Source: an uncultured Desulfobacteraceae bacterium
Lineage (GTDB): Bacteria; Desulfobacterota; Desulfobacteria; Desulfobacterales; Desulfatirhabdiaceae
Direction of reading: 5' to 3'
NCBI GenBank assembly: GCA_903839535.1
Contig: CAIMCT010000276.1
Coordinates: 1 to 42,785, forward strand
DNA length: 42,785 bases
The position numbers and the translations under genes were made by a program. The notes under the pieces are model-generated. The model did not search any database. It was not told the DNA's origin and saw only the letters and a list, made by a program, of their open reading frames with translations. Each line of letters starts with the position of its first letter. Positions within the stretch are counted from its first letter, which is position 1. Positions 1 through 42,785 of the stretch are shown here, in pieces.

Positions 1-60
1 AGGAAACGGAAATCGATATTTCGTCACAAAACAGGTTTTAAGCGTTACACTATTCGCAAC

Positions 61-169
61 TTATACTGCGAACTGGCATAATCTGCGCTTTTCATAAACT
101 CCCTCTCCCAGCGGGGGAGGGTTGGGGTGGGGGATCAAAAACGTAAAATTATGCCAGTTCGCAGTATAA
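61..169. repeat. MITE-like palindromic element
   Basis: A perfect 22-bp inverted repeat has arms at 61-82 and 148-169 (reading TTATACTGCGAACTGGCATA at the left end). Between the arms lies a second, GC-rich palindromic stretch, CCCTCTCCC..GGGGGAGGG, at about 100-120. No transposase is encoded inside. The structure fits a small non-autonomous palindromic element or an extragenic repeat. Whether it is mobile cannot be judged from one copy. A related CCCTCCCC/GGGAGAGGG motif without these arms occurs at 41384-41430. Confidence 0.6.
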
Positions 170-205
170 CAAAGCGTAAACGTTTAATCAGAATCTCGTA
201 CATAA

Positions 206-241
206 TTTTGACCATAAGAAAATGGCTGTTTCTGAGGATTG
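206..241 (+). repeat. 36-bp direct repeat, copy 1
   Basis: This stretch matches 755-790 at 30 of 36 positions. The two share TTTTGACCAT at the left end and TGTTTCTGAGGATTG at the right end. One copy precedes the receiver gene and the other precedes the EcsC gene. Each starts with a TTGACC that could serve as a -35 box, so they may be duplicated promoter regions, or footprints of an insertion carrying the receiver gene. Confidence 0.5.
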
Positions 242-317
242 CCGCCGAACGTTCAACCCGGTATATACAACAAGCAGATGATACGATTCTCTTTTCGGTT
301 CAAAGCAAGGAAAAAAC

Positions 318-746
318 ATGCCAATAATTTGCCCCTATCGTGTTGTCCTGGCAGACGACCACGCGATATTCCGACAGTATTTGAAGCGGATTCTCATGGC
401 AGGAAGTGATATGGAAGTTGCCGGGGAAGCGGGCGATGGGCTCGAACTCCTTGCAATCCTTGCTTTGACTGTGCCGGCCGCACAGATGGCCATTGTTGAC
501 ATCACCATGCCGAATATTGGGGGAATCAAGGCGACCGCCGCGATAAAGCGCACCTGTCCCGCCACCAAGGTGTTGATACTGAGCATACATCGTGAGAAAC
601 AATACGTTCAGGAAGCCCTTTCAGCGGGTGCGGATGGATACCTGCTGAAAGAGGATACGGACATTGAGCTTTTCCCCGCCATCGAAAAAATCAGGCGGGG
701 CGGGATTTATCTTTCACTTCACCTGAACGAAATGGAATGCTTCTGA
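318..746 (+). CDS. stand-alone NarL/LuxR-type receiver domain protein
   Basis: The 142-aa protein is a complete receiver domain of the NarL/FixJ class. The acidic pair is D13-D14, the phospho-acceptor is D61 in VDITMP, and the conserved Lys lies in GYLLKE near the C-terminus. It stops soon after the receiver, so the usual LuxR-type DNA-binding helix-turn-helix is absent. It may be a single-domain regulator acting on a partner protein, or a response regulator truncated at its 3' end. AAGGAAA lies just upstream of the ATG. A 36-bp direct repeat flanks the gene on both sides. No histidine kinase is adjacent. A role in magnetosome control is possible from position only. Confidence 0.8.
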   Translation: MPIICPYRVVLADDHAIFRQYLKRILMAGSDMEVAGEAGDGLELLAILALTVPAAQMAIVDITMPNIGGIKATAAIKRTCPATKVLILSIHREKQYVQEALSAGADGYLLKEDTDIELFPAIEKIRRGGIYLSLHLNEMECF

Positions 747-754
747 TTGATTAG

Positions 755-790
755 TTTTGACCATTGCAAAATTATTGTTTCTGAGGATTG
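755..790 (+). repeat. 36-bp direct repeat, copy 2
   Basis: Second copy of the repeat at 206-241 (30 of 36 identical). It lies between the receiver gene and the EcsC gene, about 75 bp before the EcsC start codon, where it could carry that gene's promoter. Confidence 0.5.
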
Positions 791-864
791 TTTCAAGCCG
801 TTCCCTGGTTTAGAATGGTGCAAAAGTCGAGAGTAATGAATGTCTAAAAAATCTGTGGGATAAA

Positions 865-1737
865 ATGGTAATGCTTGACAATCCAGCTCAAAATACTTTA
901 GAGGGAGACTTCAAAAAATCAAAAAGCGAAATTCAAGTTAAATTGACAATGTTGAAACTTTCTCATGCAGATTATTTGGATTTAAAATACGCCAGGCAGC
1001 TTTTGAATAATCCAAGCCTTGCATCCAAAATTTTTAACAAGCTTGGAACCACAATCGAGAAAGGGTTGGAACGGTTGCCTGCTTGGTGGGGTGCCAGGGT
1101 GCAGGTGGTTTCTGAAAAAGCGTTGACACAGACTTTGAATCTGGCGGTTTTATCGATGAGAGATGGAAGCATAAGAACATCCTCTGAAAGAATGTATAAG
1201 ATGGTTGTCGCCGTATCGGGCGGTGTGGGCGGTGCTTTTGGGCTAACCGCCCTGGCGGTTGAATTGCCCATTTCCACCATCATCATGTTTCGTTCCATAG
1301 CGGATATCGCCCGCAGCACGGGCGAGGATATCCGATCGATCGAAACCCGGCTGGCCTGTTTGGAAGTGTTTGCGTTCGGTGGACGGTCACAATATGATGA
1401 TTGCGCTGAAAGTGGGTATTTCGCCGTTCGGGCCGGTTTATCCAAGACTGTTGGGGCCGCCAATAAATTCATTGCGGGATATGGTGCAGAAGATGGATCA
1501 CCGATTCTTGTAAAATTGATTTCACAAATATCCGCCAGATTCGGGGTTGTAGTTTCAGAAAAGGCGGCCGCCATTGCTATTCCGATTCTGGGGGCCGCCG
1601 GCGGGGTGTTGATTAATACGATTTTTCTGGAGCATTTCCAGTGCACGGCTCGCGGACATTTCATCATCCGGCGGTTGGAAAGGATATATGGAAAAGAATA
1701 TATTGAGGCTGCTTATAAAAGGCTTGACAGATGCTGA
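865..1737 (+). CDS. EcsC family protein
   Basis: The 290-aa protein matches the EcsC family (named after Bacillus EcsC). The conserved centre contains AVELPISTIIMFRSIADIAR and ACLEVFAFGG, about residues 132-175. Two hydrophobic, glycine-rich segments (about 113-133 and 233-255) may associate with membrane. The biochemical role of the family is not well defined; it has been linked to ABC transporter and secretion phenotypes. An ATG at 871 is an alternative start. The gene sits outside the recognisable mam genes and is probably a flanking gene rather than part of the magnetosome operon. Confidence 0.8.
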   Translation: MVMLDNPAQNTLEGDFKKSKSEIQVKLTMLKLSHADYLDLKYARQLLNNPSLASKIFNKLGTTIEKGLERLPAWWGARVQVVSEKALTQTLNLAVLSMRDGSIRTSSERMYKMVVAVSGGVGGAFGLTALAVELPISTIIMFRSIADIARSTGEDIRSIETRLACLEVFAFGGRSQYDDCAESGYFAVRAGLSKTVGAANKFIAGYGAEDGSPILVKLISQISARFGVVVSEKAAAIAIPILGAAGGVLINTIFLEHFQCTARGHFIIRRLERIYGKEYIEAAYKRLDRC

Positions 1738-1750
1738 AATATGATATAAA

Positions 1751-1796
1751 ATCTAAGCAAATCTAAGCAAATCTAAGCAAATCTAAATATTTAGAT
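1751..1796. repeat. decamer tandem repeat ending in a palindrome
   Basis: ATCTAAGCAA is repeated three times (1751-1780). It then runs into ATCTAAATATTTAGAT (1781-1796), a perfect 16-bp palindrome. It lies just after the EcsC stop codon. It could be a slippage product, a terminator-like element without a T-run, or a binding site array. Confidence 0.6.
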
Positions 1797-1942
1797 GCCG
1801 AGCAATGCTTTTTTTAGAAATTGTTGTTTTATCTGGTCAGTGACTTGGCAGTTGCAGTTCAACAAATTGTCATTTGATTGATCCTAAAAAAATGAGCTTT
1901 TTCTTACGTTTTTGAAGGAAGAAGCATTATCCAATTTAATTA

Positions 1943-2012
1943 TTGACCTGCGAATTGACCTTAAATCATATAGCAGAGCGGGTTTGCATCATACGACGTT
2001 TTCGCAAAAACG
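1943..2012 (+). promoter_or_regulatory. candidate promoter and hairpin ahead of mamI
   Basis: The 295-bp gap from 1738 to 2032 contains no gene. TTGACC at 1943-1948 could be a -35 box, with AT-rich TCATATAGC at 1966-1974 as a poor -10 candidate. Downstream, CGTTTT (1997-2002) and AAAACG (2007-2012) form a perfect 6-bp inverted repeat with a 4-base loop, 11 bases before the GGAGG ribosome-binding site. The hairpin could be an operator or a 5' UTR element. This is the only sizeable gap before the long plus-strand run, so a promoter is expected here, but the motif matches are weak. Confidence 0.3.
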
Positions 2013-2032
2013 ATGTCTGCATCGGAGGATAA

Positions 2033-2224
2033 ATGCTGCATATTATTTTAGGATTGTTTTTTCTCGCTTTGGGAATCTGGGGAATTTATGACGAATATTA
2101 TTACGTGGCCGATATCGTCAAGGGAGGACTTCCGATTTGTATGATGTTAATAGGCCTGTTAGCTACATTGGCAGGTTTCATACCGCCAAAAACAGAGGAG
2201 GAGGCATCGGAAAATGATGAATGA
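2033..2224 (+). CDS. mamI: MamI-like magnetosome membrane protein
   Basis: The 63-aa protein has two transmembrane helices (about residues 3-20 and 33-51) joined by a short loop (DEYYYVADIVKGG) and ends in an acidic tail. This size and topology match MamI, which in Magnetospirillum is required for forming the magnetosome membrane and is one of the few genes conserved across magnetotactic bacteria. GGAGG precedes the ATG. The 3' end overlaps the start of mamA. The pattern GLxxLxxGxxG...IVKGxLP recurs twice in the gene at 4166, which supports a shared family. Assignment rests on topology, motif and context because MamI sequences diverge strongly. Confidence 0.65.
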   Translation: MLHIILGLFFLALGIWGIYDEYYYVADIVKGGLPICMMLIGLLATLAGFIPPKTEEEASENDE

Positions 2225-2978
2225 TGACATTAAGGACGACGAAGAAATTCAGGAAACAGAAGAAAATGACGTTATCAAAAAGCCAGTCAAGACAAAGAAG
2301 AATAAAGCGCAAGCTAATCTATCAGGGGCGGAGCGCATAGGGCCTACCGCCACTTTTTATACGCATGCCTTTCTTCTTTTTTGCGGCCGTGTTTTAAACA
2401 AGACGCTGGATGCTTACAACTCCCTTTTTGCGTTGACCCCAAAAGACAAGGCCATGATTTACCGTAATATCAGCACGCATTACACCAAAAAGGGGTTGCA
2501 GGAAAAAGCCTTGAGCTATCTCAAGGAATGGACCCGGCTGGATCCATCGGATGCAGATGCCCAATATCAGTTGGGCGTAGCGCTGAGCGCGGCCGGTGAG
2601 ACCAGTAGTGCGCTTAAAGCATTTAAAAAGGTTTTGAATCTAAGCCCGACGCACAAAGGCGCACTGTATCGAAAAAGCGCGCTGCACCTAAAGCTGAAGG
2701 ATTTCAAGGCAGCCATAGAAGGATTGGAAAAGGTGTGCGAAAAGACACCGAACAATCCCAAGGTATATTATCTGATCGGGATCGCCTATGATGGATTGGG
2801 CGAAATAGACAAGGCCATTGAAGCCGTTAAAAAAGCCATTGAACTCAATCCCACGGAAATCAAATACCATCAACATCTCGGTTTTCTAAATGTGCGTAAG
2901 GACGACCACAAGGCCGCGGCCAAGCATTTTACCAAGGTGATGGAATTGGAACGCGAACTGGATGAAGACGATTATTAA
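2214..2978 (+). CDS. mamA: MamA, TPR scaffold of the magnetosome surface
   Basis: The 254-aa soluble protein has a charged N-terminus (rich in D, E and K) followed by about five tetratricopeptide repeats from residue 80 to the end, for example ALKAFKKVLNLSP and AIEAVKKAIELNP, each on a 34-residue spacing. MamA in other magnetotactic bacteria is a cytoplasmic TPR protein that coats the magnetosome membrane and serves as a protein-docking scaffold. The gene overlaps mamI by 11 bases; ATGs at 2214 and 2217 are both possible and a GAGGAGGAGG stretch lies upstream. A TPR protein on its own would be ambiguous, but its position between mamI and other magnetosome genes makes MamA likely. Confidence 0.8.
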   Translation: MMNDDIKDDEEIQETEENDVIKKPVKTKKNKAQANLSGAERIGPTATFYTHAFLLFCGRVLNKTLDAYNSLFALTPKDKAMIYRNISTHYTKKGLQEKALSYLKEWTRLDPSDADAQYQLGVALSAAGETSSALKAFKKVLNLSPTHKGALYRKSALHLKLKDFKAAIEGLEKVCEKTPNNPKVYYLIGIAYDGLGEIDKAIEAVKKAIELNPTEIKYHQHLGFLNVRKDDHKAAAKHFTKVMELERELDEDDY

Positions 2979-2990
2979 GCACTTCTAAGT

Positions 2991-3049
2991 AGCAAATCGT
3001 TATTTTCAATAATTTGTTGCTGTTAGGTTTTGGCTCAGACTTTGCTGAG
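2991..3049 (+). terminator. stem-loops between mamA and the cytochrome gene
   Basis: Just after mamA, AGCAAATCGTTATT and AATAATTTGTTGCT (2991-3021) form an imperfect long stem. A second small hairpin, CTCAG (3034-3038) with CTGAG (3045-3049), follows. Neither has a clear T-run. They may attenuate transcription or stabilise the mamA 3' end. Confidence 0.25.
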
Positions 3050-3093
3050 TGAAACGCTATTGAATCAAACTTCGCTAAAGTCCTGGATAATCA

Positions 3094-4071
3094 ATGAATT
3101 TGGTATATAAAACGGTGGTTCTTGTCCTTGGAACATTTTTTCTGTTGTCTTATTGCGATGATGGGGGACATTTTTTGGGGCATGCTGGAAATCTGGGGGT
3201 GCCAGCCCCTTCAGGAACGGGCGTACCTTTGAAAAACCAGAACATAATACGGGCAAACGCCACGGCTGTCTATTATGAACCGACGATCAAAAACATTGTC
3301 AGCACCGATTGTGCTAAATGCCATTCCGGGGCAAGCCGAAATCTGATGGATTATGACAGTTTGAAAATGTATGCGGATAGCGGGATGCTGGGGGCCATGG
3401 TTCAGGGTCCCATGCGACGGTTTGCCGGAAATGATGCTCAGACGATAGTGACATGGGCCCAGAACGGTGCGCCTGAAAAATCCGCTTCCGTGCGTGATGC
3501 AACACCGAAGAACCAAAACATGTTAAAGGCAAATGCCAGCGCCATATACTATGAGCCGACGATTAAGGACATTATCAGCACCGATTGCGCTCAATGCCAT
3601 TCCGGTCCAAGCCGAAATCTGATGGACTATGACAGTTTGAAAATGTACGCGGATACCGGACTGCTGGCAACCATGGTTCAGGGTCCCATGAGCCAGTTTG
3701 CCGGAAGTGATGCTCAGACGATAGTTACATGGACTCAAAACGGTGCGCCGGAAAAATCCCCTACAACCCGTGTTTTTTTTCGATCAGGTGGCGGTGGCAA
3801 CTGCCCGCCGGGCCAAATGCCGGGTGCATCGGGATTACAGGGCCAGGGTCCAATGACCTATAATAACGGCATACGGCAAGTTCTGGCCAAGGACTGTTTA
3901 CGTTGCCATTCCGGCCCTTTCCGAAATCTGACGACTTACGATAATGTCAAGGTTTATGTGGACAACGGACTTTTAAGGACACTGGTGGGTATTGGCGGTC
4001 CAATGCATCGCTTTGCCGGTCCGGACAGCCATCTGATCATCGCCTGGATTGATAACGGGGCTCCGCAATGA
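3094..4071 (+). CDS. tri-haem c-type cytochrome of three repeated domains
   Basis: The 325-aa protein has an N-terminal signal or anchor segment (residues 5-20), then three cytochrome c domains. Haem motifs are C73-AK-CH, C165-AQ-CH and C268-LR-CH. Each is followed about 30 residues later by GPM (M107, M199, M304), a plausible Met axial ligand, and by a W..NGAP ending typical of class I cytochromes. Domains 1 and 2 are a 92-residue (276-bp) tandem duplication, very similar in DNA; domain 3 is diverged. It should act in the periplasm or magnetosome lumen in electron transfer, perhaps iron redox control. It resembles the cytochrome-type Mad proteins of deltaproteobacterial clusters, but I do not assign a number. 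Confidence 0.8.
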   Translation: MNLVYKTVVLVLGTFFLLSYCDDGGHFLGHAGNLGVPAPSGTGVPLKNQNIIRANATAVYYEPTIKNIVSTDCAKCHSGASRNLMDYDSLKMYADSGMLGAMVQGPMRRFAGNDAQTIVTWAQNGAPEKSASVRDATPKNQNMLKANASAIYYEPTIKDIISTDCAQCHSGPSRNLMDYDSLKMYADTGLLATMVQGPMSQFAGSDAQTIVTWTQNGAPEKSPTTRVFFRSGGGGNCPPGQMPGASGLQGQGPMTYNNGIRQVLAKDCLRCHSGPFRNLTTYDNVKVYVDNGLLRTLVGIGGPMHRFAGPDSHLIIAWIDNGAPQ

Positions 4072-4169
4072 CGATCTCAAATTCCGTTTCACCCATCAAG
4101 CCAATATTGAACAGCCGTCGGATTGACGGATATGAAACGACGATAACACAAGGGCGAGGATTCAAATGA
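4068..4169 (+). CDS. possible 33-aa linking peptide
   Basis: A 33-codon frame starts with an ATG overlapping the cytochrome stop (ATGA at 4068-4071) and ends with a TGA overlapping the ATG of the next gene (ATGA at 4166-4169). The peptide (MTISNSVSPIK...GRGFK) has no recognisable domain or membrane segment. The double ATGA overlap suggests a translation-coupling mini-ORF carrying ribosomes from the cytochrome to the MamI-like gene. It could also be chance; nothing else supports a functional peptide. Confidence 0.35.
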   Translation: MTISNSVSPIKPILNSRRIDGYETTITQGRGFK

Positions 4170-4510
4170 GAAAAGGACACATTATCACAGGACTGACCAT
4201 TTTTAGCTTGGGTTTGTTTTTTGTTTATATGAACAGCGTGTTGGTGGTTGGCCTGATTAAGGGGGCTGTTCAACCGCTTTTCATTTTGATCGGCCTTGCC
4301 TTGTTGGCTGCCGCATTTTTCGCCAAAAAAGAATACAGAACAGCAAATTCAATTTTAGCCAGCATATTTCTCCTGATTGGGTTATATGGGCTTTTTGCTG
4401 GCGGTGATGAATACTACGCTACTCTCGATTTTTTTAATGGTTTTCTCCCCATCTTATTAATCGTTGCGGGAGTGGCTTCCATGATCCATGGAATTAGGCA
4501 ATTAACCTGA
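4166..4510 (+). CDS. internally duplicated MamI-like membrane protein
   Basis: The 114-aa protein has four hydrophobic helices arranged as two copies of a two-helix hairpin. The N half (ITGLTIFSLG...LIKGAVQP) and C half (LASIFLLIGLYG...FFNGFLP) each follow the pattern seen in the 63-aa MamI-like protein at 2033 (LGLFFLALGIWG...IVKGGLP). The C half even keeps a DEYYATLDF loop close to MamI's DEYYYVADI. It looks like a gene fusion or tandem duplication of a MamI-type unit. A magnetosome membrane location is inferred. It sits between the cytochrome gene and mamQ. Confidence 0.7.
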   Translation: MRKGHIITGLTIFSLGLFFVYMNSVLVVGLIKGAVQPLFILIGLALLAAAFFAKKEYRTANSILASIFLLIGLYGLFAGGDEYYATLDFFNGFLPILLIVAGVASMIHGIRQLT

Positions 4511-4538
4511 CAATTATGGTATCCAATAAAGAGTTATC

Positions 4539-5441
4539 ATGATGAAGAGAAATATATCGAATATTATTCAAAGTGCTTACGGCAGAATATACAGCCTGGA
4601 TCAATATGAATCGGATCAGTATGAATCGGACCAGCATGAACTGGTTACAAAGCACCGATTTTCTCCTGCCACATGGGAACCCTTTGTGGCTTTCACGAAA
4701 AATCATTGGGCCCGTATTACGCTGATTTCATCCGCCATTATATTGGCGGTGGGGTCCGTCTATTATTACAACCAGATGCTCATTGCCCAGTATAGTGTGG
4801 AATCCGCCTCGGGAAATGTGAAAGCCTTGATGGAGCGGCGTCAGGATACATCTGTCAATCTTTCAATGTCGGTGTTCCACTACACTGTTCATGAATGGAC
4901 TGTGTTGACCGACATCGTTAGGATGCGCGCGGATATGACAAGAGATCATTATCAGCAGCAACCTTTACCCGGTAATTCGGACCAGACATCTGTCAACCCG
5001 AATCAGTCGGCGACAGCCGATAATGACAATCCTGCGGCTCCAAAATCGATTCAAGCCGGAGCGACAGATTCAAAGACACAGGTATCGGCAAAAATCGAAC
5101 CAGTCGATCCCAAAAACGTGGGAATTTCGGCTAAGCAGCAGGAGGTCATGAAGTTGGCTTCCGCTTTCGGTCTGAAACCAGTAGGCGGTTTGTTGGCCTT
5201 GTCAGAAGATCATCCGGACCTGAAATCGACGGGTCCATTTCTGACACTGATGACATCTTTAACCGATGTGGAAAAAGATCTGGCCGCTGCCAGGCTTAAA
5301 TACAACAGTGAGGTTAATATCTACACGACCACCATTACCATGTTTCCTAACAATATTTTTGCAAAAATATTTGGCTTTAAACCCGTGCCTTACTATGAGG
5401 CTACCAAAGAAGCCATGCAGTTTGCACCGATTATATATTAG
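4539..5441 (+). CDS. mamQ: MamQ, LemA-like magnetosome membrane protein
   Basis: The 300-aa protein has a short cytoplasmic N-terminus with a small repeat (SDQYE three times, residues 24-38), one transmembrane helix (about 58-77), then a LemA-like helical region starting YNQMLIAQYSVESASGNVKA and containing the LemA-style segment MERRQDTSVNLSMSV. A Q/N/P/A-rich linker (about 145-195) is inserted before the C-terminal helical part. MamQ is a conserved magnetosome protein of the LemA family, required for magnetosome membrane formation in Magnetospirillum. ATGs at 4539 and 4542 are both possible. The linker length is unusual for a LemA protein. Confidence 0.75.
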   Translation: MMKRNISNIIQSAYGRIYSLDQYESDQYESDQHELVTKHRFSPATWEPFVAFTKNHWARITLISSAIILAVGSVYYYNQMLIAQYSVESASGNVKALMERRQDTSVNLSMSVFHYTVHEWTVLTDIVRMRADMTRDHYQQQPLPGNSDQTSVNPNQSATADNDNPAAPKSIQAGATDSKTQVSAKIEPVDPKNVGISAKQQEVMKLASAFGLKPVGGLLALSEDHPDLKSTGPFLTLMTSLTDVEKDLAAARLKYNSEVNIYTTTITMFPNNIFAKIFGFKPVPYYEATKEAMQFAPIIY

Positions 5442-5492
5442 TTAGCCCCTGTTGCTGGCGGTTAGTGGCCACCATTTCTGGAATATCGGAAT

Positions 5493-5999
5493 ATGTCAAC
5501 AAAGATAAACACAAGCACCTATAACTTATCGCTCTTTGGTCATGGAACGGTAAAAATGCGCGCGATTTTTGTCGGCGTTCTGGCGGTGCTGGGAGCCGTG
5601 TATGCATTTACTTCCGATTATAATTTGGCCACAGGTTCCGGCAACCTGTGCATGGTGCTTTTTCTTGCGGCAAACGTTTATTTCCCAGCCAAGCGGATTC
5701 GTCTCAAATACAATTTCAAGAATGTTCAGCACTATTTCGACAGGATGCTTATATACCATGTTTGGCTGAATACGGCCTCTTTTCTGGTCGCTTGTCTCCA
5801 TTGCTATGTCTCCCTATGGTCAAACAATTGGCTGATTGTAGCCCTTATTCTCATGGGATGGCTTACTTTCGGGGGGTTTCTTATGTTTATCAAGTATCCT
5901 CCAGGCAAGGTCAAAAAGGGACTTTATATTTTGCATACGCAGCAAATCCTTTTTTTCGTGATGATTTTTGCGATGCTGAAGGGGCATTATGTGATTTAG
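5493..5999 (+). CDS. five-helix membrane protein, b-type cytochrome-like
   Basis: The 168-aa protein has five predicted membrane helices. Helix 3 carries H89 and H103 (HX13H) and helix 5 begins with H148 and ends with H165. The HX13H pattern and overall hydropathy recall the ferric reductase-like transmembrane domain, in which paired His bind two b haems across the membrane. No flavin or NAD domain is present. With c-type cytochromes and iron-sulfur proteins nearby, a role in moving electrons across the magnetosome or inner membrane, possibly for iron reduction, is a reasonable inference. I do not recognise a named family member. Confidence 0.6.
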   Translation: MSTKINTSTYNLSLFGHGTVKMRAIFVGVLAVLGAVYAFTSDYNLATGSGNLCMVLFLAANVYFPAKRIRLKYNFKNVQHYFDRMLIYHVWLNTASFLVACLHCYVSLWSNNWLIVALILMGWLTFGGFLMFIKYPPGKVKKGLYILHTQQILFFVMIFAMLKGHYVI

Positions 6000-6028
6000 A
6001 ATTTCAATTCGTAAAGGTTTGATCAACC

Positions 6029-6160
6029 ATGTTTATTCTTAAAATTATCGGATTTGTGATAATCATCGCGGTGTTGGTGTTCGCAGTTTATCTACTGAAA
6101 GCGGTTTCGGAAATGGAAGCAGAGATCAAGGCCGAGCGGCCGTTGAAGGATGAAGAATGA
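6029..6160 (+). CDS. 43-aa single-span membrane peptide
   Basis: A 43-codon frame encodes a hydrophobic N-terminal helix (MFILKIIGFVIIIAVLVFAV) followed by a charged tail (EMEAEIKAERPLKDEE). Its TGA overlaps the mamB start codon as ATGA (6157-6160), the usual sign of translational coupling. The position directly before mamB suggests a small magnetosome membrane protein or a partner of the MamB transporter. No specific family is recognised. Confidence 0.65.
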   Translation: MFILKIIGFVIIIAVLVFAVYLLKAVSEMEAEIKAERPLKDEE

Positions 6161-7035
6161 AATACCGAGCATGCCGGAAATGCGCCGACAGTGTTGGTGT
6201 CGTCAATGTGGTTGGCAATATCCTGATGATCCTTATCAAGGGATATATGGGCGTGGTGGGCCAAAGCCGAGGACTGATCGCCGATGCCGTCCATTCCTGC
6301 GCCGATCTTTTGGCCACTCTTGTCATGATAATCGGGCTGAAACTTTCCGACCGTGAAGAGGATGCCGATTATCCTTATGGTTATGGAAAGATCGAATATA
6401 TCGTATCCATTATTATCTATTTGTTTTTGATGGTGATCGCCGCCTTTATTATCTATGAGGGCATTGTGAGCATCGTGCAGGGGCGAAAAGTCATTATTTG
6501 CTGGTCGGCAGCCTGGGGCGCCATTATCGCCATTGTAATAAACGAACTCATGTTTCGCCAAAGCGTCTGCGCAGGCAAACAGATCAACAGCCCATCAATG
6601 GTGGCCAAGGCTTGGGAATCCCGATCGGATGTCTATGCCTCCATCGCGGTATTGATCGGGATTATCGGCGCAAAGTTGGGATTTCATTTTATGGACCCGC
6701 TGGCGGCGGCTGTTGTCGGAGTGATCATTATCAAGATTTGTATCGAATACATAAAAGAATCCTCATTGAATCTTTTGGACAAGGCACCTGAAGAAGAAAT
6801 TCTTGTAAATGCCACAAAAGCGCTGGGGACGGTAGAAACCGTCCGCGGGGTCAAAAATATTTTTGCCAGAGAACTGGGTCAGTATATGGAATTTGAAACA
6901 GAACTCTATGTCTCTGCCGAAACGTCCGTGTCCCAGTGCGAAACCATAAAAAAGAATGTGAAACAGGCCATAGCCGATTCGATCGACCGAAAGACCATCG
7001 TTAAGGTCAGATTATTTGCATTTTCAGACAGCTAA
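6157..7035 (+). CDS. mamB: MamB, cation diffusion facilitator
   Basis: The 292-aa CDF protein aligns with MamB: CxxC at C6/C9, IADAVHSCAD in helix 2, YPYGYGKIEY, then NELMFR..C.G...NSP...KAWESRSD, which is close to the MamB-specific pattern. The predicted transport site is H46, D50, E154 and D158, so metal-binding side chains are all present (Glu stands where Magnetospirillum MamB has Asp). The C-terminal cytoplasmic domain (from about 205) would dimerise. MamB loads iron into the magnetosome and also nucleates membrane invagination in model strains. It overlaps the preceding small ORF by four bases; the next gene starts 10 bp after its stop. Confidence 0.88.
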   Translation: MKYRACRKCADSVGVVNVVGNILMILIKGYMGVVGQSRGLIADAVHSCADLLATLVMIIGLKLSDREEDADYPYGYGKIEYIVSIIIYLFLMVIAAFIIYEGIVSIVQGRKVIICWSAAWGAIIAIVINELMFRQSVCAGKQINSPSMVAKAWESRSDVYASIAVLIGIIGAKLGFHFMDPLAAAVVGVIIIKICIEYIKESSLNLLDKAPEEEILVNATKALGTVETVRGVKNIFARELGQYMEFETELYVSAETSVSQCETIKKNVKQAIADSIDRKTIVKVRLFAFSDS

Positions 7036-7045
7036 AGCAGGTGAT

Positions 7046-8665
7046 ATGAAGAGTAAAACCGAATACGAATTTTGCATGTCTCAGTTTAAGCCGGCCATTG
7101 TCGTCATTACGATTCTTGTGGTTGTGGTGATTGGCTGGATGGTGCGCGATTGCATGAACAGACGGCACTCCCTGGATTATTCCTTGATTGCCGCTACGGT
7201 ACCGATGGGACCGCCCATCCTGGTTAAGGATAAAGCGACGCATCCGTACTGGGGAAACTGTAGCAAATGCCATCTTACCACCAATGCTGGCAAACCCGTT
7301 TCCAAAGTTATGGTAGGCCCGCCAATTTCTATTAAACAGAAGATGACGCATGACGACTGGGGGAATTGTCTTTTATGCCATCAGATCACTGACGGAATTC
7401 AACCAGGCAAGACCCAGCAGACGCTTGCCAAGGCTGCGGCGGCCAATCGGATCAACGCCCAAACCTTGGGGTTAAAGACCCAGACCGTAACCGCCGCCAT
7501 GATGAAACAGCTTGGTTTACCCAACGAGGATGGCGTTCTGGTGCTTGAGGTAGCTCCCAATTCAAACGGCGCCAGCGCCGGAATGTTGAAGGGGGATGAA
7601 ATCATCCGTGTGGGCAAGACCCGCATCGAGACTATCGGCAATTTGGATACGGCCATAGCCGGCTATAAGCCAGGAGAAACCGTTCAATTCAAGATTTACA
7701 GGGGAAATAAAAGTAGAAATATCTATGCTCTGCTCCCGGACAAACTGCTTCCTGCGGCCGCTACGGCACCAATGACACAGAACCAGGTAGAAACTCTGGC
7801 CGAACAACTCGGCGTGCCTAAAACCCAGCAGGCGGTAAGCCAGGCTCTGCAACAGCAGCAGCAAGGAAAAGTGGCGGCCGCAACAGCGCCCATGACGCAA
7901 AACCAGGTAGAAACGCTGGCTGAACAACTCGGCGTGCCCAAAACCCAGCAGGCTGTGACTCAGGCTCTGCAACAGCAGCAACAAGGAAAAGTGGTGGCTG
8001 CAACAGCGCCCATGACACAGAACCAGGTAGAAACTCTGGCTGAACAGCTCGGAGTACCCAAAACCCAGCAGGCTGTGACCCAGGCCCTGCAACAGCGGCA
8101 GCAAGGAAAGACAGGTGCCGCCGCTGCGCCGCCTATGTCGCAGAACCAGGTGGAAACGCTGGCCGAACAGCTCGGAGTGCCCAAAACCCAGCAGGCTGTG
8201 ACCCAGGCGCTTCAGAAACAGAATCAGGCCAAAACCGTCGCCGCCAATATCTATTATGGCAAAGTGGCGATTGCGTCAACTGGACCCGGACTTGGGTATT
8301 CCGTCTCTCCGCAGTTTGGGGCGAGTCCTTATTTTATCGTTCTTGACCCGACCACGAATAGTTATAGCGTGGCAACCAATCCCAATGCGGGTGGCAGAGC
8401 AGGACAAAATATTCAGACCGGGCAATATATGGTCGATTTGGGTGTCAGCAACGTGGTGGCTGGCGGTTTTACTCCCAACGCAATGCAGGCGCTCCAGAAT
8501 ATGCGGGTAAATGTCTATCCAGGTGTAACCGGTCCGGTGCAGGATGCAATCAGCGCTTATGTTTCGGGGAACCTGGTTACGGGCAATACGTCGCCCGCGG
8601 CCAATTATCCTGGAGGCAACCGCATAACGGGCAACGGCAACTTGAATCAACAGGTGATTTATTAA
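7046..8665 (+). CDS. MamP-like magnetochrome-PDZ protein with NifX-type C-terminus
   Basis: From the ATG at 7046 (AGGTG upstream) the protein has 539 aa. Order of parts: one membrane helix (about 12-32); two magnetochrome motifs, each preceded by a TH..WGNC pattern (C72-SK-CH and C108-LL-CH); a PDZ domain (about 130-230); four tandem 40-residue repeats (239-399, core QVETLAEQLGVPKTQQAV, Q-rich ends); and a C-terminal domain (401-511) that reads as the dinitrogenase FeMo-cofactor biosynthesis (NifX/NifB C-terminal) fold: KVAIAS...SPQFGASPYFIVLD...GVSNVVAGGFTPNAMQAL. MamP in Magnetospirillum is a PDZ plus two magnetochromes that oxidises iron; here the order is reversed and the NifX-type domain is extra. 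Iron or iron-sulfur binding by that domain is inference. Confidence 0.8.
   Translation: MKSKTEYEFCMSQFKPAIVVITILVVVVIGWMVRDCMNRRHSLDYSLIAATVPMGPPILVKDKATHPYWGNCSKCHLTTNAGKPVSKVMVGPPISIKQKMTHDDWGNCLLCHQITDGIQPGKTQQTLAKAAAANRINAQTLGLKTQTVTAAMMKQLGLPNEDGVLVLEVAPNSNGASAGMLKGDEIIRVGKTRIETIGNLDTAIAGYKPGETVQFKIYRGNKSRNIYALLPDKLLPAAATAPMTQNQVETLAEQLGVPKTQQAVSQALQQQQQGKVAAATAPMTQNQVETLAEQLGVPKTQQAVTQALQQQQQGKVVAATAPMTQNQVETLAEQLGVPKTQQAVTQALQQRQQGKTGAAAAPPMSQNQVETLAEQLGVPKTQQAVTQALQKQNQAKTVAANIYYGKVAIASTGPGLGYSVSPQFGASPYFIVLDPTTNSYSVATNPNAGGRAGQNIQTGQYMVDLGVSNVVAGGFTPNAMQALQNMRVNVYPGVTGPVQDAISAYVSGNLVTGNTSPAANYPGGNRITGNGNLNQQVIY
7760..8242 (+). repeat. four tandem 120-bp coding repeats
   Basis: Units start at about 7760, 7880, 8000 and 8120; the first three are exactly 120 bp and the last is slightly longer. 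They are highly similar at DNA level, which points to recent amplification, and each encodes a 40-residue helical, Gln-rich segment between the PDZ and NifX-type domains. Copy number is likely to vary between strains and could be miscounted in a short-read assembly. Confidence 0.85.
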
Positions 8666-8667
8666 AA

Positions 8668-10410
8668 ATGAAAAAGCCGAATATTCGCAAGTTAATCTCA
8701 CGGATGGACAGAGGACTGCTCTGGCTGGGCCCAGTGTCCGTCCTGGCCTTTGTGGTGTTATTGACCGTGATGTACGGATGGGTCGGCGATATTGTTCCAC
8801 CCACCGAAGAGAGCCCGGAAACACCCGAAATCAGTCTGGCCAATCAGATGCAAGTTCCCGTCCCAACCAATGGTCAGCAGGCGGGGGGGGGGCAATTGGC
8901 TAATGGTGGCATCCAATTTCCAGCCGGCATCGGTGGCGGTCAAATTCAGTTGATCGACAATCCGACTTTCCCTGCGGGAATCGGCAATGGTCAGATTCAA
9001 TTGATCAACAATCCGACTTTTTCGGCCGGCATTGGAAATGGTCAGATTCAGCTCATCAATCAGGCAATACAAGCACCTTATGTGGGGCTGAGCTTTGGTG
9101 AGCTGGCTGCTGCGGTAGCCAGAGAATTGAAGCTGGAGCCTGGAACAGGGCTGTATGTCAAGGCCGTGGTGGTGGGCTCTCCCGCAGAAAAAGCCGGAAT
9201 CAGGACAGGCGATGTGGTTCTGGAATGCGACCACCAGAAAGTCAACTTGCAGGATCAGGTAGGCGTCATTTTGAAGACAAAAAAAGCAGGCGATGTAATC
9301 AAGCTGGTTGTGAATCGAGGCGGGAAAATCCAATCGTTTCACATAAAGCTTCAAAATGCACCTAACGGACTTGTTCAGGCAGCAGCCACCCAGAACCCGA
9401 ACTGGATGGGAGCCGATATTCAGGATATCGATGCGGTCATGAAGCTCCAGTTCAAACTGCCGGACAAAAACGGTGTCATTGTCAGTCATATCACCGCTCA
9501 GTCGCCAGCACAAACCTCCGGACTTAAATCCGGTGATGTCATCAGCCGTTTTGGTGGCACGCGCATCAGGGATGTCAAGCAGCTTCAATCCCTGATATTG
9601 GCTGCTCAGCCCGGCAGTCAGGTACAGCTTACGGTATTTCGATCAGGGCAGTATGTGACTTTGCCGATGATTCTGGGTCAACAGGCACCAACTGCTCCCA
9701 AAATTCCGTTTTTGGGTCCTGCGGATGTGGCGATCGAGGGCGCATGGATCGGCATGGATGTGGCCGAACTTTCAGCCAATGATGTCAGCTCTCTGGGTCT
9801 GCCGGCCGGTACCAGCGGGGTGCTAGTGGCAGATGTGGAAGGCCCGCCCGCCAGCATGGTGGGGTTTCAGGTGAGCGATGTGATTACTGCCGTCAACGGT
9901 GAACCAACGCCGGACATGAAAAGTTTTGCCGCCGCCACCCAGAAGCAGACAGGTGCTGTGGTGGATGTCATTCGTGGGGAAAAGCATCTGTTCATCAGCG
10001 TACCCCCGCCTGGCTTTACCCAGCAGGGCACCAAAATCAAAACTGGACTGGACAGCAAATTTAAACAAGTGGCAGCAGCAAGACCGATCGACGGCTATCT
10101 GGCCATTCTAACAGTCAGTCCGGAGATCAATGCTGCAGTCACCCAAAACCTGACTAATTCACCCTATCTTGTCATAGTGGATCTGCAAAAGGATTCATAC
10201 GCGGTTACCAACGCATTCAGTCAGACTATGATATCAGAATTGACAAGGCAATACAATGTTAAGGCCCTGGTCTGTGGTAATATATCAGAACAAACCGCTC
10301 AATCGTTGAGTGCCAACGGTGTGGTCATTTACAGTGGTGTTGTCGGGACAGCCCTTGAGGCGATCGGGTTATATCAGTCCAACAGTCTGTTGGCCATGCA
10401 GGGGTTTTAA
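8668..10410 (+). CDS. triple-PDZ magnetosome protein with degenerate NifX-type domain
   Basis: The 580-aa protein starts 3 bp after the previous stop. It has one membrane helix (about 16-38), a low-complexity region with three 17-residue repeats (GNGQIQLINNPTFSAGI type, residues 85-130), three PDZ domains (about 135-229, 244-336 and 358-448) and a C-terminal region (about 472-576, DGYLAILTVSPE...SPYLVIVDLQ...NVKALVCGNIS) that resembles a diverged NifX/FeMo-co-type domain like that of its upstream neighbour. There is no protease domain and no CXXCH. The shared C-terminus and adjacency suggest the two genes are partial paralogues. A lumenal or periplasmic scaffold or metal chaperone role is inferred. 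Confidence 0.75.
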   Translation: MKKPNIRKLISRMDRGLLWLGPVSVLAFVVLLTVMYGWVGDIVPPTEESPETPEISLANQMQVPVPTNGQQAGGGQLANGGIQFPAGIGGGQIQLIDNPTFPAGIGNGQIQLINNPTFSAGIGNGQIQLINQAIQAPYVGLSFGELAAAVARELKLEPGTGLYVKAVVVGSPAEKAGIRTGDVVLECDHQKVNLQDQVGVILKTKKAGDVIKLVVNRGGKIQSFHIKLQNAPNGLVQAAATQNPNWMGADIQDIDAVMKLQFKLPDKNGVIVSHITAQSPAQTSGLKSGDVISRFGGTRIRDVKQLQSLILAAQPGSQVQLTVFRSGQYVTLPMILGQQAPTAPKIPFLGPADVAIEGAWIGMDVAELSANDVSSLGLPAGTSGVLVADVEGPPASMVGFQVSDVITAVNGEPTPDMKSFAAATQKQTGAVVDVIRGEKHLFISVPPPGFTQQGTKIKTGLDSKFKQVAAARPIDGYLAILTVSPEINAAVTQNLTNSPYLVIVDLQKDSYAVTNAFSQTMISELTRQYNVKALVCGNISEQTAQSLSANGVVIYSGVVGTALEAIGLYQSNSLLAMQGF

Positions 10411-10473
10411 TGAAGCGCTATGCAGCAGATGGACTTTTTGTGAAGCCATCCTTTGGTTTTCCAGATCGGGCAA

Positions 10474-11337
10474 ATGAAAAAGAATAAAAATTTTAAAATC
10501 AACGACTACTTCTGGCCAATAACGGTTCTGATGCTGCTGGTGTTAGGTACCATTTGGAGCAATGTGGGGTTTAAGCAAAATGGAGTGTTGCCAAGCAGTC
10601 CGCAATTGGCGGTTCCACTCCCGGTTGTTCAAACCCAGCCGATGCGTCAGGAGAGTGTGGCTTCACCCGTAACGATACTGGCGGTTCAGGAAGATATCAG
10701 TCGCGTTGTTTCAATGGTCAGGCCATCGGTCGTTGGGATATTCAGGACCAACACCAGCCAGCTCCAGTCGAATCCCAATGGATTGGCCTACTTGGACCCC
10801 TATCAGTCAAATGATGGTCTGGTTGGCTCCGGCATTATCATCGATTACCGCGGTTATGTGCTTACCACCTTTCAGACAGTGGGCAAGTCCAACCCGGTTC
10901 GGGTCACAGTATTTACCGGTGGCAGGCGGGATTACCATGCAGACGTAATCGGAGTGGATCAAAAAACCGATCTGGCTTTATTGAAGATCAGAACAGAGGA
11001 CAGTTTTGCAGCAGTAATACTGGGGAATTCTGACTTGGTAAAGGTGGGGGACATTGTTTTGGCCATCGGCAGCCCCTTTGGTTTTGCCCGGACTGTGACG
11101 ATGGGCATCATCAGCAGCAACAACCGCCAACTGAACATAAATGGCATCCGCTACCCGGATTTGATTCAGACGGATGCCTCCATCAATCAAGGCAATGATG
11201 GAGGTCCGTTGGTAAACGTAAAAGGCGAGGTTATCGGAATCAATATGGCCTGTTTCATGCCGGACAATCATTTTTCCGGAATCGGATTCGCTATCCCGAT
11301 GAATGATGTGATGGCCTTTTTGAACGCTAATTTGTAA
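10474..11337 (+). CDS. mamO: MamO/MamE-like trypsin-fold pseudoprotease
   Basis: From ATG 10474 (287 aa; an in-frame TTG at 10453 would add 7) the protein has an N-terminal membrane helix and a DegP/HtrA-type trypsin domain: GSGIIIDYRGYVLTT, TDLALLKI, GSPFGFARTVTMGIIS, QTDASINQGNDGGPLV, GIGFAIP. The catalytic triad is broken: His is Gln (Q134), the Asp is kept (D166) and the nucleophilic Ser is Asp (D242). It should therefore have no serine protease activity. No PDZ, magnetochrome or TauE domain follows. MamO of Magnetospirillum is a known pseudoprotease that binds metal and promotes mineral nucleation; this protein fits that role better than active MamE. Confidence 0.75.
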   Translation: MKKNKNFKINDYFWPITVLMLLVLGTIWSNVGFKQNGVLPSSPQLAVPLPVVQTQPMRQESVASPVTILAVQEDISRVVSMVRPSVVGIFRTNTSQLQSNPNGLAYLDPYQSNDGLVGSGIIIDYRGYVLTTFQTVGKSNPVRVTVFTGGRRDYHADVIGVDQKTDLALLKIRTEDSFAAVILGNSDLVKVGDIVLAIGSPFGFARTVTMGIISSNNRQLNINGIRYPDLIQTDASINQGNDGGPLVNVKGEVIGINMACFMPDNHFSGIGFAIPMNDVMAFLNANL

Positions 11338-11407
11338 CCATAGCAAAGAAATTACAGCTAATGGCTGAGCTTACTGGTTCAATTTCAACACGGGTAAGGA
11401 TGACAAA

Positions 11408-11512
11408 ATGACTGGCAGATATATTGTGTTCGCCCTATTCTTGGTCATGCTGATCGTCGGTTTGGCTTCGGGCGATTTCCTTGAAACATGGCGCAACGGT
11501 GCCACGCTTTGA
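11408..11512 (+). CDS. 34-aa single-span membrane peptide
   Basis: A 34-codon frame with AAGGA shortly before its ATG encodes one hydrophobic helix (YIVFALFLVMLIVGLA) and a short polar tail (SGDFLETWRNGATL). It lies between the pseudoprotease and the metal-knuckle protein, on the same strand. Small single-span peptides are common in magnetosome clusters, but no family is recognised. Confidence 0.5.
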   Translation: MTGRYIVFALFLVMLIVGLASGDFLETWRNGATL

Positions 11513-11557
11513 ACTGCCTGCATCGGGTTAGGTTAACCTCTGAAAAAGGAGAAATGA

Positions 11558-11911
11558 ATGTTTGCATTATTCGATAAAACCGAGCTGAAGCGTTATGGCT
11601 CATTTTTGGGGCTGGTGCTGGGTGCGGCCGTGATTACCACTGTCATTTACTGGGCCATATTCGGGTTCAGCAAGTGGTCCCGCCAGGTGCAAACAGCTTC
11701 GGACTTGATGACCGCAGCCGCGGTGTTCCCCGTTCTTCAACAACCTTACACAACCGCCATTCAGCAACAGCCGGCCGGACAATTCGTGTGCCCCCAGCAT
11801 GGTGCGGTCGGCCTGCCGAACTGGAGTGCCGCCGATGTCCCCAACTGCCCGATATGCGGCCAGGTCATGGCTTTTCGGAGAGCGACCAGCAACATGACAT
11901 TGGCGGCCTGA
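11558..11911 (+). CDS. membrane protein with heavy-metal-binding knuckle
   Basis: The 117-aa protein has one membrane helix (about 15-36), a linker, and a C-terminal C78-PQ-H81 ... C97-PI-C100-G knuckle that resembles the small heavy-metal-binding domain found beside copper efflux proteins (CPMHP...CPKCGM). AAGGAG sits 8 bases before ATG 11558. After the TGA at 11909 the same frame continues with a second copy of the tail sequence and another TGA (see the separate repeat entry), so the C-terminus may have been duplicated or extended. It may bind Fe, Zn or Cu at the magnetosome membrane; the metal is not determinable from sequence. Confidence 0.7.
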   Translation: MFALFDKTELKRYGSFLGLVLGAAVITTVIYWAIFGFSKWSRQVQTASDLMTAAAVFPVLQQPYTTAIQQQPAGQFVCPQHGAVGLPNWSAADVPNCPICGQVMAFRRATSNMTLAA

Positions 11912-12040
11912 GCGCCTATAGCCGGCCAGGGTGGCCAGCAAATGGGGTTTACAGGAACCAATAATATGACGTTGGCTGCCATGGCTGGAGGCTGAGCGCC
12001 TCCAGCCGGCCAGGGTGGCCAGCAATGGGGTTTTAGATAA
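11892..12040 (+). repeat. duplicated protein tail with two in-frame TGA codons
   Basis: The 3' end of the metal-knuckle gene (NMTLAA-TGA) is followed in frame by APIAGQGGQQMGF, a second NMTLAA copy extended by MAGG, another TGA, and APPAGQGGQQWGFR-TAA. That TAA (12038-12040) directly abuts the ATG of the next gene at 12041. In the NMTLAA segment the two DNA copies differ only at third codon positions. The simplest view is a tandem duplication of the gene's end including its stop. In-frame continuity to the next start leaves open stop read-through or a recently broken longer gene. Confidence 0.6.
11983..12007 (+). other. perfect hairpin with TGA in the loop
   Basis: GGCTGGAGGC (11983-11992) and GCCTCCAGCC (11998-12007) form a perfect 10-bp GC-rich stem with the loop TGAGC, whose TGA is the second in-frame stop of the duplicated tail. 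No T-run follows, so it is not a classical terminator. It lies 33 bp before the NapH-like gene and could affect mRNA processing or translation. Confidence 0.6.
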
Positions 12041-12892
12041 ATGACGCTCAGTCGTTTCCGACAATTGTTCCAGCTATCGAGTACGATCCTGACAAACAGT
12101 TATTTGGGCGTTTTTTTCACCAGAACAATCAGCACAAATATCTTAAAAGGTGTTTGTGTACCGTATCTGAACTGTTATGCTTGTCCTTCGTCCTTGTTTT
12201 CATGCCCGATCGGAACATTGCAGCATTTTATGGCGATCCATACGGTCCCATATTATTGGCTGGGCATCGTGGGGTTGGTCGGTCTTTCCACCGGACGAAT
12301 GGCCTGCGGATGGCTCTGTCCTTTTGGCTTCTTGCAGGAATTGCTGTACAAGATAAAATGCAGAAAAATTGTCGTTCCAATTTATTTGACTTATTTGAAA
12401 TATGTTGTTTTGGTTGTTCTGGTGTTGTTGCTTCCATATTTAACAGGGGAGCTGACTTTTTCCAAACTATGTCCCGCCGGAACGCTGACCGCCGGCATTC
12501 CATGGGTGCTATGGAATCCGACCAATCCGGCCACGGGTCAACTGGTTCTGCCCGATGGTCCAGGTGTATTGTTTGTCGTGGACTTGATAATTCTGGCAGG
12601 TTTTCTGGCCTGGTTTGTGATCAGCAAACGGCCTTTTTGCAGGGTGGTTTGTCCCATGGGCGCAATTTTGTCCATATTCAACCGCTTCAGCTTCATCCGC
12701 CTTGAAGTGGGTCGTAAATGTGATGGTTGCAGCGCCTGTAAGGTCAATTGCCCCACGGATATGACCATTGCCATGGATGTGGATTCGGGCGACTGCATCC
12801 GTTGTCTGGAGTGCACCCGTTGCGGCCATGTCAAAATTGCCCATATATTAACGCATCAGAATAAAGGTCAACGGTCATGCGCGAAAATGTAA
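12041..12892 (+). CDS. NapH-like membrane polyferredoxin
   Basis: The 283-aa protein resembles NapH/RdxA-type electron-transfer proteins. It has about four to five membrane helices with cysteine motifs at their ends (ACPSSLFSCPIG, CGWLCPFG, LCPAG, CRVVCPMG), then a cytoplasmic ferredoxin part. The first cluster motif is canonical (C227, C230, C233, C237-P). The second is CX2CX2CX2C (C252, C255, C258, C261) and lacks the final CX3CP spacing. Such proteins pass electrons between quinol or ferredoxin pools and periplasmic partners. Genes of this type are part of deltaproteobacterial magnetosome clusters, where iron redox control is the supposed job. The next gene overlaps its end by 16 bp. Confidence 0.8.
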   Translation: MTLSRFRQLFQLSSTILTNSYLGVFFTRTISTNILKGVCVPYLNCYACPSSLFSCPIGTLQHFMAIHTVPYYWLGIVGLVGLSTGRMACGWLCPFGFLQELLYKIKCRKIVVPIYLTYLKYVVLVVLVLLLPYLTGELTFSKLCPAGTLTAGIPWVLWNPTNPATGQLVLPDGPGVLFVVDLIILAGFLAWFVISKRPFCRVVCPMGAILSIFNRFSFIRLEVGRKCDGCSACKVNCPTDMTIAMDVDSGDCIRCLECTRCGHVKIAHILTHQNKGQRSCAKM

Positions 12893-13221
12893 ACAAAGAG
12901 CTGAGTGAACGGACCGTATGGGTGTTGGTCGCCATTGTTTTTTTGAGTTTATCTGGAGTGCTGGCGATTGTATTTAATAATGAAAAGACCAAACCGCAAA
13001 GCCCCCATGAGCTGGTGGCTTCTGCTTTCAATCAATGGCATTCGGTACAAAATTGGATGCCAGGCATGGGACAAACGCCGGTAATGACTCAAACGGTCAG
13101 CCCTCAACAACCGGTCTGGCATCCTTTGCCGACCCGGGCGGATCGAACATCTGTTCCAACACAAATCGGACAGAGCAATTTGCATCCGCAGGGATTGGTT
13201 TTTCAAAAAATTACTCGATAA
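12877..13221 (+). CDS. single-span membrane protein, unknown
   Basis: The 114-aa protein begins inside the end of the polyferredoxin gene (16-bp overlap, different frame). It has a charged N-terminus, one membrane helix (about 13-33, VWVLVAIVFLSLSGVLAIVF) and a Q/P/T-rich extracytoplasmic tail with no cysteines or haem motif. The tail composition (repeated P, Q, W and M) is like the linkers of other magnetosome membrane proteins here. No family is recognised. The overlap suggests co-translation with the polyferredoxin. Confidence 0.6.
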   Translation: MRENVNKELSERTVWVLVAIVFLSLSGVLAIVFNNEKTKPQSPHELVASAFNQWHSVQNWMPGMGQTPVMTQTVSPQQPVWHPLPTRADRTSVPTQIGQSNLHPQGLVFQKITR

Positions 13222-13247
13222 CATGGGAATAAGGTGGCGACAGCAAT

Positions 13248-13535
13248 ATGTATAAAACAGTGACAACAATCATTTTGACGGTACTGGCAGTATTATTTGC
13301 CATGCAAAATTTCGATCATGTGCCGATTTATTTTTTCTGGGGCAAGCCGTTGAATATTCGAATGATATTTGTTATTGCCATTGCGGGGGTCAGCGGATAT
13401 GTGATTCGGCATCTTGTCGGAGTCGGACGAGAGGAAATGATGAAAAAACAGATTCTTGCCATGCGTCGTTATAAAAATAACGGCAAGAACGGCAACAAAA
13501 GCGTTATCGCTATCGAAGATGATGATGAGATTTGA
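13248..13535 (+). CDS. LapA-domain small membrane protein, MamL-like candidate
   Basis: The 95-aa protein has two membrane helices (about 4-20 and 38-58) joined by a short hydrophobic loop (DHVPIYFFWGKPLNI), as in the LapA/DUF1049 family, followed by a strongly basic stretch (KKQILAMRRYKNNGKNGNK) and an acidic end. MamL of Magnetospirillum has the same layout of two helices and a cationic tail and is needed for membrane invagination, so this is a candidate functional counterpart. A plain LapA protein is the alternative. AAGGTGG lies upstream of the ATG. Confidence 0.6.
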   Translation: MYKTVTTIILTVLAVLFAMQNFDHVPIYFFWGKPLNIRMIFVIAIAGVSGYVIRHLVGVGREEMMKKQILAMRRYKNNGKNGNKSVIAIEDDDEI

Positions 13536-13570
13536 GAATTGTTTCCACGCAAAGACGCTAAGAACATTTT

Positions 13571-13610
13571 TTCGTGTATTTCGTGGTTTAAAAGTATTTT
13601 CACGGTAAAA
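13571..13610. repeat. dispersed 40-bp repeat, copy A
   Basis: This 40-bp stretch (TTCGTGTATTTCGTGGTTTA at its left end, then AAAGTATTTTCACGGTAAAA) recurs at 42722-42761 with one mismatch, and its right half recurs in degenerate form at 36571-36595. This copy lies in the 89-bp gap before mamM, where any promoter or ribosome-binding site for mamM would be. It may be a genome-wide intergenic repeat family. Confidence 0.75.
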
Positions 13611-13624
13611 TTAAGTTAAAAATT

Positions 13625-14506
13625 ATGCAAAATACAAAATGCATGCAATGCGCAAATCGGATCGGTTGGGTCAGCTTCTGGGTCAATCTGTCGCTGGTGG
13701 TTTTGAAAATCACTGTCGGGGTAATCGGCGGCAGCAAAGCCTGTATTGCCGACGGCCTTCACTCCGCCTCGAATGTTGTCGTGGCGGTCGCCATCATCAT
13801 GAGCCAGAAAATCAGCAGCCGACGAAACAACAGCGAGTATCACTACGGTTACGGTAAAATCGAGTTTTTGCTCACCGGTTTTATATCTTTTTTCATTATT
13901 TCAGGTGCACTTGCGCTTCTTTTTCTCTCCATCAAGCATCTTGTCAGTGAGCCAGTCGTTTCTCCCCCTCATTTATCGGCGGCGTTGATGGCGCTAATCT
14001 CCATCGGCGCTACAGAAATGCTGTTTCGATACATGCGATGCGCCGGAGTTCAGGTGAACAGCCAGATCATTTTAGCCGGAGCATGGGCCAACAGGGCGAA
14101 CTGCTTTTCTTCCGTGGCTGTTCTGGTGGGAGTAATCAGCGCCAAATTTGGGTACCACTATCTGGACCCAGTCACCGCCATTTTGGTGGTCGGCATCATT
14201 ATCAAGGCCTGTTACAAAATGCTGATTGACTCGGTAAGGGCGCTGATGGACTATTCCGTCAACGACCGCTATAAAGAAGAGATCGACGGGATTGTATCTG
14301 AAATGCCAGACATCCAGGGTGTCAAAAATATCAAAACCCGCCAGATCGGCCAGAGAGTTTGGGTTGAACTGGATATTCTGGTGAATTCCCGGTACTCCAT
14401 ACTGGAGGCCCAGCAAGTCGGAGAAGATGTCCAGGCGCGGTTGATGGAAAGGATTGCGGATTTTGAAAGAGTACTCGTAAATCTGTGTCCTCTGGAGAAT
14501 GAATAA
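13625..14506 (+). CDS. mamM: MamM-type cation diffusion facilitator with altered metal site
   Basis: The 293-aa CDF protein matches MamM: CMQCANRIGWVSFW at the N-terminus, GGSKACIAD in helix 2, YGYGKIEF, and a C-terminal domain containing ALMDYS and QIGQRVWVELDILVN. At the positions that line the transport site (46, 50, 155 and 159 in MamM numbering, with no gap needed) it has H46, N50, A155 and N159 instead of metal-binding acidic or His residues. Transport of Fe(II) through the usual site is therefore doubtful. MamM partners with and stabilises MamB in model strains, so a structural or regulatory role is possible. There is no clear ribosome-binding site; its stop overlaps the next start by one base (TAATG). 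Confidence 0.85.
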   Translation: MQNTKCMQCANRIGWVSFWVNLSLVVLKITVGVIGGSKACIADGLHSASNVVVAVAIIMSQKISSRRNNSEYHYGYGKIEFLLTGFISFFIISGALALLFLSIKHLVSEPVVSPPHLSAALMALISIGATEMLFRYMRCAGVQVNSQIILAGAWANRANCFSSVAVLVGVISAKFGYHYLDPVTAILVVGIIIKACYKMLIDSVRALMDYSVNDRYKEEIDGIVSEMPDIQGVKNIKTRQIGQRVWVELDILVNSRYSILEAQQVGEDVQARLMERIADFERVLVNLCPLENE

Positions 14507-16320
14507 TGTTGATTCGGACCACCCAATATCGCCCGCCAGTTGCTATCAGAATTGCCAATAGCACTGGAGGCAATCACAAGGTTTTCCTTTTTGTGGGGTT
14601 TGTCGTTTTATTGATTTTTTGGTCGTTGTGGGGGAAAGGGGTTGAACAAAAATATTATGACCAGCCTCAGACCTGGCCTTCCGAGGCCGGTAAAATAGGT
14701 GCCGAGATTCTTTTTTCCGGAACTGGGAATGATGTGTCGAGTCTTGTAGTCGGACGGGTGTACCAGGGATCGCCGGCATGGCGCGCCGGGCTTGAACCAG
14801 GAGACAAGATTGTGGGACTGGACGGAAAACTGATTACAACTCCGAACCAGGCGGCTCACATTTTTGATGTCAGCATGAACAATACGGTTCTGGCAGTCAC
14901 CATCGAGCATGATGGCCGCAATGTAGATTTGTATATCCTGATCACGGATCATGCACGACCCGACAAAACAACCAAATGCCGGCTGTTGACAAAACCCCAG
15001 AAGATCGTTGTAGCGGCGATATTTTTAATACTGACCGCCGTGATGTTCTTTCTTTTGTATAAAAATATTGGCAGCCGAGTTCTAATTATCTCCTTGTTTA
15101 CCGGATTGATCGTGATACTGGGCTTTCTTTTCAAGATTTATAGCCCTATTGACGCATTTTTCGCAATCAACATTAATACAATATCACTTTTGCTGGGGAT
15201 GGGGATCATTGCCTCAGTATTGGATCAAACCGGTTTTTTCGGCAGCATTGCTTTTAAGTTCCAGCAAGTTGCAGGAAACAGCCGATTGAAGATCACGGTT
15301 CTTTTTTGTCTGATGAGCTATGTTTTGTCGTTATTTGCAAACAATTTGGTCGTTATTATGATTATCGTGCCCATGACGATAAATCTTGCCGCCAACGTGG
15401 GGTTTGATCCGCGGCCTGTGATCATCGGAGAAATCATTTCATCCAATCTCGGCGGTGCGTCAACCATGATCGGCGATTTTCCCAATATGATCATTTCCTC
15501 GGAGACGGGCATCGCCTTTATACCATTTATTGCTAATTTAATGCCGATTTGCCTGATATTATTAGGCGTGCTACTGGTTATTTTGAAAACCAGAAGCCAT
15601 GAATTCGGCGAGTTGGTCAATAAACAGGCCCATCCGCAAAAAATGACCGAACCACGGCTTACATCAAAAGATCGCAGTGTGATCCGAAGAGCTCTCTTTG
15701 TTCTGTTTCATATGATTTTCCTGTTCTGTCTTTCCGAGTGGGTTTCCTTGAGTACATCGGCTGTGGCGTTAATTGGCGGTCTGTCTCTTTTCTTGTTCTC
15801 AGGGATCGACAAGAAGTCCCTGTTGAGCCGGATTCCTTTTAACGATATATTATTCTTCACCGGTCTGTTTATCGTGGTGGGGGGGCTTGAAGCGACCTGC
15901 CTGCTGGAATATGTTTCAAAGGGGATTGTCTTTTTGTCATTTGGAAAAGTCTGGTTGCTGAGTCTGGTGGTGATGTGGTCTGCTGCTTTTATCGCCGCTT
16001 TTTTAAGCGCGGGGCCGACAACCGCATTGTTGATCCCTGTGGAGCTGGGACTCGGCATGCAGCCGCCGCATCATATTATCTGGTGGGCGCTGTCTTTAGG
16101 GGTGCTGGCTGGTGCATCTGCATCCATAGTAGGTGCCACGGCCGGGCCCGTCGCGGTCAGTTTGATTGAAAATTACAGCAAAAAATACCGCATGACGCTT
16201 GCTGGCGGCAATACGCTTACCTCCAGTCAGTTCTCCAAGATCGGACTACCAGTCATGTTTACGTTTTTAGCCTTTTCCACGGTTTATATTTTGTGGATGA
16301 ATCTGTTTTATATGAACTAA
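14506..16320 (+). CDS. mamN: PDZ-fused MamN-like ion transporter
   Basis: The 604-aa protein has an N-terminal membrane helix (about 25-44), a PDZ domain (about 61-145, with SPAWRAGLEPGDKIVGLDG) and then a 10-12 helix transporter of the NhaD/ArsB/citrate (ion transporter) superfamily, with typical motifs FANNLVVIMIIVP, SSNLGGASTMIGDFPNM and SAGPTTALLIP. MamN of Magnetospirillum belongs to this superfamily and is proposed to export protons released during magnetite growth, but it lacks a PDZ domain. The fusion could place the transporter in a PDZ-organised complex with the MamP-like and triple-PDZ proteins. Its start overlaps the mamM stop by one base. Confidence 0.75.
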   Translation: MLIRTTQYRPPVAIRIANSTGGNHKVFLFVGFVVLLIFWSLWGKGVEQKYYDQPQTWPSEAGKIGAEILFSGTGNDVSSLVVGRVYQGSPAWRAGLEPGDKIVGLDGKLITTPNQAAHIFDVSMNNTVLAVTIEHDGRNVDLYILITDHARPDKTTKCRLLTKPQKIVVAAIFLILTAVMFFLLYKNIGSRVLIISLFTGLIVILGFLFKIYSPIDAFFAININTISLLLGMGIIASVLDQTGFFGSIAFKFQQVAGNSRLKITVLFCLMSYVLSLFANNLVVIMIIVPMTINLAANVGFDPRPVIIGEIISSNLGGASTMIGDFPNMIISSETGIAFIPFIANLMPICLILLGVLLVILKTRSHEFGELVNKQAHPQKMTEPRLTSKDRSVIRRALFVLFHMIFLFCLSEWVSLSTSAVALIGGLSLFLFSGIDKKSLLSRIPFNDILFFTGLFIVVGGLEATCLLEYVSKGIVFLSFGKVWLLSLVVMWSAAFIAAFLSAGPTTALLIPVELGLGMQPPHHIIWWALSLGVLAGASASIVGATAGPVAVSLIENYSKKYRMTLAGGNTLTSSQFSKIGLPVMFTFLAFSTVYILWMNLFYMN

Positions 16321-16331
16321 GGGATATGAAT

Positions 16332-16700
16332 ATGAAAAAAACAACACATTGCGATACATGTGAATTTCGCGGATATAGCCATGAATTTTGTAAGGCCCAT
16401 TTTTCCAAGATAGCTGAAATCGCGCATAAGGATTGTCCTCATAATTCTTTATCCGAGGTCAGCAAGACCGTGGTCTTGGGTGCTGGTGCTGGCATTATTG
16501 CCACCACAGTCGGATTGGCTGCTGTTCCAGCCGTTGCGTTGAAAGCGCTTTTTGGACATGTGATGGCTGTCAAGATATACGCTGCCGGTGGTGGCAGCGT
16601 AGCTGGTGCGGGAATCGGTGTCTTCAGGAAAGCGCATAAAAGACAGCTTGATACAAAAGATAATGTTAATCGGCGAACCCATATGCCAATCGTTATATAA
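16332..16700 (+). CDS. Cys-rich glycine-rich membrane protein
   Basis: From ATG 16332 (AAGGG eight bases upstream; ATG 16326 is also possible) the protein has 122 aa. The N-terminus is Cys/His-rich (HCDTCEFRGYSHEFCKAHF, then DCPH), which could bind metal. It then has two glycine/alanine-rich hydrophobic stretches (VVLGAGAGIIATTVGLAAVP and KIYAAGGGSVAGAGIG) and a basic end. Its KTVVL motif before the first hydrophobic stretch is shared with the next gene, suggesting distant paralogues. Gly-rich membrane proteins of this kind recall mineral-shaping magnetosome proteins, but no specific family is assigned. Confidence 0.65.
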   Translation: MKKTTHCDTCEFRGYSHEFCKAHFSKIAEIAHKDCPHNSLSEVSKTVVLGAGAGIIATTVGLAAVPAVALKALFGHVMAVKIYAAGGGSVAGAGIGVFRKAHKRQLDTKDNVNRRTHMPIVI

Positions 16701-16714
16701 GGAGACACGCATAC

Positions 16715-17053
16715 ATGGATGACAAGTTACGGGACTACGAAGACGCAAAAAAGGCTATCTATGTCAAGAAAAAGCGAAAGAGCAGGGATGATTTAGACGA
16801 TTTTGATGAAGAATATCACAGTGCGGCTAATAAAACGGTTGTTTTGACCGATGTGATAGAGGTAGGCACCAAGATGCTTATCGGCGGGGGACTCGGTCTT
16901 TTGGCGGGCGTTGCCACAATCGCGATAGCAGCCAGTGCGGCGGAAGTGGTGGTGACCGGGGTTATCACAAAAATCACTGGCGTGGTTGGTGGTGCTGTTG
17001 GTCTTTCGATGGGGTTAAACAAACACAAAAAACTTCAACAAACCAAGCCATAA
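16715..17053 (+). CDS. glycine/alanine-rich magnetosome membrane protein
   Basis: The 112-aa protein has a highly charged N-terminus (K/R/D/E up to residue 38), then NKTVVLTDVIEVGTKM and two hydrophobic Gly/Ala-rich helices (about 52-72 and 80-97) and a basic tail. The SD sequence AAGGAG is 10 bases before ATG. It resembles the preceding protein in layout and shares the KTVVL motif. The acidic segment DDLDDFDEE could interact with iron or mineral surfaces, as suggested for acidic magnetosome proteins; this is inference. Confidence 0.65.
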   Translation: MDDKLRDYEDAKKAIYVKKKRKSRDDLDDFDEEYHSAANKTVVLTDVIEVGTKMLIGGGLGLLAGVATIAIAASAAEVVVTGVITKITGVVGGAVGLSMGLNKHKKLQQTKP

Positions 17054-17064
17054 GGTTGAACGCT

Positions 17065-17337
17065 GTGGAAGATGAAAAAAAGAAGCGCAACCCCGTGATA
17101 TGCCGACACTGCGGGTCTAAAATGGATATTCTGACCGTCAAAAAACATGCGGGGAAATGGTCGTATTCGTTATTGGCGGGCGGCGCGTTTTGTTTTCTGT
17201 TTTTAGGCGGCCCCATCCTGGGGATACCCATGGTAATAGGTGGAATTTACATGCTAACCGCAGAAATGACCATCAGTTATTGCCCGGAATGCGGCCATTA
17301 CTTCAAAGTTTACCTGGTGGAGAAGGAATCAGATTAA
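17065..17337 (+). CDS. zinc-ribbon membrane hairpin protein
   Basis: The GTG at 17065 has AAGG at a good distance (an in-frame TTG at 17056 is too close to it), giving 90 aa. One CxxC pair (C13-RH-C16) precedes and another (C73-PE-C76) follows a two-helix membrane hairpin rich in glycine (about 35-66). The four cysteines would form one zinc-ribbon-type site on the cytoplasmic face. The last codons overlap the 3' end of the ferredoxin gene on the opposite strand (17329-17337). Function is unknown. Confidence 0.65.
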   Translation: MEDEKKKRNPVICRHCGSKMDILTVKKHAGKWSYSLLAGGAFCFLFLGGPILGIPMVIGGIYMLTAEMTISYCPECGHYFKVYLVEKESD

Positions 17338-17733
17338 CTGAACCGCCCCGGTGATACAGTATCCAAGACAATTGCCGCATCCTGTGCAGATGTCCGTGTC
17401 GATGACACCGTAATCTTTTGAAAAGATATTCTTTTTGATCAGTTTAACAGCGTCGCTCGGACAGTTCAGGAAACAGTTTCTGCATCCAGCGCATAATTTG
17501 ATGTCGATGCGGGCTTTAGCGGATCTTCGGGATTTACTTTTTTGGGGAGAGCGTTTGCCATCAGGATCGAAGACTGCGCCTCTGGTACAGGTCGCAAAGC
17601 AAGTGCCACATTCCGTGCAGAAATCGGGATCGATATCGAATCGTTTTTTGACTTCGCCGGTAATGGCATTTTCAGGGCATTTTTTGGCGCAGGCACCGCA
17701 CCCGATACAGTCTTTATTGATGCTGTATGACAT
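17329..17733 (-). CDS. ferredoxin with four [4Fe-4S] motifs
   Basis: The 134-aa soluble protein carries four CxxCxxCxxxC motifs: C9/12/15/19, C39/42/45/49, C81/84/87/91 and C116/119/122/126. It is thus two bacterial-type 2[4Fe-4S] ferredoxin units joined by a basic Ser/Lys/Arg linker (about 60-75). It should donate or accept electrons in the cytoplasm, perhaps with the NapH-like protein. It is the only minus-strand gene in the magnetosome region and is divergent from feoB with a 42-bp gap. Ferredoxins of this sort occur in deltaproteobacterial magnetosome clusters; I do not assign a mad number. Confidence 0.85.
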   Translation of the reverse strand: MSYSINKDCIGCGACAKKCPENAITGEVKKRFDIDPDFCTECGTCFATCTRGAVFDPDGKRSPQKSKSRRSAKARIDIKLCAGCRNCFLNCPSDAVKLIKKNIFSKDYGVIDTDICTGCGNCLGYCITGAVQLI

Positions 17734-17775
17734 AAACTATATCCTGTAATTGCAAATAATATATATTCGTCGGGA
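17734..17775. promoter_or_regulatory. divergent ferredoxin/feoB intergenic region
   Basis: Only 42 bp separate the two start codons. The stretch is AT-rich (ATAATATATATT at about 17756-17767) and must hold any promoters specific to the two genes. No clear DtxR-type palindrome is visible. Because it faces both ways it is a good place to look for an iron-responsive operator. Confidence 0.35.
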
Positions 17776-19713
17776 ATGATGTCAAATCAAGAACAGTCCG
17801 TCAAGAAAATTATGATCATCGGCGTTCCCAACACGGGGAAAAGCCTGATTTTCAGCAATCTTACCGGCAAGTTTACCGAGGTGGCTAATTCCCCCCTTAC
17901 CACCACACAAATCAAGATCGCACCCCTTGTGATCGGTGATCAACAATACGACGTTTTTGACACTCCAGGGTTACATTCATTCTATATTCACTCGGAAGAA
18001 GAAATCCTTGTACGCAGGGCCCTATTTTCCGAAAAACCGGATATAATCATCCAATGTATCGACGCTAACCGGCTGAAACAATCGCTTGGCCTTACCAGCG
18101 ATCTTTTAACACTGGACTTGCCGCTGGTTATCTGTTTAAATGCAATTGATGAAACTGCCCGCAAGGGAATGTGGATTGATTCAGTCGCCCTGTCCAGATT
18201 ATTGGGAGTGCCGGTGATCGAGTCAATGGCATTGCAGGCCAAAGGCACCAACGAGTTAAAGACGGCTATTTTAAGAGCACGTACGGGAAAATGCGTGATC
18301 AGCTATGGTGATATCATAGAAGACGGCCTTTTCCAATTGGTATCAAAATTACCATCCGACATAGAGTATAGAAGGACCATTGCGTTGCTGATGCTGATGA
18401 ACGATTCCCATATTGATCTGGATGTGGCCGAACAATTGGGTGATGCCGTTTTAGCCGATTTGAAAAGTGAAATTGTAAAGATCAAACAGCACTTTCGAGG
18501 CAATGTTATTCTGGCCATCGAAAACCCTCATAACCGCTGGATCAATCATATTTACGAAAGGGTTGTCAAAAAACAGAAACTTCCCCCGGCGCAGGCAGCT
18601 CAGACTATCGCAGGATTGTGCCGGCATCCAATTTGGGGGCTCCCGATTTTGTTTTTGGTCATTTATATCCTATATTTCCTGGTTGTCAATGTCGCCAATG
18701 TGATATCGGAATTGATGAGCAGTTTTATATGGAATCCAGTCCAAAAGGTGATTAACGACATTTTCCCAATTGGATTTTGGCATGACATGCTGATTGGAGA
18801 TTACGGTGTACTCTCCCTGGGGATAGCCAATGCATTATTGACGGTTCTTCCAATCCTGGGTGTCTTTTTTTTGCTGTTCAACACCCTGGAGGAAGTCGGC
18901 TACATCCCCAATCTTTCGGTATTAACTAAAAGGCTGCTTGCCAAATTTGGATTGAGCGGAGGGGCGATAATGCCCTTGGTACTTGGTTTTGGGTGCAAGA
19001 CCATGGCGACCTTGACCACTAAAATCCTGAGATCCGACAGAGAGCGATACATCGCCATTTTTTTAATCGCATTCGCCATTCCATGCGCCCCTCAAATAGG
19101 ACTCAGTATGAGCATTCTTGGAAGAATGGGCGTAGGCGCATTCGTGATCGCTTTTTCCGTTCGGGCCGTTATCGGAATAACTTCGGGCCTGATTTTGAAT
19201 TTGATATTAAAAGAGGAAGAAGAGAAATTTGTTTTTATCCAGGAATTGCCGGATATGAAATGGCCCAGCCCAAGATTGGTTCTGAGAAAAACTTATTACC
19301 GCCTTTACTGGTTTTTACGCGAATCATTAATGGTTTTTTTATATTCAGCCCTTGCATTGTTTTTACTACAAAAGTTTGGTATTCTGGAGGCAATGAAGCA
19401 TGCCCTGCGGCCGGTTATTGAAGGGTTTCTGGGGCTGCCGCTTGCCATGGTTGACGTTATTATTCTTTGTTTTGCAAGAAGCGAAGCTGGAGCAGGGCTG
19501 ATCATCAATCTGATTCAAAAAGGGCAGCTCGATTATAAACAGTGTATAATCGCCGTTATTATTACAACGACTTTTGCTCCATGTTTCGCAAACATTATCG
19601 CCATGATAAAAGAAGTTGGCGGAAAACGCGCGGCGGCAATGCTATGCACGATTACCCTGAGCGCCTTTTCCATAGCAGGGGCGCTAAATTGGACGATAGG
19701 TAAATTGCTGTAA
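17776..19713 (+). CDS. feoB: FeoB ferrous iron transporter, magnetosome-type
   Basis: The 645-aa protein has an N-terminal GTPase domain: G1 GVPNTGKS (16-23), G3 DTPG (62-65), G4 NAID (121-124). The transport part has the first gate motif GFGCKTMATLTTKIL followed by SDRERY and IPCAPQ, and the second gate region ARSEAGAGLIINLI...TFAPCFANIIAMIKEVGG. It is shorter than most FeoB proteins (about 700-770 aa). Deltaproteobacterial magnetosome clusters contain a dedicated FeoB (Mad17 in published numbering) that brings Fe(II) into the cell or magnetosome. The next gene, a DtxR-type regulator with FeoA-like tail, starts 21 bp later and could form an operon with it. Confidence 0.92.
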   Translation: MMSNQEQSVKKIMIIGVPNTGKSLIFSNLTGKFTEVANSPLTTTQIKIAPLVIGDQQYDVFDTPGLHSFYIHSEEEILVRRALFSEKPDIIIQCIDANRLKQSLGLTSDLLTLDLPLVICLNAIDETARKGMWIDSVALSRLLGVPVIESMALQAKGTNELKTAILRARTGKCVISYGDIIEDGLFQLVSKLPSDIEYRRTIALLMLMNDSHIDLDVAEQLGDAVLADLKSEIVKIKQHFRGNVILAIENPHNRWINHIYERVVKKQKLPPAQAAQTIAGLCRHPIWGLPILFLVIYILYFLVVNVANVISELMSSFIWNPVQKVINDIFPIGFWHDMLIGDYGVLSLGIANALLTVLPILGVFFLLFNTLEEVGYIPNLSVLTKRLLAKFGLSGGAIMPLVLGFGCKTMATLTTKILRSDRERYIAIFLIAFAIPCAPQIGLSMSILGRMGVGAFVIAFSVRAVIGITSGLILNLILKEEEEKFVFIQELPDMKWPSPRLVLRKTYYRLYWFLRESLMVFLYSALALFLLQKFGILEAMKHALRPVIEGFLGLPLAMVDVIILCFARSEAGAGLIINLIQKGQLDYKQCIIAVIITTTFAPCFANIIAMIKEVGGKRAAAMLCTITLSAFSIAGALNWTIGKLL

Positions 19714-19734
19714 TATTAAGAAGGCAAACATCAG

Positions 19735-20481
19735 ATGGCGAACAATTGGCACACGAAAGAGGAATATCTCGAGCGGTTATGGGAAATGAAAGAAAAGGGA
19801 CAGGTATCTGTTCATGATCTTGAAGAAGCTATGGCATCTGATTTCGACCGGAAATTCATTGAAGAACTGTCGATGGAAGGACTGGTTGTTTTTACCGATG
19901 AAGAACGAAATATCGCTTTATCAGTTGATGGAGAATCACAAGCCCGCCGAATCATCCGCGCCCATCGTATTGGTGAAAGATTGCTTTTTGATGTTTTTGG
20001 CGAGGAATTTGAGAAAGGCGCCTGTGAATTTGAACATACCAAAACAGTTGAATTGGTGGATGGGATATGTACGCTGTTGGGGCATCCTCGCAATTGTCCT
20101 CACGGCACGCCGATACCGGAAGGTGATTGCTGCCTGCGCCTGGCCAAGACCACCAATAATGCGGTTATTCCCCTGATTGAAATGGCGATCGGCGAGTCCA
20201 CTCGGGTGGCCTATATCGAGAGCAGGGATGACCATCGGATGCACAGACTAAATGGGCTTCAGATACGACCTGGAGTGGTTATCAGGTTGCATCAGCGCTA
20301 CCCCTGCTATGTTGTAGAGTGCGAAGGCGGTAATATTGCGTTGGATGATGATATCGCCGCCAGTATAAGGGTCTGGTCCAATCAGTCTCACTATCAGCCT
20401 CGGCAAAAACATTTGAAAACAAACCAAAATGTAAGAAATCGGTGGCGAGAGTTTCTTCGGATTGGACATCGTTCAGGTTAA
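19735..20481 (+). CDS. DtxR/MntR-type iron regulator with FeoA-like domain
   Basis: The 248-aa protein has a winged helix DNA-binding N-terminus (about 8-75), the DtxR metal-binding and dimerisation region (HRIGERLLFDVFG, CEFEH, LLGHPRNCPHGTPIP; about 76-135) and a C-terminal SH3-like FeoA-type domain (about 145-220). Proteins of this family repress iron-uptake genes when Fe(II) or Mn(II) is bound. Placement right after feoB inside a magnetosome cluster suggests it controls iron supply to the magnetosome or the cluster itself. The helix-turn-helix is somewhat diverged from classical DtxR. The following ORF overlaps its 3' end in another frame, but its likely true start is later. Confidence 0.85.
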   Translation: MANNWHTKEEYLERLWEMKEKGQVSVHDLEEAMASDFDRKFIEELSMEGLVVFTDEERNIALSVDGESQARRIIRAHRIGERLLFDVFGEEFEKGACEFEHTKTVELVDGICTLLGHPRNCPHGTPIPEGDCCLRLAKTTNNAVIPLIEMAIGESTRVAYIESRDDHRMHRLNGLQIRPGVVIRLHQRYPCYVVECEGGNIALDDDIAASIRVWSNQSHYQPRQKHLKTNQNVRNRWREFLRIGHRSG

Positions 20482-20551
20482 TATCTCTGGCAAGAGCAGG
20501 GTAACGAACATACGCCGGATATTGCTGATTCGAATATTGATGGGACAGCTT

Positions 20552-20971
20552 ATGAAGATGATAACCAAGACAAGCGATTATAGTATTGCAGCTTTTGAAT
20601 ATGCAGGAATGGTTTCCTTTAGCTATATGAAAAGGAGCGGCCTTGCACTTAAATTCGGCATAATAAAGATAGGGCAGCCTGTTAAGCGGGTCGCTAGTGT
20701 TCCCTTTGATTATTGTACGCAACAAATGGACAAATTAGGAAAGGTTTTTAAACGAAAGAATGAAATTGAAGAGCGGTTAATTGCTATTGATGATAAATTG
20801 GAACGCATCATTAGACGGTTGGCGGACATTGAAAAGTCGGGTGTTGTAGTGGCTGTAAAACAAAAACCGGCCAAGGAAAAGAAACAGATTAGTGAGGGAA
20901 ACAAAATGTTTTTTAAGGCAATTGCAGACGAGAATATTCGATTAAGGCATCAGCAGGAAGGAAATCAATAG
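20552..20971 (+). CDS. helical protein upstream of mamK, unknown
   Basis: The open frame begins at 20462 inside the regulator gene, but the ATG at 20552, with GGGA upstream, is a more likely start and gives 139 aa. The N-terminal half is a compact mixed segment (ALKFGIIKIGQPVKRV); the C-terminal half is a charged amphipathic helix (IEERLIAIDDKLERIIRRLA) and a Lys-rich tail. The layout resembles the gene on the other side of mamK (22140: HRIGNRLAEL followed by a helix), so the two may be distant relatives flanking the actin gene. A role with MamK filaments is inferred from position only. Confidence 0.6.
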   Translation: MKMITKTSDYSIAAFEYAGMVSFSYMKRSGLALKFGIIKIGQPVKRVASVPFDYCTQQMDKLGKVFKRKNEIEERLIAIDDKLERIIRRLADIEKSGVVVAVKQKPAKEKKQISEGNKMFFKAIADENIRLRHQQEGNQ

Positions 20972-20973
20972 AA

Positions 20974-22029
20974 ATGAAGGATAAAAAGATATTAAACATT
21001 GGTATTGATCTAGGTACTTCCCGAAGCGTAATTGTGTGCGATAATGGAATACGGCAGGCGATCCCCAGTTTTATTGGCTACCCCAAGGATGCCGTTTCTT
21101 TGAAGCTACTCGGTGAGATGGTTTATGGCGAGGATGCCATTAGGCACCGCTTATCCGTAAAACTGTATAGACCCTTTGATAAAGGTGTGCTTTTACAAGA
21201 TAATTCCGATAAAAAGGGAGACGCGCATTTAAAATCAAGTGCGATTGCAAGAGCACTTTTGAGAAAACTGGTTGCCTACGCATTTGAAGAAGAAGAAGAT
21301 GACAAATTACTTCTTAGGGGGGTGATAGGAGCACCGGCTTTGGCCACCCAGAATAATAAAAAGGATTTCCTGGAAATAGCCGACGGTGTGCTGGATGATG
21401 TGATGATCGCTTCAGAACCTTTTTGCGTTGCTTACGGGATGAATGCTCTTGACAGCGCCCTGATTGTTGACATCGGAGCTGGTACAACCGATCTTTGCCG
21501 AATGCATGGCACCATTCCCGGTCCCGATGATCAAATAACCACTTTTAAGGCGGGTGACTATGTTGACCAGATTTTTTTGGAACTGATCGAAAATAAATAC
21601 AAAGAAGCCAATTTTACTGTCAACATGATTAAACGGTTCAAAGAAGAAAATGCATCTGTTTCCGAGCATGGTGAACAACTTTTTATTGAATTGCCGATAA
21701 AAGGCAAACCCACCAGTTGTGATGTTACCAATGAACTAAGGGAAGCTTGCCACGCCATTGTGCCCGACATCGTTGAGGGTATCCGCAAGTTAGTCGCAAC
21801 CTTTGATCCGGAATTTCAAGATGGTTTAAAACAAAATGTAATCCTGGCCGGCGGTGGCAGTCGAATGATTGGTCTTCACAAGGAAATAGAAACCTATATG
21901 AAAAAAACCCTGGGTTATGGCAAGGTCACCCGGGTGGAGGATTCACTGTATGCTGGCGCAAATGGTGCATTGATGCTTTGCAAAGACATGCCGGATGAGT
22001 ATTGGGATGAGCTTAAAAAGCGGAAGTAA
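20974..22029 (+). CDS. mamK: MamK, actin-like filament protein
   Basis: The 351-aa protein aligns with MamK along its length: phosphate-1 IGIDLGTSRS, the MamK-like IGYPKDAVSLKLLGE, ASEPFCVAYG, phosphate-2 VDIGAGTTD (about 165-172), GTIPGPDDQ, KAGDYVDQ, and the adenosine motif LAGGGSRMIGL. ATPase residues look intact. MamK polymerises into cytoplasmic filaments that align and segregate magnetosome chains. It is followed by the run of coiled-coil genes and a second actin homologue, which is the typical deltaproteobacterial arrangement. Confidence 0.93.
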   Translation: MKDKKILNIGIDLGTSRSVIVCDNGIRQAIPSFIGYPKDAVSLKLLGEMVYGEDAIRHRLSVKLYRPFDKGVLLQDNSDKKGDAHLKSSAIARALLRKLVAYAFEEEEDDKLLLRGVIGAPALATQNNKKDFLEIADGVLDDVMIASEPFCVAYGMNALDSALIVDIGAGTTDLCRMHGTIPGPDDQITTFKAGDYVDQIFLELIENKYKEANFTVNMIKRFKEENASVSEHGEQLFIELPIKGKPTSCDVTNELREACHAIVPDIVEGIRKLVATFDPEFQDGLKQNVILAGGGSRMIGLHKEIETYMKKTLGYGKVTRVEDSLYAGANGALMLCKDMPDEYWDELKKRK

Positions 22030-22139
22030 AAAGGGCTGAAAACAGGCAATAGTACAGATTACAAAAAGATTATCATAATTTTTGGATGCATTGGGTTCTG
22101 ATGGTGGATAGCCCATGCTTCTACGAAAGGAGCAATGAT

Positions 22140-22478
22140 ATGGAAAATGGATTACGATATACGATGACCCATATCGGTGATATAGCAATGGATAAGTTGG
22201 CGAGTGGCTGCCAATCCGTGGCAAAGACCACCCGCGGAATTGTTTTGACCTATGATATCCACGAACAGGGTCGGAAAAAATATAAAATAATTCATCGCAT
22301 TGGTAATAGATTGGCGGAATTAAAAGAATTTTCACCAGAAAACGTTATCTTTATCGATGCAGAATTGAAAGACATGTTCGACCAACTAAACGGAATTGAG
22401 ACGTTGATCAATTCGCGTCTCAAGGAAAGAGAAGAACGGTTATATCCGGGCTGTGCCAATAATAATTGTGAGATTTGA
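22140..22478 (+). CDS. small helical protein downstream of mamK, unknown
   Basis: AAAGGAG lies nine bases before the ATG at 22140, giving 112 aa. The N-terminal part has a segment TRGIVLTYDIHEQGRKKYKI followed by HRIGNRLAELKE. The C-terminal part is an amphipathic helix (AELKDMFDQLNGIETLINSR) and a short Cys-containing end (CANNNC). It resembles the protein at 20552 in architecture. It contains no membrane segment. Its position suggests a filament-associated protein, but no family is recognised. Confidence 0.65.
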   Translation: MENGLRYTMTHIGDIAMDKLASGCQSVAKTTRGIVLTYDIHEQGRKKYKIIHRIGNRLAELKEFSPENVIFIDAELKDMFDQLNGIETLINSRLKEREERLYPGCANNNCEI

Positions 22479-22524
22479 TGAAATTTCGTAGAAAGGCGAT
22501 CGAAATCATAAAGATGAGGGAATC

Positions 22525-23082
22525 ATGGCGATAAACGACGAACATCAAACCACCGTTTCCGAGCAGTCGGCTTATGACGAACATTCGGAAGCGACGCGGG
22601 CCGGGCAAGGCGATCCATCTATAGTCAGTGATGTCTTGACTGCCATTGAGAAGGCGGAACTGCTAAAAAAGATGCGCAGTTCCTTATCTAAAATTCAAAT
22701 GGATTTTGAAGCCAAACGGCCTGCCGCCAAAGAAATTCTGCGTGATTCTCAGGCAAAATATGATGAAATTATGGGCACGTTAAATAATCAGCTACATCAG
22801 GCTGAAATCGAACGGGTCAGGCTCGAAACTGAAATCGCCGAATTGAAAAATAACTTCAGATCGGACTTGGCGGCAATTCAAGCTGAAAAGACCGGGATTG
22901 AGGTAAATCTTGAAAAGGCTGTCGGTAATGCGCAATTGCTTGCTCAGGAAGTTACTACCTTGAAAAACGAATTGCTCAAAGCCAATGATTTGGTCGAAAT
23001 AGCGATTGCTGATAAAAAAGGGATTGAGAAGAAATTAATCCTGTTTCAGGAACAATGGGATAAATATATAGCGGGGAACTGA
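22525..23082 (+). CDS. coiled-coil protein 1 of the magnetosome block
   Basis: The 185-aa soluble protein is helical with heptad-like patterns from about residue 38 to the end (for example EIERVRLETEIAELKNNFR and VTTLKNELLKANDLVEIAI). The N-terminal 37 residues are polar and probably flexible. There is no membrane helix and no recognised domain. It starts a row of coiled-coil genes between two actin homologues. A cytoskeletal or linker role is inferred. GAGG precedes the ATG. Confidence 0.7.
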   Translation: MAINDEHQTTVSEQSAYDEHSEATRAGQGDPSIVSDVLTAIEKAELLKKMRSSLSKIQMDFEAKRPAAKEILRDSQAKYDEIMGTLNNQLHQAEIERVRLETEIAELKNNFRSDLAAIQAEKTGIEVNLEKAVGNAQLLAQEVTTLKNELLKANDLVEIAIADKKGIEKKLILFQEQWDKYIAGN

Positions 23083-23083
23083 T

Positions 23084-24115
23084 ATGTTGCCGATGTATGG
23101 TATAGCCGCCCATAAAGACCTCTCGGAATTGCGTCAAAACTGCAATGCCGCCGCCAAAAAACGGGAGACTTTGGCCGAACAATATGAGTACCTCAACCAG
23201 GAGCTTGAGAAAAAAAGAAAACAAAAAGACGACTTACGAAGAAATCTGGCTGTAACGGAACGGCAGATAAAGGACATTGAAAAAGATATTTTTTTGATGA
23301 ATTCCAAAAAGTCGGAATTGGATGAAACATCCATTGCGATGATACAAGAAGTCGGAAATAAGGAAATCCAGTTGTCAGCTCTAAAGGAGCTGATGGGCAG
23401 CCTGACCGAACAACTCAACGCTGCTGTAAATGATGTACAACAGGCTGCTGAAGATTTGCCTGCTTTGGAGGCTGAATATAATTTGGTTTCTCAGAAAGCT
23501 GGGGAATTGGAGAAAGAACAGCACGATCTTTCCAACGATATTGTCAAATGTCTTGTGAATACTTCCCTGGAAAGGGCGGAAGTCGAAGCCGACTTAAACA
23601 ATCAAAGTACTGCCTTCATGCAAAGTATTGATGAGCGCATGAATGCCGAGCAACTGTTATCCGAACAAAAAACTTCCTCTGGAAAATTATCCGCAATCAG
23701 GGATGAACTTGCACAAAAGGTTATGAATGTTGAGGCAATCAGACTCATGGAAACTGAAAGAAAATTGCTTCAAACGGAAGTTGCACAGTTGGAGGCGGAT
23801 TTTCAATTCCTGGATGCGACTCAACGTGATCTGCTAACACCTCTGAATGATAAGCGAAAGCAGCTTGACATAGTGCTAACTCAAAATACCGAAGCAAAAA
23901 ATGCGATCGTTGTTTTGCAAACCGCAGTCGGCCCCTATGAACAAATAATATCTGAGGTAAATACCGCACAAGTAGCCAGTGATCATGCAAAAAGAAATAT
24001 GACTCAGGTATCAGACGAACTGATGGAAAAACTGGTCAGGAAAGCCGAGATGGAAGAAGCTCTTCAGGGTGTTTGGGATAAGTTTGATGAGCTGACGCAA
24101 ATTTTAACTGGATGA
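23084..24115 (+). CDS. coiled-coil protein 2, nearly all coiled coil
   Basis: The 343-aa protein is predicted helical and heptad-rich almost throughout (residues about 8-340), with SMC-like charge patterns (EKKRKQKDDLRRNLAVTERQ). GGGG lies before the ATG, which is one base after the previous stop. There is no ATPase domain, no hinge and no membrane segment. It could form filaments or rods. Its stop overlaps an ATG (ATGA at 24112) of the next frame. Confidence 0.7.
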   Translation: MLPMYGIAAHKDLSELRQNCNAAAKKRETLAEQYEYLNQELEKKRKQKDDLRRNLAVTERQIKDIEKDIFLMNSKKSELDETSIAMIQEVGNKEIQLSALKELMGSLTEQLNAAVNDVQQAAEDLPALEAEYNLVSQKAGELEKEQHDLSNDIVKCLVNTSLERAEVEADLNNQSTAFMQSIDERMNAEQLLSEQKTSSGKLSAIRDELAQKVMNVEAIRLMETERKLLQTEVAQLEADFQFLDATQRDLLTPLNDKRKQLDIVLTQNTEAKNAIVVLQTAVGPYEQIISEVNTAQVASDHAKRNMTQVSDELMEKLVRKAEMEEALQGVWDKFDELTQILTG

Positions 24116-24153
24116 AATCCTGGACAATGACAGGGGATTGTGGAGAGAAAACA

Positions 24154-25353
24154 ATGTTGAAGCAACAGTGCCAATCATCTGATTCTGATAATGATCGTTT
24201 ATATACTATTTTGGAAAAGGTTGACGCAGTATTGGCCGAGCGCAGAACCCGGAAAACGCTGCTTTCCGAGTTACTGAAAGCCCAATATGACATTGAATTT
24301 CTTGAAAATAAAATCTGCATGGTTAAAAGCAACCTTCAAAGGGAAGCCCCTGAACTTGTAGTACTAAAAGAAAGTTCTGAAAAAGCTGCGATTACGTTCT
24401 CCAGTCTTGTAAAAGAAAGGGAAACAGCAGAAGCCAACTACTTTCGGGTGAAAATATATGAAAAAGATTTCAACACCAAAGTAGCTCTTTTGCCAAAAAT
24501 AAATGAAGAGACTGTTCGTCTTAGCGGTCGCGTGGGGAAATTAAAGAGTGAGTGTAAAGCTCAGGATACAAATTTTCAGAATGTTGTCTCCCAAAAAGAG
24601 AAATTTCAAACAGAGATCATCGAACTAAATCAGAAAATTGAAACTCTGATAGAAAAAATGCCAATAATGAAAAATACGAAAGACATCATTTTAGGCCTGA
24701 TGCCTTCTGATTTTGATAAGGACAGTTATGAGACTCTTCAAGGCAATTTTGAAAAAAACTTAAAAAATTATATAGATGAGATCAATTCTGAGATTAATAC
24801 AATTAATCAACGGGTTTCTGATTTGAAGGAACTTCAGGAAAACGAAAAGAGCCTCCAGATTATGCTTTTGGCGGAAAATGCCGACCTGGATGATAAGTAT
24901 AATTCTATTTTGTCGGATATAGGCGGTGAAACTGATAAGTCAAAGGTATTTGCGACATTAAATCAGTTGAAATCTCACAAAGATAGTTTGATCACAGATT
25001 CAGAACGGTTGACTAACGCAATAGACCGTATAAAATCCGAAATAGTTGGACTGGATGAAAATTTGGCACACGAAAAAACGCTTAAAGCCGAATTAATGCA
25101 GCAATATACTTATCTCACATCGTTAAAGCATGAATTGGACGGTATTGACGATATAGGTGCCCAAATTCAGTTCCAAAAAGAAAAAAGTCTGAATCTTACT
25201 GCTGAAGCGGATACTTTGAATCGAAAGATTGATTTAGTCAGCAAAATCAACCAGGAATTGGATGCCATAACGGATGAATTACAGATTATATATGAAGATC
25301 ACAATAAACAATGGGTTGAGTACGTTGGTCCATTATACGATATGATTTATTAA
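24154..25353 (+). CDS. coiled-coil protein 3, long rod
   Basis: An ATG at 24112 overlaps the previous stop (ATGA) but has no ribosome-binding site. The ATG at 24154 is preceded by GGAGAG and is preferred, giving 399 aa. Heptad-type helices run from about residue 15 to 390, with short breaks such as MPIMKNTKDIILGLMPSDF that could be hinge points. There is no motif for nucleotide binding. The size and continuous coil suggest an intermediate-filament-like or tether protein linked to magnetosome chains, by inference from context. Confidence 0.7.
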   Translation: MLKQQCQSSDSDNDRLYTILEKVDAVLAERRTRKTLLSELLKAQYDIEFLENKICMVKSNLQREAPELVVLKESSEKAAITFSSLVKERETAEANYFRVKIYEKDFNTKVALLPKINEETVRLSGRVGKLKSECKAQDTNFQNVVSQKEKFQTEIIELNQKIETLIEKMPIMKNTKDIILGLMPSDFDKDSYETLQGNFEKNLKNYIDEINSEINTINQRVSDLKELQENEKSLQIMLLAENADLDDKYNSILSDIGGETDKSKVFATLNQLKSHKDSLITDSERLTNAIDRIKSEIVGLDENLAHEKTLKAELMQQYTYLTSLKHELDGIDDIGAQIQFQKEKSLNLTAEADTLNRKIDLVSKINQELDAITDELQIIYEDHNKQWVEYVGPLYDMIY

Positions 25354-25392
25354 ACCTTTTAAAAACCAATTTCAAGAAAGGGGATGCTTTTT

Positions 25393-27483
25393 ATGGAGAC
25401 TGAAACTCAAGAACGATCAGGATTTATGGGTGGGGTGGCTAAAGCATTGAATGCCGGCGGTAATGCAGTGATAATTGTCTATGATGCCGCTGCCAGCGTT
25501 CTTTTAAAATTGATTGAAACAGCCAAAAAAGCGCCCGACCTGCATGAAAAAACAAAAGATTTGATCACCAAGGGTATAGGGATAGTCAAGCCTGGAGAAA
25601 TAACTCGCATAGAAAAGAAAATTACGGAATATGAAACACAGATTAAACAGTTGTATTTTGAAATAGGAAAGGAAGGTGCCAATTTTTCCGGAGATGAAAG
25701 GCCTCTCGAATCGGATGTAGTTAAAAAGCTGATTGCCGATGTCAAGGAATACGAAAGAGAGATTCAACGCCTTCAAACCCGGATTGTTGACATTAAGGAC
25801 GATAAGGCAGCTGCATCCTTACTGAAGAAAGAACAGAAAAAGGCGACCGGCCTCGCCGAAATAAAAGAAAAAGCAAAAAAAGATAAAGCCACGAACGAAC
25901 AGATTATCCGACTTGTCGATGCTGCAATTAAAAAAGCAATTAAAGGCGGTGAATTTGAGTCACTCTCCGAGATGGAAATTTTTAGCAAGGTTGCCGGTGA
26001 TTTCCTCGATAGCGAAATGGAAATAAAATGCCTTGCAGCAGCAGAGCTGGGCAAAATCGGTAACACCGCAGCGGTTCCCATTCTTCTGGAAGCTGTAAAG
26101 TTTGAAAATCTGGATTTAACTTCCGAAGTCATCAACTCTCTTATCACCATCGGTGATGCACGGGCGATTCCCCTTTTTAAGCAAGAGGTGGTTTCTTCCA
26201 AGCATCGTGTTCGAATCGGTTGCTTGCGTGGCCTCTACAAACTGGCGGATAATGAAGATGCAATGCCGCTGCTAATCGAAGCGCTGCGAGATGGTCATCC
26301 AGAAGTGCGGCGAACTGCATTGACATTCATTGGTTGGAAAGATTATGCGGGAGCTGTCCCGTCCGTAATTCAGTGCCTGAGGGATGAGGAACCCCGTGTC
26401 AGAAGGGCTGCAGTATCCACCCTGGCTAATCTTAAGGATGATGCAGCCGTTCCGCATTTAATTAACGTGTTGGGCGATAAAGATATTGAGGTACGGGTAA
26501 AGGCGCTTGAAGCTCTTAAAGTTATCAGCGGTGAGGATATCACCTTTGATATCCATGCTTCCAGGAGCGCGCTGGTCGAAGCCATTAACAGCTTTAAGGA
26601 TTGGTGGCAAAAGGAACGGCTTGGTAGCGACAAACTGAGTACAACTGAGTCAATTGTTGACATTGAAGTACCGACAAATGAAACTTATATTGCCGAAACC
26701 GAAGAGAGCGTGCTTGCAGTTGATGCCGAAGTTGCATTGAGTAAAACTGAGCCAATTGTTGACATTGAAGTACCGACAAATGAAACGTATATTGCCGAAA
26801 CCGAAGGGAACGCGCCTGCAGTTGAGGCCGAAGTTGCTGCAACGGGTATGGAGATCGGGATATCTGAATTCGTAGGCATAGAGACCGAGGAAAAAGCGTT
26901 CGAGGATAAATCCCAGTCGGTTGCAGAGGACGGCGCAATTGAAGAAATTGATCAAACGCCAGAAGATGTTGCGCCGATGGTTGAAGTGGAAGTACCAACA
27001 GATGAAACTTATATTGCCGAAACTGAGGACCGAGCGCCTGCAGTCGAGGCCAAAATCGCTGCAACGGATATGGAGACAGAGATATCTGAGCTGGGCGTAG
27101 AGACTGAAGAGCAGGCATTCCAGGACGCATCTGATGCGGCATCGGAAGATGACGTTAGCGAAGGAATCTATCATACACTGGAAAAGGCGGACCCTACGGT
27201 TGAAGTGGCGGTCCCGACAGATGATGCTTATATTGCCTCAAGCGAAGAGAATTCGACTGCTGTTGAGACCGAAATCGTTGCAACGGGTATGGAGACCGGG
27301 ATAACGGAGCTTCTTAGCATAGCATCCGGGATAACCGAGATTCTTAGCATAGAGTCCGAAAAGAAATCGTTCCATGATACGGCAGCGGCAGTTGCAGAAG
27401 ACGGCGCACATGACGAAAACAATCATACATCTGAAATGCTGGAATTGCTATCGCATAGTCGTGGAGAGAATGATGGACTCTGA
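25393..27483 (+). CDS. HEAT-repeat protein with acidic repeat tail
   Basis: ATG 25393 has GAAAGGGG nine bases upstream (an ATG at 25384 is too close), giving 696 aa. Order: N-terminal hydrophobic/amphipathic segment (about 10-40), coiled coil (about 75-160), a PBS-lyase-type HEAT repeat solenoid (about 210-390; IKCLAAAELGKIGNTAAVPIL, RVRRAAVSTLANLKDDAAVP) and a long acidic tail (about 420-690) with four repeats built around EVPTNETYIAETE. An acidic repeat tail is reminiscent of MamJ, which joins magnetosomes to MamK filaments in alphaproteobacteria, although no homology is claimed. The protein may be an adaptor between magnetosomes and the cytoskeleton. Confidence 0.7.
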   Translation: METETQERSGFMGGVAKALNAGGNAVIIVYDAAASVLLKLIETAKKAPDLHEKTKDLITKGIGIVKPGEITRIEKKITEYETQIKQLYFEIGKEGANFSGDERPLESDVVKKLIADVKEYEREIQRLQTRIVDIKDDKAAASLLKKEQKKATGLAEIKEKAKKDKATNEQIIRLVDAAIKKAIKGGEFESLSEMEIFSKVAGDFLDSEMEIKCLAAAELGKIGNTAAVPILLEAVKFENLDLTSEVINSLITIGDARAIPLFKQEVVSSKHRVRIGCLRGLYKLADNEDAMPLLIEALRDGHPEVRRTALTFIGWKDYAGAVPSVIQCLRDEEPRVRRAAVSTLANLKDDAAVPHLINVLGDKDIEVRVKALEALKVISGEDITFDIHASRSALVEAINSFKDWWQKERLGSDKLSTTESIVDIEVPTNETYIAETEESVLAVDAEVALSKTEPIVDIEVPTNETYIAETEGNAPAVEAEVAATGMEIGISEFVGIETEEKAFEDKSQSVAEDGAIEEIDQTPEDVAPMVEVEVPTDETYIAETEDRAPAVEAKIAATDMETEISELGVETEEQAFQDASDAASEDDVSEGIYHTLEKADPTVEVAVPTDDAYIASSEENSTAVETEIVATGMETGITELLSIASGITEILSIESEKKSFHDTAAAVAEDGAHDENNHTSEMLELLSHSRGENDGL
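26652..27246 (+). repeat. four acidic coding repeats
   Basis: Copies of a unit encoding EVPTNETYIAETE-type sequence start near 26652, 26754, 26980 and 27199, with spacers of variable length rich in Glu, Val and Ala. The first two copies are nearly identical in DNA and 102 bp apart; the later two are diverged. They form the acidic tail of the HEAT protein. Confidence 0.75.
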
Positions 27484-28234
27484 AAACGATGGAAGTTCCT
27501 CCGCATCTTTTTTACAACCAGCGAAAGAGAGTTGGAGCGAAAGACGGCGGAGCTTGATGGAAAATATCGCCGGCAAGCGCGACTTCCCCTTAGGCAAATC
27601 GAATATTGCACTGGAGATGGATCGTATAAGCTCGGAAATCAAAATGCTTGCAGAATCAAACCAATTTATGGCCAATTCTGTAAAAAGTCTCCAGGCTAAT
27701 ATTGCACTGGAGATGGATCATATAAACTCTGAAATCAAAATGCTTGAAGAATCCAACCATTTTATGGCCAACACTATAAAGGATATCCAGGTTCGGCTTG
27801 CACACAAAAAAAATCAGTGTCAAAAGGAGTTCAAGCAATCCGACAGCCTGAAAATGAAACTGGTTCGGATACAAACATTGGAACAAAGTTTGCTTAACGA
27901 ATTGGAATTCTTTGAATCTGAAAAATTGCGCTCAGAAGAATGCCTTAATAGTGTTACCCAAGGCCTGGAGGCAAATATTTCTGCCCTCGACAGCTCCGTG
28001 AAAGACATCGGGTTTATGAAGGGTGAGACCGGTGTCATGATTGAAAAAATGAGTATGCTGGAAAAAGAGATTCCCGAGAAAAATATCGACATGGAAAATC
28101 TTGATGGTATCGTCAGCGGTACGATCAGGGCGCTTGAAAGCCTTTATGAACGGATGCGCTTAATTGAAACAAATGTTAAGAAAAATTATTATACAAACAA
28201 GAAAAATTATAGAGGCAGCTATGACACCTATTGA
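27473..28234 (+). CDS. coiled-coil protein 4 with internal duplication
   Basis: The open frame extends upstream to 27374, but GGAGAG at 27463-27468 points to ATG 27473 (or 27470), giving 253 aa and an 11-bp overlap with the HEAT protein gene. After a Ser-rich N-terminus, a 33-residue helical unit (NIALEMDRISSEIKML...) is repeated twice in tandem, followed by more coiled coil to about residue 235. There is no membrane segment. It is part of the cytoskeletal block. Confidence 0.65.
   Translation: MDSENDGSSSASFLQPAKESWSERRRSLMENIAGKRDFPLGKSNIALEMDRISSEIKMLAESNQFMANSVKSLQANIALEMDHINSEIKMLEESNHFMANTIKDIQVRLAHKKNQCQKEFKQSDSLKMKLVRIQTLEQSLLNELEFFESEKLRSEECLNSVTQGLEANISALDSSVKDIGFMKGETGVMIEKMSMLEKEIPEKNIDMENLDGIVSGTIRALESLYERMRLIETNVKKNYYTNKKNYRGSYDTY
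27602..27797 (+). repeat. tandem 99-bp coding duplication
   Basis: Two adjacent 99-bp units, each beginning AATATTGCACTGGAGATGGA, encode a duplicated 33-residue helical segment of coiled-coil protein 4. The copies differ at scattered positions, so the duplication is not brand new but is still obvious. Confidence 0.75.
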
Positions 28235-29108
28235 TACCACCACAAAGATGGAACCCTCTTTTGATGAAACGCTTAAAAAGTGGGATTGGGGCAGCCTTCC
28301 CAATGTTGATGAACATGAACAGGCAATTCTCCGAGGTGATATGGGCCAACTGCGGGTCGATGCAAAAGCTCCCCTGATGCGTATCCCCAAATTAAAGGAG
28401 ATTGAGCTGCTAAAGGCTGGCGTGTATTCTGTTGACCTTGATAAAACCATTAATGACATGTATATGATCATTAAAAACATGGAGACACAGATCGAAAGCG
28501 TCCTGAGAATAAATGTTTTACTCGAAAAAGATTTGAAAGACGCCAAAGTTGTTATCGCTGAGCTAAGTCAAGTTAAATCTGAGCTTGAAGCCAAGATCGC
28601 CCGGATGCAAGAAGAAATCCCATCCAAAAGAGAGCTGCAGATTGAGATTGATCATTCAGTCGAAGAAAGAAATGCCGCGCAGGCAGCCATTCGCGAATAT
28701 ACATTAAAATTAGACAACCTGAAGAAAACCTCAGTCCAAAGTCAACAAAAAAACACCGATCTCGAAGAACAAAAAAGAGATTTTATAACTGAAATTAACT
28801 TTTATGAATCTCGCCTGAATACTGCGATGGAAAAGATCAGTGAGTATGAAAGCACAATTAATCTTTTGAATGGTGAAAAAATTGTGCAGGAAGACAAATT
28901 TCTAACACTGCAACAAGATATGAACGATGTACTAAATGAAAAGTTTAGTTTGTTAAAAGAACTCAAAGCATCAAGAGCGGCGATTTCTGAACTTCATTCG
29001 GCCTTGAATACTTCAAAACTGCAAGCTAAAAAATCTTTTTACAAAGGACAATCGGACAGTGATACGGGTAAAATTTTGCAGGAAAACATGATGGATGGGG
29101 AAAATTAA
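28221..29108 (+). CDS. coiled-coil protein 5
   Basis: The frame is open from 28164 inside the previous gene, but ATG 28221 with GAGGC upstream is the likely start (295 aa, 14-bp overlap). The N-terminal 70 residues look folded or flexible (KWDWGSLPNVDEHEQAILRG, KAPLMRIPKLKEIELLKAGV). From about 75 to 270 the protein is continuous coiled coil. There is no membrane helix. It may form part of a scaffold with the neighbouring coiled-coil proteins. Confidence 0.65.
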   Translation: MTPIDTTTKMEPSFDETLKKWDWGSLPNVDEHEQAILRGDMGQLRVDAKAPLMRIPKLKEIELLKAGVYSVDLDKTINDMYMIIKNMETQIESVLRINVLLEKDLKDAKVVIAELSQVKSELEAKIARMQEEIPSKRELQIEIDHSVEERNAAQAAIREYTLKLDNLKKTSVQSQQKNTDLEEQKRDFITEINFYESRLNTAMEKISEYESTINLLNGEKIVQEDKFLTLQQDMNDVLNEKFSLLKELKASRAAISELHSALNTSKLQAKKSFYKGQSDSDTGKILQENMMDGEN

Positions 29109-29223
29109 AACCATTTACACCATCATTACGGTAATTTGATAGCCGCCCCAAAGGTTCTTGTGTTCTATGCAGTTTTCTGGAACACAGATGTAATGATTAA
29201 CTCCATTAAGACAGGAAATCATT

Positions 29224-29808
29224 ATGGAAGATGCCAACTATGTTCCGAATTCTACAGCTCAGACGAACATGAGTGACGATGACTATGAACACATGATCGA
29301 CGCCGTAAAAGAATTGGAAGAGCTGAAAAGGACAAAGTTGTTTTTAGAAGCTGAAAACAACCGATTAAAAGCTCAGGCAAACAATTTGACTGGTGAGCTG
29401 GACGGTATTGATATCGCCATATCTTCAGCTCAAGCCTATATGACATCTTACGACAGCAGAAAAAAAATCTGTACTGACAATATCGAAAAATTATATGACA
29501 GGAAAGAGGCGCTGATCAACGACATAAACTCATTGCTGCTAAGAATAACTGCGGCAAGAGAAGATCGGGAGTCAACGGCAACGATTAATGAGACACTGAC
29601 AAACGAGTTCAATGAAATAGTTGATGAAAAATCAATTGTGGTTAATCGTTTATCTGCAATTAGTAGGGGGTTGAAAGAAATCTCGGTGAATAAAGGACAA
29701 CGGCTGCCGAATTTAAAATGGTATGATGCGATACTCAAAAAGATTTATGTTGAATTTGTAGATGCGCAAAACAGGATGGAAGTGTCGATGGTGCTGAAAA
29801 AGAAATGA
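29224..29808 (+). CDS. coiled-coil protein 6
   Basis: The 194-aa soluble protein has coiled coil from about residue 20 to 150 (LEELKRTKLFLEAENNRLKA) and a short C-terminal helix (LKWYDAILKKIYVEFVDAQN). The start is supported by GACAGGAAA upstream. A 115-bp gap before it (29109-29223) breaks the otherwise overlapping run and may hold a promoter, but I see no clear motif. It is the last coiled-coil gene before the second actin homologue. Confidence 0.65.
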   Translation: MEDANYVPNSTAQTNMSDDDYEHMIDAVKELEELKRTKLFLEAENNRLKAQANNLTGELDGIDIAISSAQAYMTSYDSRKKICTDNIEKLYDRKEALINDINSLLLRITAAREDRESTATINETLTNEFNEIVDEKSIVVNRLSAISRGLKEISVNKGQRLPNLKWYDAILKKIYVEFVDAQNRMEVSMVLKKK

Positions 29809-29869
29809 TCTTAGCCGTTTTTATTAAAATATTGTTATAAATCAAGAGATAATACAAAGGAGAAGAATC

Positions 29870-31054
29870 ATGCCTGAGGGAAAAGATCTTCAAGACCTTC
29901 AAGAACGCTTGGCCGAAATAAATCGACACGAAATGGGCGATACGGATGTCTCACAAATGAATTCGAACACTCAAAAAGAAGATAAAAAAATGGAAAATGC
30001 AACAGATGCATCTCGTAAACCGGTGGTGGCTAAGGAAAGAGAGACGGGGCAGATGGCGGAAAGCCCATCTGGACCTGTCGGCCTGGATGTGGGAACAACC
30101 CACATCGTGATCGCACAAAACGAAGTGAACCACATCAAAACCACCAAACAGTTGAATGCTTTTTTTACAATTCCAAAGTCAAAATTCGCAAAAAGAATCC
30201 TTTCCAACAACGAAATTCTATACTACGAATTGGGAGATTTATTCTATATCATCGGCTATTCGGCCGATAGCTTCGCCAATATGTTTAATACCAATACGCG
30301 GCGATCAATTAAAAATGGAATTCTAAGCACCGTTGAAAAAGAAGGTGTAAGTGTTATTCAGGCAGCGGTGGTTTCACTGCTCAACAAGCCCAAACGTTTT
30401 GGCGAAACTATATGCTTTGCCGTCCCTGGCGAGCCTTTACACGGTACCGGCAGCGTGTTGTACCATGAATCTATCATCAAGCGTTTTCTAAGCCACATGG
30501 GCTACACCCCCATATCCGTAAATGAAGCCATGACTGTAGTGTTATCAGAATTGTCAGACGAAGACCACACTGGTATCGGCATCAGCTTGGGCGGAGGGAT
30601 GTGCAACGTTTGTCTGTCTTATTTATCGTTTCCGGTTATCACCTATAGCCTGCAAATTGCAGGTGACTATATCGATACGATGGTCGGACAATCTGTTGGA
30701 GAACCTGCGACCAAAATAAAGCTGATTAAAGAACATGAACTCGACCTTGGCAGTGAGCCAAAGGACAGAGTTATGACTGCCCTTCATATTTTTTATGATG
30801 ACCTCATCAATAAACTTATTGATAGTATGCAACGGGTGCTGTCCTCCACAGATCAGATTCCCATGATAGCAAACCCTATTCCCATTGTTTTAAGCGGCGG
30901 AACAGCCATGCCGAAGAGGTTCACCGAAAGGTTTACGAAAACCCTTAAAAATTACAAGCTGCCGGTTGAAATTTCCACCGTGCGTCTGGCTGACGATCCA
31001 CTCAACACAACCGCCAAGGGTGCTTTGATTATGGCTATGACCGAAGCGGAATAA
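29870..31054 (+). CDS. mad28: second actin-like protein, Mad28 type
   Basis: The 394-aa protein has a polar N-terminal extension (about 65 residues, with the helix LQDLQERLAEINR) and then an actin/Hsp70-fold domain: phosphate-1 VGLDVGTTHIV, a region around SVNEAMTVVLS, and adenosine motif VLSGGTAMPKRF. The phosphate-2 loop is degenerate: GISLGGGMCN (S239 to N246) stands where MamK has VDIGAGTTD, losing both Asp residues. Nucleotide hydrolysis may be weak or absent. Deltaproteobacterial magnetosome clusters carry a second actin homologue named Mad28, and this gene fits it by position and type. An alternative is another MamK-like paralogue. Confidence 0.75.
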   Translation: MPEGKDLQDLQERLAEINRHEMGDTDVSQMNSNTQKEDKKMENATDASRKPVVAKERETGQMAESPSGPVGLDVGTTHIVIAQNEVNHIKTTKQLNAFFTIPKSKFAKRILSNNEILYYELGDLFYIIGYSADSFANMFNTNTRRSIKNGILSTVEKEGVSVIQAAVVSLLNKPKRFGETICFAVPGEPLHGTGSVLYHESIIKRFLSHMGYTPISVNEAMTVVLSELSDEDHTGIGISLGGGMCNVCLSYLSFPVITYSLQIAGDYIDTMVGQSVGEPATKIKLIKEHELDLGSEPKDRVMTALHIFYDDLINKLIDSMQRVLSSTDQIPMIANPIPIVLSGGTAMPKRFTERFTKTLKNYKLPVEISTVRLADDPLNTTAKGALIMAMTEAE

Positions 31055-31091
31055 AACCGAATCTGTTTACAGATGAATATTTAAGGATATT

Positions 31092-31529
31092 ATGGCATTT
31101 TCGGTAATCATCTATTCTGCTGATAAAACCAGAGGAGGGATTTTAAATAAAATACTGAAACGAAATGGTTTAACATCGCTTTTGGTAAATCAATTAGGCA
31201 ATACGCAGGTGGCTGTATTTGAGCATAACCCTGATGTTCTTATTGCCGATTTAAAAAATGCTCTTAGAGATGAAATTGTTTTTCTGGCGAATATATACTC
31301 GAAGCTACAAAGAACCTTTTTAATTGTTCTCGGCGGGCCGGTAGATATCAACTCCTTTGAAAAGCAAGTTGGTGAATTCGCCATGGAAAATAATTTGCAT
31401 CTAACAGATCCATTATCCCCGGAACTGATTGTCTCGAAAGTTAAAGAGGCGCTTGCTTTGCGAGAGAAAACCCCGCAAGCGAAACAGCCAAGTCTTGAGA
31501 CCGATTTGAAACAGTTTTTAAAATTATAG
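31092..31529 (+). CDS. receiver-like protein
   Basis: The 145-aa protein looks like a CheY/receiver-type alpha/beta domain. It has a hydrophobic first strand (FSVIIYSADK, one acidic residue D11 instead of the usual pair), D53 in VLIADLKNA at the phospho-acceptor position, and a C-terminal helix plus tail. The conserved Lys after strand 5 is not obvious. It may be a non-phosphorylated pseudo-receiver used for protein binding. It lies between the actin homologue and the MinD-like ATPase, 5 bp before the latter, so the two probably act together, as receivers and ParA/MinD proteins do in other positioning systems. Confidence 0.65.
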   Translation: MAFSVIIYSADKTRGGILNKILKRNGLTSLLVNQLGNTQVAVFEHNPDVLIADLKNALRDEIVFLANIYSKLQRTFLIVLGGPVDINSFEKQVGEFAMENNLHLTDPLSPELIVSKVKEALALREKTPQAKQPSLETDLKQFLKL

Positions 31530-31534
31530 GTATA

Positions 31535-32455
31535 ATGGGTCTGTCGATGAAAGCGAATACAAAGATTGTGGCTATTGTGGGGCCAAAGGGCGGAGTAGGC
31601 AAAACAACCATTTCCGCCAACCTGGCCATCGCCCTGTCTGTGCTGGGAAAAAAGGTCATTGCCGTGGATCTTGACCTGGGAGCATCGAATCTTCATACAT
31701 TATTTGGAATAAGAGAAACAAAAGCCACCCTTGATGATTTTGTATTAAACAAAATCGCAAACCTGCCTGATATCGTTTTGGAAACCAGTATTAATAATTT
31801 GGGTATCATCTGTGGGGGAAATGTACCCGGTATCGCCAACCTTAACTACAACAAAAAGCTAAAACTGATCCATAATCTCTCCCAATTAAAAACCGATTTT
31901 GTCCTGTTGGATTTAGGTGCCGGAGCCTCATTCAATGTCGTCGATTTTTTAATCATAGCCCAAGAGGGAATTCTTGTGACAACACCAGAAGTACCGTCCT
32001 TGCTAAATGCTTACAGTTTTATAAAAACCCTGATATTCAGACGGCTCACCTTGCATTTCAAACATTCAGAGCAGACGGTGCTGATTGAGCTTTTAGACAA
32101 AGCTCGGGATTTTGATAGTTACCCGAAACTAAAAACCATGGAAGGGTTTATGGAAGCAGTCAACAATATCAACGTTGCCGAAGCAAATTCGATACGCAAA
32201 ATTCTGACCAATTATAGACCTATTGTTGTAGTCAACCGGGCCAGGTCTGGAAAGGATGCCGAGACGGGTAAAGTGTTGCAGAATCTCATGAATCAATACT
32301 TGAGCATTAAAAGCAGCATCATATTAACCGTGCGTGAAGATGCCGCCGTGGGTACTGCCGTCGCCAGACTAAAACCGGTATTGCTTGAAGCACCCAATTC
32401 CTTGTTCGCTAAAGATATTGAAATGATAGCCAGGGTTCTGCATTCCACGCCCTAA
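31535..32455 (+). CDS. MinD/ParA-type positioning ATPase
   Basis: The 306-aa protein has the deviant Walker A GPKGGVGKTTISANLA, the A' motif VDLDLGASNLH and Walker B LLDLGAG, and resembles FleN/YlxH/MinD proteins more than plasmid ParA. The C-terminal 90 residues (with PIVVVNRARSGKDAETGK) complete the family fold. No membrane-targeting helix is evident at the end. ParA/MinD ATPases position cell structures; a ParA-like protein is among the Mad proteins described in deltaproteobacterial clusters, but I do not assign its number. It is the last gene that clearly belongs to the cluster. Confidence 0.8.
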   Translation: MGLSMKANTKIVAIVGPKGGVGKTTISANLAIALSVLGKKVIAVDLDLGASNLHTLFGIRETKATLDDFVLNKIANLPDIVLETSINNLGIICGGNVPGIANLNYNKKLKLIHNLSQLKTDFVLLDLGAGASFNVVDFLIIAQEGILVTTPEVPSLLNAYSFIKTLIFRRLTLHFKHSEQTVLIELLDKARDFDSYPKLKTMEGFMEAVNNINVAEANSIRKILTNYRPIVVVNRARSGKDAETGKVLQNLMNQYLSIKSSIILTVREDAAVGTAVARLKPVLLEAPNSLFAKDIEMIARVLHSTP

Positions 32456-32462
32456 AGTCGAG

Positions 32463-32491
32463 TTTCCGAAACAGCGTAAGGCCTTCGGAAA
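32463..32491 (+). terminator. stem-loop after the last cluster gene
   Basis: TTTCCGAA (32463-32470) and TTCGGAAA (32484-32491) form a perfect 8-bp stem with a 13-base loop right after the MinD-like gene. No T-run follows. It could act as an mRNA 3' end or a factor-dependent stop. Confidence 0.3.
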
Positions 32492-32515
32492 GACATTACT
32501 TCTGTCGGTCTCCTC

Positions 32516-32965
32516 ATGCCCGCTATGTCCATGGCAGACACTAAACACCCGATAATATATATGACGATCATGATAAAATCAATTGCCGCCAGCACGATCA
32601 CGCTGTCTTACACGCTGATCATCTTCTACATGTCTTTTGTAAGCGCAGGAACGCTTCATATTATTTACAAAAGGGTGGGCATCGGGGGTGACAACCTTCT
32701 CCATGTTCTTTCATTTGTCCTCTTGGCGTTTCTGATCCGGTTCATGTTTTCCACCAGACTTTACCAAAAGCTTACTCAAAGTCCCCGCGTCTGGAGCGTC
32801 TATACATCCGCGTTCCTGTCCGTGACCATCGAAATTTCCCAGGTGTTTATGCCTACCCGCCATGCATCAGTTTTTGATCTGTTACTCCATGCTGCAGGAA
32901 TCTTCATTTTCTTTGTAATCGACAGCGGCATTGATAAATATGGCAAAAGGCAGGAATATGATTGA
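32516..32965 (+). CDS. VanZ-like family membrane protein
   Basis: The 149-aa protein has four membrane helices and the VanZ-family signatures GDNLLHVLSFVLLAFLI and EISQVFMPTRHASVFDLLLH. Family members are small membrane proteins of uncertain function, named after a teicoplanin-resistance accessory protein. There is no good ribosome-binding site before the first ATG; later in-frame ATGs at residues 4, 6, 16 or 19 are possible starts. It lies between the magnetosome cluster and a minus-strand operon and is probably unrelated to magnetosomes. Confidence 0.75.
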   Translation: MPAMSMADTKHPIIYMTIMIKSIAASTITLSYTLIIFYMSFVSAGTLHIIYKRVGIGGDNLLHVLSFVLLAFLIRFMFSTRLYQKLTQSPRVWSVYTSAFLSVTIEISQVFMPTRHASVFDLLLHAAGIFIFFVIDSGIDKYGKRQEYD

Positions 32966-32998
32966 TGTATCGCCGTATTCCCGCCGCTTCCGCCGGCA

Positions 32999-33934
32999 TC
33001 AACTTGATGGGGACGTTCCCCTCCTGGGATGATATTTTTCGTGCATGCGTTTTAGATGATCCCGTGCGACGTGGGTATATATCTGGGTGGTTGAAATATC
33101 CACATGCCCCAGCATGATTTGAATGGATCGCAGGTCTGCGCCGCCTTCCAGAAGGTGGCTGGCAAAGGAATGACGCAGGCTGTGGGGCGTGATGGGTTTG
33201 AGAATTCCGGCAGCCTGAGCATACTGTTTGAGAATCTTCCAGAAACCCTGCCGGGTCATCGGTTTGCCAGCCCTTGCGACAAACAAGAATGGGCTGGTGT
33301 GCGGGCTAAGAAGGGTTGGTCTGGCTGTTGTCACATAAAAATCGATTTTCTGCCGGGCTGGCTGTCCAAATGGCACCATGCGTTCCTTGGCACCTTTTCC
33401 AAAAACACGAACGCAACAGCCGTTCAGGTTGACATCCTGAAGTTTCACGGTAACCAGCTCAGATACCCTAAGCCCTGCGGCGTACATCAGCTCTATCATC
33501 GCTGTGTTGCGAACGCCCGCAGGCTTTTTGGGATTCGGCATGTTTAAAAGCTGGTTGATATCCTGAATCGAGAGTACATCTGGAAGTTTCAGGCCGCTTT
33601 TGGGCAGATCAAGCCTTCTGGCCGGATTAAGCGCAAGAATTTTTTCCTGGACCATGAACTTGAAAAACCCTCTCAGAGTCACCAGATGCCTGGCTCGGGA
33701 CCTGGGACCCATTCCGGAATCCCTTAAACAGATCAGGTGTCTTAGAATCATGGCTGAATCCGCATCGCAAAGACTACGGATGCCTCCGGTGTCCAGAAAG
33801 TCTGCAAACCTGTTTAAATCCCCTCTGTAGGAGTCCAGTGTATTGACAGAAAGCCCTTTTTCGAACATCAGATAATCCAGATACTGATCCATAAGAGGCT
33901 TTAGCAAGAGTACCGGCTGAGCTTCAGCAAGCAC
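32999..33934 (-). CDS. xerD: XerD-like tyrosine recombinase
   Basis: The 311-aa protein has an N-terminal SAM-like DNA-binding domain (LMDQYLDYLMFEKGLSVNTL) and a catalytic domain with Arg in AAGLRVSEL, HSLRHSFASHLL (His-x-x-Arg), LGHVDISTTQIYTHV containing the His/Trp position and the Tyr nucleophile. XerC/XerD resolve chromosome dimers at dif during cell division. The GTG start at 33934 overlaps the glgP stop by 11 bp, so it is probably translated together with glgP. It lies at the edge of the magnetosome region, but a normal Xer protein is likelier than an island integrase. Confidence 0.85.
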   Translation of the reverse strand: MLAEAQPVLLLKPLMDQYLDYLMFEKGLSVNTLDSYRGDLNRFADFLDTGGIRSLCDADSAMILRHLICLRDSGMGPRSRARHLVTLRGFFKFMVQEKILALNPARRLDLPKSGLKLPDVLSIQDINQLLNMPNPKKPAGVRNTAMIELMYAAGLRVSELVTVKLQDVNLNGCCVRVFGKGAKERMVPFGQPARQKIDFYVTTARPTLLSPHTSPFLFVARAGKPMTRQGFWKILKQYAQAAGILKPITPHSLRHSFASHLLEGGADLRSIQIMLGHVDISTTQIYTHVARDHLKRMHEKYHPRRGTSPSS

Positions 33935-36428
33935 GTCTTAATTCCCGTTTGCATCGAATAACCGATAACGGCTCTGCTCTCCAGATATCGCGATTATACT
34001 CCATGATGGTGCGATCCGAAGAAAACTTTCCGGCCCTTGCCACATTGAGGATGGATTTGGCGGTCCAGGCTTCCTTGTTCCGGTACAGAGCCTCCACTTT
34101 CAGTTGGCATTGCTGATAGGCTTCAAAATCCGCCAGCACCAGATAGCGGTCTTCATTCAAAAGGCCATCCATCATGGGTTTGAACAGATCCGGTTCCTCG
34201 GGGCAGAAAAACCCTTCCCGAATCAGGTCAATCGCCTGTTTCAGGATCGGGTCCTTCATATAGTAATCTGTCGGGTTGTAGGAAGGGCGAATGGCGGGAA
34301 CTTCATCAGCAGTCAACCCGAAAATGAAAATGTTCTCTGGTCCCACCTCATCCTGGATTTCCACGTTAGCGCCGTCCAGAGTGCCGACGGTCAGGGCACC
34401 GTTCAGGGCGAATTTCATGTTGGATGTTCCGGAAGCCTCATAGCCTGCAGTAGATATTTGCTCGGACACATCGGATGCCGGAAATATCTTTTCAGCCAGC
34501 GATACGCGATAATTAGGCAGAAAAACGACATTGATCCGCTTTTCTATCAGAGAGTCACGGTTGATCATTTCCCCGATATGACAGATCAGGCGAATAATCA
34601 TTTTGGCGGTGGTATAACTGGGGGCGGCTTTACCGCCAAAGAAAAAGGTTCTGGGGTAAAAAGCCTGGTCCGGTTTCTGCCGGATCTTCAGCCAGCAGTA
34701 AACCACATGCAGAATGTTCATTAGTTGGCGCTTGTATTCATGGATCCGCTTGACCTGAATGTCGAAAATGGATGACGGATCGACCTGAACGCCGGTAAGG
34801 TTAAGGGCGATCTGTGCAAGCCGGTTCTTGTTTTTCTGTTTGACCTCCTGCCAGGCCAAATTGAAATTCGGATTATCGATCAGCGGCTCCAGCTTTCCAA
34901 GCTGGTTCAGATCGGTGATCCATGTATCTCCGATGTGGCTGGTTATCAGGGCCGACAGGTCCGGATTTGCAGCCAGTAGCCATCTGCGGGGCGTAACACC
35001 ATTGGTTTTGTTGCTGAATTTTCCCGGATATAGTTCGTCGAAATCCTTCAGCTCTTTTTCCCTGAGCAGTCTGCTGTGAAGCTCGGCGACTCCATTCACC
35101 GAGTGGGAACCGACAATGGCCAGATGGGCCATGCGAATCTGTTTTTCCGCACCCTCTTCAAGCAGGGACATCCGATTCATCCGCTCTTCATTTCCCAGAT
35201 AACGAACAGATACATCCCGCAGAAACCGGCGGTTGATCTCGTAAATGATCAGAAGGTGTCGGGGAAGCAGGGATTCGAACATGCGGACTGGCCATTTTTC
35301 CATGGCTTCCGCCAGCAGGGTATGGTTGGTATAGGCGCAGGTCCGGGTGGTGATGTCCCATGCCTTTTCCCAAGCCAATCCGTGGTCATCCATTAATATC
35401 CGCATCAGCTCGGTGATAGCCAGGGACGGGTGGGTATCGTTCATCTGAATGGCGACCTTGTCCGGGAATTCATCGAAGGTGGTATGGGTCACCAGATACC
35501 GGCGCACAATGTCCTGAACGGAGCAGGAAACAAAGAAATACTGCTGCTTCAGGCGAAGCTCCCGCCCTTCATATATGTGGTCATTGGGATAGAGCACCTT
35601 GGAGATGTTTTCTGAGATATTTTTTTCCTCGACAGCCTTCAGGTAGTCTCCTCCCTGAAAATACTTCAGGTCAAATTCCTTGGATGCACGGGCCGACCAC
35701 AATCGTAGGGTGTTTACTGTACCATTGCCATATCCATCAATGGGCGTGTCGTAGGGAATTCCAATAACATCGCTGGTATCCACCCATTCGGTTTTCAGGG
35801 TTCCGTCCGGAAACGATATCTGCTTGACCTTGCCGTAGAAATGAACTGTCAGGGTGTATTCGGGACGGGGAATCTCCCATGGGTTTCCATATTTCAACCA
35901 TATTTCCGGCAGCTCCACCTGACCCAGATCCCGAATGGCCTGGTCGAAGATGCCAAATTCATAGCGGATGCCATATCCATAAGCAGGTATTTCCAGCGTT
36001 GCCATGGATTCCAGAAAGCAAGCAGCCAAGCGGCCAAGACCACCGTTTCCGAGGCCCATGTCCGGCTCGTTTTCCGAAAGCTCTTCCAGGTCGATGTCAA
36101 GCCCTTCCATGGCTTTTTGAGCTTCAGGATAAATTCCCAGGCTGATCAGGTTGTTGATCAGAAGCCTGCCCATCAAAAACTCGGCCGACAGATAATAGAC
36201 CCGCTTGGCATCGTGCTGGTAATAGCATTGCTGAGTGTGCATCCAGCGCTCCACCAGTCGATCCCGGGTGGCAAGAGCCAGTGAATAATACATATCCCGG
36301 TTTGTGGCCGTGTACTGGTCTTTGGAAAGCGAGTATTGCAGGTGGTTGGCAAAAGACAACTGAATGCTGTTGGCGTTCATGCCTTTGTTAAAAGTGCCCC
36401 AGTTGTCAAACAAGGTGCATTTCTGCAT
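33924..36428 (-). CDS. glgP: glycogen/maltodextrin phosphorylase
   Basis: The 834-aa protein is a full-length glycogen phosphorylase: GNGGLGRLAACFLESMATL near the N-terminus, MNDTHPSLAI, NGVTPRRWL, KRIHEYKRQLMN and the pyridoxal-phosphate region EASGTSNMKFALNGALTVGT with its Lys. It releases glucose-1-phosphate from glycogen. AAAGGAAC precedes the ATG. It heads a minus-strand pair with xerD. It is a housekeeping gene not tied to magnetosomes. Confidence 0.95.
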   Translation of the reverse strand: MQKCTLFDNWGTFNKGMNANSIQLSFANHLQYSLSKDQYTATNRDMYYSLALATRDRLVERWMHTQQCYYQHDAKRVYYLSAEFLMGRLLINNLISLGIYPEAQKAMEGLDIDLEELSENEPDMGLGNGGLGRLAACFLESMATLEIPAYGYGIRYEFGIFDQAIRDLGQVELPEIWLKYGNPWEIPRPEYTLTVHFYGKVKQISFPDGTLKTEWVDTSDVIGIPYDTPIDGYGNGTVNTLRLWSARASKEFDLKYFQGGDYLKAVEEKNISENISKVLYPNDHIYEGRELRLKQQYFFVSCSVQDIVRRYLVTHTTFDEFPDKVAIQMNDTHPSLAITELMRILMDDHGLAWEKAWDITTRTCAYTNHTLLAEAMEKWPVRMFESLLPRHLLIIYEINRRFLRDVSVRYLGNEERMNRMSLLEEGAEKQIRMAHLAIVGSHSVNGVAELHSRLLREKELKDFDELYPGKFSNKTNGVTPRRWLLAANPDLSALITSHIGDTWITDLNQLGKLEPLIDNPNFNLAWQEVKQKNKNRLAQIALNLTGVQVDPSSIFDIQVKRIHEYKRQLMNILHVVYCWLKIRQKPDQAFYPRTFFFGGKAAPSYTTAKMIIRLICHIGEMINRDSLIEKRINVVFLPNYRVSLAEKIFPASDVSEQISTAGYEASGTSNMKFALNGALTVGTLDGANVEIQDEVGPENIFIFGLTADEVPAIRPSYNPTDYYMKDPILKQAIDLIREGFFCPEEPDLFKPMMDGLLNEDRYLVLADFEAYQQCQLKVEALYRNKEAWTAKSILNVARAGKFSSDRTIMEYNRDIWRAEPLSVIRCKRELRRAC

Positions 36429-36570
36429 AATATGTTCCTTTCATGATCCAATGAGAAAAGCAAGCTGATTAGTCAGGGAGTCGCTCAAGAAGACATTTTG
36501 GCTTGCGACATCTTGACCTACTTGCTGAAATAACAGTATTTTTTATTCATGTTTATTCATGGCTATTTGT

Positions 36571-36595
36571 GTTTCAAAAGTATTCTCACGGTAAA
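36571..36595. repeat. dispersed repeat, degenerate copy
   Basis: GTTTCAAAAGTATTCTCACGGTAAA resembles the right part of the 40-bp repeat at 13571 and 42722 with a few changes. It lies in the gap between glgP and the DUF1848 gene, at the latter's 3' end. Confidence 0.45.
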
Positions 36596-37515
36596 TATCG
36601 CATTTTGGGATTTGCATAACAGTACAGGCAGTTGTGGTAGCATGGATGGCGGCTGTAGCATCCGATATCCACAGATGCCTGACACCCGCAACCCTTCTGG
36701 ATTCGCTGTCCCCTATCCTGTCGTATCGTTATTTTTTTCCCGAGTGTTTCTACCAGAAGAGAACCGGAGATGCACGAACTTTTTCCGATTTTCGAATGTG
36801 GAGGAAGCTGACCCATCAGTTCCGGCTCGCAACAGGTAAACAATCGAATGCGTCTGGATTGCAGGATCGCTTCCATTTTGACAAGGATGTCAATCTTTTG
36901 ATCATTTGGAGGGTCCAAAAATGAGAATCCGTTGATGGATCGCACGCGCTTATGAATTTTCGGATAATGATCCATAAAACTGGTAATGCAGGTTTGAATT
37001 CCGCAGTCGCATGCAGCATCGGCAATCTGGAGAAAATCGTGAAGATTGTGATGTCTTCCATGGCCGTGAAACTGATAGAAACAAATCGGATCAAACCGCC
37101 AATAAATGCTCCGTTTATCATATCTGCGACTTAACCAAGCCAATTGTCCAAGCCGCTCCGACAAGGATGGTACATGAGGTTCAAGAATCATATCCGTAGA
37201 ATTGATGGTGAAATTGAAAAATAGGTGATACTCTTTTTGAGCGAGAAGATCGCCATAATTTCCCCGAATAAAAGGGCCAAAATCCTTGGACCAGAAAACA
37301 ATGCAGTGTATATTGTCCGGGGCGGCGGATATACAGGATATCCGGCCGTTGTAAGGATTCTGGATTTCAAACACTCCGCTGTTCACCTGTTTCATGAACC
37401 ATTCCATGTAAAATGCGGGAATATCGGTTCTGCGAGATACCGAAACGATCACGGGTGTATTGAGATTGGTTCTGGATTGCGTTATGTTACCCTTAATTAG
37501 TGTGTTCCCGCACAT
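36586..37515 (-). CDS. DUF1848 family protein
   Basis: The 309-aa protein matches DUF1848: the N-terminal ISxSRRTDIPAFY-type motif (VSVSRRTDIPAFYMEWFM), SIYWRFDPICFY in the middle and a C-terminal CYHNCLYCYAN motif (CX3CX2C) resembling a radical-SAM iron-sulfur binding site. The enzymatic reaction is unknown. It starts within the end of the Hsp70-like gene (23-bp overlap), so the two form an operon. Confidence 0.8.
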   Translation of the reverse strand: MCGNTLIKGNITQSRTNLNTPVIVSVSRRTDIPAFYMEWFMKQVNSGVFEIQNPYNGRISCISAAPDNIHCIVFWSKDFGPFIRGNYGDLLAQKEYHLFFNFTINSTDMILEPHVPSLSERLGQLAWLSRRYDKRSIYWRFDPICFYQFHGHGRHHNLHDFLQIADAACDCGIQTCITSFMDHYPKIHKRVRSINGFSFLDPPNDQKIDILVKMEAILQSRRIRLFTCCEPELMGQLPPHSKIGKSSCISGSLLVETLGKKITIRQDRGQRIQKGCGCQASVDIGCYSRHPCYHNCLYCYANPKMRYLP

Positions 37516-39292
37516 TAAATTCCAGACGCCATTGATGTCCGTCCGACGGAGAAATACACCAGATTTCGAGAGTTCCGATCTCGGTAGCGCGGGATTCCAG
37601 GGTTACCGGAATCAGGGTGCCTGAATCTCCGCTTAGTTCAGTTTCCAGAGTTGTAGCCAGCTCAATTTCGCCTTCCCAGGCTTCAACCACTTCTCCGGGC
37701 CGATCTTCATGGCGCAGTGTTGACCCCAGAAAATCAAACTGGGCCGGCTCTCCGACCACCAGAACGAATTCCTGGTTTTCAATAGCCTGCGATGTGCCTT
37801 CTTCCATGCCGAAAGGTGCCACGCACAGTGCTTTTACCGGTGCTGACATTCCAGGTACAGCCGGCATGGATGCCGCAACTCCAATGTAGTAGGATTTGTT
37901 CAGACCCCCGCGAATACGAATGCCGCCGCCGCGACGGGTAAGGCCATAATAAACGGCGCCCCGTGCAACTGAGCGGTCGAAATCCTGTGAAGGCAGCTCC
38001 CGCAGGGAAGGACCGGAGGCGGCATTCGCCCACGCTGTCAATACTTCGACGACCCGGTTTCGCAGCAGGGGGGCTTTCATCACGCCGCCATTGAACAAAA
38101 CGGCAGTGGGAAGCTTTTGCTTTCCAGATTCATCAACCTGGCTGCTGAGAAACCAGGCAAGATGGCGGGTGATGGCGGGATCTGATTGATATGAAAGGCC
38201 GATTTCCCGAATTCCCATGGCCCGCTGCTTTACTGGCGCATCGGACAGCTCGCATTTAGGCAGAAATCCCTCCAGCAGAACCCGGTAAACATCCTTTGCC
38301 AAAAGCCGGGCCTTCAGTGTTCCGCCAATCAGGCTGCTGCCCCTTCCCAGCAAGGTGATAGGATAGTTGTCGGATAAACCGCCGGATAATAGTGTTTCTT
38401 TCCCCTTTCGGCAGGTATGGCACAGGCCGCGCATCTGCCAGGCATCCAGACGGGTTCCTTTTTCAGCCATTTTCTGTGACACGGTATAGGCCAGCGACAG
38501 ATCCATGTTGTCTCCGCCCACCAGCAAATGATTGCCGACGGCAATCCGCTCCAGAGCCAGTTCTCCGTTTTGTTCAGACACCTCAATCAGGCTGAAATCC
38601 GTTGTGCCGCCGCCGATATCGCAAACGAGGATCAAATCATTTTTTCCCACCTTTCTGCGCCAGTTATCCCCTGAAGCTTCAATCCATGCGTAGCAGGCGG
38701 CCTGGGGTTCTTCCAGAAGGGTCACATTGTTCAGGCCTGCCATCAGTGAAGCTTTCACTGTAAGCTCTCTTGCGACAGCATCAAACGAGGCTGGAACCGT
38801 AAGCAAAATATCCTGGTTTTCCATTCGAAGGTGATCATCGAATCCGGATGGCGTTCTGGCCATTTCATAATCCCAGGCATCCCGGATATGTCGTAAAATG
38901 GCTGCTGACGCGGCAAGCGGCGACAGCTTGAGGTGGTTATCCGGCCCTTCCCACGGCAGAATGGGTTTGTTCCGGTCAACCAGAGCATGGCAAAGCCAGG
39001 ATTTAGCCGAGGTAATCAAACGGTGGGGAATTTCAGAACCCCTGTTTCTTGCAAACTCGCCGATGGCTTGCGTGGGATGAGCATCCCACGGCAAGACAAG
39101 CGCCTGAACAGGTGTATCGTTTTCTCCGGGAATCAGCACAGCGCTGGGAAGAATATCCTGTTTTTCAATTGTTCCGGGACCGGTAAGCTGAGGAATGGCG
39201 AAAACCTGTATTGAGCCATCTTCTCTGGCATAAGACACCACGCTGTTGGTGGTGCCAAGATCAATTCCAATAATAAATTCTGGGAAAGACAA
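37493..39292 (-). CDS. Hsp70-like ATPase
   Basis: The 599-aa protein has an Hsp70-type nucleotide-binding domain: IGIDLGTTNSVVSY, LLTVPASFDAVARELT, LLEEPQAACYAW, VCDIGGGTTDFSLIEV and a later VLFNGGVMKAPLLRNRV. The C-terminal region differs from DnaK's substrate-binding domain and lacks an obvious lid. The start is a TTG (39290-39292) supported by AAAGGAA six bases upstream. It sits between the DUF2760 and DUF1848 genes, on the same strand as both. It is a chaperone-like protein of unknown target. Confidence 0.85.
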   Translation of the reverse strand: MSFPEFIIGIDLGTTNSVVSYAREDGSIQVFAIPQLTGPGTIEKQDILPSAVLIPGENDTPVQALVLPWDAHPTQAIGEFARNRGSEIPHRLITSAKSWLCHALVDRNKPILPWEGPDNHLKLSPLAASAAILRHIRDAWDYEMARTPSGFDDHLRMENQDILLTVPASFDAVARELTVKASLMAGLNNVTLLEEPQAACYAWIEASGDNWRRKVGKNDLILVCDIGGGTTDFSLIEVSEQNGELALERIAVGNHLLVGGDNMDLSLAYTVSQKMAEKGTRLDAWQMRGLCHTCRKGKETLLSGGLSDNYPITLLGRGSSLIGGTLKARLLAKDVYRVLLEGFLPKCELSDAPVKQRAMGIREIGLSYQSDPAITRHLAWFLSSQVDESGKQKLPTAVLFNGGVMKAPLLRNRVVEVLTAWANAASGPSLRELPSQDFDRSVARGAVYYGLTRRGGGIRIRGGLNKSYYIGVAASMPAVPGMSAPVKALCVAPFGMEEGTSQAIENQEFVLVVGEPAQFDFLGSTLRHEDRPGEVVEAWEGEIELATTLETELSGDSGTLIPVTLESRATEIGTLEIWCISPSDGHQWRLEFNVREHTN

Positions 39293-39312
39293 GGTGGTTT
39301 CCTTTCTACGAA

Positions 39313-40050
39313 CTATGAAATTTCAACTTCCGCTGGAGCAATAAGGGATGCATCCTGACTTGCGGACAGGGTGGGCAGTTCCAGCTTTGCCGTTTTCCAG
39401 CCTTTGTGGCGGATGACACCGGTAAATGGCGGCTCTCCGGCGACATTTCCCACCAGTTTGACGGCGGCGGTGTCGAACCCTTTCTGAAGAGTAAGTGTCT
39501 GACCTTCTTCCTGATCCAGAACTGGTTGAAGCGACAGGTACTTGAGGGTGACCTTATTACAATTTTCATGAATGCTGCGAACAGCAGCGCCGATCTGAGC
39601 ATCTTCATAGTCGTCTATATTTTCCGATAAAAAATCCAGCAACCTGCCTTCACGCTGAAACATGCTCAGCAGATGTATAAATACTCGCTTGTCATGCTGT
39701 TCCCTGTCGAGGCGGTTCTCGGGTTCACGGATCTGGGATTGGGGCAAATCAGTTTGAAGTTTCGATGGTTTGCGACGAATCGCCAGCCACAGCAATAAAC
39801 TCCATGAGGCAAACCCGGCAGCAATCATAGGGGATAAATAACGGATGAAGCCGCATTTGGCATCGCTGATCCAGTTTGCAACCGCCTTGAAATCGGCAAT
39901 ATCGGGATGCGCTGATGACAATGCCGTCAGTCTGACCGAAATATGGCCAATACCCCAATACCCCAATGTGAGAATCAGCAAACACAACACGCCCATAAAC
40001 AGTAAAATAATGCCAAGCGAACGCCGGGAAAACACCTTTTCTGCATCCAT
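39313..40050 (-). CDS. DUF2760 membrane protein
   Basis: The 245-aa protein has two N-terminal membrane helices (about 12-33 and 70-90) and a C-terminal DUF2760 domain (MFQREGRLLDFLSENIDDY, DAQIGAAVRSIHENC, PPFTGVIRHKGWK). It starts the minus-strand operon with the Hsp70-like and DUF1848 genes; the family commonly occurs next to such Hsp70 proteins, so it is a likely partner or cofactor. Biochemical function is unknown. Confidence 0.8.
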   Translation of the reverse strand: MDAEKVFSRRSLGIILLFMGVLCLLILTLGYWGIGHISVRLTALSSAHPDIADFKAVANWISDAKCGFIRYLSPMIAAGFASWSLLLWLAIRRKPSKLQTDLPQSQIREPENRLDREQHDKRVFIHLLSMFQREGRLLDFLSENIDDYEDAQIGAAVRSIHENCNKVTLKYLSLQPVLDQEEGQTLTLQKGFDTAAVKLVGNVAGEPPFTGVIRHKGWKTAKLELPTLSASQDASLIAPAEVEIS

Positions 40051-40153
40051 AACACCCCTTCTGTATGACTGTAATAAATTTTAATTCCTTGTTATCCACG
40101 AAATCTTATGATAACAATCCGCCAATATTACGTCTTGATCCTCATTTTCATTT

Positions 40154-40345
40154 ATGGACTATATACCAATTAAAAAAAATTTTAAATACCGATTCGATTT
40201 TGAAATTGGTTATCTGGTCAAAAGCCCTTGTCGGGAATGCCAGATCCGGGATGCTTTTCCAGGCTGTATGGAGGATTGCGTCGTTCTGGACCGGATTCAT
40301 GAAGTCTTGTCTTTTGGTGTTTCCTGTTCCAAAAGAGCCTCTTAA
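40154..40345 (+). CDS. small Cys-rich protein
   Basis: The 63-aa protein (MDYIPIKKNFKYRFDFEIGY...) has five cysteines (CRECQ, GCMEDC and SC) and looks like a small conserved protein I associate with sulfate-reducing Desulfobacterales. Several other frames overlap this stretch, but the Cys spacing and composition support this one. The ribosome-binding site is poor. Function is unknown; metal binding is possible. Confidence 0.6.
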   Translation: MDYIPIKKNFKYRFDFEIGYLVKSPCRECQIRDAFPGCMEDCVVLDRIHEVLSFGVSCSKRAS

Positions 40346-40550
40346 ATTCAGTTTCCCTGAGTTGTTTAGTGATATCCATGCCAGAAACAAGTTTCTTTTT
40401 CCCACGCCATTTCCATTCCACCACCCAGAAGACGGTGAACAAAAGATACATTTGGTGGTTGGATGGATGTGACAATTCATTCCCATTTATTACTCTCCCC
40501 GGAAAGGAGATTGGATGGATTCTTGTGTCCACTGAAAGGCAAGTGATCGA

Positions 40551-40850
40551 ATGTACATGATAGGTAATTTTCTGATGGCTGTGGCTAAAGTACTTGATAT
40601 TGCATTGAACTTATATATGTGGGTGGTTGTGGCAAGGGCTATTCTGTCATGGGTGAATCCGGATCCCTATAATGCCATTGTTCGCTTTATCAACGCCGTA
40701 ACCGAGCCAGTGCTGGTTCAGATTCGTTCGCGTATTCCGGCCAGTTTCGGCGGAATTGACTTTTCTCCCATTATTGTGTTTTTGGGGGTTATTTTTTTAC
40801 AGACGTTTGTGGTTAACACGCTAAAAAGAATATCAATCAGCATGATGTAA
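40551..40850 (+). CDS. YggT family membrane protein
   Basis: The 99-aa protein matches the YggT family, with two to three membrane helices and the motif VARAILSWVNPDPYNAIVRF...TEPVLVQIRSRIP...DFSPIIVFLG. YggT proteins are small integral membrane proteins linked to cell division or osmotic stress in various bacteria. It is followed 9 bp later by divIVA, the common yggT-divIVA order. Confidence 0.85.
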   Translation: MYMIGNFLMAVAKVLDIALNLYMWVVVARAILSWVNPDPYNAIVRFINAVTEPVLVQIRSRIPASFGGIDFSPIIVFLGVIFLQTFVVNTLKRISISMM

Positions 40851-40859
40851 GGTTAAATC

Positions 40860-41381
40860 GTGAGAGAAAATATCGAAGTCACGCCGCTGGACATTCAGCA
40901 GCATCAGTTCAGTGTTAGGTTCAGGGGATTTGATATTCAGGAGGTGGACGAATTCCTGGAACAGATTGCGCATACCCTTGAGGCTATTTATGATGAAAAT
41001 GAGCGGCTTTCCGAGGAGAATCAAACGCTGAAACAGGAACGAAGCGGGATTGCCGTGCGGGAAGACAATTTGAAACAAACGGTAACGGATTCTGAAAAAA
41101 TCATCGACCAGATGAGTGAAACCGCCCGTAAATCCGCGGAAATGATTATTTCGGATGCCGAATTTAAAGCTCAAAAGATCATAAATAACGCAAGCAATCG
41201 ACTTGCCCGGATTCATGAAGATATCATTCAGTTACAAAGCCAGCGTATTCAACTGGAAGCCCAGCTCCATTCCATCATAGAGGCCCACCATAAGCTCCTT
41301 GAAATGGGAAAGACACAGATGAAAATCAGGGATGATGATTATGATCGGTCCAGATCGCCAAAACATACTGGTGGGTCATAA
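40860..41381 (+). CDS. DivIVA-domain protein
   Basis: The 173-aa protein begins at a GTG (AAGG seven bases upstream) with the DivIVA N-terminal signature (VTPLDIQQHQFSVRFRGFDI, QEVDEFLEQIA) followed by a long coiled coil to about residue 155 and a basic tail. DivIVA proteins sense negative membrane curvature and organise poles or septa. Its place after yggT is conserved in many bacteria. It is probably a general cell-shape gene rather than part of the magnetosome cluster. Confidence 0.88.
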   Translation: MRENIEVTPLDIQQHQFSVRFRGFDIQEVDEFLEQIAHTLEAIYDENERLSEENQTLKQERSGIAVREDNLKQTVTDSEKIIDQMSETARKSAEMIISDAEFKAQKIINNASNRLARIHEDIIQLQSQRIQLEAQLHSIIEAHHKLLEMGKTQMKIRDDDYDRSRSPKHTGGS

Positions 41382-41383
41382 TC

Positions 41384-41430
41384 GTTCAGCCCCTCCCCCC
41401 GGCCACCTCCCGATGGGAGAGGGAGTGAAC
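41384..41430. repeat. imperfect palindromic repeat between divIVA and pilT
   Basis: GTTCA...CCCCTCCC and GGGAGAGGGAG...TGAAC form an imperfect inverted repeat. The CCCTCTCCC/GGGAGAGGG type core resembles the inside of the element at 61-169. It may act as a terminator-like extragenic repeat after divIVA. Confidence 0.4.
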
Positions 41431-41487
41431 GGTTACGGTGAGTTTTCTCAGTGAATTTATGATGCCATGACAGAGGACATTACATAA

Positions 41488-42570
41488 ATGGCCAAGATTG
41501 ATGCTTTTTTTAAATTGATGCATGACCAGGGCGCATCAGATCTTCATCTGGTATCGGGGCAGCCCCCTGTTCTCAGGATTAACGGTGAAATGGAACGCAT
41601 CAAGTATAAGATGCTGGACAATGATTTTCTACGAAGCATGTTGTATGAGATTTCCCCTGAAGACAAGGTCAAGATTTTTGAAGAAACCGGGGATGTGGAT
41701 TTTGGCTACGAGATTCCAGGACTTGCCAGGTACCGGGCCAATTTTTTTATGCAAAAATATGGAGTAGCCGCTGTTTTCCGCCAAATCCCCAGCAAAATTC
41801 AGACAGCCGAGCAACTGGGACTTCCTGCCGTTATACCTAAACTGGCATTGTTGCCCAGAGGGCTTGTTCTGGTCACGGGCCCCACCGGAAGCGGCAAATC
41901 CACAACCCTTGCCGCAATCATTGATGTCGCCAATCGCAGCCGTAAGGATCACATCATTACGGTTGAAGATCCCATTGAATTTGTTCATCAGAGTCAGAGC
42001 TGCATCATTAATCATCGTGAAGTGGGGCTTCACACCCGAACTTTCAGCTCCGCTTTAAGAGGGGCGCTTCGGGAAGACCCGGACATCATTATGGTTGGCG
42101 AAATGAGGGACCTTGAAACCATTTCATTGGCCATTGAAGCGGCTTCCACCGGGCATCTGGTATTTGGAACCCTGCATACGTCAAGCGCCGCCAAGACCGT
42201 TGACCGGGTTATTGAAGTCTTTCCCGCCAATCAACAGGAACAGGTTCGCTCCACACTGGCGGATGGATTGAGAGCAGTTGTTGCCCAGGTTCTTTTCAAG
42301 CGGATTGATAAAAAGGGGCGTTGTGCAGCGATGGAAATCATGATCGCAACCCCGGCTGTCCGCAATTTGATACGCGAGGGAAAGACTTTTCAGATTCCAT
42401 CATCTATCCAGACAGGCAAGCGTTACGGCATGCAGCTTCTGGATGATGCCATCATGGACCTGCTGAATAAAGGCATGATCAATCCGGATGATGCTTACGC
42501 CAAAGCCAATGACAAGGGAAAATTCCGGCCTTATTTAAAAACGCCCCCGGCTGATTTTACTGAATCATGA
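41488..42570 (+). CDS. pilT: PilT twitching motility ATPase
   Basis: The 360-aa protein is a typical PilT: N-terminal PAS-like region (GASDLHLVSGQPPVLRINGE), Walker A GPTGSGKSTT, Asp box (HIITVEDPIEFVH), Walker B region REDPDIIMVGEMRD, His box (GHLVFGTLHTSSAAKTVDR) and the C-terminal AIRNLIREGK-type motif (here VRNLIREGKTFQIPSSIQTG). It powers type IV pilus retraction. GAGGA lies upstream of the ATG. No other pilus genes are in the window. Confidence 0.95.
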   Translation: MAKIDAFFKLMHDQGASDLHLVSGQPPVLRINGEMERIKYKMLDNDFLRSMLYEISPEDKVKIFEETGDVDFGYEIPGLARYRANFFMQKYGVAAVFRQIPSKIQTAEQLGLPAVIPKLALLPRGLVLVTGPTGSGKSTTLAAIIDVANRSRKDHIITVEDPIEFVHQSQSCIINHREVGLHTRTFSSALRGALREDPDIIMVGEMRDLETISLAIEAASTGHLVFGTLHTSSAAKTVDRVIEVFPANQQEQVRSTLADGLRAVVAQVLFKRIDKKGRCAAMEIMIATPAVRNLIREGKTFQIPSSIQTGKRYGMQLLDDAIMDLLNKGMINPDDAYAKANDKGKFRPYLKTPPADFTES

Positions 42571-42680
42571 TTCCGGAATAAGTCGGAATAAACTCCCATG
42601 GCATGGTCTATGCGCCTCCATGAATATCCAAAATATATAAAACTGGTAGCTGACACAAGAGCGTTTCTAACACGAAGACG

Positions 42681-42708
42681 GTAGGGGCGACCGGCCGGTC
42701 GCCCTTAC
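42681..42708. terminator. 28-bp palindrome downstream of pilT
   Basis: GTAG-GGGCGACCGGCCGGTCGCCC-TTAC is a near-perfect palindrome (perfect over the inner 20 bases) followed by a T-rich stretch (TTGTTTTGTGT). It could act as a terminator for pilT; the same kind of sequence is also a common extragenic repeat in bacterial genomes. Confidence 0.55.
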
Positions 42709-42721
42709 TTGTTTTGTGTCT

Positions 42722-42761
42722 TTCGTGTGTTTCGTGGTTTAAAAGTATTTTCACGGTAAAA
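42722..42761. repeat. dispersed 40-bp repeat, copy B
   Basis: Matches 13571-13610 at 39 of 40 positions. It lies near the right edge of the window, after pilT and the GC-rich palindrome. The rest of 42571-42785 shows no gene. Together with copy A it suggests an intergenic repeat family in this genome. Confidence 0.75.
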
Positions 42762-42785
42762 ATCTGAATAAGCAGGATGTGATGC

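Follow-up and report, generated by a model that had tools for sequence, protein, structure and literature searches.

The window analysed here, a 42,785-nucleotide stretch of DNA from an uncultured Desulfobacteraceae bacterium, encodes a protein that joins two magnetochromes, a PDZ domain and a NifX-type domain in a single chain, and it raises the question of what the last of these does in magnetosome formation. The label 'NifX/FeMo-co' suggests iron-sulfur chemistry in biomineralisation; the residues that NifX and NafY use for such chemistry are absent here. A first-pass annotation, made from the letters of the window, was correct in its observation, and the protein is of a known kind, but the sequences speak against the mechanism that it proposed, in which the domain holds a cluster that feeds the haem sites. 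The parts worth following are the residue-level result and a multi-NifX counterpart in a second type of cluster. Published work is cited below from extracts of the papers concerned.

Domain architecture, identity and distribution of the window protein

Judged by architecture and gene order, the window protein is FmpB/MamP* of a Desulfobacterota magnetosome gene cluster (Table 1). It has the composition MCR1-MCR2-PDZ-NitroFeMoCo given in 2014 for MamP* of RS-1 and BW-1 (PMC3971196), with the magnetochromes in tandem and the NitroFeMoCo domain at the C-terminus. Its gene lies between mamB and fmpA, as in Desulfovibrio magneticus RS-1, where the row runs mamB (DMR_41110), fmpB (DMR_41100; MamP-like) and fmpA (DMR_41090; MamE-Cter), and where the gene received the name fmpB (PMC4287615). 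Since the fusion was already published for RS-1 and BW-1, the window adds an orthologue, and the fusion itself is not novel. The likeness to MamP fares no better. MamP of magnetotactic Alphaproteobacteria also combines a PDZ domain with two magnetochromes, but in reversed order, and the extract of PMC3971196 names no NifX domain in MamP. In the window protein the haem motifs precede the PDZ domain, and the NCBIfam MamP model reaches 47.9 bits against a cut-off of 300, so that an identity as MamP was rejected.

The individual features described at first pass are borne out. The single membrane helix appears as a hydrophobic stretch in the translation and as a helix at residues 4-37 in the low-confidence full-length model. 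Pfam recovers the two CXXCH motifs in magnetochrome context (MCR, 7.2e-15, two stretches) together with the PDZ domain, and TRF recovers the four repeats as a 120-bp unit (x 3.8, 86% matches). The first CXXCH motif is invariant across 9 aligned rows; the magnetochrome residue pattern published in PMC3971196 fits the second motif only, the first resting on Pfam. The C-terminal domain matches Nitro_FeMo-Co (PF02579) significantly at residues 418-506 (5.1e-14, 52.8 bits, cut-off 26.3) and over nearly the full length of the model (positions 3-93 of 94), and the proposed link to magnetosome formation is supported. Among relatives the repeat occurs in one to four copies whose core hardly changes; elsewhere, the window's own genome contains no match to it at E<=10. 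The Pfam hits that fall on the repeats were put aside as probably compositional; DUF2789 and TAF lie just above their cut-offs, an O6-methylguanine transferase and others below theirs. A TTG 30 bases upstream of the fmpB ATG extends the mechanical open reading frame to 549 residues.

Table 1. Coordinates of features in the window and of large multi-NifX proteins in other loci
Feature	Position	Strand	Basis or remark
mamB-type CDF transporter gene	6157..7035	+	ends 10 bases upstream of fmpB
fmpB / mamP* coding sequence	7046..8665	+	open frame from ATG, 539 aa
Single N-terminal membrane helix, ~residues 16-33	7091..7144	+	hydrophobic stretch in translation
First magnetochrome, Pfam best stretch residues 56-77, CXXCH 72-76	7211..7276	+	
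Second magnetochrome, residues 92-114, CXXCH 108-112	7319..7387	+	
PDZ domain, residues 160-226	7523..7723	+	PDZ_2 PF13180, 5.1e-12
Four ~40-residue repeats, core MTQNQVETLAEQLGVPKTQQ (MSQ in the fourth)	7754..8208	+	TRF
NifX-type domain (PF02579) lacking the basic ligand pair	8297..8563	+	Pfam, predicted fold, site residues
Variable tail ending Val-Ile-Tyr, PDZ-ligand-like	8582..8662	+	C-termini of relatives; putative function
fmpA	8668..10410	+	three PDZ stretches; a further, more diverged PF02579 domain at 10135-10377
mamE-type HtrA protease domain gene	10453..11337	+	without PDZ match
Large proteins	L051:7375-11352; L052:5388-9206		two PDZ and three PF02579 stretches each
Further large-protein pieces	L075:10529-13576; L065; L076/L077		

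In the window, the order mamB-fmpB-fmpA continues with the MamE-type protease domain gene. The mamB-type gene scores 244.6 bits with the MamB model, at the top of its list and under the cut-off of 350, and fmpA begins 2 bases past the end of fmpB. Like FmpB, FmpA carries a C-terminal PF02579 domain beside PDZ domains; unlike FmpB, it has no haem motif, and its PF02579 domain, a weak match (3.8e-6, 27.6 bits, cut-off 26.3), falls in a separate clade (100/98). A short tandem repeat of FmpA (51 bp x 2.4, window 8938-9059) lies ahead of its PDZ domains. In other loci a MamEO-like gene of ~600-730 residues with a MamE-like protease part sits between fmpA and mamE; it is absent from this gap in the window (10410-10453) and in the related locus L008, and the window's own genome has a match on another contig (C102:3074-4762). 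Further along the window, an actin-like gene of the cluster (29870-31054; MamK or Mad28) matches Pfam Volactin strongly (3.6e-74) and MreB weakly.

Genome searches concentrated on the order and phylum to which the window belongs. The 9-row FmpB alignment matched 23 of 389 genomes of the order at 1e-20; when the rows were read by eye, 13 of these held FmpB, with the N-terminal part matched, and 10 held other NifX-type proteins only. Across the phylum, 6 of 395 genomes matched at 1e-30, three of them new. The C-terminal domain is present in 15 of the 16 FmpB genomes, and in the sixteenth (G068) the frame meets the contig end; in G206 the domain lies on a second contig, and the match row of G039 counts two stops inside. 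One more FmpB locus, L013, has FmpB in two frames. The window's own genome contains seven PF02579 matches at E<=1, two of which are the FmpB and FmpA fusions. A plasmid search returned five records with single-domain matches (four to the PDZ part, one to the NifX part), none covering 80%. A diverged FmpB at L053:7930-9441 has three CXXCH motifs and three magnetochrome stretches.

Fold and ligand site of the NifX-type domain

The full-length structure model is poor (pLDDT 46 on average and below 40 through most of the NifX part) and was excluded from fold claims. When the NifX-type domain was modelled by itself from an alignment of 16 FmpB and FmpA domain rows, pLDDT reached 87, and this model confirms a predicted NifX / ribonuclease-H-like fold, the outcome on which the first-pass annotation had staked its assignment. 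The top VIA-align match is apo-ORP (2WFB, Z 20.1, rmsd 1.5, 112 residues), followed by TM1816, TM1290, PH0822, TA1041m, MTH1175, MJ0327, the NafY core (1P90, Z 12.0) and NifX (9IAN, Z 10.6), and the first row outside the family has a Z of 6.9. Foldseek agrees on the NifX-type fold, with 1O13 among the supporting structures, and a sequence-profile comparison with the PDB ranks MTH1175 first (3.7e-16). The nearest fold and sequence relatives of the domain are thus ORP, MTH1175, TM1290 and TM1816 (and IssA by way of MTH1175), which unlike FmpB are small single proteins. ORP carries a Mo-Cu cluster. NifX and NafY share the fold of the FmpB domain, whereas FmpB lacks their HFG motif, is fused to haem and PDZ parts and is membrane anchored; NifY and NafX resemble FmpB in being without the cofactor His.

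In NafY the cofactor ligand is H121, within a conserved His-Phe-Gly motif (PMC8496260), and in NifX H35 coordinates NifB-co in a positively charged pocket, while NifY and NafX keep the fold without the His (PMC13128457). These positions were compared across 92 distinct domain copies: 16 from FmpB (the 15 genomes with the C-terminal domain and L013), 13 from FmpA, 14 from the large proteins of the second cluster type (see below) and a further 49. Excluded were rows whose domain E exceeded 0.01, those covering under 76 model positions and those with identical cores. The 49 others, from frames of up to 317 residues in the window's own genome and in Desulfobacterota genomes, are the best matches to PF02579 or the FmpB profile, all Desulfobacterota, and not a random draw.

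At the NifX/NafY ligand column the others carry Arg (40) or His (9), whereas the FmpB copies carry Gln (14, the window's included), Val (1) or Asn (1), with His or Arg in 0 of 16. At the column three positions further along, the residue is Arg (44), His (3) or Ser (2) in the others; in FmpB it is never Arg or His and once Lys. Both site columns are Arg or His in 47 of the 49 others against none of the 43 magnetosome copies (0/16 FmpB, 0/13 FmpA, 0/14 large-protein); half of the large-protein copies (7 of 14) do have Arg at the first column. A Cys column common in the others (31/49) is Ser in all 16 FmpB copies, and a second (21/49) is Phe or Leu. The FmpB domain averages 0.06 Cys and, with flanks, 0.81 His, and no invariant Cys or His column was found among 8 aligned FmpB domains; in FmpA, 12/13 rows show a Cys in a different strand. 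In a comparison that ignores relatedness, charged residues (DEKR) make up 5.7-12.8% of FmpB copies against 9.7-28.1% of the copies set against them, and FmpB domains are richer in Asn and Gln. Of the solved relatives, TM1290 and ORP show Arg at the ligand column, TM1816 shows His, and MTH1175 shows Phe directly preceded by an Arg; all four have Arg three positions on, and FmpB has Gln and Ala at the two positions. The Phe of MTH1175 indicates that the family tolerates variation at the ligand column, and it argues against leaning on this column alone.

Because the residues that relatives use to hold clusters have been lost, the FmpB domain probably carries no cluster in the usual way, although a different metal-binding site is possible. 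The mechanism put forward at first pass consequently appears unlikely. In that model an extracytoplasmic NifX-type domain would harbour an iron-sulfur or iron cluster and supply the haem sites with iron or precursor. The model is consistent with apo-ORP as the best structural match and with the variable ligand column seen in MTH1175, but it has to contend with the lack of Arg and His at both site columns and the replacement of both common Cys columns, and a domain on the lumenal side would need to be loaded after export. Genetic data from RS-1 also bear on it. FmpA and FmpB of RS-1 share the Fe-Mo domain and are enriched on early-stage magnetosomes, and mutations predicted to eliminate their Fe-Mo domains lead to fewer, smaller and misplaced crystals (PMC12748827). 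The fmpB mutants, with a frameshift at residue 270, were reported in 2015 (PMC4287615) and 2025 (PMC12748827), and complementation failed for one of the two frameshift alleles (PMC4287615). The crystal phenotype fits the assembly role favoured below, and the reduced crystal number would also suit a cluster-holding domain; however, the frameshift takes out the linker, the NifX domain and the tail jointly and so does not isolate the domain.

Selection, C-terminal tail and a putative docking role

Purifying selection acts on the NifX-type domain. For one sequence pair, the window and L008, dN/dS is 0.077 for this domain, 0.088 for the PDZ domain, 0.101 for the magnetochromes, 0.079 for the repeats and 0.207 for the tail; the domain has thus been kept although the known ligand is gone. 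The loss of ligand residues might suggest a domain left over from an ancestral fusion and now without function; this is scarcely credible given a dN/dS (from that one pair) as low as those of the PDZ domain and magnetochromes, a fold predicted at pLDDT 87 and the presence of the domain in every FmpB genome save the one where the frame meets the contig end.

Contact with bulk iron mineral or an anionic iron-sulfide polymer, as proposed for IssA with thioferrate, would dispense with a discrete cluster; for FmpB it is decidedly improbable. IssA stores iron and sulfur, and its domain was modelled on MTH1175 (PMC5524996), the best PDB sequence match of the FmpB domain, and clusters of greigite-type order (see below) multiply the domain and add Cys-rich motifs. 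The proposed grip of IssA on thioferrate, however, lies in a long cationic tail of 70 residues, rich in Gly and aromatic residues and bearing the single Cys (PMC5524996), whereas the tail of the window FmpB has 27 residues with one Arg, no Lys and no Cys. The FmpB domain is moreover depleted in charge, and the window's cluster order would seem to follow the published magnetite order and not the greigite one.

The FmpB tail has a conserved feature of another kind. Among distinct FmpB C-termini, 15 of 16 end in [IL]-[YFL] while tail length varies; the exception, L010, stops directly past the domain. Such an end is not rare alone ([IL][YFL] closes 5 of the 47 hand-listed window ORFs, 3 of these with [IL]Y), and what stands out is its conservation in a variable tail. 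Ends of this type fit PDZ and HtrA ligands, and FmpA has three PDZ stretches to FmpB's one. All 12 distinct C-termini of MamQ (LemA; window 4539-5441) from fmpB-type clusters, the window's included, have the PDZ-ligand-like ending I-x-Y (P-I-x-Y in 11 of the 12), against 0 of 4 from large-protein clusters.

With the cofactor-ligand position lost and the fold kept, the reading that we moderately favour is that the NifX-type domain is an assembly or docking module of an early crystal-growth complex. The haems would be exposed to the magnetosome lumen or the periplasm, where they would manage electrons for iron in the way suggested for other magnetochromes. In this reading the NifX-type domain would be a repurposed copy, comparable to the ligand-less NifY and NafX, and may help FmpB, FmpA and other PDZ proteins to build the complex; the conserved hydrophobic-aromatic C-terminus probably docks with a PDZ domain, either one from FmpA or that of another FmpB molecule.

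Phylogenetically, the 49 other members lie on one side of a branch (90/75). A grouping of FmpA with FmpB is not rejected (AU test, p 0.59); one that unites FmpB with the C-terminal large-protein domains is unsupported (34/0).

Large multi-NifX proteins in a second cluster type

The FmpB profile also matched two very long frames of 1,326 and 1,273 residues (L051 and L052, Table 1), with PF02579 matches of 5.7e-48 and 1.2e-41 over the whole proteins and an N-terminal hydrophobic stretch in each. A search for relatives of the large proteins matched 164 genomes at 1e-15; read by eye, the rows give close relatives in 5 of the 389 genomes of the order (G035, G331, G039, G068 and G269), the rest being matched by PDZ or single NifX domains. 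Overall, the large proteins have two to four NifX-type domains: two PF02579 stretches were found in G068 (frame cut at the contig end) and G269, and three in G039 with one more on another contig. The four large proteins scanned have two PDZ domains each. None of the six large-protein pieces contains CXXCH, and each has two or three C-x-C-x2-C motifs followed by a His.

Genomic neighborhoods place these proteins in the slot held by fmpB and fmpA in the window. In all five genomes mamB is the next recognised gene upstream, and a mamE-type protease follows in the four where the contig continues, in G039 on a second contig. The order runs E-Cter-like, E-Nter-like, M-like, A, Q, B, large-protein gene, protease. 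For the XL-1 cluster of like order, greigite was assigned by its authors, with MamT* in the slot after mamB* (PMC9145555), and the second cluster is accordingly classed here as greigite-type by gene order, not by mineral. FmpB is also present in four of the five large-protein genomes, and the window's own genome yielded only the FmpB type in these profile searches. Among the matches listed in PMC, no domain description of a multi-NifX protein was encountered.

One tentative scenario, which we consider rather doubtful as a whole, is that NifX-fold domains entered the magnetosome PDZ proteins of Desulfobacterota once or a few times, lost the cluster site and became a crystal-growth assembly module. 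As the fmpB-fmpA slot is filled in the second cluster type by a multi-NifX protein without CXXCH, the choice between haem plus NifX and Cys motif plus multi-NifX may go with oxide versus sulfide mineral, and the large protein is a concrete candidate for a difference between the two mineral pathways.
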